From NCBI RefSeq assembly GCF_021648855.1, contig NZ_JAKJHX010000039.1:1-38345 (forward strand): a stretch of DNA of 38,345 nt. Reading direction: 5' to 3'. How positions within the stretch are numbered: the first letter of the stretch is position 1; each line of letters opens with the position of its first letter. Under the pieces are notes generated by a model. It searched no databases. It worked only from the letters and a program-made list of their open reading frames with translations, and had not been told where the DNA came from. The position numbers and the translations under genes are program-made. Below are positions 1 to 38,345 of this stretch, in pieces. The DNA comes from Tychonema litorale BBK16. Lineage in GTDB: Bacteria > Cyanobacteriota > Cyanobacteriia > Cyanobacteriales > Microcoleaceae.

Positions 1-2
1 TA

Positions 3-1544
3 CGACGGGTCACACAAGACAATACTGGCAAACGTACAGCAGGTGTGGATGGTATTAAATTACTAACCCCGAAGCAACGATTAGAGCTAGTAAGTCAACT
101 TAAAGTAACTGGTAAATCTCAACCGACTCGTCGGGTAATGATACCAAAACCAGGAACTAATGAGTCAAGACCATTAGGAATACCCACAATGTACGACCGT
201 GCCTTACAAGCAGTTGCGAAAGCAGCACTTGAACCAGAATGGGAGGCAATATTTGAGCCAAACTCATATGGTTTTAGACCAGGCAGGTCTTGTCACGATG
301 CGATTGGAGCTATTTTTCTCAGTATCAGATACAAAGCCAAATACGTGCTAGACGCTGATATTGCCAAATGCTTTGACCGCATTAATCACAAAGCATTACT
401 TGACAAAATCAATACCTATCCAGGACTCCGAAGACAAATTAAGTCCTGGCTTAAAAGCGGGGTATTAGACCAAGGTGAAATCTTCCCAACTAAAGAAGGT
501 ACGCCACAGGGAGGGGTCATTTCCCCACTACTGGCTAACATAGCCCTTCACGGAATGGAAGAACGGGTTAAGCAATACGCGGAAACGCTAACAAAAGGAT
601 ACTCAGGAATCAATAAAAAAGATAAACGAGGTTCTTTAAGTTTAATCCGGTACGCCGATGATTTTGTGATTATTCACAAAGACATTGAAGTAATACTAGC
701 CTGTCAGAAGATAATTGCAGAATGGTTAAGTGATTTTGGCTTAGAATTAAAACCAAGTAAAACAAAATTAACCCACACCCTTAATGAATACAACGGAAAT
801 GTTGGGTTTGAGTTTTTAGGATTTCATGTACAACAACATAAGGTAGGCAACTACCGAAGTGCTAAAAGTACAAACGGAACCTCACTCGGTTTTAAGACAT
901 TAATCACTCCGTCAAAGCCTAAAGTCAAAGCTCACTTGTCGAAAATTGAAGAAGTAATAGACACTCATAACCATTCCCCGCAATACGCCTTAATCAAAAG
1001 GCTAAATCCAATAATTAGGGGGTGGTCAAACTATTACTCAACAGTAGTAAGTAAGGAAACCTTCTCAAGGTTAGACGACCTTATTTACGATAAGTTAAGA
1101 GCATGGGCTAAAAGACGGGGAAAAGGTAGCATCAACAAAGACAAATACTGGCGAACAGTAGGCGACAGAAATTGGTGTTTCAGCACAGAAGAAGGTTTAG
1201 AGCTAACCAAACACCAAGCAACGCCCATAATAAGGCACGTCAAGGTAAAAGGCAGCTCAACACCTTACAACGGTGACTGGATTTACTGGAGCAAAAGACG
1301 TGGAGAATACCCAGAAACGCCGACAAGAGTGGCAACACTTTTGAAAGCACAAAAAGGTAAATGTACCCACTGTGGTCTGTACTTCACACCTACGGACACT
1401 GTAGAAGTTGACCATATCCAACCCCGCTCCCTAGGCGGTAAGGATGAGTATAAAAATCTCCAACTTCTGCATAAACACTGTCACGACACAAAAACGGAAA
1501 ATGACGGTTCCCTAGATAGGAACCATTATAACAATCCGTTTTGA
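3..1544 (+). CDS. ltrA: Group II intron reverse transcriptase/maturase with C-terminal HNH endonuclease (5' partial)
   Basis: This multifunctional protein helps splice its intron RNA and drives retrohoming by target-primed reverse transcription. The reading frame is open to the window edge, and the first visible residues (RRVTQDNTGKRTAGVDG) are the usual RT0/RT1 block, so the true start lies upstream; the GTG at 45 is not the start. Counting from that GTG, the RT active site YADD is at 203-206, and the fingers block PQGGVISPLLAN is at about 154-165. The maturase X domain follows (around 290-350, with RLNPIIRGWSNYY). An HNH domain (CTHCG, VEVDHIQPRSLGG, LLHKHCHD) occupies about 440-485. No frameshift is visible. 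Confidence in the family is very high; only the N-terminus is missing. Confidence 0.95.
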   Translation, partial: RRVTQDNTGKRTAGVDGIKLLTPKQRLELVSQLKVTGKSQPTRRVMIPKPGTNESRPLGIPTMYDRALQAVAKAALEPEWEAIFEPNSYGFRPGRSCHDAIGAIFLSIRYKAKYVLDADIAKCFDRINHKALLDKINTYPGLRRQIKSWLKSGVLDQGEIFPTKEGTPQGGVISPLLANIALHGMEERVKQYAETLTKGYSGINKKDKRGSLSLIRYADDFVIIHKDIEVILACQKIIAEWLSDFGLELKPSKTKLTHTLNEYNGNVGFEFLGFHVQQHKVGNYRSAKSTNGTSLGFKTLITPSKPKVKAHLSKIEEVIDTHNHSPQYALIKRLNPIIRGWSNYYSTVVSKETFSRLDDLIYDKLRAWAKRRGKGSINKDKYWRTVGDRNWCFSTEEGLELTKHQATPIIRHVKVKGSSTPYNGDWIYWSKRRGEYPETPTRVATLLKAQKGKCTHCGLYFTPTDTVEVDHIQPRSLGGKDEYKNLQLLHKHCHDTKTENDGSLDRNHYNNPF

Positions 1545-1577
1545 ATTGTATCCTTAAAAAAGGATGAAGATATCAAG

Positions 1578-1653
1578 GAGCGGAATGAGGCGAAAGTTTC
1601 ACGTTCCGTTCTGAATGAGAGGTAGGGGTAGAAATGCCCCTATCGACTCTAAC
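1578..1653 (+). ncRNA. Group II intron domains V and VI
   Basis: Domain V spans 1578-1611. It has 34 nt, the AGC catalytic triad at 1579-1581, an 8-bp lower stem, a two-nucleotide CG bulge on the 3' side, a 6-bp upper stem and a GAAA tetraloop. All of these match the family's structure. Domain VI follows: a GAG/CTC base, a TAGGGG/CCCCTA upper stem and an unpaired A near 1646 that would be the lariat branch point. The 3' end ...CTCTAAC at 1653 gives the usual AY terminus. The pairing was drawn by eye. Confidence 0.85.
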
Positions 1654-1663
1654 AGTAATATCA

Positions 1664-1753
1664 ATTCCGGTTACACCGGAATGATACAGAGGAGACGGCA
1701 GTGCCGTCTCCCTACCCGAAATAATTCCGTAGGGACACGACACTGTCGTGTCC
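1664..1753. repeat. Cluster of short palindromic repeats
   Basis: Three inverted repeats lie end to end: ATTCCGGTT/ACCGGAAT at 1664-1682, GGAGACGGCA/TGCCGTCTCC at 1691-1711 (followed by CTAC), and GTAGGGACACGACA/TGTCGTGTCC at 1729-1753. Related palindromes recur at 5590-5640, 16726-16961, 27478-27642, 34591-34618 and 36381-36408, nearly always just outside genes. They could fold as RNA hairpins and act as terminators or RNA stabilisers. No T-run follows, so terminator function is not shown. Confidence 0.75.
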
Positions 1754-1770
1754 TAATTTATAAAAAGTGA

Positions 1771-3387
1771 TTAAGAGGCTCCGAAATTGATTTTTGTGAC
1801 TCCGCCAGCGACAACATTAACTGTTTGTTGAATCTGACTACCATCAACTTTTAACTGATAGGTTCCAGGAGAAAGCTCGATCGCGCCAAACCATCCTTTA
1901 CCATCCGCCCGCAGTTGACGAACCTTGCCCGAAGTACCGATCGCCTGTAATGTCAAATTCGCACCATCACAAGTTCGATCGCACTTTTGTAACATTCCGG
2001 CGATCGCACCCATAGTCGGCCGCGACTTCCAAGGCATATCAGGAATCCCCACAGGAGTAGTCCACACAGGCTGAGTTTGAACAGTTTTACCCGTCGCACC
2101 ATCAACGTATTGACTAGGCTGCGATAGCGCGGTATAAAACCAATCATTACTCTGCAACAGGAATTTCCAAGGCTGACGGGGCAAATTACCGCTGCCGCCC
2201 GATCGCAATTCAATGTTGCTGTAAATATTAGTGCTAGCGTAGGAATAAAGCACCGTACCAGCAACGTGATTTCCTTTCGCAGAAGGCGCTTCAGCCCGAC
2301 GAATCTGCCCTAAAGTGTCTTCGATGTAGTTGAGATAATTACCAGGCCCGATCGCAATTTGGCGGTTGTACTGATGGTCTTTAGCATACTCGATCCAATT
2401 GTCGTAACCGCGCTTCTGCTGTGGCTTATACTCCCGCTGGTAAGTCATCGGCATCGCCATATCGATAATTCCTTCTTCCAGCCAAGCCCGCCAATCCTGC
2501 AAAACTTCTCTGTAGGGTTGCGTTTTATACCAAGCTGCATCGTTGTTCGGGCCATCACCCCAGGCGATCGTTGCCGCCGTCACTTTGACTTTTGGCTTAA
2601 TTGCGATCGCCTCTACATAAAGCTTCCGCACTAAATTTGTCACCTGATCGCGCCGCCACTGCATCCACGCGGGATCTGAGGGTGCGGGTTTGCCTGTACG
2701 CCGGGAGTGCTGGTTAAAACGTGCGATCGAAGTAGGATTGTAGCCCCAATTCGGCCCACCGTAGCGCACATAATCCAACTGTACGCCGTCCACATCGTAG
2801 CGCTTCAGCAAGTCCAAATACACGGAAACAGTATAATCTAAAGCGTCTGGATGCCCAGGATCGAGATAACCTTCCGCTTTCCCACCGTAAGTTAGCATCG
2901 CCCAATTGTCTTTTCCTGGGGCATTGGGCCCATGTTGTTGCCAAACGTGATTGGCGGGGAGTTTGCCGCCCGAAGTCACTGGTAACGTTACCATCCAAGC
3001 GTGTACTTCCATGCCTGCGCCGTGGGCTTTGTCAATCAAATCTTGGAGGGGATCGAAACCGGCCGGAACATTGGAATCGATAGTACGTGGTTCGATCGCA
3101 CTGGTGTAAAAAGCATCACCTCGGCGGCGGACTTGGGCAACGATCGCGTTTGCATTGGCCAGTTTGGCATCTGCGATCAGTTTTGTCACTTCTTGGGGTG
3201 TTTTGAAACCGGGATTAAATGCGTCTACCCAGAAGGCGCGAAATTCGGCGGCTTGGGTTTGTGGGGGCGGATTTGCGTTAGCTTGACTCGGAAACCATTG
3301 TGATAACCAGCCTGGAGTCAGGAGGAAACTGATTGTTAAGCCGATCGAAAATAGACTTGACAAAAAGAATGTTTTGTATTTTCGCAT
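1771..3387 (-). CDS. Exported glycosyl-hydrolase-like protein, GHL10 (DUF187/YngK-like) family
   Basis: A predicted secreted (alpha/beta)8-barrel protein of 538 residues. Residues 1-38 form a Sec signal peptide (basic MRKYK, hydrophobic core, cleavage near SQANA). The GHL10 domain begins at AEFRAFWVDAFNPGF (about 47-61) and includes the conserved stretches ANAIVAQVRRRGDAFY and VDGVQLDYVRYGG, whose acidic residues are the likely catalytic region. It ends in a small beta-rich C-terminal domain of about 80 residues. The family is thought to act on cell-wall glycans or exopolysaccharide; the substrate is not known here. The ATG at 3385-3387 precedes a good signal peptide, though no strong ribosome-binding site is visible. 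It stands alone, downstream of an oppositely oriented group II intron. Confidence 0.88.
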   Translation of the reverse strand: MRKYKTFFLSSLFSIGLTISFLLTPGWLSQWFPSQANANPPPQTQAAEFRAFWVDAFNPGFKTPQEVTKLIADAKLANANAIVAQVRRRGDAFYTSAIEPRTIDSNVPAGFDPLQDLIDKAHGAGMEVHAWMVTLPVTSGGKLPANHVWQQHGPNAPGKDNWAMLTYGGKAEGYLDPGHPDALDYTVSVYLDLLKRYDVDGVQLDYVRYGGPNWGYNPTSIARFNQHSRRTGKPAPSDPAWMQWRRDQVTNLVRKLYVEAIAIKPKVKVTAATIAWGDGPNNDAAWYKTQPYREVLQDWRAWLEEGIIDMAMPMTYQREYKPQQKRGYDNWIEYAKDHQYNRQIAIGPGNYLNYIEDTLGQIRRAEAPSAKGNHVAGTVLYSYASTNIYSNIELRSGGSGNLPRQPWKFLLQSNDWFYTALSQPSQYVDGATGKTVQTQPVWTTPVGIPDMPWKSRPTMGAIAGMLQKCDRTCDGANLTLQAIGTSGKVRQLRADGKGWFGAIELSPGTYQLKVDGSQIQQTVNVVAGGVTKINFGAS

Positions 3388-3570
3388 CAGAATTGTGTGA
3401 GAGAGCGTTTAACTGTCCTTTACGGACTGTTGGTTTGAGCGTCCGCTTGACATTTTCGCACAATGGTATATTATTCGGGCAAATAAGTAAAATCGGTATT
3501 GCAAAATACGTGAGATGGAATAAAAGGCGATCGAGCCTCTTACTCCCTTCCCGATAAAGATTATCTACTT

Positions 3571-3624
3571 CTTCCTTCTTCTTCTTTCTTTCTTTCTTCG
3601 TGTCCTTCGCGTCTTCGCGGTTCA
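3571..3624. repeat. Pyrimidine-rich tract plus common cyanobacterial interspersed repeat
   Basis: A run of CTT/TTC units leads into a sequence that, read on the minus strand, encodes the NREDAKDTKKE peptide. This peptide turns up in many spurious cyanobacterial ORFs. It is an interspersed intergenic repeat, not a gene. It lies between the GHL10 gene and the RHH-like gene; the rest of 3388-3680 holds no gene I can support. Confidence 0.5.
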
Positions 3625-3680
3625 ATAATACTAATCCAATTTGGACTAAAATAAACTGAAATAGCGATCGGCAACATCAC

Positions 3681-3923
3681 CTAATTTTCATTGGTCAATT
3701 TGGCAAAAACTGCTTGAACTTCATCATCGCTGGCAAAGTCTCCAGCTTCTGCTTCGGCAACACCTTTATTGATTTCATCAAGCAGCCATTGATAGATTTC
3801 TAAGTAAGAAGCGATCGCTTCGTTCAAAACATAGGTTAAATCGCGATCCATAACAGTAGCAATCGCCCTGAGCGCTTCTTGTTTGTCGCTATCAATTGGA
3901 AAGGTCACATTCTCTTGGTTCAT
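3681..3923 (-). CDS. Small ribbon-helix-helix (CopG/ParD-like) protein, putative solitary antitoxin
   Basis: An 80-residue protein. Its N-terminus (NVTFPIDSDKQEALRAIATV) followed by MDRDLTYVLNEAIASYL has the beta-strand/helix/turn/helix pattern of ribbon-helix-helix transcription factors. An acidic C-terminal tail (about 50-80) would suit toxin neutralisation. A ribosome-binding site (AAGAGGCAG) precedes the ATG. In ParDE/RelBE-type systems the toxin normally follows directly. Here the roughly 290 bp downstream hold no ORF resembling RelE/ParE/PIN, so either the partner has been lost or the protein acts alone. The antitoxin role is inferred from fold and size only. Confidence 0.7.
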   Translation of the reverse strand: MNQENVTFPIDSDKQEALRAIATVMDRDLTYVLNEAIASYLEIYQWLLDEINKGVAEAEAGDFASDDEVQAVFAKLTNEN

Positions 3924-4209
3924 TGCTGCCTCTTGCTGTGATGGGAAGAGATTAGAATGCTACTATGATAGCCTATAGATGCCAATTATAGTAAAAATTA
4001 ACTGTAATCGCGATCAACTTTCCCCCAACTAATCATAAATTTATCGATAAACAACTACTGAACACAATAAATTTTTTATATGATAACTCAATGGCAATCA
4101 ATAACTACTCGTAATGTCATATACTTATCATGCCAGCGGTTGAGGTTTCCCGGAAAATTCCGATCGCACTCAGTAAATCAAATAACTAACTAGCCAAAAT
4201 ATCTTTCCT
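3924..4209. other. Intergenic region upstream of the AmpG-type transporter
   Basis: AT-rich region between two divergently transcribed genes; no ORF is supportable. It contains the segment ATATACTTATCATG (start 4119) followed by GCGGTTGAGG. This recurs almost unchanged at 21119-21143, in the upstream region of the large repeat membrane protein. No clear promoter hexamers could be fixed. Confidence 0.4.
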
Positions 4210-5574
4210 ATGGAAAAAAAACATAACGCTGGATTGTGGGTATCAGTATTATACTTCGCTCAAGGTCTCCCTTACACCGTCGTTAATTTAATGTCGGTGA
4301 TTTTTTTAAAAGGTATGGGTACCAGCAACGAGTTAATTGGATTGACAAGTCTGTTGTCTTTTCCCTGGGTTTTAAAAGGTTTGTGGGGCCCCGTAGTTGA
4401 TATGTACTCCACTAAACGTAAGTGGATTTTAAACACCGAAATCATTTGCGCTTTTCTGTTTGCGGCCCTAGCTTTTGGTGTATTAATGCCCCAGGCTATC
4501 ATTATATCTGTGGTGATCCTAACTGCGATCGCCTTTGCATCCGCAACTCACGACATCGCCATTGATGGATTCTATTTAAACACGCTGAATAAAGACCAAC
4601 AAGCCTTGTTTGTGGGTGTTCGCAACACGGCTTATAGAGGTGCTGTGATTCTCGGTAGTGGCGTATTGGTTTTCTTCGCCGGTAAGCTAGCAGAAGAACA
4701 TTTAGTCACCGGAACCGGAAGCGATACTAAAGTATATCAGGACATTTCCCTGTCATTTTTAGGTTCATCATTTAAGGTGTCAGCGCTTCAGTATGGATGG
4801 GCGACAGCATTTGGGATTTGTGCCATTATATTTGTACTGATTTATTTGTTTCAGCGCTGGTATCTGCCCTATCCTAAAAGTCACGATATCGAATTCGGCG
4901 CACCTAGAAAAACCATCAGCTTTATTGAGTCATTTACTACCTATTTTCAGCAAGAAAAGATTGGTTGGATTGTCGCTTATGTCTTAATCTTTCGATTGGG
5001 TGATGCCTTGACTTTTAAAATGGCTCCTCCATTTTTAATGGATAAAGTCGAGAAAGGAGGATTAGCAGTTTCTACCTCAGATATGGGCTTGTTATCGGGT
5101 ACTTTAGGGGTAATGTTTCTGTTAGTTGGTGGGTTGTTAGGTGGCTATTTGATTGCCAAACAAGGACTGAAAAAATGGATGTGGCCAACGGCTATTCTGC
5201 AAAATTCGACTAATGTGCTGTATTGGCTGTTAGCGATAAATCAGCCGGGAATTGAATGGGCTTATGCGGTAAACTCGATCGAGCAATTTACCTACGGACT
5301 TGGCGTAGCAGCCTATACAGTGTTCCTGATGCGGACTGTTCGCCCAGAATATGAAGCCTCCCATTATGCGATTACAACTGCCTTCATGGCCGCAGGAGTG
5401 CTGATTCCTGGGGTTTTTAGCGGCTATTTACAGGCGGATCTCGGCTATCAAAATTATTTCTTGATGAGCGCACTGGCTGTGATTCCGGGTATGATGACAA
5501 TCTTCTTTTTGCCACTAGAAGATGAACCAAAATTAGCATCAATGCCGAGGCCAGGATTGGACGATCCAGATTAA
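4210..5574 (+). CDS. MFS permease of the AmpG / PAT (peptide-acetyl-CoA transporter) type
   Basis: A 454-residue inner-membrane protein with about 12 hydrophobic helices. The N-terminus (LYFAQGLPYTVVNLM, then LIGLTSLLSFPWVLKGLWGPVVD) is characteristic of the AmpG subfamily, as is the helix-4 stretch ASATHDIAIDGFYL. AmpG proteins import anhydro-muropeptides for cell-wall recycling. Some relatives carry other substrates, so the cargo is an inference. The central loop (about 155-185, with TGTGSDTKVYQD) is longer than in enterobacterial AmpG. The ATG has no clear Shine-Dalgarno. The gene stands alone and is followed by palindromic repeats at 5590-5640. Confidence 0.82.
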   Translation: MEKKHNAGLWVSVLYFAQGLPYTVVNLMSVIFLKGMGTSNELIGLTSLLSFPWVLKGLWGPVVDMYSTKRKWILNTEIICAFLFAALAFGVLMPQAIIISVVILTAIAFASATHDIAIDGFYLNTLNKDQQALFVGVRNTAYRGAVILGSGVLVFFAGKLAEEHLVTGTGSDTKVYQDISLSFLGSSFKVSALQYGWATAFGICAIIFVLIYLFQRWYLPYPKSHDIEFGAPRKTISFIESFTTYFQQEKIGWIVAYVLIFRLGDALTFKMAPPFLMDKVEKGGLAVSTSDMGLLSGTLGVMFLLVGGLLGGYLIAKQGLKKWMWPTAILQNSTNVLYWLLAINQPGIEWAYAVNSIEQFTYGLGVAAYTVFLMRTVRPEYEASHYAITTAFMAAGVLIPGVFSGYLQADLGYQNYFLMSALAVIPGMMTIFFLPLEDEPKLASMPRPGLDDPD

Positions 5575-5589
5575 TCAATTAGTAAATCA

Positions 5590-5640
5590 GGAGACGGCAC
5601 TGCCGTCTCCTCCATTTCTATTATTCCAGTTAAACTGGAA
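5590..5640. repeat. Palindromic repeat pair between convergent genes
   Basis: GGAGACGGCA/TGCCGTCTCC at 5590-5610 and TTCCAGTT/AACTGGAA at 5624-5640. These are the same two palindrome types as at 1664-1711, in the opposite order. They lie between the stop codons of the AmpG-type gene and the RTX lipase-like gene, so they may serve as a bidirectional 3'-end structure. Confidence 0.65.
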
Positions 5641-5645
5641 GTCAA

Positions 5646-7013
5646 TTAAATTGAAATGAAATCAGTAGCTGTGAGAGCGATTATTTGAATACCAGTTTGA
5701 ATACCGGGAATAGTGGCAAGAACTTCACCACTGCTAGCGAGTTCGATCGCAATTGCAGTCGGAGTTGGATTAACTCTCAGTTGACTAAAGGTCAAACCTC
5801 TACTCAAACCGATTAAATCTTCACCTTTCTGAAACTGAGAAATTATGTCAGTACCAGCCCCTGTTCCTAATACAAAAACATCCCGTCCAGCACCACCAAT
5901 TAATGAATCACTACCCAATCCACCAACTAGCGTATCATTACCTTCTCCCCCATTCAAACTATCATCTCCTTTGCCACCGAAAAGCAAATCATTATCAGTT
6001 CCACCACTAATAGTATCGTTATTTCGATTGCCGCTGAGAGTATCATTTCCACCATTACCAATGATCGTATCATCCCCTGCTAAACCAAAAGCTGTATTGT
6101 TCGCACCATCACCCAACAAATTATTAGGTTTTGATGGATCTAGAGCAGTTTGGATGGCAATAACATTTCCGAAAAATGAATATCCAGGACTTACTCTCAC
6201 TTGCTCTGATGTGGCACGAGATTGTAATCCTGCTTTCAGTGGCAATGCGGAATCCAAGCCAGCTAATAGCTCTAAATAATCTGAATCTACGAAAGTAAAA
6301 TCAGGACGATTCAACTGTTCTATAGGTATTTCTCTCTGAGTAAAACCGGGAGGTGGAGTTGTCAGAAAATCAGATGCCGTATGTTTTTGTAAGACAAGTG
6401 GCGGGCTGATAATTGGGTCAACAAATGTTTGAAAAAACACTCTTCCTGGCAGAAAAGCTTCTCCTCCCAGACTCACAAAGTCACCACTAACAATGTAGTG
6501 AGTTACATTCTTGCCCGCACCGACTTTTTGCTTAAATATATTGACTGTATCCTGATCGATTCCGGGAGAATTGAAGGTGACAATATCTCCGATCGCAGAT
6601 GTGAACTCGGTAGCTGCTAGTTGCGTCAAAGCACCGCCTAAGCTATGTCCAAGAACGTCTGGTGGTAAGCGGTTGGGGTTTTTTGTGGTATCTTGACCGA
6701 TTTGTGTCAGCCAGTTTCCTAGTGCTTGTTTGTTGGCTTCAAACTGGTTGAAACCGATACCTCGTTTGTCTGCATTGGCCAAATCGTCGATCGCACCATC
6801 AACGCCCCGAAATACTAGAACTGGCGGTTTGTCTGGGGTGGTGGAGATTAAACCGATCGCATGAAATCCCGTGGTTGGATCGTCGAATGTGCGATCGATT
6901 CGATAGCCGACAGCAGTCAAACCACCTTGAACTAGAACTTGTAATAGGGGGTTATCATCAATGTAAACTAATCGCTTGGCAATATTTTCGTAAACTGCGG
7001 GAGAGGATGGCAT
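5646..7013 (-). CDS. RTX-repeat lipase-like protein (class 3 lipase / Mbeg1-like), copy 1
   Basis: A 455-residue protein. An N-terminal alpha/beta-hydrolase half carries the nucleophile elbow GHSLGG (122-127, Ser124), with Asp178 (SGDFVS) and His211 as candidate triad partners. About nine glycine-rich RTX nonapeptides (GDDTIIGNG, GGNDTLSGN and so on, 300-380) bind calcium. A C-terminal module (FVLGTGAGTDIISQF...DLIGLSRGLTF) is shared with two other proteins here. There is no signal peptide, so type I secretion is inferred. I place the start at the ATG at 7011-7013, not the GTG eight codons upstream, because AGGA lies ten bases before it and the length then equals that of the tandem paralogue. 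It lies 84 bp downstream of that paralogue, same strand. Confidence 0.85.
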   Translation of the reverse strand: MPSSPAVYENIAKRLVYIDDNPLLQVLVQGGLTAVGYRIDRTFDDPTTGFHAIGLISTTPDKPPVLVFRGVDGAIDDLANADKRGIGFNQFEANKQALGNWLTQIGQDTTKNPNRLPPDVLGHSLGGALTQLAATEFTSAIGDIVTFNSPGIDQDTVNIFKQKVGAGKNVTHYIVSGDFVSLGGEAFLPGRVFFQTFVDPIISPPLVLQKHTASDFLTTPPPGFTQREIPIEQLNRPDFTFVDSDYLELLAGLDSALPLKAGLQSRATSEQVRVSPGYSFFGNVIAIQTALDPSKPNNLLGDGANNTAFGLAGDDTIIGNGGNDTLSGNRNNDTISGGTDNDLLFGGKGDDSLNGGEGNDTLVGGLGSDSLIGGAGRDVFVLGTGAGTDIISQFQKGEDLIGLSRGLTFSQLRVNPTPTAIAIELASSGEVLATIPGIQTGIQIIALTATDFISI

Positions 7014-7097
7014 ATTTTTCTGTTCCTGTATTTTCACTTGAGGTTACTATTAAACCTAATTAAATCATTTTACACTACCAAGCATTTATTTGCATTT

Positions 7098-8465
7098 TTA
7101 AAGTTGCACAAAATCTGGTCTAGAAATATTGCTTACAGATACACCCATAATAGTAGCAAGAATTTCGCCAGTAATCGGGATAGTAATTAAAGCTCCATCA
7201 GCACTTTGACTAATTCTAATCTGAGCAAAAGTTAGACCACGCGACAGTGCAATTAAATCTTGAGAGTCTTCAAAATCTACAATAGTATCTGCTCCACCGC
7301 CGGATTCTAATACAAAACGATCGCGTCCTTTACCACCAATTAAAATATCATTACCAAATTCCCCAGCAATCAAATCATCCCCATCACCGCCGTTTAAATC
7401 ATCGTTATTTCTGCCGCCATATAAGAAGTCATCTCCACCACCACCAGTGATATTGTCGTTACCTCTATTACCTCTAAGAGTATCGTTACCACCATTGCCG
7501 ATAATAGTGTCATCTCCGCCGCCACCGGTAGCTGCATTATTGCGATCGTCTCCTGATAAATAGTTGGGTTGTAGGGGAGCCAAACCAACTTGAATTTGTT
7601 TGATTAGTTCCACAAAAGAGAATTCTGGAGCTGTTCTCAAACTCTCAGCACTGGCTCTTGTCCTCATTGCTATTGATACCTCTGGAAGGGCATAATTCAT
7701 GGCAGCTATAAATTCTTTAAAGTCCGAGTCATTGTTATAAGTAAACTCTGGACTATTCAAGTCTTCGACGGAGATTTGCCTTTGAAAAAAACCGACTGGT
7801 GGATTACTTAATAGTTTTTCTGAGCGATGTTTAGCTAAGACTGCTAGAGGGTCAATATTGGAATCTGTAAAAGTTTGAATAAATGCTTTTCCTGGCAAAA
7901 AGCCTTCTCCAAACAGGCTAACAAAATCTCCGCTAACGATGTAATGATTAGCTGTTTTATTAGGGGTTCTGCTGAGATTGCGTCTAAAAGTATTGACTGT
8001 GGTTTTCGAGACTCCGGGAGAATTGAAAGTAAATACATTACCAGTAATCAAATTAGACTCAGTAGCGACTATTTGTGCGATCGCACCGCCGACACTATGA
8101 CCAATCACATCCGGTAGTAACAAATTCGGATTTTGACCAGAATTTGTACCAATTTCTTTCAGCCAATTGTTGATCGCATCTTTATTGTTTTCAAATTCAG
8201 GAAAACCAATGTTGCGCGAATCTGCAAATACACCATCATCACCGATAAAATCCGTGCCGCGAAATACCAGCACTGGCGGGTTCTGTGGATCTATCGCCCC
8301 GAAGCCGATCGCATAAAAACCAGTCTGCGGATCGTCAAAAACGCGATCGATATAATAGCCATTAGTATCCAGAAAACGCGAAACAAGATTTTGTGAATCT
8401 GGTCGCTCGTTCACATAAACAATAGACTTAGCTAAAGATTCATAAACCGCAGGGGATACACTCAT
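7098..8465 (-). CDS. RTX-repeat lipase-like protein (class 3 lipase / Mbeg1-like), copy 2
   Basis: A tandem paralogue of the gene ending at 5646, also 455 residues. It has GHSVGG at 122-127 (Ser124), the conserved HYIVSGDFVSLFGEGFLPG block, and RTX repeats over about 300-385 (GGDDTIIGNG, GGGDDFLYGG and others). The same C-terminal module follows (RFVLESGGGADTIVDF...DLIALSRGLTF). No Sec signal is visible; secretion by a type I exporter through the C-terminus is inferred. The ATG at 8463-8465 aligns with the start of the paralogue (SPAVYE at residues 4-9); the TTG 15 codons upstream is less likely. The two copies have diverged substantially, so the duplication is not recent. The lipid substrate is unknown. 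Confidence 0.85.
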   Translation of the reverse strand: MSVSPAVYESLAKSIVYVNERPDSQNLVSRFLDTNGYYIDRVFDDPQTGFYAIGFGAIDPQNPPVLVFRGTDFIGDDGVFADSRNIGFPEFENNKDAINNWLKEIGTNSGQNPNLLLPDVIGHSVGGAIAQIVATESNLITGNVFTFNSPGVSKTTVNTFRRNLSRTPNKTANHYIVSGDFVSLFGEGFLPGKAFIQTFTDSNIDPLAVLAKHRSEKLLSNPPVGFFQRQISVEDLNSPEFTYNNDSDFKEFIAAMNYALPEVSIAMRTRASAESLRTAPEFSFVELIKQIQVGLAPLQPNYLSGDDRNNAATGGGGDDTIIGNGGNDTLRGNRGNDNITGGGGDDFLYGGRNNDDLNGGDGDDLIAGEFGNDILIGGKGRDRFVLESGGGADTIVDFEDSQDLIALSRGLTFAQIRISQSADGALITIPITGEILATIMGVSVSNISRPDFVQL

Positions 8466-8602
8466 AATATTATTTTTTGTGTTTGTTGCTATTGATGACC
8501 GCCCAGTCAAGGAGCTAATTGTGCCTTTGAGATAATTATAGCCGATCGCATTTATATGATATACTTAAAATTATCAACTCTAAGATTAAGATTGTTACAG
8601 TT

Positions 8603-8806
8603 ATGAGTATCATTCGTCAATACATTGCTCCATTGATAGCTATATTAGTATTTTTTGCAGCCCTCGTAGCAGTCAGTGCTCGCATCTTTTTGCCCGCTGA
8701 CATGGCCGCCCCAGCACCGATCGAGGAAGTGACTCCAGACAAACAAGCAGCCACCGTAAATCCGATTTTCTTGGGGCTAAATTACTCCCTCAAGCGCGCT
8801 GGCTAA
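8603..8806 (+). CDS. Small single-pass membrane protein, function unknown
   Basis: A 67-residue protein with one hydrophobic helix (about residues 8-28, YIAPLIAILVFFAALVAVSA) and a Pro/Ala-rich soluble tail. I do not recognise the family. Its stop codon is four bases before the ATG of the GNAT gene, so the two are probably co-transcribed and translationally coupled. The start codon has no strong Shine-Dalgarno. The coding assignment rests on the membrane segment, the tight spacing and the lack of an alternative gene. Confidence 0.6.
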   Translation: MSIIRQYIAPLIAILVFFAALVAVSARIFLPADMAAPAPIEEVTPDKQAATVNPIFLGLNYSLKRAG

Positions 8807-8810
8807 TCTG

Positions 8811-9344
8811 ATGTCGGATTTGATACCAGGCTATTCGTTGCGATCGGGCTCTGGACTCGATCGCGCACAACTGGTAAAGTTTATGCACCGGACTTACGGA
8901 GAACTTTACCCTGATGGAGAATTGGGACATTTAGCTCAAACTGTTGAGCAGTATTTTTCCAACCAAACACCGCTTTGGTTGGTGGAGTACCACAAAAATA
9001 GGCAGGAAGAGGCAGAAATTTTACCTGTACTTCCATCTTCTTATTTGCATCCCAAATCCCAAGTTCACAATCCAAAATCTGTTGTCGGATGTTTATGGTT
9101 GGGAAATGCGATCGACCAAGGCACTGGACAACGCCACGCTCACATTTTTTTGCTCTATGTAGCACCGGAACATCGGCGTTTGGGTATCGGTAAATATTTA
9201 GTTATTCATGCCGAAAATTGGGCAAAAAAAAGAGGCGATATACAAATTGGTTTGCAAGTATTTCTGAGTAATCAACCAGCCTTGAATCTCTATCAAAAAT
9301 TAGGATATCAAAGTCATTCCATATCGATGATAAAATATCTATAA
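8811..9344 (+). CDS. GNAT-family N-acetyltransferase
   Basis: A 177-residue acetyl-CoA-dependent acetyltransferase. The acetyl-CoA binding motif A is clear in HIFLLYVAPEHRRLGIGKYL (Q/RxxGxG/A type, about 111-130), and motif B is VFLSNQPALNLYQKLGY (about 154-170). The natural acceptor is unknown; the family includes RimI-like and small-molecule transferases. Residues about 79-91 (LHPKSQVHNPKS) look like the translation of an AT-rich interspersed repeat inserted in frame between two beta-strands. The gene follows the small membrane protein by four bases, suggesting an operon. Confidence 0.85.
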   Translation: MSDLIPGYSLRSGSGLDRAQLVKFMHRTYGELYPDGELGHLAQTVEQYFSNQTPLWLVEYHKNRQEEAEILPVLPSSYLHPKSQVHNPKSVVGCLWLGNAIDQGTGQRHAHIFLLYVAPEHRRLGIGKYLVIHAENWAKKRGDIQIGLQVFLSNQPALNLYQKLGYQSHSISMIKYL

Positions 9345-9391
9345 TCAGTTATTAGCTATAGGCTAGTCACAAATAACAACTCACAAATAAG

Positions 9392-9437
9392 AACAGTTAA
9401 CAGTTAACAGTTAACCGTCAACAGTCAACTAACAGCA
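9392..9437. repeat. Short tandem repeat (ACAGTTAAC-type)
   Basis: Several imperfect copies of AACAGTTAAC / AACAGTCAAC lie head to tail in the gap between the GNAT gene and the HEAT-repeat gene. This is a common intergenic microsatellite in filamentous cyanobacteria. No function is visible. Confidence 0.6.
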
Positions 9438-9481
9438 AACTGAGTTGCTCAGGAGCATCCTCAGTGCGGTAAAGTTTTTTT

Positions 9482-10228
9482 ATGCACAATAACGACAACC
9501 CGATCGCCATTAATACTGACCCAGAACTGGAAAGCCCCTTGGATCAATTCGATGAATCCGAACCCCCGCTACCAGATCCAGACCAAATGTTACCTTTACT
9601 TGAATCGCCCGAAGCTCAGCATCGGATGATGGCTGCGCGGACTTTTTGCGAACTACAAGACGATCGAGCAATTCCCCATTTAATCATTTTATTAACAGAC
9701 GGCTGTCCCTTAGTCCGTGTCAGCGCAGCCTATGCCTTGGGGCGAAATCCGAGTCCCGATGCCGTGGAACCCCTGATTGAGCAACTAAACCGTGATTGGA
9801 ACGGTTACGTTCGCAAAGGAGTAGTTTGGGCCCTGGGAAATTGCCAGGATCATCGCGCTTTAGTACCCTTAATAGATGCTCTGAAAAGAGATATTTCGGC
9901 GGTACGTTTGTGGGCCGCCAGTTCCCTCGGTCAGATGGCAAAAGTTGGTTATTATGTCGTAATTGCTGCGATTCCGCCATTGATTCAAGCACTCCGCCGA
10001 GATGCTGTGTCTGCTGTGCGAAGTAACTCCGCTTGGGCGATCGGGCAACTAGCCCGCGAATTGCCGAATAATGTAGTGTATGCTGGCGCGATCGATGCTC
10101 TCATTGAAGCTTTAGAAGAAGACCAAGATATGGGCGTAAGAGAAGATGCTAAATCCTCCTTGTTACGAGTAGGCGATCCGCGCGGTTTACAGACAATTGA
10201 AGACTTAGAAATGGAAGGACTTTTGTGA
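9482..10228 (+). CDS. HEAT-repeat protein (PBS-lyase-like HEAT repeats)
   Basis: A 248-residue all-helical protein with an acidic, Pro-rich N-terminus (1-40). Five or six HEAT repeats follow, seen as units such as VRVSAAYALGRNPSPDAVEPLIEQL, VRKGVVWALGNCQDHRALVPLIDAL and VREDAKSSLLRVGDPRGLQTIEDL. Relatives include the CpcE/CpcF phycobilin lyases and NblB, but the repeats alone do not show lyase activity, and no phycobilisome gene is adjacent. A protein-protein scaffold role is the safe reading. The ATG follows a short gap with a weak ribosome-binding site. Confidence 0.85.
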   Translation: MHNNDNPIAINTDPELESPLDQFDESEPPLPDPDQMLPLLESPEAQHRMMAARTFCELQDDRAIPHLIILLTDGCPLVRVSAAYALGRNPSPDAVEPLIEQLNRDWNGYVRKGVVWALGNCQDHRALVPLIDALKRDISAVRLWAASSLGQMAKVGYYVVIAAIPPLIQALRRDAVSAVRSNSAWAIGQLARELPNNVVYAGAIDALIEALEEDQDMGVREDAKSSLLRVGDPRGLQTIEDLEMEGLL

Positions 10229-10267
10229 TATAATTATTATCATTAAACACCATTACTAATTCCTATT

Positions 10268-10429
10268 ATGGAGTTCATCAACCCTAAGATAGAATTTGGA
10301 TTCAAAAAAATCTTTGCTTCTCCCCAGAGCAAAGAAGTTTTGATGAGCTTCCTCAATGCTATGCTCTACAACGGAGAGCCAACAATACTACAAACAGGTT
10401 TCATTGTGGGTAAGAAACAGCTAATCTAA
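10268..10429 (+). pseudogene. Truncated Rpn-family PD-(D/E)XK nuclease/transposase fragment
   Basis: A 53-codon ORF that begins MEFINPKIEFGFKKIFASPQ and continues SKEVLMSFLNAMLYNGEPTI. This is the conserved start of the PD-(D/E)XK nuclease-family transposases (PF12784-type, normally about 250-300 residues). After about 45 residues the similarity stops and the frame ends at TAA 10427-10429, before any catalytic residue. It overlaps the end of the convergent aldolase gene by nine bases, so a deletion probably removed the rest. It is likely a non-functional relic. Confidence 0.75.
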
Positions 10430-11194
10430 TAAATCAGGTTCCCGACGCACTATCATGTCATAAAGTGGTTGAAAGCTAAACCATCCCATGCGGTGTGACC
10501 CTACTTGCTGCTGTGTCAAACGCGCGCAATCCGGTTTAATGAGAATCGGTTTTCCCGCTGCTTGCGCCATTAATTGTGCTTGACAAGAACGTTCCATTGC
10601 AATAAACCACCAAGCCGCTTCATCTACTGTTTCACCGACTGTTAAAAGTCCGTGATTTTGGAGGATAATCGCTTTTTTGTCACCTAAATTATTGGCAATG
10701 CGTTTAGCTTCTTCTATCTCCAAAACTACTCCGGTATAATCATCAAATAAAGCATGATCTTCATAAAAAGAACAAGCATCTTGTGTTAGCGGGTCTAGCA
10801 GACGACCCAAACTCGACCAACTTTTACCGTAGGGTGAATGGGCGTGGGCTGCTGCTACTACGTCGGGACGGGCGCTGTGCACTTGGGAATGAATAGCAAA
10901 AGCTGCTTCGTTGACAGGTTTGTTTCCTTCAACAACTTCGCCTTTGTGGTTGACTAAAATTAAGTCGCTGACTCGAATTAAACTGAAGTGTATTCCAAAA
11001 GAATTGACCCAGAAATGATCGAGGTATTCGGGATCTCGGACTGTAATATGTCCGGCGATACCCTCGCTGAAACCAAACTTGCCGAATAATCTTAAAGCGG
11101 CTGCTAGACGTTGTTTGCGGTGGCGACGTTCTTCTTCTATTGAGTTGAATGTCGGTGGTTTGATAATGACTTTGGGAACTTTCATCGTAATCAT
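10421..11194 (-). CDS. Class II aldolase/adducin-family protein
   Basis: A 257-residue cytoplasmic protein of the L-fuculose-phosphate aldolase / adducin-head fold. Metal ligands are evident: His117 and His119 in AHAHSPYG, His181 in LQNHGLLT, and Glu96 as the likely acid/base. The family cleaves sugar phosphates or decarboxylates related compounds; the substrate cannot be read from sequence. The N-terminus (MITMKVPKVIIKPPTFNSIEE) may instead start at the second Met, three codons in. It is a single gene, convergent with the HEAT gene and the truncated nuclease relic. The next gene upstream (BaiN-type flavoprotein) is on the same strand, 65 bp away. Confidence 0.88.
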   Translation of the reverse strand: MITMKVPKVIIKPPTFNSIEEERRHRKQRLAAALRLFGKFGFSEGIAGHITVRDPEYLDHFWVNSFGIHFSLIRVSDLILVNHKGEVVEGNKPVNEAAFAIHSQVHSARPDVVAAAHAHSPYGKSWSSLGRLLDPLTQDACSFYEDHALFDDYTGVVLEIEEAKRIANNLGDKKAIILQNHGLLTVGETVDEAAWWFIAMERSCQAQLMAQAAGKPILIKPDCARLTQQQVGSHRMGWFSFQPLYDMIVRREPDLLD

Positions 11195-11259
11195 AATGGG
11201 TAATTAGTAAGGTGATTTACAAAGGTCAAATTATGCTTCTTCCTTCTTCCTTCATAATA

Positions 11260-12522
11260 TCATTTACCGATCGCAATCCCAGCCAGCCACGCCGTAGTCC
11301 AAGCACTTTGGAAGTTGAAACCACCAGTCACACCGTCGATATCCAAAATTTCGCCAGCAAAATAAAGTCCCCGACAGCACCGACTTTCCATTGTTTTGAA
11401 ATCCACCTCTTTTAAATTAACACCTCCACAGGTGACAAATTCTTCTTTAAAAGCACCTTTTCCAGAAATTTGATATTCACCTTGGACAAGTTCTTGCAGC
11501 AGTTTATCGAGAGTTTTATTAGGGATATCAGCCCAGCGTTTTGGTTCATCAATACCGATCGCACTTGTCAAACGTTCCCACAGACGACGCGGAATCGGAA
11601 ACGGACAACTAGAGACCACCAATCGCTGCGATAACTGCGACTTCACCCCTAGCAATTGCTGGCGCAAAACCTCTGGATTGTACTGGGGAAGCCAATTTAT
11701 TAACACAGATGCTCGATAATTGCGATCGTGCAAAAATCTCGCACCCCAAGCCGAAAGTTTGAGTACAGCCGGCCCACTCAAACCCCAGTGAGTAATTAAT
11801 AAAGGCCCGCTTTGTTCTAATTTTGCACCCGGTAATTTTACCTTAGCATTCGCAACAGAAACTCCGGCTAAATCTTTAATTCTACTATCAGCAATGTTAA
11901 AAGTAAATAGAGAAGGAACTGGCTGTTCGATAGTATGACCTAAATCTTTTGCCCACTTGAAACCAGAGGGATTACTACCAGTAGCTAAAATTAGCCGATC
12001 GCACTTTAATTCCTGCCCCGATTTCAACTCAATTTCAAACCCTGATTTATTTGTAATCGCTGCATCTGCGTACTCATTCTCCAATGGACATTGCTTTACT
12101 GAAACTACCGCATCACCCGTGCGAATTTTCACGCCAGCATCCTCAGCGGCCCGAATTAAACAATTAACAATTGTCTCAGAATCATCGGTCACTGGGAACA
12201 TTCGCCCATCTGGTTCAGTCTTCAATGTAACAGAATGACTAGCAAACCATTCCACAGTATCGCGGGGTTGAAATCTAGTAAATGCACCACGTAGAGCTTT
12301 CCCTCCTCTGGGGTAATTCTGCACTAAAATAGCTGGGTCAAAACAAGCATGAGTTGCATTACAGCGCCCGCCGCCAGAGATGCGAACTTTTGCCAAAAGC
12401 TGTCGGCCAGCTTCCAACAAAATAACGCGGGCTTGTGGGTAGGTTTTGGCACAGGTGATTGCACTGAAAAACCCCGCAGCACCGCCACCTATGACTATAA
12501 TTTGAAGAATGCGATCGGACAA
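11260..12522 (-). CDS. NAD(P)/FAD-dependent oxidoreductase, HI0933/BaiN family
   Basis: A 420-residue flavoprotein. The FAD-binding Rossmann motif GGGAAG is at 12-17, followed by the family hallmark KVRISGGGRCNATH (about 45-58) and the second nucleotide-binding stretch LILATGSNPSG. The C-terminal FAD motif is YFAGEILDIDGVTGGFNFQSA (around 390-410). Members include BaiN, which acts on bile-acid intermediates, but in cyanobacteria the substrate is unknown. The only start that keeps the full Rossmann strand is a TTG at 12520-12522; no in-frame ATG lies closer. It is divergent from the polysaccharide deacetylase gene, with a 58-bp shared upstream region. Confidence 0.88.
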   Translation of the reverse strand: MSDRILQIIVIGGGAAGFFSAITCAKTYPQARVILLEAGRQLLAKVRISGGGRCNATHACFDPAILVQNYPRGGKALRGAFTRFQPRDTVEWFASHSVTLKTEPDGRMFPVTDDSETIVNCLIRAAEDAGVKIRTGDAVVSVKQCPLENEYADAAITNKSGFEIELKSGQELKCDRLILATGSNPSGFKWAKDLGHTIEQPVPSLFTFNIADSRIKDLAGVSVANAKVKLPGAKLEQSGPLLITHWGLSGPAVLKLSAWGARFLHDRNYRASVLINWLPQYNPEVLRQQLLGVKSQLSQRLVVSSCPFPIPRRLWERLTSAIGIDEPKRWADIPNKTLDKLLQELVQGEYQISGKGAFKEEFVTCGGVNLKEVDFKTMESRCCRGLYFAGEILDIDGVTGGFNFQSAWTTAWLAGIAIGK

Positions 12523-12580
12523 TTTTTTTCTCGCTGATTTTGGTTCAACATAGATTATATAGCCTTATCAAGATTAATCA

Positions 12581-13255
12581 ATGCAGCTAGCACCTCTATT
12601 TCCAATCATCCACACAATTTTGAAATCGGCATTTCCGAGATGTTTGTGGACGGGAAATGTCAACAGTCGAGAAATTGCCCTGACTTTTGACGATGGCCCA
12701 CATAATCTCCATACCCCTCAACTACTAAAAGTTTTAGATGAGTATCAAATACCAGCTAGCTTCTTCTTGCTTGGTTGTTGTGTGGACAAATATCCAGAAA
12801 TCACTCAAGAAATTTGCGATCGCAAACACTGGATCGGCCTCCACGGGTATCAGCATAAATCTTTTCCTGGAATGAAATCCCAGGAATTTAAACAAAGTTT
12901 AGAAGACACCCAAAAAGCAATTTCCAAAGCTACCAATTTAGACCCAAAATTAATCCGAGATGTGCGGCCACCCAACGGCATTTTTACACCTAAAACACTC
13001 CAATTATTAAAACAGTGGGAATATCGCCCTGTGATGTGGAGTGTTGTCCCAGAAGATTGGGTGCGGCCGGGAGTTTCGACAGTTGTTAGTCGCGTGGCTA
13101 ATCAAACTGTAAATGGTTCAATCATTGTACTCCATGACGGTGCTTGCGGTGGCGAAGATGTGGCGGCTTCTGTTGCAAAAATTATTCCCTTGCTTCTGGA
13201 TAAAGGTTACAATTTTGTGAGCATAGACCAACTTTGGCAAAAGGCAAACAATTAA
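12581..13255 (+). CDS. Polysaccharide deacetylase (NodB homology domain)
   Basis: A 224-residue carbohydrate esterase family 4 protein that removes acetyl groups from polysaccharide such as peptidoglycan or exopolysaccharide. Visible motifs are TFDDGP (35-40, catalytic Asp and metal Asp), H88-x3-H92 (metal histidines), RPPNG (129-133, catalytic Arg) and LHDG (184-187, catalytic His). The hydrophobic N-terminus (APLFPIIHTILKSAF) is too short and irregular to be a convincing signal peptide. It may be a membrane anchor, or the protein may be cytoplasmic. The next gene follows after 19 bp, so the pair may be one transcript. Confidence 0.9.
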   Translation: MQLAPLFPIIHTILKSAFPRCLWTGNVNSREIALTFDDGPHNLHTPQLLKVLDEYQIPASFFLLGCCVDKYPEITQEICDRKHWIGLHGYQHKSFPGMKSQEFKQSLEDTQKAISKATNLDPKLIRDVRPPNGIFTPKTLQLLKQWEYRPVMWSVVPEDWVRPGVSTVVSRVANQTVNGSIIVLHDGACGGEDVAASVAKIIPLLLDKGYNFVSIDQLWQKANN

Positions 13256-13274
13256 CTCGTTTCGGAATAAATTC

Positions 13275-14264
13275 ATGAAAAAACCATTGTTTATTGCATC
13301 TATTAGTCTTCTGAGTGCAGGATGGGCGATCGAGCTTTCCCCCGGTGCTGTTATTGCCAAGACTCCAATGGTGGCACAGCAGCAGCCAACCAGTGATATA
13401 TCTCTACCATCTCGCAACTCAGAACCATCTCAAGTTCAACTGGTAAATCCGGGAGTCGAACCCAGACAGCAAATGCGTTTGAAACCCAGCCTCAATGTCA
13501 AGCAAACAGCGATGATGACCGTGAAACTGGCAGTAAAAATGTCGGCAGATGGGCAATCTCTGCCAGAAGTTGTAATTCCTAGTTCCGTGCTGACTATCCA
13601 AGCAGAAGCTACTAAGATCGATCCCAATGGTGATATTCACTATCAGTTTTCTTACATCAACGCAGATCTGCTCAGCAATACTGGAAATTCTACAGAATCA
13701 GCGATCGAAACTATGCGTTCCGCCGTCAAAAAACTCGTCGGATTGAAGGGATCTTTCGTGATTGATAGTCGTGGCTTGATGAAAGGAGGTGAATTTATTG
13801 TACCAGCAGATGCTGACAATCGCTTGAAGCAAATAATTCAACAAATGTCTCAATCTCTAGAGCAATTTTTTGCACCACTACCCGCAGAAGCAGTTGGTAA
13901 AGGAGCCAAGTGGCGTCGTTCTTTTCCGCTCAATTATAACGGAATTAGTGTCAATAATATTGCCACCTATGAACTAATTAGTTTTCGAGAGGGAGTTGCT
14001 GTTCTGAATGTAGCCCTAGAACAACAAGCAAAACCACAAAATATCAACTCGCCACAATTTCCAGCCGATGCTACCTTACAATTAAAATCCTTGGCTGCTC
14101 AAGGTCGGGGAGAATCCACAATGCAGTTGGATAAATTGATGCCTATTCGCTCCGCTCTTTCAATGAATTCCAATACCGAAATCAGTATTAAAGTTGTTGG
14201 TCGTCCTCAAGAATCGACAGTAAAAAGTGAATTCGCGATGGAGATGACTTTAGATTCTAAGTAA
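13275..14264 (+). CDS. Exported protein of unknown function
   Basis: A 329-residue protein with a Sec signal peptide (MKKPLFIASISLLSAGWAIE, cleavage probably near residues 28-35). A low-complexity Gln/Pro segment follows, then a beta-rich domain (about 75-325). Similar cyanobacterial proteins are labelled DUF6263; I am not certain of that assignment. No catalytic motif or cysteine pair is visible. It starts 19 bp after the polysaccharide deacetylase, suggesting a shared envelope-related transcript. Confidence 0.7.
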   Translation: MKKPLFIASISLLSAGWAIELSPGAVIAKTPMVAQQQPTSDISLPSRNSEPSQVQLVNPGVEPRQQMRLKPSLNVKQTAMMTVKLAVKMSADGQSLPEVVIPSSVLTIQAEATKIDPNGDIHYQFSYINADLLSNTGNSTESAIETMRSAVKKLVGLKGSFVIDSRGLMKGGEFIVPADADNRLKQIIQQMSQSLEQFFAPLPAEAVGKGAKWRRSFPLNYNGISVNNIATYELISFREGVAVLNVALEQQAKPQNINSPQFPADATLQLKSLAAQGRGESTMQLDKLMPIRSALSMNSNTEISIKVVGRPQESTVKSEFAMEMTLDSK

Positions 14265-14394
14265 TCGATTCGCGAAACACCAGACGGTAATGGATTATTG
14301 GATGCACTTTCGGTTTTTTAGCAGCCCGCTGTGCCTGTGGGTTTCGCTCTGATGTTATGTTTTGATATATTTCCAAGTATCAGGAGTTTGTTGT

Positions 14395-15876
14395 ATGATT
14401 CGATCGCACAAAAGTCAAGCTCTCATCGCTTTTGTAGTAGCTGTGGGAATAATTATCGGAAATTTGGCCTTCCCATGGCTAAATGTAGAACCGGCATTTG
14501 CTCAAGCTAAATTTAAGGATGTTAAAGACCATTGGGCCCAAGCTTGCATCGAAGAGTTGGCGGAGAAAAAAATCATCACCGGCTACTATGAAGACGGCAG
14601 TTTTCGACCGAATCGCCCAGTCAGTCGTGCTGAGTTTGCGGCGATGCTTCGCAAGGCTTTTCCAGATGCAAAAAACGTCCGCAATCCGATTAATTTTGTG
14701 GATATTCCTACGAGTTATTGGGGTTTCAAAGCGATTCGAGAAGCTTATCAAACAGGTTTTCTGTCCGGCTACAGTGGCAGTATTTTTAACCCAACTTTAA
14801 ATATACCCCGCTGGCAAGTTTTGGTAGCTTTAAGCAGCGGATTGAAATATACACCCGCCGGCCCAGCCCTTGAAATTTTGGATGCGACTTTTGACGATGC
14901 GCGGGAAATTCCCGAACTGGCCAGAAATGCGATCGCCGCCGCCGCAGAAAAACAACTCGTTGTCAACTATCCCGCAGTCAAACAACTCGAACCTACACGT
15001 AATGCGACTCGCGCCGAAGTAGCAACTTTCCTGTGTCAAGCAATTGCTAAACCGGGACAGATATCTCTAGTTCCTTCCCAATATATCGCGCAAGTTACGC
15101 CGGATATCGGACCACCGAGAACCACAGAAACTTCGGAATCCGAGAAAGTTCGGGCAGAGATTTCCTTTGTGAAGGAAGAGGAAAACGGCAAAAATATTCG
15201 GATTAAAATCATCCGCGATGGTCAAGTTTTATTACAAGAACCCGTGCTAATTCCGACTCGTTCTCTAGTAGATAACCCGGACAAAAAAGCCAACGATGAA
15301 ATATCGGAAGGGCGCTTGTTATCGCTGCGAGTCCGCGATTTGGACGGCGACAAAGAACCGGAAGTGCTCGCAGATTTAGTGTCAATCAAAAGCGGCGTTC
15401 GTTGCTGTAACTATTCGTTTATCTATCGATACGAACCTGCAACTAAGAAATACACTCATATTAAGCATTTCTGGGGCAATGTGAGCTACGAAATCGTCGA
15501 TTATGGCAAAAATGACATCCCGGAATTCAAGAGCTTAGACGGGCGATTTGCCGAGGCTTTTACGAATTATGCTGATTCCCGGTTGCCGCTGCAAATTTGG
15601 CAGTACCGTCAAGGAAAAATGCTGGATGTTACTAAGCAGTATCCGGTTCAAGTATACACTAATTCTTGTGAACTTTGGCTAGAATCTAACAAGCGTTTGA
15701 GTGAAGATGGGGAGGCAAAAGGGGTGCTTGCGGCTTATATTGCGAACCAGTATGTATTGGGGCAAGAGGTGGAAAGTTGGCAGTTACTGGAAAGGGTTTA
15801 CCAAGCAGCAGATCGCACTCAATTTTTTAGGAAGTTGCGTGAGTTTTTGGTAAGTACGGGTTATGCTAGTAAGTAG
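14395..15876 (+). CDS. SLH-domain exported protein
   Basis: A 493-residue protein with a Sec signal peptide (1-36, ending EPAFAQA). Three S-layer homology domains follow (about 40-90 with FKDVKDHWAQACIEELAEKK, 100-150, and 163-217), which in bacteria bind cell-wall polymers. A C-terminal region of about 270 residues has an RDLDGDKEPEVLADL stretch resembling an Asp-rich calcium loop of VCBS/FG-GAP type. It lacks the long porin barrel of cyanobacterial SLH-OprB porins. AGGAG with an eight-base spacer before the ATG at 14395 fixes the start, rather than the TTG 11 codons upstream. The function of the C-terminal domain is unknown. Confidence 0.85.
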   Translation: MIRSHKSQALIAFVVAVGIIIGNLAFPWLNVEPAFAQAKFKDVKDHWAQACIEELAEKKIITGYYEDGSFRPNRPVSRAEFAAMLRKAFPDAKNVRNPINFVDIPTSYWGFKAIREAYQTGFLSGYSGSIFNPTLNIPRWQVLVALSSGLKYTPAGPALEILDATFDDAREIPELARNAIAAAAEKQLVVNYPAVKQLEPTRNATRAEVATFLCQAIAKPGQISLVPSQYIAQVTPDIGPPRTTETSESEKVRAEISFVKEEENGKNIRIKIIRDGQVLLQEPVLIPTRSLVDNPDKKANDEISEGRLLSLRVRDLDGDKEPEVLADLVSIKSGVRCCNYSFIYRYEPATKKYTHIKHFWGNVSYEIVDYGKNDIPEFKSLDGRFAEAFTNYADSRLPLQIWQYRQGKMLDVTKQYPVQVYTNSCELWLESNKRLSEDGEAKGVLAAYIANQYVLGQEVESWQLLERVYQAADRTQFFRKLREFLVSTGYASK

Positions 15877-16013
15877 ATTTAGAGGTTTTTAACCGCAGAT
15901 CAAAACGTATAGATTTCGATCTGTCGTTGGGTGAGGGCGGGTTTACTAGATTGTCCGTTTTAGGCAATTATTGTTGGTGAACCCCTACAAAATTCAAATA
16001 TAAATCACTTAAA

Positions 16014-16688
16014 ATGTTATATCCACCTGCACCTTGGAATCTGCAAGGCTACGCGATCGCAACTTTACAATTGGTAGATGTTGCACTCGTGCGCCCCCTG
16101 ATTCCTTCGGAGTTAGAAATCATCTCTTTGTTCCCCGGTAAAACCCTGGGCGGGATTTATATCTCCTCCTACGGGTTAGGATCGGTAATGGAATATAACG
16201 AATTAATTGTGGTTAGTGCGATCGCCAATTATGCCGGCAAATGGGGTGCTTGGATTTCTCACATTTACGTTGACAATCCTAACTCGGTAGCAGGCGGGCG
16301 CGAGATTTGGGGACTGCCTAAAGAAATAGCTCAATTTAGTTGGGAAGGAAGCGATTCGATCAAAGCATCATCACTGGGCTACCGTGTCACTGTGCGTCAA
16401 GAAAACTGTCAACTGTGCAGTCTCAGTTACAGTCAACAAACTTGGGCGCTACCGCTGTCTTTGAGCGGAAATGTTTTTAGTGCTAACAGCAGTAATTTAC
16501 TATATTTTAAAGGAGAATTTCAATCTCGTACTAGCTTGATTCGAGGGGAATTAGAAATACCTCAACAGAGTCCTTTTGCCAGTTTAAACTTAGGTCAGAC
16601 TTGGCTAACTGTGGCTTGCGAAGATCTGCGTTTAATCGCAAATTCGCCCGAAATTGTCGGTAACAGAAGCGTTGAGTTCAGCTATTAA
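16014..16688 (+). CDS. Acetoacetate decarboxylase-family protein
   Basis: A 224-residue protein with the ADC fold signature: PPAPWNLQGYAIATL at the N-terminus, the GGIYISSYG strand, and GGREIWGLPKEIAQF (94-108). Lys103 aligns with the Schiff-base lysine of acetoacetate decarboxylase. The neighbouring lysine that lowers its pKa in the clostridial enzyme is a glutamate here, so activity on acetoacetate is doubtful; many cyanobacterial members are of unknown role. It is a single gene, with nothing recognisable in the 137 bp upstream and a MITE-like insertion 52 bp downstream. Confidence 0.82.
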   Translation: MLYPPAPWNLQGYAIATLQLVDVALVRPLIPSELEIISLFPGKTLGGIYISSYGLGSVMEYNELIVVSAIANYAGKWGAWISHIYVDNPNSVAGGREIWGLPKEIAQFSWEGSDSIKASSLGYRVTVRQENCQLCSLSYSQQTWALPLSLSGNVFSANSSNLLYFKGEFQSRTSLIRGELEIPQQSPFASLNLGQTWLTVACEDLRLIANSPEIVGNRSVEFSY

Positions 16689-16731
16689 GATTGCAGGTTT
16701 ATAGGTACTATCAATATCCCCGTAAGGACAC

Positions 16732-16948
16732 GGCAGTGCCCATAGGTGTCAATTTAAGCCTGAAATCCTTGATCTCTCTAGTTTTTACTTAAGTCTAGAT
16801 CCCCCTAAATCCCCCGAATCGTTGCGGGGACTTTGAAAAGACTCCTGTCCCCCCCTTGGGAAGAGGGGCTAGGGGGGATCTAGACTTAATAGTCAAACAA
16901 CAGTCTCTGACTAGGTTTGACCTTAAGTTGACACCAATGGGCAGTGCC
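16732..16948. mobile_element. 199-bp MITE-like element with 9-bp target duplication, inside a palindromic repeat
   Basis: The element spans 16741-16939. Its ends are imperfect terminal inverted repeats: CATAGGTGTCAATTTAAG on the left and the reverse complement CATTGGTGTCAACTTAAG on the right, 16 of 18 matching. It is flanked by the direct repeat GGCAGTGCC at 16732-16740 and 16940-16948. Removing one copy plus the element restores the uninterrupted palindrome also present at 36381-36408. Inside lies a second inverted repeat (TTAAGTCTAGATCCCCC from 16789; its partner ends near 16889), so the element may be composite. There is no ORF, so it would be mobilised in trans. It fills most of the 350-bp gap between genes. 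Confidence 0.85.
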
Positions 16949-17038
16949 GTGTCCCTACAGAAGCTCGTACCTACATACTACCAAAAGTGCTGCTACCGGA
17001 TTGCGGGCAATAAATTTGCTGAGTAATTCCTAATCTTT

Positions 17039-17515
17039 TTAAATGCCAACGCCGGCAGCTTCTGCACCCATTTCTAAAATAGTGCCGCGCAGAAAATCAA
17101 TTTGCTGCTGAAAGTCCATGCCTTGAATCTTGCCTAATAAGGCTTTTCCTGCTTCGGGCAACTGATAGTCGGGAGGTACGGGAATAATAGTTCCTTCGTC
17201 CATTCCTACTGCTAGAAAATACCAAAAAGCCAGCTTGGTTTCTGGACTCATCGAGCCGTACATCCGGCTAATTTCTGTATTGGCTTTTGAGGCAATATCA
17301 CGCATAACTTGCAGTTGTTCGACCTGGGGCAAAGCCTTAACTTGCTCGAACAAACCCTGAGCGATTTCGGAACCAGAAGCACCGGGAGCAGCAGGGGTGA
17401 TCGACTTGCCCATTTCTGTGTAAACAAACCACAACAAACCTAATTGGTCGTCTATACTCAAGGTCTTGATGTCTGCTTTTCCTTGGTCGTAAGCACCGGC
17501 AGTGGTAAATGTCAT
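17039..17515 (-). CDS. Helical carotenoid protein (OCP N-terminal-domain homologue)
   Basis: A 158-residue soluble all-alpha carotenoid-binding protein, homologous to the effector half of orange carotenoid protein. Matching features are DDQLGLLWFVYTEMGKSIT (Trp29 and Tyr32 equivalent to the carotenoid-contacting W41 and Y44), AAPGA, and KLAFWYFLAVGMDEG (Trp98 equivalent to W110). An Arg in FLRGTILEMG matches the OCP arginine at the domain interface. Such proteins quench singlet oxygen and in some clades phycobilisome excitation; the clade is not determined here. GGAGG five bases before the ATG at 17513-17515 fixes the start, not the TTG four codons upstream. No CTD homologue or carotenoid oxygenase gene is adjacent. 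Confidence 0.9.
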   Translation of the reverse strand: MTFTTAGAYDQGKADIKTLSIDDQLGLLWFVYTEMGKSITPAAPGASGSEIAQGLFEQVKALPQVEQLQVMRDIASKANTEISRMYGSMSPETKLAFWYFLAVGMDEGTIIPVPPDYQLPEAGKALLGKIQGMDFQQQIDFLRGTILEMGAEAAGVGI

Positions 17516-17820
17516 TCGAGCCTCCAAAATAATATAAATTGCTCAGTTTTCTGATTTATTGGGAAAACTGTTTTTACTACTTAATGAAAGTTAGCAAATA
17601 AATACTTACGCTTGAATCTTGCTTAAGACAGAGATGATCCCCGACGTAAATTCATGGAGTAACCTTGCCTAAAATTGGAAGATTTGTAACCAAAGGATGA
17701 GCCAAATTTTCCAATATTGTGATTTACGAATGCTACCAGATTTGATATCAGTCAAAAAAAATAGGCTAGCTTTTGGCCAGCCTATCGTCAGGAGAACTAC
17801 ACATGAAACTCTTTGAAACT
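17516..17820. other. Intergenic region upstream of the helical carotenoid protein gene
   Basis: This 305-bp region holds the promoter region of the carotenoid-protein gene (read leftwards) and, at its right end, the terminator of the large repeat membrane protein gene. No ORF is supportable. I could not fix promoter hexamers. Confidence 0.5.
17754..17785 (-). terminator. Rho-independent terminator of the repeat membrane protein gene
   Basis: On the minus strand a ten-pair stem (ATAGGCTGGC with GCTAGCCTAT, one G-U pair) around loop CAAAA is followed directly by eight T. It lies 36 bases after the stop codon of the 1022-residue protein. Confidence 0.9.
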
Positions 17821-20800
17821 TTAGCTAAACAAACCCGAAATTCCGCCGACTGCGATCGCACCTGCTAGGGCCGAAACAGCTACAGAAGTCAGAGCCGTAC
17901 CGAACAACCACCAAGCCGCAGTTGCAGCAGCTTCTCGCGCTTCTTCTGCTTGCTTTTTGGCGTTGTGCTTGATTTGTTTGATGCGTTTTTTGGCTGATTC
18001 TTGCAGGCGTTCCGATCGCAAGATAACGCTATCCCGCGCTCCTTCCATTTGGTCAACAATGCGGTGAGCGTCTGTCTCGGAAATGTCCGAACGAGAGCTG
18101 AGAATTGCGACTAAAGTACCGCGATCGAACTCACCCAAACGTTCCTTAAGCGCATCAAATCCCGCTTCTGGGTCGTCAAACACTTTGCGGAAATCGCGTT
18201 TGATGCCTTCATAATTGAGTTCAGGGCGATCGAGAGAATTCAGGTAATCGCGAATTCGACCGAAAATACCGTCTAGTGCCGACTGAAACTTCTCTTGAAC
18301 CATTTGAACTTGTTCGACAACTTGGTTGCGGACAGATTCAATTTGGTCGGCAATTTTGTTAGCTTCCTCTTCGGAAATGTCTTCCCGCTGTGACAGCAAT
18401 GCTACTAAAGTCGATCGATCGAAGTGCTTCACGCGATCGCCCAAACTTTGCATCCCAGCCCCCGGTTCGTTAAACAACAACTGCAAATCGCGTTTGATAC
18501 CTTCGGGATTGAGTTCTTCCTTATTGGTATTCTGCAAGTAATTTTCCAAGCTTCCTTGGAAATCGCGGACAGTTTTCTGAGCGCGAGAAGCCAAGCGGCG
18601 CGGCGATTTGACGATGGTGCGGAGTGAATCTTGGACGCGATCGATCGTTTTATTTATCTGTTCTTCGCTCAAATCTTCCCGCTGCGAAAGCAACTTCACT
18701 AAGGTTTCGCGATCGACCTGAGAAAGCCTTTCCCTGAGCGCCAAAGCACCCTCTTTGGGATTTTCAAACAATTTGGTCAAATCCTGGTTGATACCTTCAG
18801 GATCGAGTTCTTCCAGGTTTGTATTCCGCAGGTACTCGCCAATCTTAGTTGTAACTTCTTCGTACTGCTCCTTAGCTTTATCTGCAACTATTTGAGGCGC
18901 GTGGATAATGTTATCGCGCACCGATTCTATCTTGTCGATCGCCTGATTTACCTGTTCCTCGCTGAGGTCTTGGCGCTGTGACAGCAATTGCACCAGCGTA
19001 TCGCGATCGAATTGAGATAAGCGTTCACCCAGCGCTTTCAAGCCTGCTTGCGGGTCTTCAAACAAAGTTTTGAACTCGCGCTCGATACCTTCAGGATTGA
19101 GTTCTTCCTTGTTAGTATTGCGGAGATATTCTTCTACCTTTTGCCGCACTTCTTGCGCTTTCGATTTCGCTTGCTCTTGCAATTCCTGAGCTTTAGAAAT
19201 CACTCGATCGCGCGAACTTTCAAGTCTGCCGATTAATTGATCGGCTTCTTCGGGGCTGAAATCTTCCCGCTGGCCGAGCAACTGTACCAAAGTATCGCGA
19301 TCGAAGTGTGACAGGCGATCGCGCAAAGCCTCAAAACCAGCATCCCGGTCTTCCAACAGCGCTTGAAAATCCTTTTCGATACCTTCAGGATTCAATTCAT
19401 CCTTGCCAGTCGATCGTAAATAATTCTCAATCCGACTCCGCAAATCTTGAGACTGTTCTTGACCCGCAGCAGTTTGCAGAGTTTCCAAAACTTCCATACG
19501 GATACTTTCAAGCTGTGCTGTAATTTCCGCAGCCTGTTCTGGATCGAACCCCTCGCGGCGGTTGAGCACCCCTACAAAATACTCTGGATTTAACATCTCT
19601 AATTGGCGCAAAACAGCCCCAGGAGAAGCATCAGGATCGTAGAGTACATCTCTGAATTCCTGTTTGATTGTCTCTCTGTTTAAGTGCCAAGGCTGAGCAT
19701 TCAGCAAATAATTTTCTACATCAGCCTTAACTGTATTAAAAGGCAATGCAGGCAATTTTTCAGCTACCTTAGACCCCAGAGATTTAGCTTGTTCGGTTCC
19801 TTTTGCGGTCAATTCCTTTAACTTACCGGAAATTTTTTCCACATCTAAATCAGACAAATCCGTCCGCGACAGCACAGTTCCGACTAGAGCTTCAACACCC
19901 AACTGCATCGCTCGGTTCATCACCCCACCGCTGCGTTCAGATTTGTCTGATTTAGTCTCAATAATTTGAGACAACTTGGCGTTTAGTTCGTCAGACTTTA
20001 GCAAATCGGGTGCAGCAAATTTCAGAAAATCAACCAACTCTAACTTCGGGTCTTTTTGTTGTTGCTGCTGACCGAATGCTTGCTTCCAAACGCCTTCAAG
20101 TTGGTCAGCCACTTGATTTACTTCATCTTTAGAGAAGTCAGTGCGACTGCTAACTAAATCCACAAAAGTCTGGCGGTTAACATTCTTCAGAACATCGCTT
20201 CCCGCCAAAGACTTGATATCGGCATCGCCTAGCAACTTTTCAAATTGACTGCGAATATCTTTGACATCCAGCTTCGGTAACTGCAAAGAACCGACATAAT
20301 CTTGTACCGTTTCGCGAATGCTATCCGGGTCTATAGCCGAACTCAATTCGCGGCGGACAGCAGCCACAGATGCCTCTACAGTATTCACCATTTGGTCGCT
20401 TGCCATCTTCCCGCTCATGGCTGCACCGGCAGTACCCATCACGCCTTGAACGCCGGAAAAAGCAGTTTTTATCAAGGAACCAATCAACGAACCGACGGCG
20501 CTAGAACCCAGCCATACCAGCGTTAAAAAGTACGCTGCCCAGATCACAACACCAATAATTGCTGCTCCATCTACGCTAGCGATTGAAGTCAATTTGACTG
20601 CGAGAAAACAAGCCAAAAATAAGGCAATGTTGACTGTTACTAAAATCCAACCGCCTACTAGACCTTCAGTTTTGCGAATTTTAGTGCCTAAACTTTCGGA
20701 TTCATCATCATCGTCATCAGGTAAAGCCTCATCCCAATTAGAGATTTTGGCTGCGATCGAGAAATTTGTCAACAGAAATTGGAAGCCGAAAGCCATAATG

Positions 20801-20889
20801 ACTCCGGCGATTAATGATACAAAAAACTGTGGGCTTAAAAACATCAGCCCTCCGATATCGGGATGGTCGTATTGTAAGTTTTCCAACAT
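17821..20889 (-). CDS. Large membrane protein with about eight ~98-residue helical repeats, function unknown
   Basis: A 1022-residue protein. Three hydrophobic helices occupy the first 150 residues, and a final one lies at about 990-1020 (WWLFGTALTSVAVSALAG). Between them are six clear repeats beginning near residues 391, 485, 584, 684, 780 and 879, and two degenerate ones before them. Each repeat reads roughly ENYLRNTNKEELNPEGI, then FDRDTLVQLLSQR, then DLSEEQ, then IESVRD, joined by charged coiled-coil linkers such as AQELQEQAKSKAQEVR. I do not recognise the family. A membrane-tethered scaffold or tension-bearing filament is an inference. GGAGG six bases before the ATG at 20887-20889 fixes the start, 12 codons inside the longest frame. 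Confidence 0.85.
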   Translation of the reverse strand: MLENLQYDHPDIGGLMFLSPQFFVSLIAGVIMAFGFQFLLTNFSIAAKISNWDEALPDDDDDESESLGTKIRKTEGLVGGWILVTVNIALFLACFLAVKLTSIASVDGAAIIGVVIWAAYFLTLVWLGSSAVGSLIGSLIKTAFSGVQGVMGTAGAAMSGKMASDQMVNTVEASVAAVRRELSSAIDPDSIRETVQDYVGSLQLPKLDVKDIRSQFEKLLGDADIKSLAGSDVLKNVNRQTFVDLVSSRTDFSKDEVNQVADQLEGVWKQAFGQQQQQKDPKLELVDFLKFAAPDLLKSDELNAKLSQIIETKSDKSERSGGVMNRAMQLGVEALVGTVLSRTDLSDLDVEKISGKLKELTAKGTEQAKSLGSKVAEKLPALPFNTVKADVENYLLNAQPWHLNRETIKQEFRDVLYDPDASPGAVLRQLEMLNPEYFVGVLNRREGFDPEQAAEITAQLESIRMEVLETLQTAAGQEQSQDLRSRIENYLRSTGKDELNPEGIEKDFQALLEDRDAGFEALRDRLSHFDRDTLVQLLGQREDFSPEEADQLIGRLESSRDRVISKAQELQEQAKSKAQEVRQKVEEYLRNTNKEELNPEGIEREFKTLFEDPQAGLKALGERLSQFDRDTLVQLLSQRQDLSEEQVNQAIDKIESVRDNIIHAPQIVADKAKEQYEEVTTKIGEYLRNTNLEELDPEGINQDLTKLFENPKEGALALRERLSQVDRETLVKLLSQREDLSEEQINKTIDRVQDSLRTIVKSPRRLASRAQKTVRDFQGSLENYLQNTNKEELNPEGIKRDLQLLFNEPGAGMQSLGDRVKHFDRSTLVALLSQREDISEEEANKIADQIESVRNQVVEQVQMVQEKFQSALDGIFGRIRDYLNSLDRPELNYEGIKRDFRKVFDDPEAGFDALKERLGEFDRGTLVAILSSRSDISETDAHRIVDQMEGARDSVILRSERLQESAKKRIKQIKHNAKKQAEEAREAAATAAWWLFGTALTSVAVSALAGAIAVGGISGLFS

Positions 20890-21319
20890 AATCTGCCTCC
20901 TAAATTTTTTAGCCAAATTAGGCACAGTGAAACCTATCCCCAGATTTGTGCAAGGAAACTTTGCAATCTTTTAGATAGTTTTTTGCCTGTTTCAAAAGTT
21001 GTGACTTCCGAGTTACTCGCTACTGAGCGGAAGTCTGCCATTTTGGCAAATGTATCAGTAGGGATGCTTCCAAACTCCGCACTCAAAACTCATAACTTTT
21101 AGCGTTCTGGTTATGTCTATATACTTATCATGGCGGTTGAGGCTTCTAAATGAATCCATCTAAAGTCTGAAATTAGTTTTCAATAAATATCAAAATAAGT
21201 AGAAATGCAGAGTTTGCTTAATGGAAGTAAATCTGACGTAAAGGGCGATCGCCACCAATGATCTACAGTAGTAAGGTGTGCTGTGGAACACCATATATAT
21301 CGTAGAGTTCACTACCGAG
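20890..21319. other. 430-bp intergenic region with a repeated motif
   Basis: Upstream region of the repeat membrane protein gene and downstream flank of the Rpn C-terminal duplicate. It holds ATATACTTATCATG plus GCGGTTGAGG at 21119-21143, also found at 4119-4147. From about 21292 it contains the 3' flank that was co-duplicated with the Rpn C-terminal gene (TATCGTAGAGTTCACTACCG). No ORF or clear promoter. Confidence 0.45.
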
Positions 21320-21613
21320 TTAGGATTCCGTTTGATTGTGAGGGTGAAAACGAGCTAGTAATTGCGATCGATCGAGCTGCATAATCATTCGCGTGCGATC
21401 GATGAATTCTAGTTGAAGCAAAGGCTCAATTATTTGGGCTAATTCTTCATCAATTTCGCCAAATCTTACTTGTAGTATATTCTCAACAGTCTGGCATTTA
21501 ATTTGCTGAAAACCTTGCTGAAAACCTTGCTGAAAGCCTTGCTGAAAGCCTTGCTGAAAACCTTGCTGAGTTGCTTCTTCAAGCCGTTGTAAATAGAGGG
21601 GTGATAGTTCCAT
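21320..21613 (-). CDS. Stand-alone C-terminal Rpn-like domain with QQGF tetrapeptide repeats, candidate RpnS-type antitoxin
   Basis: A 97-residue protein that aligns end to end with residues 221-314 of the adjacent Rpn-like protein: MELSPLYLQRLEEAT, then five QQGF units, then VENILQVRFGEIDEELAQII and LLARF. Homology at the DNA level starts about 15 bases before the ATG, so GGAG with a six-base spacer is retained. It continues about 35 bases past the stop, so this is a partial gene duplication. In Escherichia coli the equivalent C-terminal domains are made from internal starts and inhibit the full-length Rpn toxin. Whether this copy is expressed or active is inference; it could equally be a decaying fragment, though its frame is intact. 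Confidence 0.65.
   Translation of the reverse strand: MELSPLYLQRLEEATQQGFQQGFQQGFQQGFQQGFQQIKCQTVENILQVRFGEIDEELAQIIEPLLQLEFIDRTRMIMQLDRSQLLARFHPHNQTES
21490..21572. repeat. 12-bp tandem repeat encoding QQGF
   Basis: Near-perfect 12-bp units (CTTGCTGAAAAC / CTTGCTGAAAGC on the plus strand) encode Gln-Gln-Gly-Phe on the minus strand. The paralogous gene has a parallel array at about 21885-21940 with units encoding QQGI. The arrays differ in unit number and sequence. The period keeps the reading frame, so slippage changes length by four residues at a time. Confidence 0.85.
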
Positions 21614-21697
21614 AATTAACTCCAGATTGGATCGAGATATAATAAATAATAAAGTGATATTTAGCGCACCCTACATATCGTAGAGTGCGCTACCGAG

Positions 21698-22642
21698 TTA
21701 GGATTCTGGTTGGTTTTGCGACGCATCGAAACGAGCTAGTAATTCAGAGCGATCGAGCAGCATAATCAGCCGCATACGATCGAGGGGTTCTAGTTGAATC
21801 AAAGGCTCGATTATTTGGGCTAATTCTTCATCAATCTCACTAAATTTTGCTTTTAGCAGATTTTCAACCTCCTGGCGTTGAGCGCGCTGAATACCTTGCT
21901 GAATACCTTGCTGAATACCTTGTTGGATACCTCGCTGAGTTGCATCTTCCAGCCGTTGCAAGTAGAGGGGTGACAGTTCCATAATTAACTCCCGATCTTC
22001 TCGATCTATATCTTGGCGAACTTCTAATATCGTTCGCAAGTTGTACAACAATTCTAACGCATTCAACCGAAACACATTATCAGAGGGTAGTTCTCTCAAT
22101 TCGGCAACCGCTTGCTTCTGCACGTTTCCCTTCCCTAAAACTCTCAGCCACAGCGTTTCTGGAGTGCGGGGGAGTTGGTGAATCGCAATAATTGCTGCTT
22201 TCAGAGACGGGCCCAGGAAATAAACTCCATTTACCCAATTTTCCGGTTCTGGAAGCGCTCGAAATCCAGCTAGCATGATGTCGGAAACAGTTGGCGACAG
22301 TATCCAAAGTTGGGGCAAGTCTGCCTCTACAATGCGGGTATTTTCTCTAGTTGCGATGCGTTCAAATTCGGCGTGGAGGTCAAAAAGTTTGCCCAGACAA
22401 CTGCGAATTTCTGCGGATTGGACGGGACTGCGGAATGGTTCAAATACAGCGGGTTTTGCTGCGATTTGACCCAGAATTCCGAGGGCTGTCGCATCGATTT
22501 CTGGTTCTGCTTTCGGAGAAAATAAAACATCAAGCTGTCTCACTTCTCCAGCAATGTCGCGGCTGGTTTCTACATTACCGAAAGGGGTTAATAATTCTTT
22601 CAGATACTGTTTCGCAAATTGGTCATGGATGAATCTAGTCAT
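21698..22642 (-). CDS. Rpn-like (recombination-promoting nuclease family) protein with internal translation start
   Basis: A 314-residue member of the cyanobacterial family that opens MTRFIHDQFAKQYLKELLTP and is usually labelled Rpn-family nuclease or DUF4351-type. EVRQLDVLF (33-41) would supply the PD-(D/E)XK aspartate. The second motif, around PQLWILSPT (110-118), lacks an obvious E-x-K, so catalytic competence is uncertain. Residues 195-219 lead into MELSPLYLQRLEDAT (221-235), a four-unit QGI-type repeat (237-252) and an amphipathic C-terminal domain. Met221 is preceded by GGGAG with six bases between, a good internal ribosome-binding site for a 94-residue product. The main ATG has no strong Shine-Dalgarno and is preceded by an AT-rich interspersed repeat (22645-22675). 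Confidence 0.78.
   Translation of the reverse strand: MTRFIHDQFAKQYLKELLTPFGNVETSRDIAGEVRQLDVLFSPKAEPEIDATALGILGQIAAKPAVFEPFRSPVQSAEIRSCLGKLFDLHAEFERIATRENTRIVEADLPQLWILSPTVSDIMLAGFRALPEPENWVNGVYFLGPSLKAAIIAIHQLPRTPETLWLRVLGKGNVQKQAVAELRELPSDNVFRLNALELLYNLRTILEVRQDIDREDRELIMELSPLYLQRLEDATQRGIQQGIQQGIQQGIQRAQRQEVENLLKAKFSEIDEELAQIIEPLIQLEPLDRMRLIMLLDRSELLARFDASQNQPES
21980..21993 (-). promoter_or_regulatory. Internal ribosome-binding site and ATG within the Rpn-like gene
   Basis: GGGAG (21989-21993, minus strand), six spacer bases and an in-frame ATG (21980-21982). The same arrangement starts the neighbouring 97-residue gene (GGAG at 21620-21623, ATG at 21611-21613). It could direct synthesis of a 94-residue C-terminal protein from the same mRNA. 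Confidence 0.55.
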
Positions 22643-22644
22643 TC

Positions 22645-22675
22645 GATTTTAGATTTTAGATTGAGGATTGAGAAT
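22645..22675. repeat. AT-rich interspersed repeat (TAGATTTTAGATT type)
   Basis: Copies of GATTTTAGATTTTAGATTGAGG just upstream of the Rpn-like start codon, a microsatellite seen across cyanobacterial intergenic DNA. A related sequence (CCCAAATCCCAAGTTCACAA) lies in frame inside the GNAT gene at about 9049-9080. Confidence 0.55.
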
Positions 22676-22690
22676 TAGTGAGCAGCATAG

Positions 22691-22996
22691 CTAGGAATTT
22701 TTGCCACAGCATTTACCCTCACAGTTGCGAAGGCTGCGAATGCAGCCATACTCCTCGAAGCGTTGGGCGTGTTTGCGAACAGTAGGATAGGCCAATAAAT
22801 ATAATGGAATTCCGGTTAGTTTGTAAAACAATCGACCAGCAGCATGAAGAATATCCCAAATTTCATTCAAGCTAGGTTCTGAAACAAACTCTCCTATTTC
22901 ATCTGTTAAGGCAACCCACTGCGATCGCACAGTAGAATTGTGACACTCATCAAATGCTGCCATACCTTTTTGGTAGTTTTGCAAAATCTTATTCAT
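22691..22996 (-). CDS. Small protein of unknown function, weakly MazG-like
   Basis: A 101-residue, mainly helical protein. The segment WVALTDEIGEFVSEPSLNEI (about 27-46), followed by WDILHAAGR, carries an ExxE...ExxD pattern like the magnesium site of all-alpha NTP pyrophosphohydrolases (MazG/MazG-like). The rest (LTGIPLYLLAYPTVRKHAQRFEEYGCIRS) does not match that family strongly. The C-terminus has a Cys-rich tail (CEGKCCGKNS). It is near the Rpn-like gene on the same strand, with 48 bp between, so co-transcription is possible. The MazG link is a hypothesis. Confidence 0.6.
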   Translation of the reverse strand: MNKILQNYQKGMAAFDECHNSTVRSQWVALTDEIGEFVSEPSLNEIWDILHAAGRLFYKLTGIPLYLLAYPTVRKHAQRFEEYGCIRSLRNCEGKCCGKNS

Positions 22997-23082
22997 AATA
23001 TCTAATCAAATCTGCCTCACCTCTGATAATATCAGAAGTTAATGTGAGATTACAATCGTTCAGTCATTAAAGGAAATCAGCC

Positions 23083-25137
23083 ATGCGACTATCTCAAATG
23101 CTTTTCGTCACCCTGCGGGAAGATCCAGCCGAAGCAGAAATTCCCAGCCACAAACTATTACTCCGTGCGGGATACATCCGCCGCATCGGTAGCGGTATTT
23201 ACGCTTATCTGCCGTTAATGTGGCGTGTTCTCAAAAAAGTCTCCCAAATTGTGCGCGAAGAAATGGATGCTACCGGCGCTCAAGAATGTCTTTTGCCGCA
23301 ACTGCAACCTGCCGATTTGTGGCGGGAATCGGGCCGCTGGGATACCTACACTCAGGCTGAAGGTATCATGTTTGCTCTGACAGATCGTCGCGATACAGAA
23401 TTGGGATTGGGCCCAACTCATGAAGAAGTAATTACTACAATTGCTAAAGATATGATTCGTTCTTATCGGCAATTACCTACACATTTGTATCAAATTCAAA
23501 CTAAGTTTCGTGATGAAATTCGCCCTCGTTTTGGCTTGATGCGCGGTCGTGAATTCATTATGAAAGATGGCTATTCTTTCCATACAAATGAAGAAAGCCT
23601 GAAAAAAACTTATCAGGATATGGCTCAAGCTTATAGCAATATGCTACGCCGATCTGGCTTGCAATTCCGAGCAGTAGATGCTGATTCTGGCGCAATTGGC
23701 GGTTCTGGTTCTCAAGAGTTTATGGTGTTGGCTGAAGCGGGTGAAGATGAGGTTCTCTATACTGAAGATGGTCAGTATGCTGCTAATTTAGAAAAGGCTG
23801 TTTCAATACCTGCTGATACTGAAGCCTCGCCCTTTGCAAGTTTTGAAAAGCGGGAGACTCCGGGGACTGAAACTATTGAAAAACTCTGCAAATTTTTCAA
23901 GTGTTCTCCTACTCAAGTTGTCAAAAATGTACTTTATCAGGCAGTTTATGACAGTGGTATCACAGTTCTGGTGCTGGTAAGCATTCGCGGCGACCAAGAT
24001 GTCAATCAGGTAAAATTGCTGAATGAATTAACTAAATTAGCGGGAGATTATCAAGCAAAAACAATCCTATTTCTGACAGTGCCCGATGCGGAAGCTCAGC
24101 AAAAATGGGCGGCTAAATCTTTACCTCTGGGTTATATGGCTCCCGATGTTGCTGATGATTATATTGCCTCGAACCCCCCCCAACCCCCCCTTACTAAGGG
24201 GGGGCTAAAAGACTCGACTCTCCCCCTTACTAAGGGGGGGCAACAAGACTCCACTCCCCCCCTTGGTAAGGGGGGGCAACAAGACTCCACTCCCCCCCTT
24301 GGTAAGGGGGGGCTAAAAGACTCGAATCCCCCCCTTGGTAAGGGGGGGCTAAAAGACTCGAATCCCCCCCTTGATAAGGGGGGGCTAAAAGACTCGAATC
24401 CCCCCCTTGGTAAGGGGGGGCAAGGGGGGGTATCTCCGAAGTTTTTGCGTTTGGTCGATCGCACCGCAGTCTATCTCACAAACTTTGTCACGGGATCTAA
24501 CGAACTAGGATACCACGTTGTGGGAGCCAATTGGGACAAAGAATTTCCCCTACCGAGTTTAGCAGTAGATGTCAGAAAAGCCAAAAAAGGCGATCGGGCA
24601 ATTCACAATTCCGAACAAACCTTACAAACCGCCAGAGGAATTGAAGTCGGGCACATCTTCCAACTAGGCACAAAATACTCCCAAGCAATGGGCGCCACCT
24701 ACACCAACGAACAAGGCGAAGAAATGCCTTTAGTTATGGGTTGCTACGGCGTTGGTGTATCGCGTTTAGCCCAATCTGCCGTAGAACAATCCTACGACAA
24801 AGACGGCATAATTTGGCCAGTGGCGATCGCCCCGTATCATGTAATCATCTGCATCCCCAATATTTCCGACGCTCAACAAGTAGAAGTCGCTGAAAAACTC
24901 TACGCAGAACTCAACCAATCAGGCATTGAAACCCTGTTAGACGATCGCGACGAACGAGCCGGAGTTAAATTCAAAGATGCCGATTTAATTGGTATTCCTT
25001 ATCGGATTGTGACTGGTCGTTCGTTAAAAACAGGCAAAGTAGAAGTCGTGGAAAGAGCAACTCACAAATCACAAGAAATCCCCATTGATGAAGTCAATTC
25101 TACCTTGAGAAATTGGATAGAAGCAGCCATCAAATGA
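23083..25137 (+). CDS. proS: Prolyl-tRNA synthetase (bacterial type) with in-frame repeat insertion
   Basis: A 684-residue class II synthetase charging tRNA-Pro. The bacterial-type N-terminus ([19 protein letters not shown]...[21 protein letters not shown]), class II motif 2 ([21 protein letters not shown]), motif 3 ([10 protein letters not shown]) and the C-terminal anticodon-binding domain (IICIPNIS...[20 protein letters not shown]) are intact. The editing (INS) domain occupies about 225-500. It carries an 87-residue insert (about 364-452) made of repeated 12-residue units such as [12 protein letters not shown] and [12 protein letters not shown]. Without it the length, about 597, is normal for the family. 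The frame is preserved, so the gene is presumably functional with the insert looped out. Confidence 0.95.
24171..24431. repeat. 36-bp tandem repeat within proS (C7/G7 palindromic units)
   Basis: About seven units of 36 bp. Each has a run of about seven C, a TTGGTAA or TTACTAA centre, a run of seven G, and a 15-bp linker (CTAAAAGACTCGAAT or CAACAAGACTCCACT). Each unit could form a hairpin. The period is a multiple of three, so every unit adds 12 residues. A related GC-rich palindrome is inside the element at 25188-25290. Confidence 0.92.
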
Positions 25138-25187
25138 GCTTTTTCTTCAATCCCCTCAATCCCGAATTGGGCTATACCTAGCTCAAG

Positions 25188-25290
25188 TATAGCAATCCTA
25201 AATCATTTGTGAATTTCTTACTCCCTCCCCTTAGTAAGGGGAGGGGAGGGGTGGGGTAAAAAATTTGCGACTCCTGCAAGGATTGCTATA
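25188..25290. mobile_element. 103-bp MITE-like inverted-repeat element
   Basis: Terminal inverted repeats TATAGCAATCCT (25188-25199) and AGGATTGCTATA (25279-25290) flank imperfect inner arms (AATTTCTTAC / ATTTTTTACC type). At the core is a CTCCCTCCCC...GGGGAGGGGAGG palindrome. There is no ORF. No target duplication was found. It lies just upstream of the cyclase remnant. Confidence 0.7.
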
Positions 25291-25309
25291 GCTTTAGTTG
25301 CTGTTGCAG

Positions 25310-25396
25310 GACAAGTATTTATTAGAAAATCGTGACACAATTGAAGTGAAGGTCAAAGGTCAGATGAACACTTATTTTATCAATGGCATCAAATGA
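25310..25396 (+). pseudogene. 3' remnant of a second adenylate cyclase gene
   Basis: Twenty-eight codons (beginning DKYLLENRDTIEVK and ending MNTYFINGIK, then TGA) match the last residues of the downstream cyclase (KKFLFENRGTIEVKGKGLMNTYLL). Only the extreme 3' end of a paralogue survives. Its upstream border is close to the 103-bp inverted-repeat element. Its stop codon overlaps the first codons of the intact cyclase, suggesting an old tandem array reduced by deletion. Confidence 0.8.
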
Positions 25397-27470
25397 CTTA
25401 ATCAAAATTATCAAACTCAGTATGAACCAAAACAATAATCAGTTTCTACGATTCGCTCAATCTAGAAATTGGCAATATTTAGCAAAAATAGCTACAATTG
25501 CGATCGTTTACGCTTTGGGAGCACAAGTGGCAGTTTCGATTCCAGGCATAAATAAATTAGCTACCTGTGTCTGGCCTCCCGCAGGAATCGCACAAGCTGC
25601 ACTTTTATTGTTTGGGTGGCACGTCTGGCCGGGAATAGCTTTAGGTGTCCTCTTGTTTGAAACTGTCCACCTAAAAGTCTCTTTTATAATTGCATTAGTA
25701 TCGGCATTTTGTGCTTGTTTGCAAGCTTTATGTGCTTTTAGTTTACTGAATAAACTCAAGTTTAGTCCGTCATTGGAGCGGCTTATAGATGTAGTAAATT
25801 TAGTTTTTTTTGGTGCGATAGTTGCGACTCAAATCAACTGCACTTTGGGAACACTGCGCCTGTGTTTAATTGGTCTAGTTGAGTGGACAGAATATTGGGA
25901 AATTCGGTGGAATTGGTATCTGGGAGACACATTGGGAGTTTTAATTTTTGCTCCCCTGTTGTTGATTTTATCTAAAAAACCAGCAAGGTGCGATCGGCAA
26001 AACAGTATAAATCGCATCTGGGCAGGAATATGCCTGCTGTCATTAATCATAGTCAGTTGGGTAGTATATAACTCCAAAAGTGATCCTACTTTTTCAGGAT
26101 ATCCGCTAGAATACTTGCCATTTCCATTGGTAATTTGGGCTACTATTCAATTCGGTCAGCGCGGCGCTGTCATCGCATCTTTGATCGTATTCAGTATCGC
26201 CATTTGGGGAGGTTCCCAGGGATTAGGCCCTTTTATTGCCAAAGCACAAACTATCAATCAGGCAATCTTATTTTTGCAGGCTTTCATGAGTGTAATTGTA
26301 ATTACATCGCTGTTATTGGCAGCAACAGTAGCTGAACGCGAATCTGCACAGGATTCCTTACGGGAAAGCGAAATTAAGTATCGGGACTTGGTAGAAAATG
26401 CTAATAGCATTATTTTAAAATTAGATATAGAAGGAAATATTACTTTTTTCAATGAATTTGCTGAGCAGTTTTTTGGTTACGACGAAGAAGAAATACTTGG
26501 TAAAAATGCAGTTGGTACAATTCTTCCCCCGACAGATACAGCAGGAAATGACCTAGGAGTAATGCTAGAAAAAATTTTAAATAAACCAGAAAGGTACGTG
26601 CGAAATGAAAATGAAAGTATGCGGCGCAATGGCGATCGGGTTTGGGTATCCTGGGCAAATAAACCTCTGTTTGATGAGGAAGGCAAGTTTATAGGATTGC
26701 TAGCAATAGGTACGGATATCACAGATCGTAGGTGGGCTGAAATGCAGCTTTATAGGTTAAATGAAGAGTTAGAGTTTAGAGTCGAAGAACGGACTAATAC
26801 TCTGAATGAAACTTTAAAAGCGCTACAATATCAGCAGGAACAATCAGAACGTTTGCTGTTGAATATTTTGCCAGAAGAAATTGCAAATCGTTTGAAGCGG
26901 GGAGACAGTACAATCGCTGATACTTTTGCGAATGTGACTGTTTTGTTTGCAGACATCGTAGGTTTTACTCAACTCAGTGCGCGAGTTTCTCCAACGCAAT
27001 TAGTTTCGTTGCTGAATGAGATTTTTTCAACATTTGACCAGCTAGCAGAAACGCATGGATTGGAAAAGATTAAGACAATTGGCGATGCTTACATGGTGGT
27101 AGGAGGATTGCCAATTCCTCGCAGCGATCATGCAGAAGCGATCGCAGAAATGGCCCTAGATATGCTGGATGCAATTAGCGATTTCAGCATATCTCACAAT
27201 CAAGATGTTAGTATCAGAATCGGCATCAATAGCGGGCCAGTAGTTGCGGGAGTGATTGGGATTAAAAAATTCATTTACGATTTGTGGGGAGACACTGTTA
27301 ATACAGCTTCCCGTATGGAATCTCACGGTAAATCTGGGTGCATTCAGGTGACATCGACAACTTATAAGCTATTGGAAAAAAAGTTTTTATTTGAAAATCG
27401 TGGTACGATCGAAGTGAAAGGAAAAGGCTTAATGAATACTTATTTACTACAATGTAGAAAGTGGATTTAG
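25383..27470 (+). CDS. Membrane-bound class III adenylate cyclase with MASE1 and PAS domains
   Basis: A 695-residue sensor cyclase making cAMP from ATP. An N-terminal MASE1 module spans about 33-315 (multiple membrane helices; WPPAGIAQAALLLFG, NWYLGDTLGVLIFAP). A PAS domain covers about 328-445 (YRDLVENANSIILKLD, GYDEEEILGKN), a coiled coil about 455-492 and the catalytic domain about 505-690. Metal aspartates are D524 (FADIVGFT) and D568. Adenine-selecting residues are K562 and D633. Transition-state residues are N640 and R644 (NTASRM). All required residues are present, so it should be active as a homodimer. The ATG at 25383 lies within the remnant of another cyclase; Met14 (25422) is an alternative start. 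Neither has a good Shine-Dalgarno. The input signal is unknown. Confidence 0.93.
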   Translation: MASNDLIKIIKLSMNQNNNQFLRFAQSRNWQYLAKIATIAIVYALGAQVAVSIPGINKLATCVWPPAGIAQAALLLFGWHVWPGIALGVLLFETVHLKVSFIIALVSAFCACLQALCAFSLLNKLKFSPSLERLIDVVNLVFFGAIVATQINCTLGTLRLCLIGLVEWTEYWEIRWNWYLGDTLGVLIFAPLLLILSKKPARCDRQNSINRIWAGICLLSLIIVSWVVYNSKSDPTFSGYPLEYLPFPLVIWATIQFGQRGAVIASLIVFSIAIWGGSQGLGPFIAKAQTINQAILFLQAFMSVIVITSLLLAATVAERESAQDSLRESEIKYRDLVENANSIILKLDIEGNITFFNEFAEQFFGYDEEEILGKNAVGTILPPTDTAGNDLGVMLEKILNKPERYVRNENESMRRNGDRVWVSWANKPLFDEEGKFIGLLAIGTDITDRRWAEMQLYRLNEELEFRVEERTNTLNETLKALQYQQEQSERLLLNILPEEIANRLKRGDSTIADTFANVTVLFADIVGFTQLSARVSPTQLVSLLNEIFSTFDQLAETHGLEKIKTIGDAYMVVGGLPIPRSDHAEAIAEMALDMLDAISDFSISHNQDVSIRIGINSGPVVAGVIGIKKFIYDLWGDTVNTASRMESHGKSGCIQVTSTTYKLLEKKFLFENRGTIEVKGKGLMNTYLLQCRKWI

Positions 27471-27477
27471 TAATATT

Positions 27478-27642
27478 AATTCCGGTTGCAGCGGAATTAA
27501 TATTACCCGAAATCAAGAGACTGCACGTGCCGTTTCCCTACAATATTATTTTGGGGTAGAGACACGGCACTGGTGTCTCCGACCTTGCGAGCGATCGCGA
27601 GCGATTGTTTTAGGGTAGGGACACGGCATTGCCGTCTCCTCC
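27478..27642. repeat. Palindromic repeat cluster between the cyclase gene and rpmB
   Basis: This gap contains AATTCCGGTT/GCGGAATT at 27478-27498 and three degenerate copies of the GAGACGGCA/TGCCGTCTCC family, at about 27517-27541, 27559-27580 and 27615-27642. A GAGCGATCGCGAGCGATTG segment lies between. It probably provides 3' ends for the convergent cyclase and rpmB transcripts; this is inferred from position. Confidence 0.6.
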
Positions 27643-27647
27643 GTTTC

Positions 27648-27884
27648 TTACATTTTGTACAAGTTAATTCCAGCTTCCTTCGCCATGATTTCCAAACCCT
27701 TGTGTTGCAAGGTTTTAATTGCCTTCGTCGAGATGTGAAGTCTCACCCAGCGTTTCTCCTGCGGCCACCAAACCCGCTTCCACTGCAAATTTGCTTCCTG
27801 CAACTTGTGAGTGCGGTGGTGCGAGTGAGAAACTGCAAAACCGTTATTCGCCTTCTTCCCTGTTAGCTGACATTTCCGTGACAT
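27648..27884 (-). CDS. rpmB: 50S ribosomal protein L28
   Basis: A 78-residue basic ribosomal protein, full length for cyanobacterial L28. The signature [21 protein letters not shown] and the [16 protein letters not shown] stretch ([20 protein letters not shown]) are clear. A strong ribosome-binding site (GGAGGG) stands five bases before the ATG. It stands alone, convergent with the cyclase gene across a palindromic repeat cluster. Confidence 0.96.
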
Positions 27885-28221
27885 ATTGCCCTCCAGATTA
27901 CTGTTTTTTTTGCGTGCAGCCTTTTACTGTAGTACATTTTGAGATTTTACGCATCTTGTACGATCGCCACAACCAATTCCTTAAACAGCATTTTTACTGA
28001 TTTAGTTGCCACACGCTGGCATGAGCTTTACCGGAGGCTGGCTGTTTCAGCGTCAATCATCTCCCCCAGACGAAAATCAGTGTCGTTTGGGAGTCGTCGC
28101 TACCTAGGTTAGATTTGGTAAACCACTGCCAAAGAGCTTTGGGGCAAAGCCCACTCTAAATGAACATAAGGACGAGTGTGCTTGTCGCAGAAAAAACAGA
28201 AAAAATTTGAATTAAAAAATC
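27885..28221. other. 337-bp intergenic region with hairpins, upstream of the ABC ATPase
   Basis: Divergent upstream region of rpmB and the ABC ATPase. No ORF is supportable. Hairpins visible on the plus strand: 28061-28093 (CTCCC with GGGAG, then AGACGA with TCGTTT, loop of nine) and CCAAAG/CTTTGG followed by GGGCAAAGCCC at about 28127-28152. The direct repeat GCTGGC flanks ATGAGCTTTACCGGAG near 28013-28042. It matches no riboswitch that I recognise. An unannotated leader or small RNA is possible. Confidence 0.4.
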
Positions 28222-29301
28222 ATGTCAAAACTAGAACTAAAAAACCTGAATAAAACCTACAGCCCCAAAGTTATTCCTGTCAAAGACATTAGTTTAAATG
28301 TTAGCGAGGGAGAATTTCTGACATTGTTGGGGCCTTCCGGCTGCGGAAAATCGACGACACTGCGATTGATTGCAGGATTGGAACAGCCGACTAGGGGCGA
28401 GATTAGAATCGCCGATCGCAATGTCACTCATCTGAGACCAGGCGATCGGGATATTGCAATGGTTTTTCAAAGTTACGCACTTTACCCACACATGACAGTA
28501 TATGAGAATATGGCATCGAGCCTCAAACTTCGCAAAATCTCGTCTGCCGAAATTCACAGGCTAGTCACGGAAGTTGCAGAATCGCTGGGATTGACAGAAT
28601 TAGCCGATCGCAAACCAGATAAACTATCAGGAGGACAGCGTCAACGAGTCGCTCTAGGCCGCGCTTTAGTCCGCCAGCCAGCGGTATTTTTGCTAGACGA
28701 ACCCTTGAGCAATCTCGATGCTTTATTACGCGAAAAAGTCAGGGCGGAACTTAAACAGTTATTTGCTTCCCAAAAAGCTCCTGTAGTTTACGTTACTCAT
28801 GACCAAACAGAAGCCATGACACTTTCTACAAAAGTCGCAATTCTCAACAATGGTAGCATCCAACAATTAGATCCACCACACCTAATTTACAACCTTCCAG
28901 CCAATCAGTTTGTAGCAGGTTTTGTGGGTAGTCCACAGATGAATTTGTTTGTGCTTAAATGTGAGGGCAATTTTGTAATCTTGGGCGATTTTCGAGTTCC
29001 TTTGCCGTCTCTGCCGACAGTGCCACCAGAAATCGTGTTGGGAATTAGACCGGAAAATGTCAGTTTTGCTGAAGGGACAGAGGCTGGGGACACAACTATT
29101 AAAGGTGAGGTTTATTTAGTCGAAAACTTGGGAATGCAAAACCTCATCAGCGTTCGAGTTAAAGGTTTAGAGTCATTGACAGTGCGCGTTTTGCTACCTG
29201 GTGACCGCAAGTGGAATTCAGAAGGTGTAGAGCTAATTTTTCCGCCTCAGTTGATACATTGGTTTGATGTCAAGACGGGAGAAAGAATTCCTGATAATTG
29301 A
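28222..29301 (+). CDS. ABC transporter ATPase, sugar (MalK/UgpC/MsmK) type
   Basis: A 359-residue cytoplasmic ATPase. Walker A GPSGCGKST is at 37-45, Q-loop FQSYALYPHMTVYENM at about 82, signature LSGGQRQR at 135-142, Walker B VFLLDE at 155-160 and the H-loop His at 193. A C-terminal TOBE-type domain (about 235-350, LGIRPENVSF) is typical of MalK-like proteins. The family energises uptake of sugars, glucosylglycerol or glycerol phosphate, and one ATPase may serve several permeases. No permease or binding protein is adjacent, so this is an orphan ATPase that must act with unlinked partners. The exact substrate is unknown. Confidence 0.92.
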   Translation: MSKLELKNLNKTYSPKVIPVKDISLNVSEGEFLTLLGPSGCGKSTTLRLIAGLEQPTRGEIRIADRNVTHLRPGDRDIAMVFQSYALYPHMTVYENMASSLKLRKISSAEIHRLVTEVAESLGLTELADRKPDKLSGGQRQRVALGRALVRQPAVFLLDEPLSNLDALLREKVRAELKQLFASQKAPVVYVTHDQTEAMTLSTKVAILNNGSIQQLDPPHLIYNLPANQFVAGFVGSPQMNLFVLKCEGNFVILGDFRVPLPSLPTVPPEIVLGIRPENVSFAEGTEAGDTTIKGEVYLVENLGMQNLISVRVKGLESLTVRVLLPGDRKWNSEGVELIFPPQLIHWFDVKTGERIPDN

Positions 29302-29346
29302 GAGTTGAATTTTTGGCGTTTGAGTCGGATATTAATATTTTTATTC

Positions 29347-29371
29347 AGAATTTTAGCTGTGCTAAAATTCT
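29347..29371. other. Perfect 11-bp hairpin downstream of the ABC ATPase
   Basis: AGAATTTTAGC and GCTAAAATTCT around a TGT loop, 45 bp after the ATPase stop and before the convergent comM stop. It is AT-rich without a following T-run on the plus strand; it may mark a transcript end or stabilise RNA. A GGGGCGCGCCCC palindrome follows at 29395-29406. Confidence 0.45.
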
Positions 29372-29436
29372 AGAATGAAACAGCCCTGGGCATGGGGCGC
29401 GCCCCTACAGATCTGCATGAATCGCACAAATTCCCC

Positions 29437-30966
29437 TTACTGCATTCGATCGATCGTCCGATACTGTACCGCCTCTCCCACATGATTGGTTTTCAAACTT
29501 TCATCCCCCGACAAATCAGCAATAGTTCTCGCAACCTTCAAAATGCGATCGCTAGCCCTCGCCGACAGCCCCAACTTCCGAATCGCCATCTCCAATAAAT
29601 TCCGAGAAGCATCATCCAACTGACACCATTGGTTGATGTGGCTGCTTTGCATCTCCGCATTACACCGCAAGCTAGTTTCTGACTTGAAACGGTTAGTTGC
29701 GATCGCCCGTGCCCGCTGAACCCTCACCCGCACCGGTTCCGAATCCTCCCCCGTAGGCTGTCGCGTAATTTCCTCCGGTTTCAAACGATTCACCGCCACT
29801 TGCAAATCGATCCGATCCATCAAAGGCCCCGAAAGTTTTGCCCAATATTGCTCCCGCTTTTGCGGCGAACAAGTACACTGTTGGATCGAGTCTCCGTAAT
29901 AACCGCAAGCGCAAGGATTCGTACTCGCAACTAATGTAAACTGCGCCGGAAACATCACCGATTGTCTAGTCCGAGAAATCGTCACATAACCATCTTCCAA
30001 CGGTTGCCGCAAAAACTCCAAAACATCTCTTTTGAATTCAGTTAATTCATCCAAGAAAAGGATGCCGCGATGTGCTAAAGAAATTTCCCCCGGACGCGGA
30101 AAACTGCCGCCACCGACAAGAGAAGGGCCGGATGCTGAATGGTGAGGACTGCGAAAAGGCCGATCGCCCACCAAGCTACCCTTATCCTTCAACAACCCCG
30201 CCACCGAATGAATTTGAGTCACATCCAAAGCCTCCTCAAAAGTCAACGGGGGCAAAATACCCGGCAAACGTCTCGCCAGCATCGTCTTACCGCTCCCTGG
30301 CGGCCCCACAAAAATCAAATTGTGTCCCCCCGCCGCTGCAATTTCCAAAGCCCGCCGCGCATGAATTTGCCCCTTTACATCCTTTAAATCTAAACCCGGA
30401 ATCCGCCGTTTTGCTAACTCTTCTCGACCGTTTACTTGTACTGGCGAATACACATGAGGATTGTTTAAAAAATCAGTAACTGCAAAAATATTCTCAAAAC
30501 CATAAACAGATATTCCATTTACTAATGCGGCTTCCTGTGCATTAGCAGCGGGTACAATTAATCCTGAAATACCCATTTTGGCAGCAGCAGCGGCGATCGG
30601 CAAAACCCCCGCCACAGCCCGCAAAGTCCCATCTAAAGAGAGTTCCCCTAAAAACAAATAATCTCCCAAAAGTTCCGCGCTGACCTGTTCCGATGCTGCT
30701 AAGATGCCGATCGCGATCGGCAAATCGAAACTCGGCCCTTCCTTCCGCAAATCCGCCGGAGTCAAATTAATCACAATACTCCGCATCGGAAAAGAGTATC
30801 CCGAATTTTTCAGCGTCGCCCTAACCCTTTCCTTAGCTTCTTGTACCGCCGAGTCGGGTAATCCCACAACCACAATTTTCGGCAGTCCCCCCGACACATC
30901 CGCCTCAACACCCACCTTTACCGCGTCAACTCCAACAATCGATGCACTCCAAACCCTAGCAAGCAT
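29437..30966 (-). CDS. comM: YifB/ComM-family Mg-chelatase-like AAA+ ATPase
   Basis: A 509-residue hexameric AAA+ protein. ComM promotes branch migration during natural transformation. The N-terminal domain has MLARVWSASIVGVDAVKVGVEADVSGGLP-type sequence with a Lon-protease-like fold and GPSFDLPIAIGILAAS (about 77-92). The AAA+ module carries Walker A GPPGSGKT (221-228) and Walker B LFLDEL (303-308), then a Cys cluster (NPCACGYYGD, CTCSP) and the C-terminal Mg-chelatase domain. Length is normal for the family. It suggests that this organism can be naturally transformable, as other cyanobacteria are. It is divergent from the HIT gene, with a 152-bp gap. Confidence 0.94.
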   Translation of the reverse strand: MLARVWSASIVGVDAVKVGVEADVSGGLPKIVVVGLPDSAVQEAKERVRATLKNSGYSFPMRSIVINLTPADLRKEGPSFDLPIAIGILAASEQVSAELLGDYLFLGELSLDGTLRAVAGVLPIAAAAAKMGISGLIVPAANAQEAALVNGISVYGFENIFAVTDFLNNPHVYSPVQVNGREELAKRRIPGLDLKDVKGQIHARRALEIAAAGGHNLIFVGPPGSGKTMLARRLPGILPPLTFEEALDVTQIHSVAGLLKDKGSLVGDRPFRSPHHSASGPSLVGGGSFPRPGEISLAHRGILFLDELTEFKRDVLEFLRQPLEDGYVTISRTRQSVMFPAQFTLVASTNPCACGYYGDSIQQCTCSPQKREQYWAKLSGPLMDRIDLQVAVNRLKPEEITRQPTGEDSEPVRVRVQRARAIATNRFKSETSLRCNAEMQSSHINQWCQLDDASRNLLEMAIRKLGLSARASDRILKVARTIADLSGDESLKTNHVGEAVQYRTIDRMQ

Positions 30967-31031
30967 TATTTTTTATCCTTGTTCGGCTATCTTGTCGCCA
31001 CTCTCTATTATGATTAATGATGGAACAATAA

Positions 31032-31466
<435 letters not shown>

Positions 31467-31506
31467 AACACGATCCAAAATATGATTGGCAATTCAATAC
31501 TCACAA

Positions 31507-31851
31507 CTAACTATCTTCTTCCAAATACTCTACAACACTTTGCAAATCTTCTAATCCTCTGTTGAAACGGTTCAGCATAGCTTCCCCCATCTCACTATCA
31601 AAGTTAAGTTTAGAACTTTGCAAAGCTAACTCTTGAATTGCCTCTAACCAGAGTGACAACGGTACATGACGAACAGCTTTCCGTAAGCCCATATTTGCTA
31701 ATACTGCAAGATGAAAACCTGTTAAATCTTGTCCCCCATAGTTATAGAAACCATTCCATAGTTCTAGCTTTTCGGGAGTGTAGGCTGCGTACTGATCGAA
31801 GGTAATTGGTGTCTGATCTAGTTGAGGTTGTGGTAGTGGTGGTGTATCCAT
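31507..31851 (-). CDS. Conserved small cyanobacterial protein, unknown function
   Basis: A 114-residue soluble protein. Residues 12-40 (DQTPITFDQYAAYTPEKLELWNG) resemble the N-terminal strand-helix of Uma2 proteins, but the catalytic PD-(D/E)XK half is missing. The rest is helical (FHLAVLANMGLRKAVRHVPLSLWLEAIQEL). It lies next to two Uma2 genes on the same strand, 66 bp from the nearer. It may be a degenerate Uma2 relative or an unrelated small protein; I do not recognise a function. Confidence 0.65.
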   Translation of the reverse strand: MDTPPLPQPQLDQTPITFDQYAAYTPEKLELWNGFYNYGGQDLTGFHLAVLANMGLRKAVRHVPLSLWLEAIQELALQSSKLNFDSEMGEAMLNRFNRGLEDLQSVVEYLEEDS

Positions 31852-31917
31852 ATATTTTTACGTTTTATATGATTATATATAATCAATCGCCCGATCGCAA
31901 TTTGATTACAAGTTTGA

Positions 31918-32523
31918 CTAAAAACCGAGTTTCTGAAATAACTCAGCAATCGCCAGACTAAAGCCGGGAACTACTTCTTCGCCATCTAGGGAGTCAATGG
32001 ACTTAAGCAGGCGATCGGGCTCTTGGGATGATCGATACACCAAAACATACTTTTCTTTAGGGTTAATTACCCAAACTAAACGCGATCCATTGTCGAAATA
32101 TTCTACGAGTTTATTGTGAATTTCTTCTACTGTATTGCTAGGAGAAAGGATTTCTACGGCAAGATCCGGCGCACCTTCGAGGAAGCCATCGGGGAGTTCA
32201 TCTAGCCCTTGGAGGCGTTCTTTTGCCATGAATGAAACATCGGGCGATCGCTTATTTCCTGATTTCATCTTGAAAGCGGTGCTGGAATCGAACATTGCGC
32301 CTAGCTTTTGAATGTGCACGTAACCACCGAGCAAAATCATCAACACGCTACAAACATAACCGTGTTTTGCGCCAGAGTTTCCCATGTCAATTAGTTCTCC
32401 ATTTACAATTTCGTAGCGGTGTCCATCTCGGCTGAGTGCCATGAATTCGGCATCAGTCCAGACTTTTTCCTCTGCTGGTGTTTCAAGTTGAGTTGGCGCT
32501 GGGTGTTGAATTAGAGTAACCAT
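31918..32523 (-). CDS. Uma2-family PD-(D/E)XK endonuclease-like protein, copy 1
   Basis: A 201-residue member of the Uma2 (DUF820) family, which is greatly expanded in cyanobacteria. The fold hallmarks are HRYEIVNGELIDMG (N-terminal helix/strand), RSPDVSFM (catalytic Asp), and PDLAVEILSPSN (catalytic Glu) followed by KLVEYFDNGSRLVWVINP. The catalytic pattern is intact. The physiological role of Uma2 proteins is unproven; transposon-related or DNA-repair roles have been suggested. The next Uma2 gene is 58 bp upstream on the same strand. Confidence 0.9.
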   Translation of the reverse strand: MVTLIQHPAPTQLETPAEEKVWTDAEFMALSRDGHRYEIVNGELIDMGNSGAKHGYVCSVLMILLGGYVHIQKLGAMFDSSTAFKMKSGNKRSPDVSFMAKERLQGLDELPDGFLEGAPDLAVEILSPSNTVEEIHNKLVEYFDNGSRLVWVINPKEKYVLVYRSSQEPDRLLKSIDSLDGEEVVPGFSLAIAELFQKLGF

Positions 32524-32581
32524 AGCTTTCTCCTAAACTTCTATTTCTAGTTAAACACGATCCACTTCAGATTTTAACAAA

Positions 32582-33196
32582 TCATGCTGAAAAGTTAATT
32601 CGGCGGTAGACTTCAGACATTGGAATTTCTATATTTAGGCTGTGTAGAACGATCGCGCGATCCAGCCCATCATAGACTTGCCATTGCCAGCGATCGCTAT
32701 TTGGCCGATCGCAATTGTAGTATTGTTCAACATATGGTTCAGTCTGACTAACCAGCAGATATTCACAAAAACTGGGAATAGAGCGATACTTTCTGAACTT
32801 TTCAGTTCGATCGTAGGCTTCGGTAGAGGGTGAAAGGACTTCGACAATCAGTAAAGGGTTGAGAATTTCATCCGTGCGATCGGCATTGAATTCCGGTTCG
32901 CCTTTCACCAGCATTAGATCGGTATAAGTTCCACGCTGATATTCGGGAATCCAAACCCGCAAATCACTGTTATACAAGCGAAAATCTGTGTCTCTGAGCA
33001 AAAATCCCAAGTAAATCAACAAGTTACAAGCGATCGCGCTGTGGACTTCTGAACCTCCTGACATAGCGATAATCTCTCCATTGCAGTATTCGTGACGTTC
33101 TTCCGCAGTCTCCTCCATCGCCCGGTATTCATCAACAGTAAAGCGAATCTTAGTCGGATCGGTCAGACTGGGCGGTTTGGTAGCAGCAATCACCAC
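32582..33196 (-). CDS. Uma2-family PD-(D/E)XK endonuclease-like protein, copy 2
   Basis: A 204-residue Uma2 protein only distantly similar to its neighbour: FTVDEYRAMEETAEERHEYCNGEI at the N-terminus, YTDLMLVKGEPEF for the Asp motif, LLIVEVLSPSTEAYDRTEKF for the Glu motif and conserved Lys, then YRSIPSFCEYLLVSQTEPYVE. It uses a GTG start at 33194-33196, with a strong GGAGGT six bases upstream. The low similarity between the two copies argues against a recent tandem duplication. Confidence 0.9.
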   Translation of the reverse strand: MVIAATKPPSLTDPTKIRFTVDEYRAMEETAEERHEYCNGEIIAMSGGSEVHSAIACNLLIYLGFLLRDTDFRLYNSDLRVWIPEYQRGTYTDLMLVKGEPEFNADRTDEILNPLLIVEVLSPSTEAYDRTEKFRKYRSIPSFCEYLLVSQTEPYVEQYYNCDRPNSDRWQWQVYDGLDRAIVLHSLNIEIPMSEVYRRINFSA

Positions 33197-33274
33197 GATC
33201 GCACCTCCTAAATAATTAAACCTTTTTTTGATATTATCATTATATCATCAAATTAATAGCTAAAACTTCTAAAA

Positions 33275-34567
33275 ATGCCTTATTTAACAGTAGCCAACGA
33301 CATCAAAGCACTCATTGCTAAATTTTCCCAATCTAGAATCCTGTGGATTGATACAGAAATAGCAGATTATATATCTAACCCCAAATTGTCTCTGATTCAG
33401 GTATTAGCTGACCCCAAAGACTTGACCGGTGATGCCACTTTTTTGTTAGATGTCTTGAATCAACCTGAAGTAACAAAAAAATTTATCGACCAAATCATGG
33501 TCAACCCCAATATCGAAAAAGTAATGCACAATGCCAGCTATGACATCAGGTTCCTGGGAAATGATGATGCCCAAAATATTACTTGTACCTTAAGCATGGC
33601 CACAAAAGTTCCTTATTATATTCTACCATTGCCCGATCGCAAATTGAAGACTTTAGTAGAAAAGATTTGCAATATTGGTTATGTAGACAAAACAGAACAG
33701 AGTGGTGATTGGGGCAAACGTCCTCTGACTGAAAATCAGCGACAATACGCCACGATGGATGCTGTTTATTTGGCGAGAGTGCATCGGCATCTGCTAGAAA
33801 TTATTGACAAATGTTATCCAGATCCCGCCAGCGAAAACTTGACTGCATTGGGGGAAAAATATCAGAAAACAGAATCTCAGTGGAAACCGCTAGATTCAGA
33901 AATTGCTGAAATCAAAGATCGAATCAAAACTGGGATGCTGGCAACAAAACTTAAAGAAAGTGATTATTTTCAGCTCTCCAGTTCTATAGCAATGAAAGTA
34001 GATTTTATGACTCTGGCAAATCTGATCCAAGCCGAGAGGATTGAATTGCATTTTCCGGTAACGCTGACGAAGGAAATTCAAAGACAGTTAGGAACACTGA
34101 TCGATCATCCATCTTTGAAAATCGAAAAAAATGAAAGTTTGCGGTTGATTTTTAATGCACAAAAGAGGCAAAGTTTCACGAATAAAATATCTCCACAACC
34201 GATGAGTGAGGATATGATAATATTGGGACAAAGATACAAAGATATTTTACCTAAATGGAGATTTCTCGATTCAGAAGTCACTCATTTAAAAGAACGAGTG
34301 AAAAAAGCAATGGTTGTGCAAAATAAGGGGAACAGTTCCCATTTTAAATTGTCTAGTTCTTCCATGATGAAGGTGGATTTTGCTAATTTGGCCAAACTGG
34401 TGCTATCCGTGGGAATTGAGTTAAATTTTATGGTGAATCTGACTCAATATATTCAAAAACGGTTAGGCGAAGCGATCGATCAAATTGATGTGCAAATTGA
34501 ATATATTACCAGTTGGCGGATCAGGGCTAAGACTGTGGAAGATGCAGATGAGGAAATTCCGTTTTGA
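33275..34567 (+). CDS. RNase D-like 3'-5' exonuclease with duplicated novel C-terminal domain
   Basis: A 430-residue protein. The DEDDy exonuclease domain (1-180) has D26-x-E28 (WIDTE), D90 (HNASYD) and Y158-x3-D162 (YATMD). This points to RNA 3'-end trimming or a related 3'-5' exonuclease activity. Instead of HRDC domains it carries two copies of an unrecognised module of about 100 residues (about 192-292 and 317-417). Both run LG-x-(K/R)Y, W, LDSE, then an S/D-x-F-(Q/K)LSSS stretch, KVDF, L-ANL/LAKL, and ELxFxVxLT, IQ-R-LG. The module may bind RNA or a partner protein; this is inference. The gene stands alone with its own upstream region. Confidence 0.88.
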   Translation: MPYLTVANDIKALIAKFSQSRILWIDTEIADYISNPKLSLIQVLADPKDLTGDATFLLDVLNQPEVTKKFIDQIMVNPNIEKVMHNASYDIRFLGNDDAQNITCTLSMATKVPYYILPLPDRKLKTLVEKICNIGYVDKTEQSGDWGKRPLTENQRQYATMDAVYLARVHRHLLEIIDKCYPDPASENLTALGEKYQKTESQWKPLDSEIAEIKDRIKTGMLATKLKESDYFQLSSSIAMKVDFMTLANLIQAERIELHFPVTLTKEIQRQLGTLIDHPSLKIEKNESLRLIFNAQKRQSFTNKISPQPMSEDMIILGQRYKDILPKWRFLDSEVTHLKERVKKAMVVQNKGNSSHFKLSSSSMMKVDFANLAKLVLSVGIELNFMVNLTQYIQKRLGEAIDQIDVQIEYITSWRIRAKTVEDADEEIPF

Positions 34568-34590
34568 ATATAGTATTCCAAGTTTATCAA

Positions 34591-34618
34591 GTAGGGAAAC
34601 GGCATTGCCGTGTCCTAC
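34591..34618. repeat. Palindromic repeat (GTAGGGAAACGGCA type)
   Basis: Another copy of the short palindrome family, GTAGGGAAACGGCA followed by TTGCCGTGTCCTAC, 24 bp past the exonuclease stop codon. Confidence 0.65.
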
Positions 34619-34692
34619 TGTGGATATTTGCCCGTTAGCGCAGCCCTCGAAGAGGATCGCACTTCTGGACACAGGCAAAAAATCCCCAGTTC

Positions 34693-34751
34693 AATACCAC
34701 TTGCCAATATCTCAACTGTGCTAACGTAGGCAAGCGATAATGCTTGGTATT
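34693..34751. other. Long imperfect inverted repeat upstream of the RTX gene
   Basis: AATACCACTTGCC (34693-34705) is mirrored by GGCAAG (34729-34734) and TGGTATT (34745-34751). It lies about 60 bp upstream of the RTX gene start, in its likely promoter or leader. A regulatory function is possible but not shown. Confidence 0.35.
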
Positions 34752-34808
34752 AAAGGCGATTAGCGTAATTTAAAACAATTTATTTTATTGAGGAGCGGTG
34801 TATCCCTT

Positions 34809-36356
34809 ATGGCAAACCTAATCGGCACTGACAGCAATGATTTCCTGCTCGGAACTCCCCAAGGCGATCGGATTCGCGGCTTAGATGGCGATGACTCGCT
34901 CCTAGGCGTCGCAGGAGATGACACCCTAGAGGGTGACAACGGTAACGACCAAATCATTGGAGGCGATGGAGCCGATTCGCTGTTTGGTGGTGAAGGAAAT
35001 GACGAAATTATTGGTAGTCCAGGTCGGGATACCGCCAGTGGTGGCAACGGTGATGACTCCATTCGCGGTGGTTTAGGCAACGATATCCTTGATGGCAACG
35101 ACGGTAGCGATACCGTGTTCGGAGACGCTGGCGACGACTTAATTGATGGCAACAGAGATTTTGATGTCATTGCTGGCGGCACTGGAAACGACACCCTCAC
35201 AGGCGGTGATGGCGACGATTCGGTATTTGGAAATGGTGATGACGACTTTCTCTACGGGGAAATCGGCAATGATTCTCTCAACGGCGGCACTGGCGGTGAC
35301 CAATTGTTCGGGGGCGATGGCAACGACTACTTCAAAGGCGAAGATGGCAACGACACTTTATACGGTGGTGCTGGTGCCGATTCGGTCTACGGAGACGGTG
35401 GCAACGATCAAATATTCGGTGGCAAAGTTAACGATACAGTCGTAGGTGGTACTGGTTCCGACACGATTCGGGGCGATGAAGGCGAAGATTTACTACAAGG
35501 AGGTGAAGATAACGATTTCCTGTTTGGTGGCAAAGGTAGCGACGTTCTTGACGGTGGTTTTGGGGACGATTCCTTGGCTGGTGGCCTCAGCGACGATACA
35601 CTTTTGGGAAATTTTGGTAATGACAATTTATTTGGGGCAGAAGGTAATGACTGTTTGAGCGGAGGTGAGGGTTCGGATACTCTGACTGGCGGTAGTGGTA
35701 GCGATATTTTTGTACTGGGAGTTGGCCCTGGCAGTTTGGCTTTGATTACTGATTACAATGAGGCCGAGGATTTCTTTGGACTACCGAGTAGTTTATCTTT
35801 TACTGACTTGGTAATTAGCCAAGGCAACGGTGCAAACCGCAGGGATACAGTAATTACGACGAAGAAAGATGGGAAGCTTTTGGCAATTTTGACAAATACT
35901 CCAAAAGACCTAATTGAGCCTACTGATTTTGTATCTATTACGGGGCCGACTCCCGTCAGACCAACTACGACGACAGTTACAACTACAGTTACAACTACAA
36001 TTAGCGATCCAAGAGATCCAATTCCAGCAACAAGTCCAACTCCAGCGACAAGTCCAACTCCAGCGACAAGTCCAACTCCAGCGACAACTCCAACTCCAGC
36101 GACAACTCCGACTCCGGCGACAACTCCGACTCCGGCGACAACTCCGACTCCGGCGACAACTCCGACTCCGGCGACAACTCCGACTCCGACAGCTTCCAGA
36201 ATTCCTTCTCCGCCGACAATTGGGCTACCAGATTCGCCTCTGCTGACGATTAGGTCGATCGCCCCAACTCCAACCCCCGGCCTATTTGGAATACCCAGCC
36301 CCACACCGATGTTTCCCTCGGCGTTGCCGATTCCTCCTACACCTTTAGGATTTTAG
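34809..36356 (+). CDS. RTX calcium-binding exoprotein with Thr-Pro repeat tail
   Basis: A 515-residue acidic protein made almost entirely of RTX nonapeptides (GGxGxDxuX, such as GGDGADSLFGG and GGEGNDEIIGS), from residue 5 to about 300. They form a calcium-dependent beta-roll. A C-terminal module (FVLGVGPGSLALITDYNEAEDFFGLPSSLSF) is homologous to the ends of the two RTX lipase-like proteins. A tail with about nine ATSPTP/ATTPTP hexapeptides and a Pro-rich end completes it. There is no signal peptide, so type I secretion is inferred. The ATG at 34809 replaces a TTG seven codons upstream; AGGAG is 13 bases before it, a rather long spacing. No enzyme domain is present, so a structural or surface role is likely. 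Confidence 0.87.
   Translation: MANLIGTDSNDFLLGTPQGDRIRGLDGDDSLLGVAGDDTLEGDNGNDQIIGGDGADSLFGGEGNDEIIGSPGRDTASGGNGDDSIRGGLGNDILDGNDGSDTVFGDAGDDLIDGNRDFDVIAGGTGNDTLTGGDGDDSVFGNGDDDFLYGEIGNDSLNGGTGGDQLFGGDGNDYFKGEDGNDTLYGGAGADSVYGDGGNDQIFGGKVNDTVVGGTGSDTIRGDEGEDLLQGGEDNDFLFGGKGSDVLDGGFGDDSLAGGLSDDTLLGNFGNDNLFGAEGNDCLSGGEGSDTLTGGSGSDIFVLGVGPGSLALITDYNEAEDFFGLPSSLSFTDLVISQGNGANRRDTVITTKKDGKLLAILTNTPKDLIEPTDFVSITGPTPVRPTTTTVTTTVTTTISDPRDPIPATSPTPATSPTPATSPTPATTPTPATTPTPATTPTPATTPTPATTPTPATTPTPTASRIPSPPTIGLPDSPLLTIRSIAPTPTPGLFGIPSPTPMFPSALPIPPTPLGF
36027..36192. repeat. 18-bp tandem repeat encoding AT(S/T)PTP
   Basis: About nine 18-bp units of the type CCAGCGACAACTCCAACT / CCGGCGACAACTCCGACT. The first three units encode ATSPTP and later ones ATTPTP. 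Third-position differences (A to G) are shared by neighbouring units, which indicates stepwise expansion. Confidence 0.88.
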
Positions 36357-36380
36357 CTAGCATCGGAATAATATAAAGGG

Positions 36381-36408
36381 AGGACACGGCAGTGCCGTGT
36401 CCCTACAG
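36381..36408. repeat. Intact palindromic repeat (GGACACGGCA type)
   Basis: GGACACGGCA/TGCCGTGTCC followed by CTACAG, between convergent stop codons. It is the uninterrupted counterpart of the copy split by the element at 16741-16939. Confidence 0.75.
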
Positions 36409-36771
36409 CTATTTAAGACCTTGTGGATTCCCATCCAAGTCTAATTGAGAGTCGGCGGGAGAATCTTCTAGGATGGATAGTTTTTCCGTGTAGCCCAAAA
36501 TCTCGCGCAGCTTCATGCGATGGATGTAAGGCCAGCCGCCATTGGCCTCAATATTCCTAAGCAGTTTATAAAGTGCTTGGCGGTTTTCGGGAAAAGACGC
36601 TTGAAACAAACCGTCCCGAATTTCTCGGTGCGAACTTTCCAGTGTCCGCAGCAAAGCCAAAAGCGCCACACTGTCTCCCTGACAACTTTCGGCTAAAGTC
36701 CGAATCGCCTCTGTCAGGGATTGCAGTTGAGACTGCAACTTTCCTGACTCTAAATCTTTGCCGTTGTCCAT
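36409..36771 (-). CDS. Small helical conserved protein, unknown function
   Basis: A 120-residue helical, hydrophilic protein. The middle segment (LFQASFPENRQALYKLLRNIEANGGWPYIHRMKLREIL) looks well conserved in character, and the N- and C-termini are low complexity. I do not recognise the family. AGGA nine bases before the ATG supports the start. It is convergent with the RTX gene and has a long upstream region shared with psbO. Confidence 0.7.
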   Translation of the reverse strand: MDNGKDLESGKLQSQLQSLTEAIRTLAESCQGDSVALLALLRTLESSHREIRDGLFQASFPENRQALYKLLRNIEANGGWPYIHRMKLREILGYTEKLSILEDSPADSQLDLDGNPQGLK

Positions 36772-37143
36772 AGCGTCGCTTCCTTTGAAATCTACAAGGC
36801 TTTTGTACCCAACCTGAGTCTCACCAGACTAATCGAGCTAGTCGCGATCGTCATTCGGGGCATATAGCAACGTAACTTAAGTAGGTTGACTTCAGCAATA
36901 TTAATTTGCAGTCCAAGTCAGGAAAAGAGCACAACCCGTCGTAGGATGTGTATTGGGCTACGATCCGAAGGTTTTGAGAAATTCTAAGTTATTGGTTAAT
37001 TTCACTGCACTAGCTCGACTTTTTGAGTCAAAGTCGGTAGTGGCTTTCGGACGGTTGGGGCCTAGCCTGCCCGTGAGCAATTATATTTTGCTCTAAGTAG
37101 GGTTTTTCTTAATATAATCCGATGTTGGATATTGAGGTTTGCC
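36772..37143. other. Intergenic region upstream of psbO
   Basis: A 372-bp divergent region between the small helical protein gene and psbO. It contains the hairpin CGACTTT/AAAGTCG at 37016-37036, about 110 bp upstream of psbO, and the promoter candidate at 37088-37118. No ORF is supportable. Confidence 0.5.
37088..37118 (+). promoter_or_regulatory. Candidate psbO promoter
   Basis: TATAAT at 37113-37118, 25 bp before the psbO ATG, with TTGCTC at 37088-37093, giving a long 19-bp spacer. The -10 is a perfect match. The start of transcription would leave a very short leader of about 20 bases. Confidence 0.45.
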
Positions 37144-37986
37144 ATGAAATATCGTGCTTTAATTGTGACACTTTTAGCATTTTGCATGAGTGCGTTGGTT
37201 GCTTGTTCTTCTGCTTCTGATACTACGGTCGCGACTACGGAGTTACTCACCTACGACCAGATTAGAGGTACTGGATTGGCAAATAACTGCCCAAGTTTGG
37301 CAGAAACTTCTCGTGGCTCGATCGCCATCGAAGCGGGCGGCACCTATAAACTGACTGGTTTGTGTTTGCAGCCCACGACTTATTTTGTGAAGGAAGAAGC
37401 TGCAAATAAACGCCAAGAGGCAGAATTTGTGCCTGGAAAATTGCTGACGCGGTTCACGTCGAGCATTGACCAAGTTCAAGGTACTCTCAAAGTCGGTACT
37501 GACGGAACTCTGACTTTTACAGAAGAAGATGGCTTGGACTTTCAAGCAATTACGATTCAGTTACCCGGTGGAGAACAAGTACCTTTCTTGTTCACCATTA
37601 AAGAGTTAGTTGCTAGTTCCGATCCAGGAGTGGTTGCTATCAATACTTCTACCGATTTGCAAGGAAGTTTCAACGTTCCTTCTTATCGTAGCGCTGGCTT
37701 CTTAGACCCTAAAGGTCGCGGTGTTGCCACTGGCTATGACAATGCTGTAGCGCTTCCGGCTACTGATAATTCCAAGCTAAAACGGTCTAATGTTAAGTTA
37801 GCTGACACTAACACTAAGGCTGGTAAAATTTCTCTCCAGGTTGCTAAGGTAGACAACACTACAGGAGAAGTTGCCGGTATTTTTGAGAGCACTCAGCCTT
37901 CTGATACTGATTTGGGAGCTAGACCTGCTCTGGATGTGAAAATTCGTGGTATCTTCTACGCTCGCATCGAGCCTTCTGTTTCCTAA
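37144..37986 (+). CDS. psbO: Photosystem II manganese-stabilising protein PsbO
   Basis: A 280-residue extrinsic protein that stabilises the oxygen-evolving Mn4CaO5 cluster on the lumenal face of photosystem II. The mature N-terminus LTYDQIRGTGLANNCPSL, the two disulfide cysteines (NNCP and GLCLQP), KRQEAEFVPGKLLTR, QVPFLFTIKEL, FNVPSYRSAGFLDPKGRG and the C-terminal FESTQPSDTDLGA are all hallmarks. The signal sequence contains a lipobox-like SALVAC, so it may be lipid-modified rather than simply cleaved. GAGG six bases before the ATG at 37144 fixes the start; the longer TTG reading adds only four residues. It is a single gene with its own promoter and terminator. Confidence 0.97.
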   Translation: MKYRALIVTLLAFCMSALVACSSASDTTVATTELLTYDQIRGTGLANNCPSLAETSRGSIAIEAGGTYKLTGLCLQPTTYFVKEEAANKRQEAEFVPGKLLTRFTSSIDQVQGTLKVGTDGTLTFTEEDGLDFQAITIQLPGGEQVPFLFTIKELVASSDPGVVAINTSTDLQGSFNVPSYRSAGFLDPKGRGVATGYDNAVALPATDNSKLKRSNVKLADTNTKAGKISLQVAKVDNTTGEVAGIFESTQPSDTDLGARPALDVKIRGIFYARIEPSVS

Positions 37987-38047
37987 AATTGGACTGAATG
38001 CTCGATCGCACCCTTAGTAGTTTCTTGCCCTAAAGATACTACTTATT

Positions 38048-38105
38048 ATTCATCAGCCAACAGTCTTGAGGAGTATAACTGAAGACTGTTGACTGATGAA
38101 TTTTT
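38048..38105 (+). terminator. Rho-independent terminator of psbO
   Basis: A 20-bp stem (38048-38067 with 38082-38101, one mismatch) with a 14-base loop, followed by T residues. It lies about 60 bp past the psbO stop. The minus strand lacks an equally good T-run, so it acts on psbO. Confidence 0.88.
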
Positions 38106-38345
38106 AATTTATTAAACTATTGCATTAAAACAAATTTTAAAGTATAATCAGTGGTGCAAAAATCCAACATAGAATCCTATTTGTAAAACTCTATCTGTAA
38201 AATCCTAGCTTCCGATAATTCAGAGCCCATTATGGCACATTCTTGAATCTCAACAGGTGTGTCTGCTGTCACAGCTATCCAGTGCTAGGATTACCAAAAA
38301 ACTGGGTCTAAAGCCCCTTCTTCAGTGGCCGGCTTTAATTCGAGT
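38106..38345. other. Window-edge region without a recognised gene
   Basis: No gene can be supported here. A TTGCAT (38120-38125) and TATAAT (38143-38148) pair with a 17-bp spacer is a good plus-strand promoter candidate for something beyond the window. Minus-strand codons from the right edge read LELKPATEEGALDPVFW then stop; this could be the end of a gene outside the window, but it is too short to judge. Confidence 0.4.
38120..38148 (+). promoter_or_regulatory. Candidate sigma-70-type promoter
   Basis: TTGCAT, 17-bp spacer, TATAAT. Close to consensus and downstream of the psbO terminator, so it would drive transcription towards the window edge. Confidence 0.45.

Follow-up and report, generated by a model that had tools for sequence, protein, structure and literature searches.

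The window analysed here, 38,345 nucleotides of contig NZ_JAKJHX010000039.1 from Tychonema litorale BBK16, carries on its minus strand a 314-residue gene with an internal ribosome-binding site and start codon that open its C-terminal domain. Downstream of this gene lies an intact and maintained stand-alone gene homologous to that C-terminal part only, with a different number of four-residue repeats. We consider the two to be probably a gene-within-gene system of the RpnL/RpnS kind, in which a second RpnS has been copied out with a different pairing specificity rather than as a spare. The architecture is already known from E. coli; added here are a diverged cyanobacterial branch, a separate re-creation of the duplication and the repeat mismatch. 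The features of the locus are as follows.

21698..22642 (−): full-length gene, 314 aa, from the ORF list and translation
~residues 1-170 of the full-length protein: predicted PD-(D/E)XK-like N-domain (predicted structure), followed in the model by a helical middle and then the C-terminal repeat helix
21989..21993 (−): GGGAG, putative internal ribosome-binding site, lying in codons 217-218 of the long gene
21980-21982 (−): internal ATG, codon 221 of the full-length gene, six bases after GGGAG
21698..21982 (−): internal-start product, 94 aa, predicted to be RpnS-like and DUF4351-related
21886..21938 (−): 12-bp repeats in the full-length gene, an array of 4.4 copies encoding QQGI tetrads
21614..21697 (−): 84-base spacer between the genes, a 13-bp hairpin and then the duplicated start region
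~21662-21692 (−): the 13-bp hairpin, GCGCACTCTAC...GTAGGGTGCGC, 3′ of the full-length gene
21620..21623 (−): GGAG, putative ribosome-binding site for the 97-aa gene
21320..21613 (−): stand-alone gene, 97 aa, a copy of the segment that the internal start opens
21503..21569 (−): 12-bp repeats in the stand-alone gene, an array of 5.6 copies encoding QQGF tetrads

A sequence-only reading of this DNA had described GGGAG-N6-ATG at codon 221 opening a 94-residue protein, a 97-residue neighbour that copies this segment alone, and a different array length in the copy (5.6 versus 4.4 units of 12 bp). All three are borne out: the coordinates agree, and the internal segment and the 97-aa protein share 67% identity over 98 columns (E 1e-26). 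Measured as the residues from the Met to the conserved tail (hereafter the linker), the stand-alone copy is one tetrapeptide longer than the internal one (42 versus 38 residues). Upstream of the two ATGs in the window, 10 bases are identical and patchy identity extends to ~24; further upstream, the genes share nothing beyond the start region. The ribosome-binding site was thus carried along as had been claimed, with the correction that the proposed reach of about 15 bases is too short, since it extends up to 27 in relatives. The hairpin at 21662-21692 may separate the transcripts of the long and stand-alone genes. Folding of the spacer gave a z of −4.73. A similar hairpin is also found 3′ of the stand-alone gene in several relatives.

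The internal start was followed through 75 family genes, comprising 72 of 80 fetched loci together with the window, L131 and L126; the other 8 of the 80 were dropped where no start was found or for breaks or shortness. A Met occupies the internal-start position in 75/75 genes, in a sample that is not blind for this residue, as one of the six codon-degenerate peptide patterns used to collect loci spans the Met motif. The codons in front of it are strongly skewed. Glu218 is GAG in 70/75 genes, versus 13% (176/1311) of the Glu codons further upstream in these genes. At residue 217, 45 genes have Arg (40 with a G-ending codon, background 19%), 29 have Gln (28 with CAG, background 21%) and one has Glu. 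GGAG stands six bases 5′ of the Met in 66/75 family genes and at 33/666 other [RQE]E dipeptides (Fisher p 7e-59, nominal because related genes are not independent, so that the effect size is what counts). With GGAG at this spacing in 66 of 75 genes, the start is therefore not a product of chance.

Synonymous change is depleted over the same codons. A comparison of 13 close orthologs gives 0 synonymous differences at codons 213-219 against 98 expected, the lowest of 308 windows; the unrelated codons 134-140 are nearly as low (3 against 89). In a 19-gene set, the nine lowest windows all fall inside codons 211-225. The signal is weaker in the 56 most distant genes, where codons 217-223 (ratio 0.60) rank second to 305-311 (0.48), and over all 75 genes the lowest ratios lie at codons 204-210 (0.605) and 216-222 (0.611). 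GGAG-N6-ATG also occurs in deeper paralogs, of which this genome holds four: 13/13 motifs have it, and so do 3/3 more; one of the 17 deeper-paralog loci examined (L036) gave no such motif. Together with the GGAG counts, these substitution patterns indicate that an internal start with its ribosome-binding site, opening the C-terminal domain, is under selection, and they make the case stronger than the sequence-only reading could know.

In E. coli, stand-alone RpnS genes are known beside rpnE and rpnC (Zhong et al. 2023, PMC10327210). As described there, rpnCS and rpnES arose independently, each from its neighbour; RpnS inhibits full-length Rpn; the RpnES (ypaA) protein has been detected; such genes can be lost by deletion or fusion; and RpnS can come from a separate gene, which in some species is annotated DUF4351. 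In the MG1655 genome, GGAG occupies the corresponding codons, again with six bases to the internal ATG, in rpnA (KESLM), rpnB (KEKLM, the gene being cut at one end in the stretch examined) and rpnE (KERLM); rpnC differs slightly (GESMM). The ribosome-binding site at which ypaA starts is again this one (AAAAGGAGAGATTAATG), and ypaA exceeds its parent rpnE by one tetrad; RefSeq lists RpnE of MG1655 as inactive and ypaA as a pseudogene.

The window resembles rpnE/ypaA in a full-length gene with an internal GGAG-N6-ATG at the same codon offset, and both rpnE/ypaA and rpnC/rpnCS in a neighbouring stand-alone gene starting from the same ribosome-binding site and in four-residue repeats of variable number. 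As in the RpnA/RpnAS structure (PDB 7TH0), the repeats lie in a long helix with the internal Met, on the window's side in a model. The differences are that the duplication in the window is a separate event from that of rpnE/ypaA, that the small proteins have 94 and 97 aa in the window versus 56 and 61 in MG1655, and that the motif is Arg/Gln-Glu-Leu-Ile-Met in the window's family versus Lys-Glu-x-Leu-Met in E. coli Rpn. The sequence-only reading had known of no stand-alone RpnS in cyanobacteria. The architecture itself is set out for E. coli in PMC10327210, whose Dataset S1 may hold cyanobacterial entries; our search of the open literature found no paper on cyanobacterial Rpn or DUF4351 toxin-antitoxin genes.

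The first helix of the small protein holds the four-residue repeats, which vary widely in number, with internal linkers spanning 34-81 residues. Internal and stand-alone linkers are equal in 2 of 12 strains and different in 10, with 1.3 equal pairs expected from random pairing, and the difference is a multiple of four in 11/12. The copies of L038 and L131, both among the 12, are cut short downstream of the linker, and L038 is one of the two strains with equal linkers. Co-variation of the two repeat numbers was looked for and gave no sign (Spearman 0.34, p 0.28, n = 12). For E. coli we took MG1655 and 11 of the 40 matches listed, ten of them chosen for an annotated second gene; one match (H20) proved to be single-gene. 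The rpnE and ypaA repeat numbers differ in 11/11 pairs examined (7 distinct), as do those of the window, and chance pairing of these numbers would give ~0.9 equal pairs, which speaks for independence and is not proof of avoidance.

One extra repeat in RpnCS abolishes neutralisation of RpnC, and matching changes restore it (PMC10327210). If this RpnC rule is valid here, most stand-alone copies could not neutralise their neighbour. The mismatch bears directly on the possibility that the stand-alone copy is a redundant antitoxin adding immunity to its neighbour, repeat number being irrelevant to pairing. We regard this as possible but doubtful. The head and tail of the copy are kept (at the identity given above) under purifying selection and the two equal-linker strains fit it, one of them being a strain with a truncated copy; against it, linkers differ in the other ten strains and are no better matched than random, every E. 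coli rpnE-ypaA pair examined is mismatched, and a single repeat suffices to disarm the inhibitor of RpnC. Of the two roles proposed in the sequence-only reading, extra immunity for the same gene is thus disfavoured, provided the E. coli rule applies.

The same reading had called the gene "Rpn-like", a name with weaker support, which comes from the predicted PD-(D/E)XK fold and from C-terminal DUF4351. The N-domain model resembles PD-(D/E)XK nucleases, with D38, E68, K11 and K85 invariant in a 79-sequence alignment, and model helix 214-267 is the long helix that holds the internal Met and the repeats; the stand-alone protein is modelled as helical (pLDDT 77). DUF4351 (PF14261) is matched at the C-terminus by 15/79 members (best 9e-22), as in DUF4351 proteins, and by these matches the small protein appears to be of the C-terminal DUF4351 type. 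The window's own stand-alone copy stays below the Pfam cut-off for it (14.2 versus 25 bits), and DUF4351 is absent from the Pfam matches of the full-length protein. Unlike E. coli Rpn, the N-domain falls outside PF04754: 0/79 members match at E 0.01, versus 1.6e-91 for E. coli RpnA and 9.6e-88 for RpnE. TIGR01784 gives weak matches in 20/79 members (best 9.5e-5), in the window's protein over residues 206-268 only (17.9 versus a cut-off of 52.1 bits). By these profiles, the family lacks the PF04754/TIGR01784 N-terminal domain that marks an Rpn system. Profile comparison with E. coli Rpn aligned the C-terminal stretch alone, at 29% probability, and gave no N-domain link; neither the profile search nor Foldseek with the stand-alone model had 7TH0 among its matches. 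On the window's protein, no Pfam or NCBIfam model scores above cut-off, and PADLOC gives a weak C-terminal match to the candidate "putative invertase" (5.2e-6). At E 1e-3, 2144 predicted proteins match the full-length gene; among the 120 matches listed, the names are hypothetical proteins or "Flagellar assembly protein H".

A conserved internal start cannot tell an inhibitor from a required subunit of a larger complex, whose stoichiometry the stand-alone gene would adjust. There is precedent in Cas11d, made within cas10d in Synechocystis and cited by Zhong et al. (PMC10327210), and loss of the copy is tolerated. We judge a subunit role unlikely, as the position of the start, the tetrad repeats and the C-terminal DUF4351 all match the inhibitory RpnS. 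In six ortholog loci (L046, L049, L055, L077, L118 and L119) the N-part is broken while the internal ORF stays open, which would be odd for a helper, although length or assembly error could give the same. The reverse, an open N-part with a broken internal ORF, is seen in L042, and both are lost in L120. We considered this asymmetry as proof of a toxin and rejected it: the 6:1 ratio is not separable from a length effect because the N-part makes up 70% of the gene, and some breaks may be assembly errors.

The survey of relatives proposed in the sequence-only reading covered 29 genomes of the genus, the window included, and found the duplication, with varying repeat numbers, at one site in 13. 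Both proS and a 1034-aa gene adjoin the copy in 12 of the 13; in the other (L043), only the 1034-aa gene was seen. One further genome (G025) has a separate, recent copy running off the contig end. The locus lacks a copy in five (G002, G005, G011, G015 and G021), one contig stops 103 bases past the gene, where a copy cannot be judged (G008), one has only a degenerate N-part left (G019), and eight gave no match above 54% identity. The copy is also absent from two further loci, L042 and L044, that are not part of this set.

That reading had also named frameshifted duplicates in sister strains as a sign of decay, and decay is present in some. Three of the 13 syntenic copies are broken (L038 and L131 truncated, L040 without an ATG), one is open with an altered C-terminus (L046), and the copy has apparently been lost by recombination in L052, all of which would suit a functionless by-product of tandem duplication. 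Such a fate is improbable. The copy is fully open with its ATG in 9/13 loci, and GGAG and ATG are retained in 11/13, where that DNA no longer codes; one open copy (L049) reads GGAT in place of GGAG. For the stand-alone copy and the internal segment, mean dN/dS over 10 strains each is 0.33 and 0.35; for the N-domain, over 7 strains, it is 0.13. Pooled pN/pS is 0.381 for the stand-alone copy (0.215-0.599, an upper bound of 0.60) and 0.376 for the internal one, with 0/2000 bootstraps ≥1. By these ratios the stand-alone copy is under purifying selection and behaves as a maintained coding gene.

The junctions show how the copy arose. In L039, L045 and L055, the match 5′ of the ATG extends up to 27 bases and begins at ATAGATC. 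The flank of the copy-free L081 reads TATTATAGATC and the gene reads ACATAGATCGAGAAGATC; the spacer of L039, L045 and L055 joins gene and flank sequences at ATAGATC. In the aligned spacers the homology begins no more than 27 bases before the ATG, and the rest of the spacer, outside this start region, resembles the 3′ flank of single-copy loci; a start near codon 197, suggested by alignments with in-frame stops, was rejected on this ground. In the tree, nine copies, including the window's, form one clade (99/97), those of L039, L045 and L055 form a second (100/99) and that of L040 stands alone, and the copy label needs 5 changes, 3 of them forced by well-supported branches. As the spacer is common to all 13 syntenic copies, one origin followed by exchange between copies appears likeliest. 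The copies in L119, where the stretch shared at the junction is TGATAATT, and in L058 are separate duplication events.

Two single-copy loci touch on the same process. L052 (Tychonema sp. LEGE 07203) has one copy with the 3′ flank that follows the duplicate in relatives, apparently two copies recombined into one; the single rpnE of E. coli 19KM1766N, which has the tail of the stand-alone gene, suggests recombination into one copy there too. A candidate stand-alone copy in Oscillatoria sp. HE19RPO (L067, 4044-5069) was rejected as a whole-gene tandem copy; its N-part is interrupted, and its internal start and C-part are open. That the conserved GGAG...ATG is a DNA or RNA element unrelated to translation, for which sequence conservation is the sole kind of support, is scarcely credible given the Shine-Dalgarno spacing, the conserved Met and the retention of the unit as a stand-alone start after three separate cyanobacterial duplications and in E. 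coli ypaA.

Under the RpnL/RpnS-like reading that we prefer, the full-length protein would be a toxic PD-(D/E)XK-type nuclease, perhaps with an anti-phage role, restrained by the small C-terminal product whose translation starts at the internal ATG. The two proteins would share the long repeat helix and pair through it, repeat number setting the match. In the Microcoleus group, a short tandem duplication, joined at the 7-base microhomology ATAGATC between the gene and its 3′ flank, would have duplicated everything from a point shortly 5′ of the internal ribosome-binding site as far as the stop. The copy would then have become a separate coding gene whose protein is kept and whose repeat number is free to change. 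Its probable role would be that of a second RpnS with a different pairing specificity, directed against other toxin alleles or acting as a subunit that tunes the complex, and not that of a spare.

More tentatively, copying-out may be a recurrent step toward mismatch, by which the stand-alone protein escapes the obligatory repeat match with its parent and comes to act on another partner. It could, for instance, be an antitoxin, remembered or anticipatory, to further alleles of the hypervariable toxin. Cyanobacteria would have taken the step of copying-out three times or more, independently of E. coli, and the very large family in which they did so carries no annotation as gene-within-gene toxin-antitoxin systems.

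The neighbourhood was read from nine of the 25 ORFs of at least 170 aa, and no defence island was seen among these; the genes that PADLOC matches to PycC and mad3/mad8 are a MASE1-PAS-cyclase and an ABC ATPase. A 101-aa ORF between the full-length gene and proS (22691-22996) has counterparts of 67-88% identity in many of the searched relatives, several of them partial, and has no family match above cut-off. Within proS (23083-25137), an in-frame 36-bp repeat of 6.6 copies at 24184-24421 adds ~80 residues to prolyl-tRNA synthetase, an essential enzyme.

If the members of this family are of the RpnL/RpnS type, a large class of cyanobacterial toxin-antitoxin systems may have been overlooked. Separate copying-out with repeat mismatch then leads to a testable question, namely what the target of the stand-alone RpnS is.
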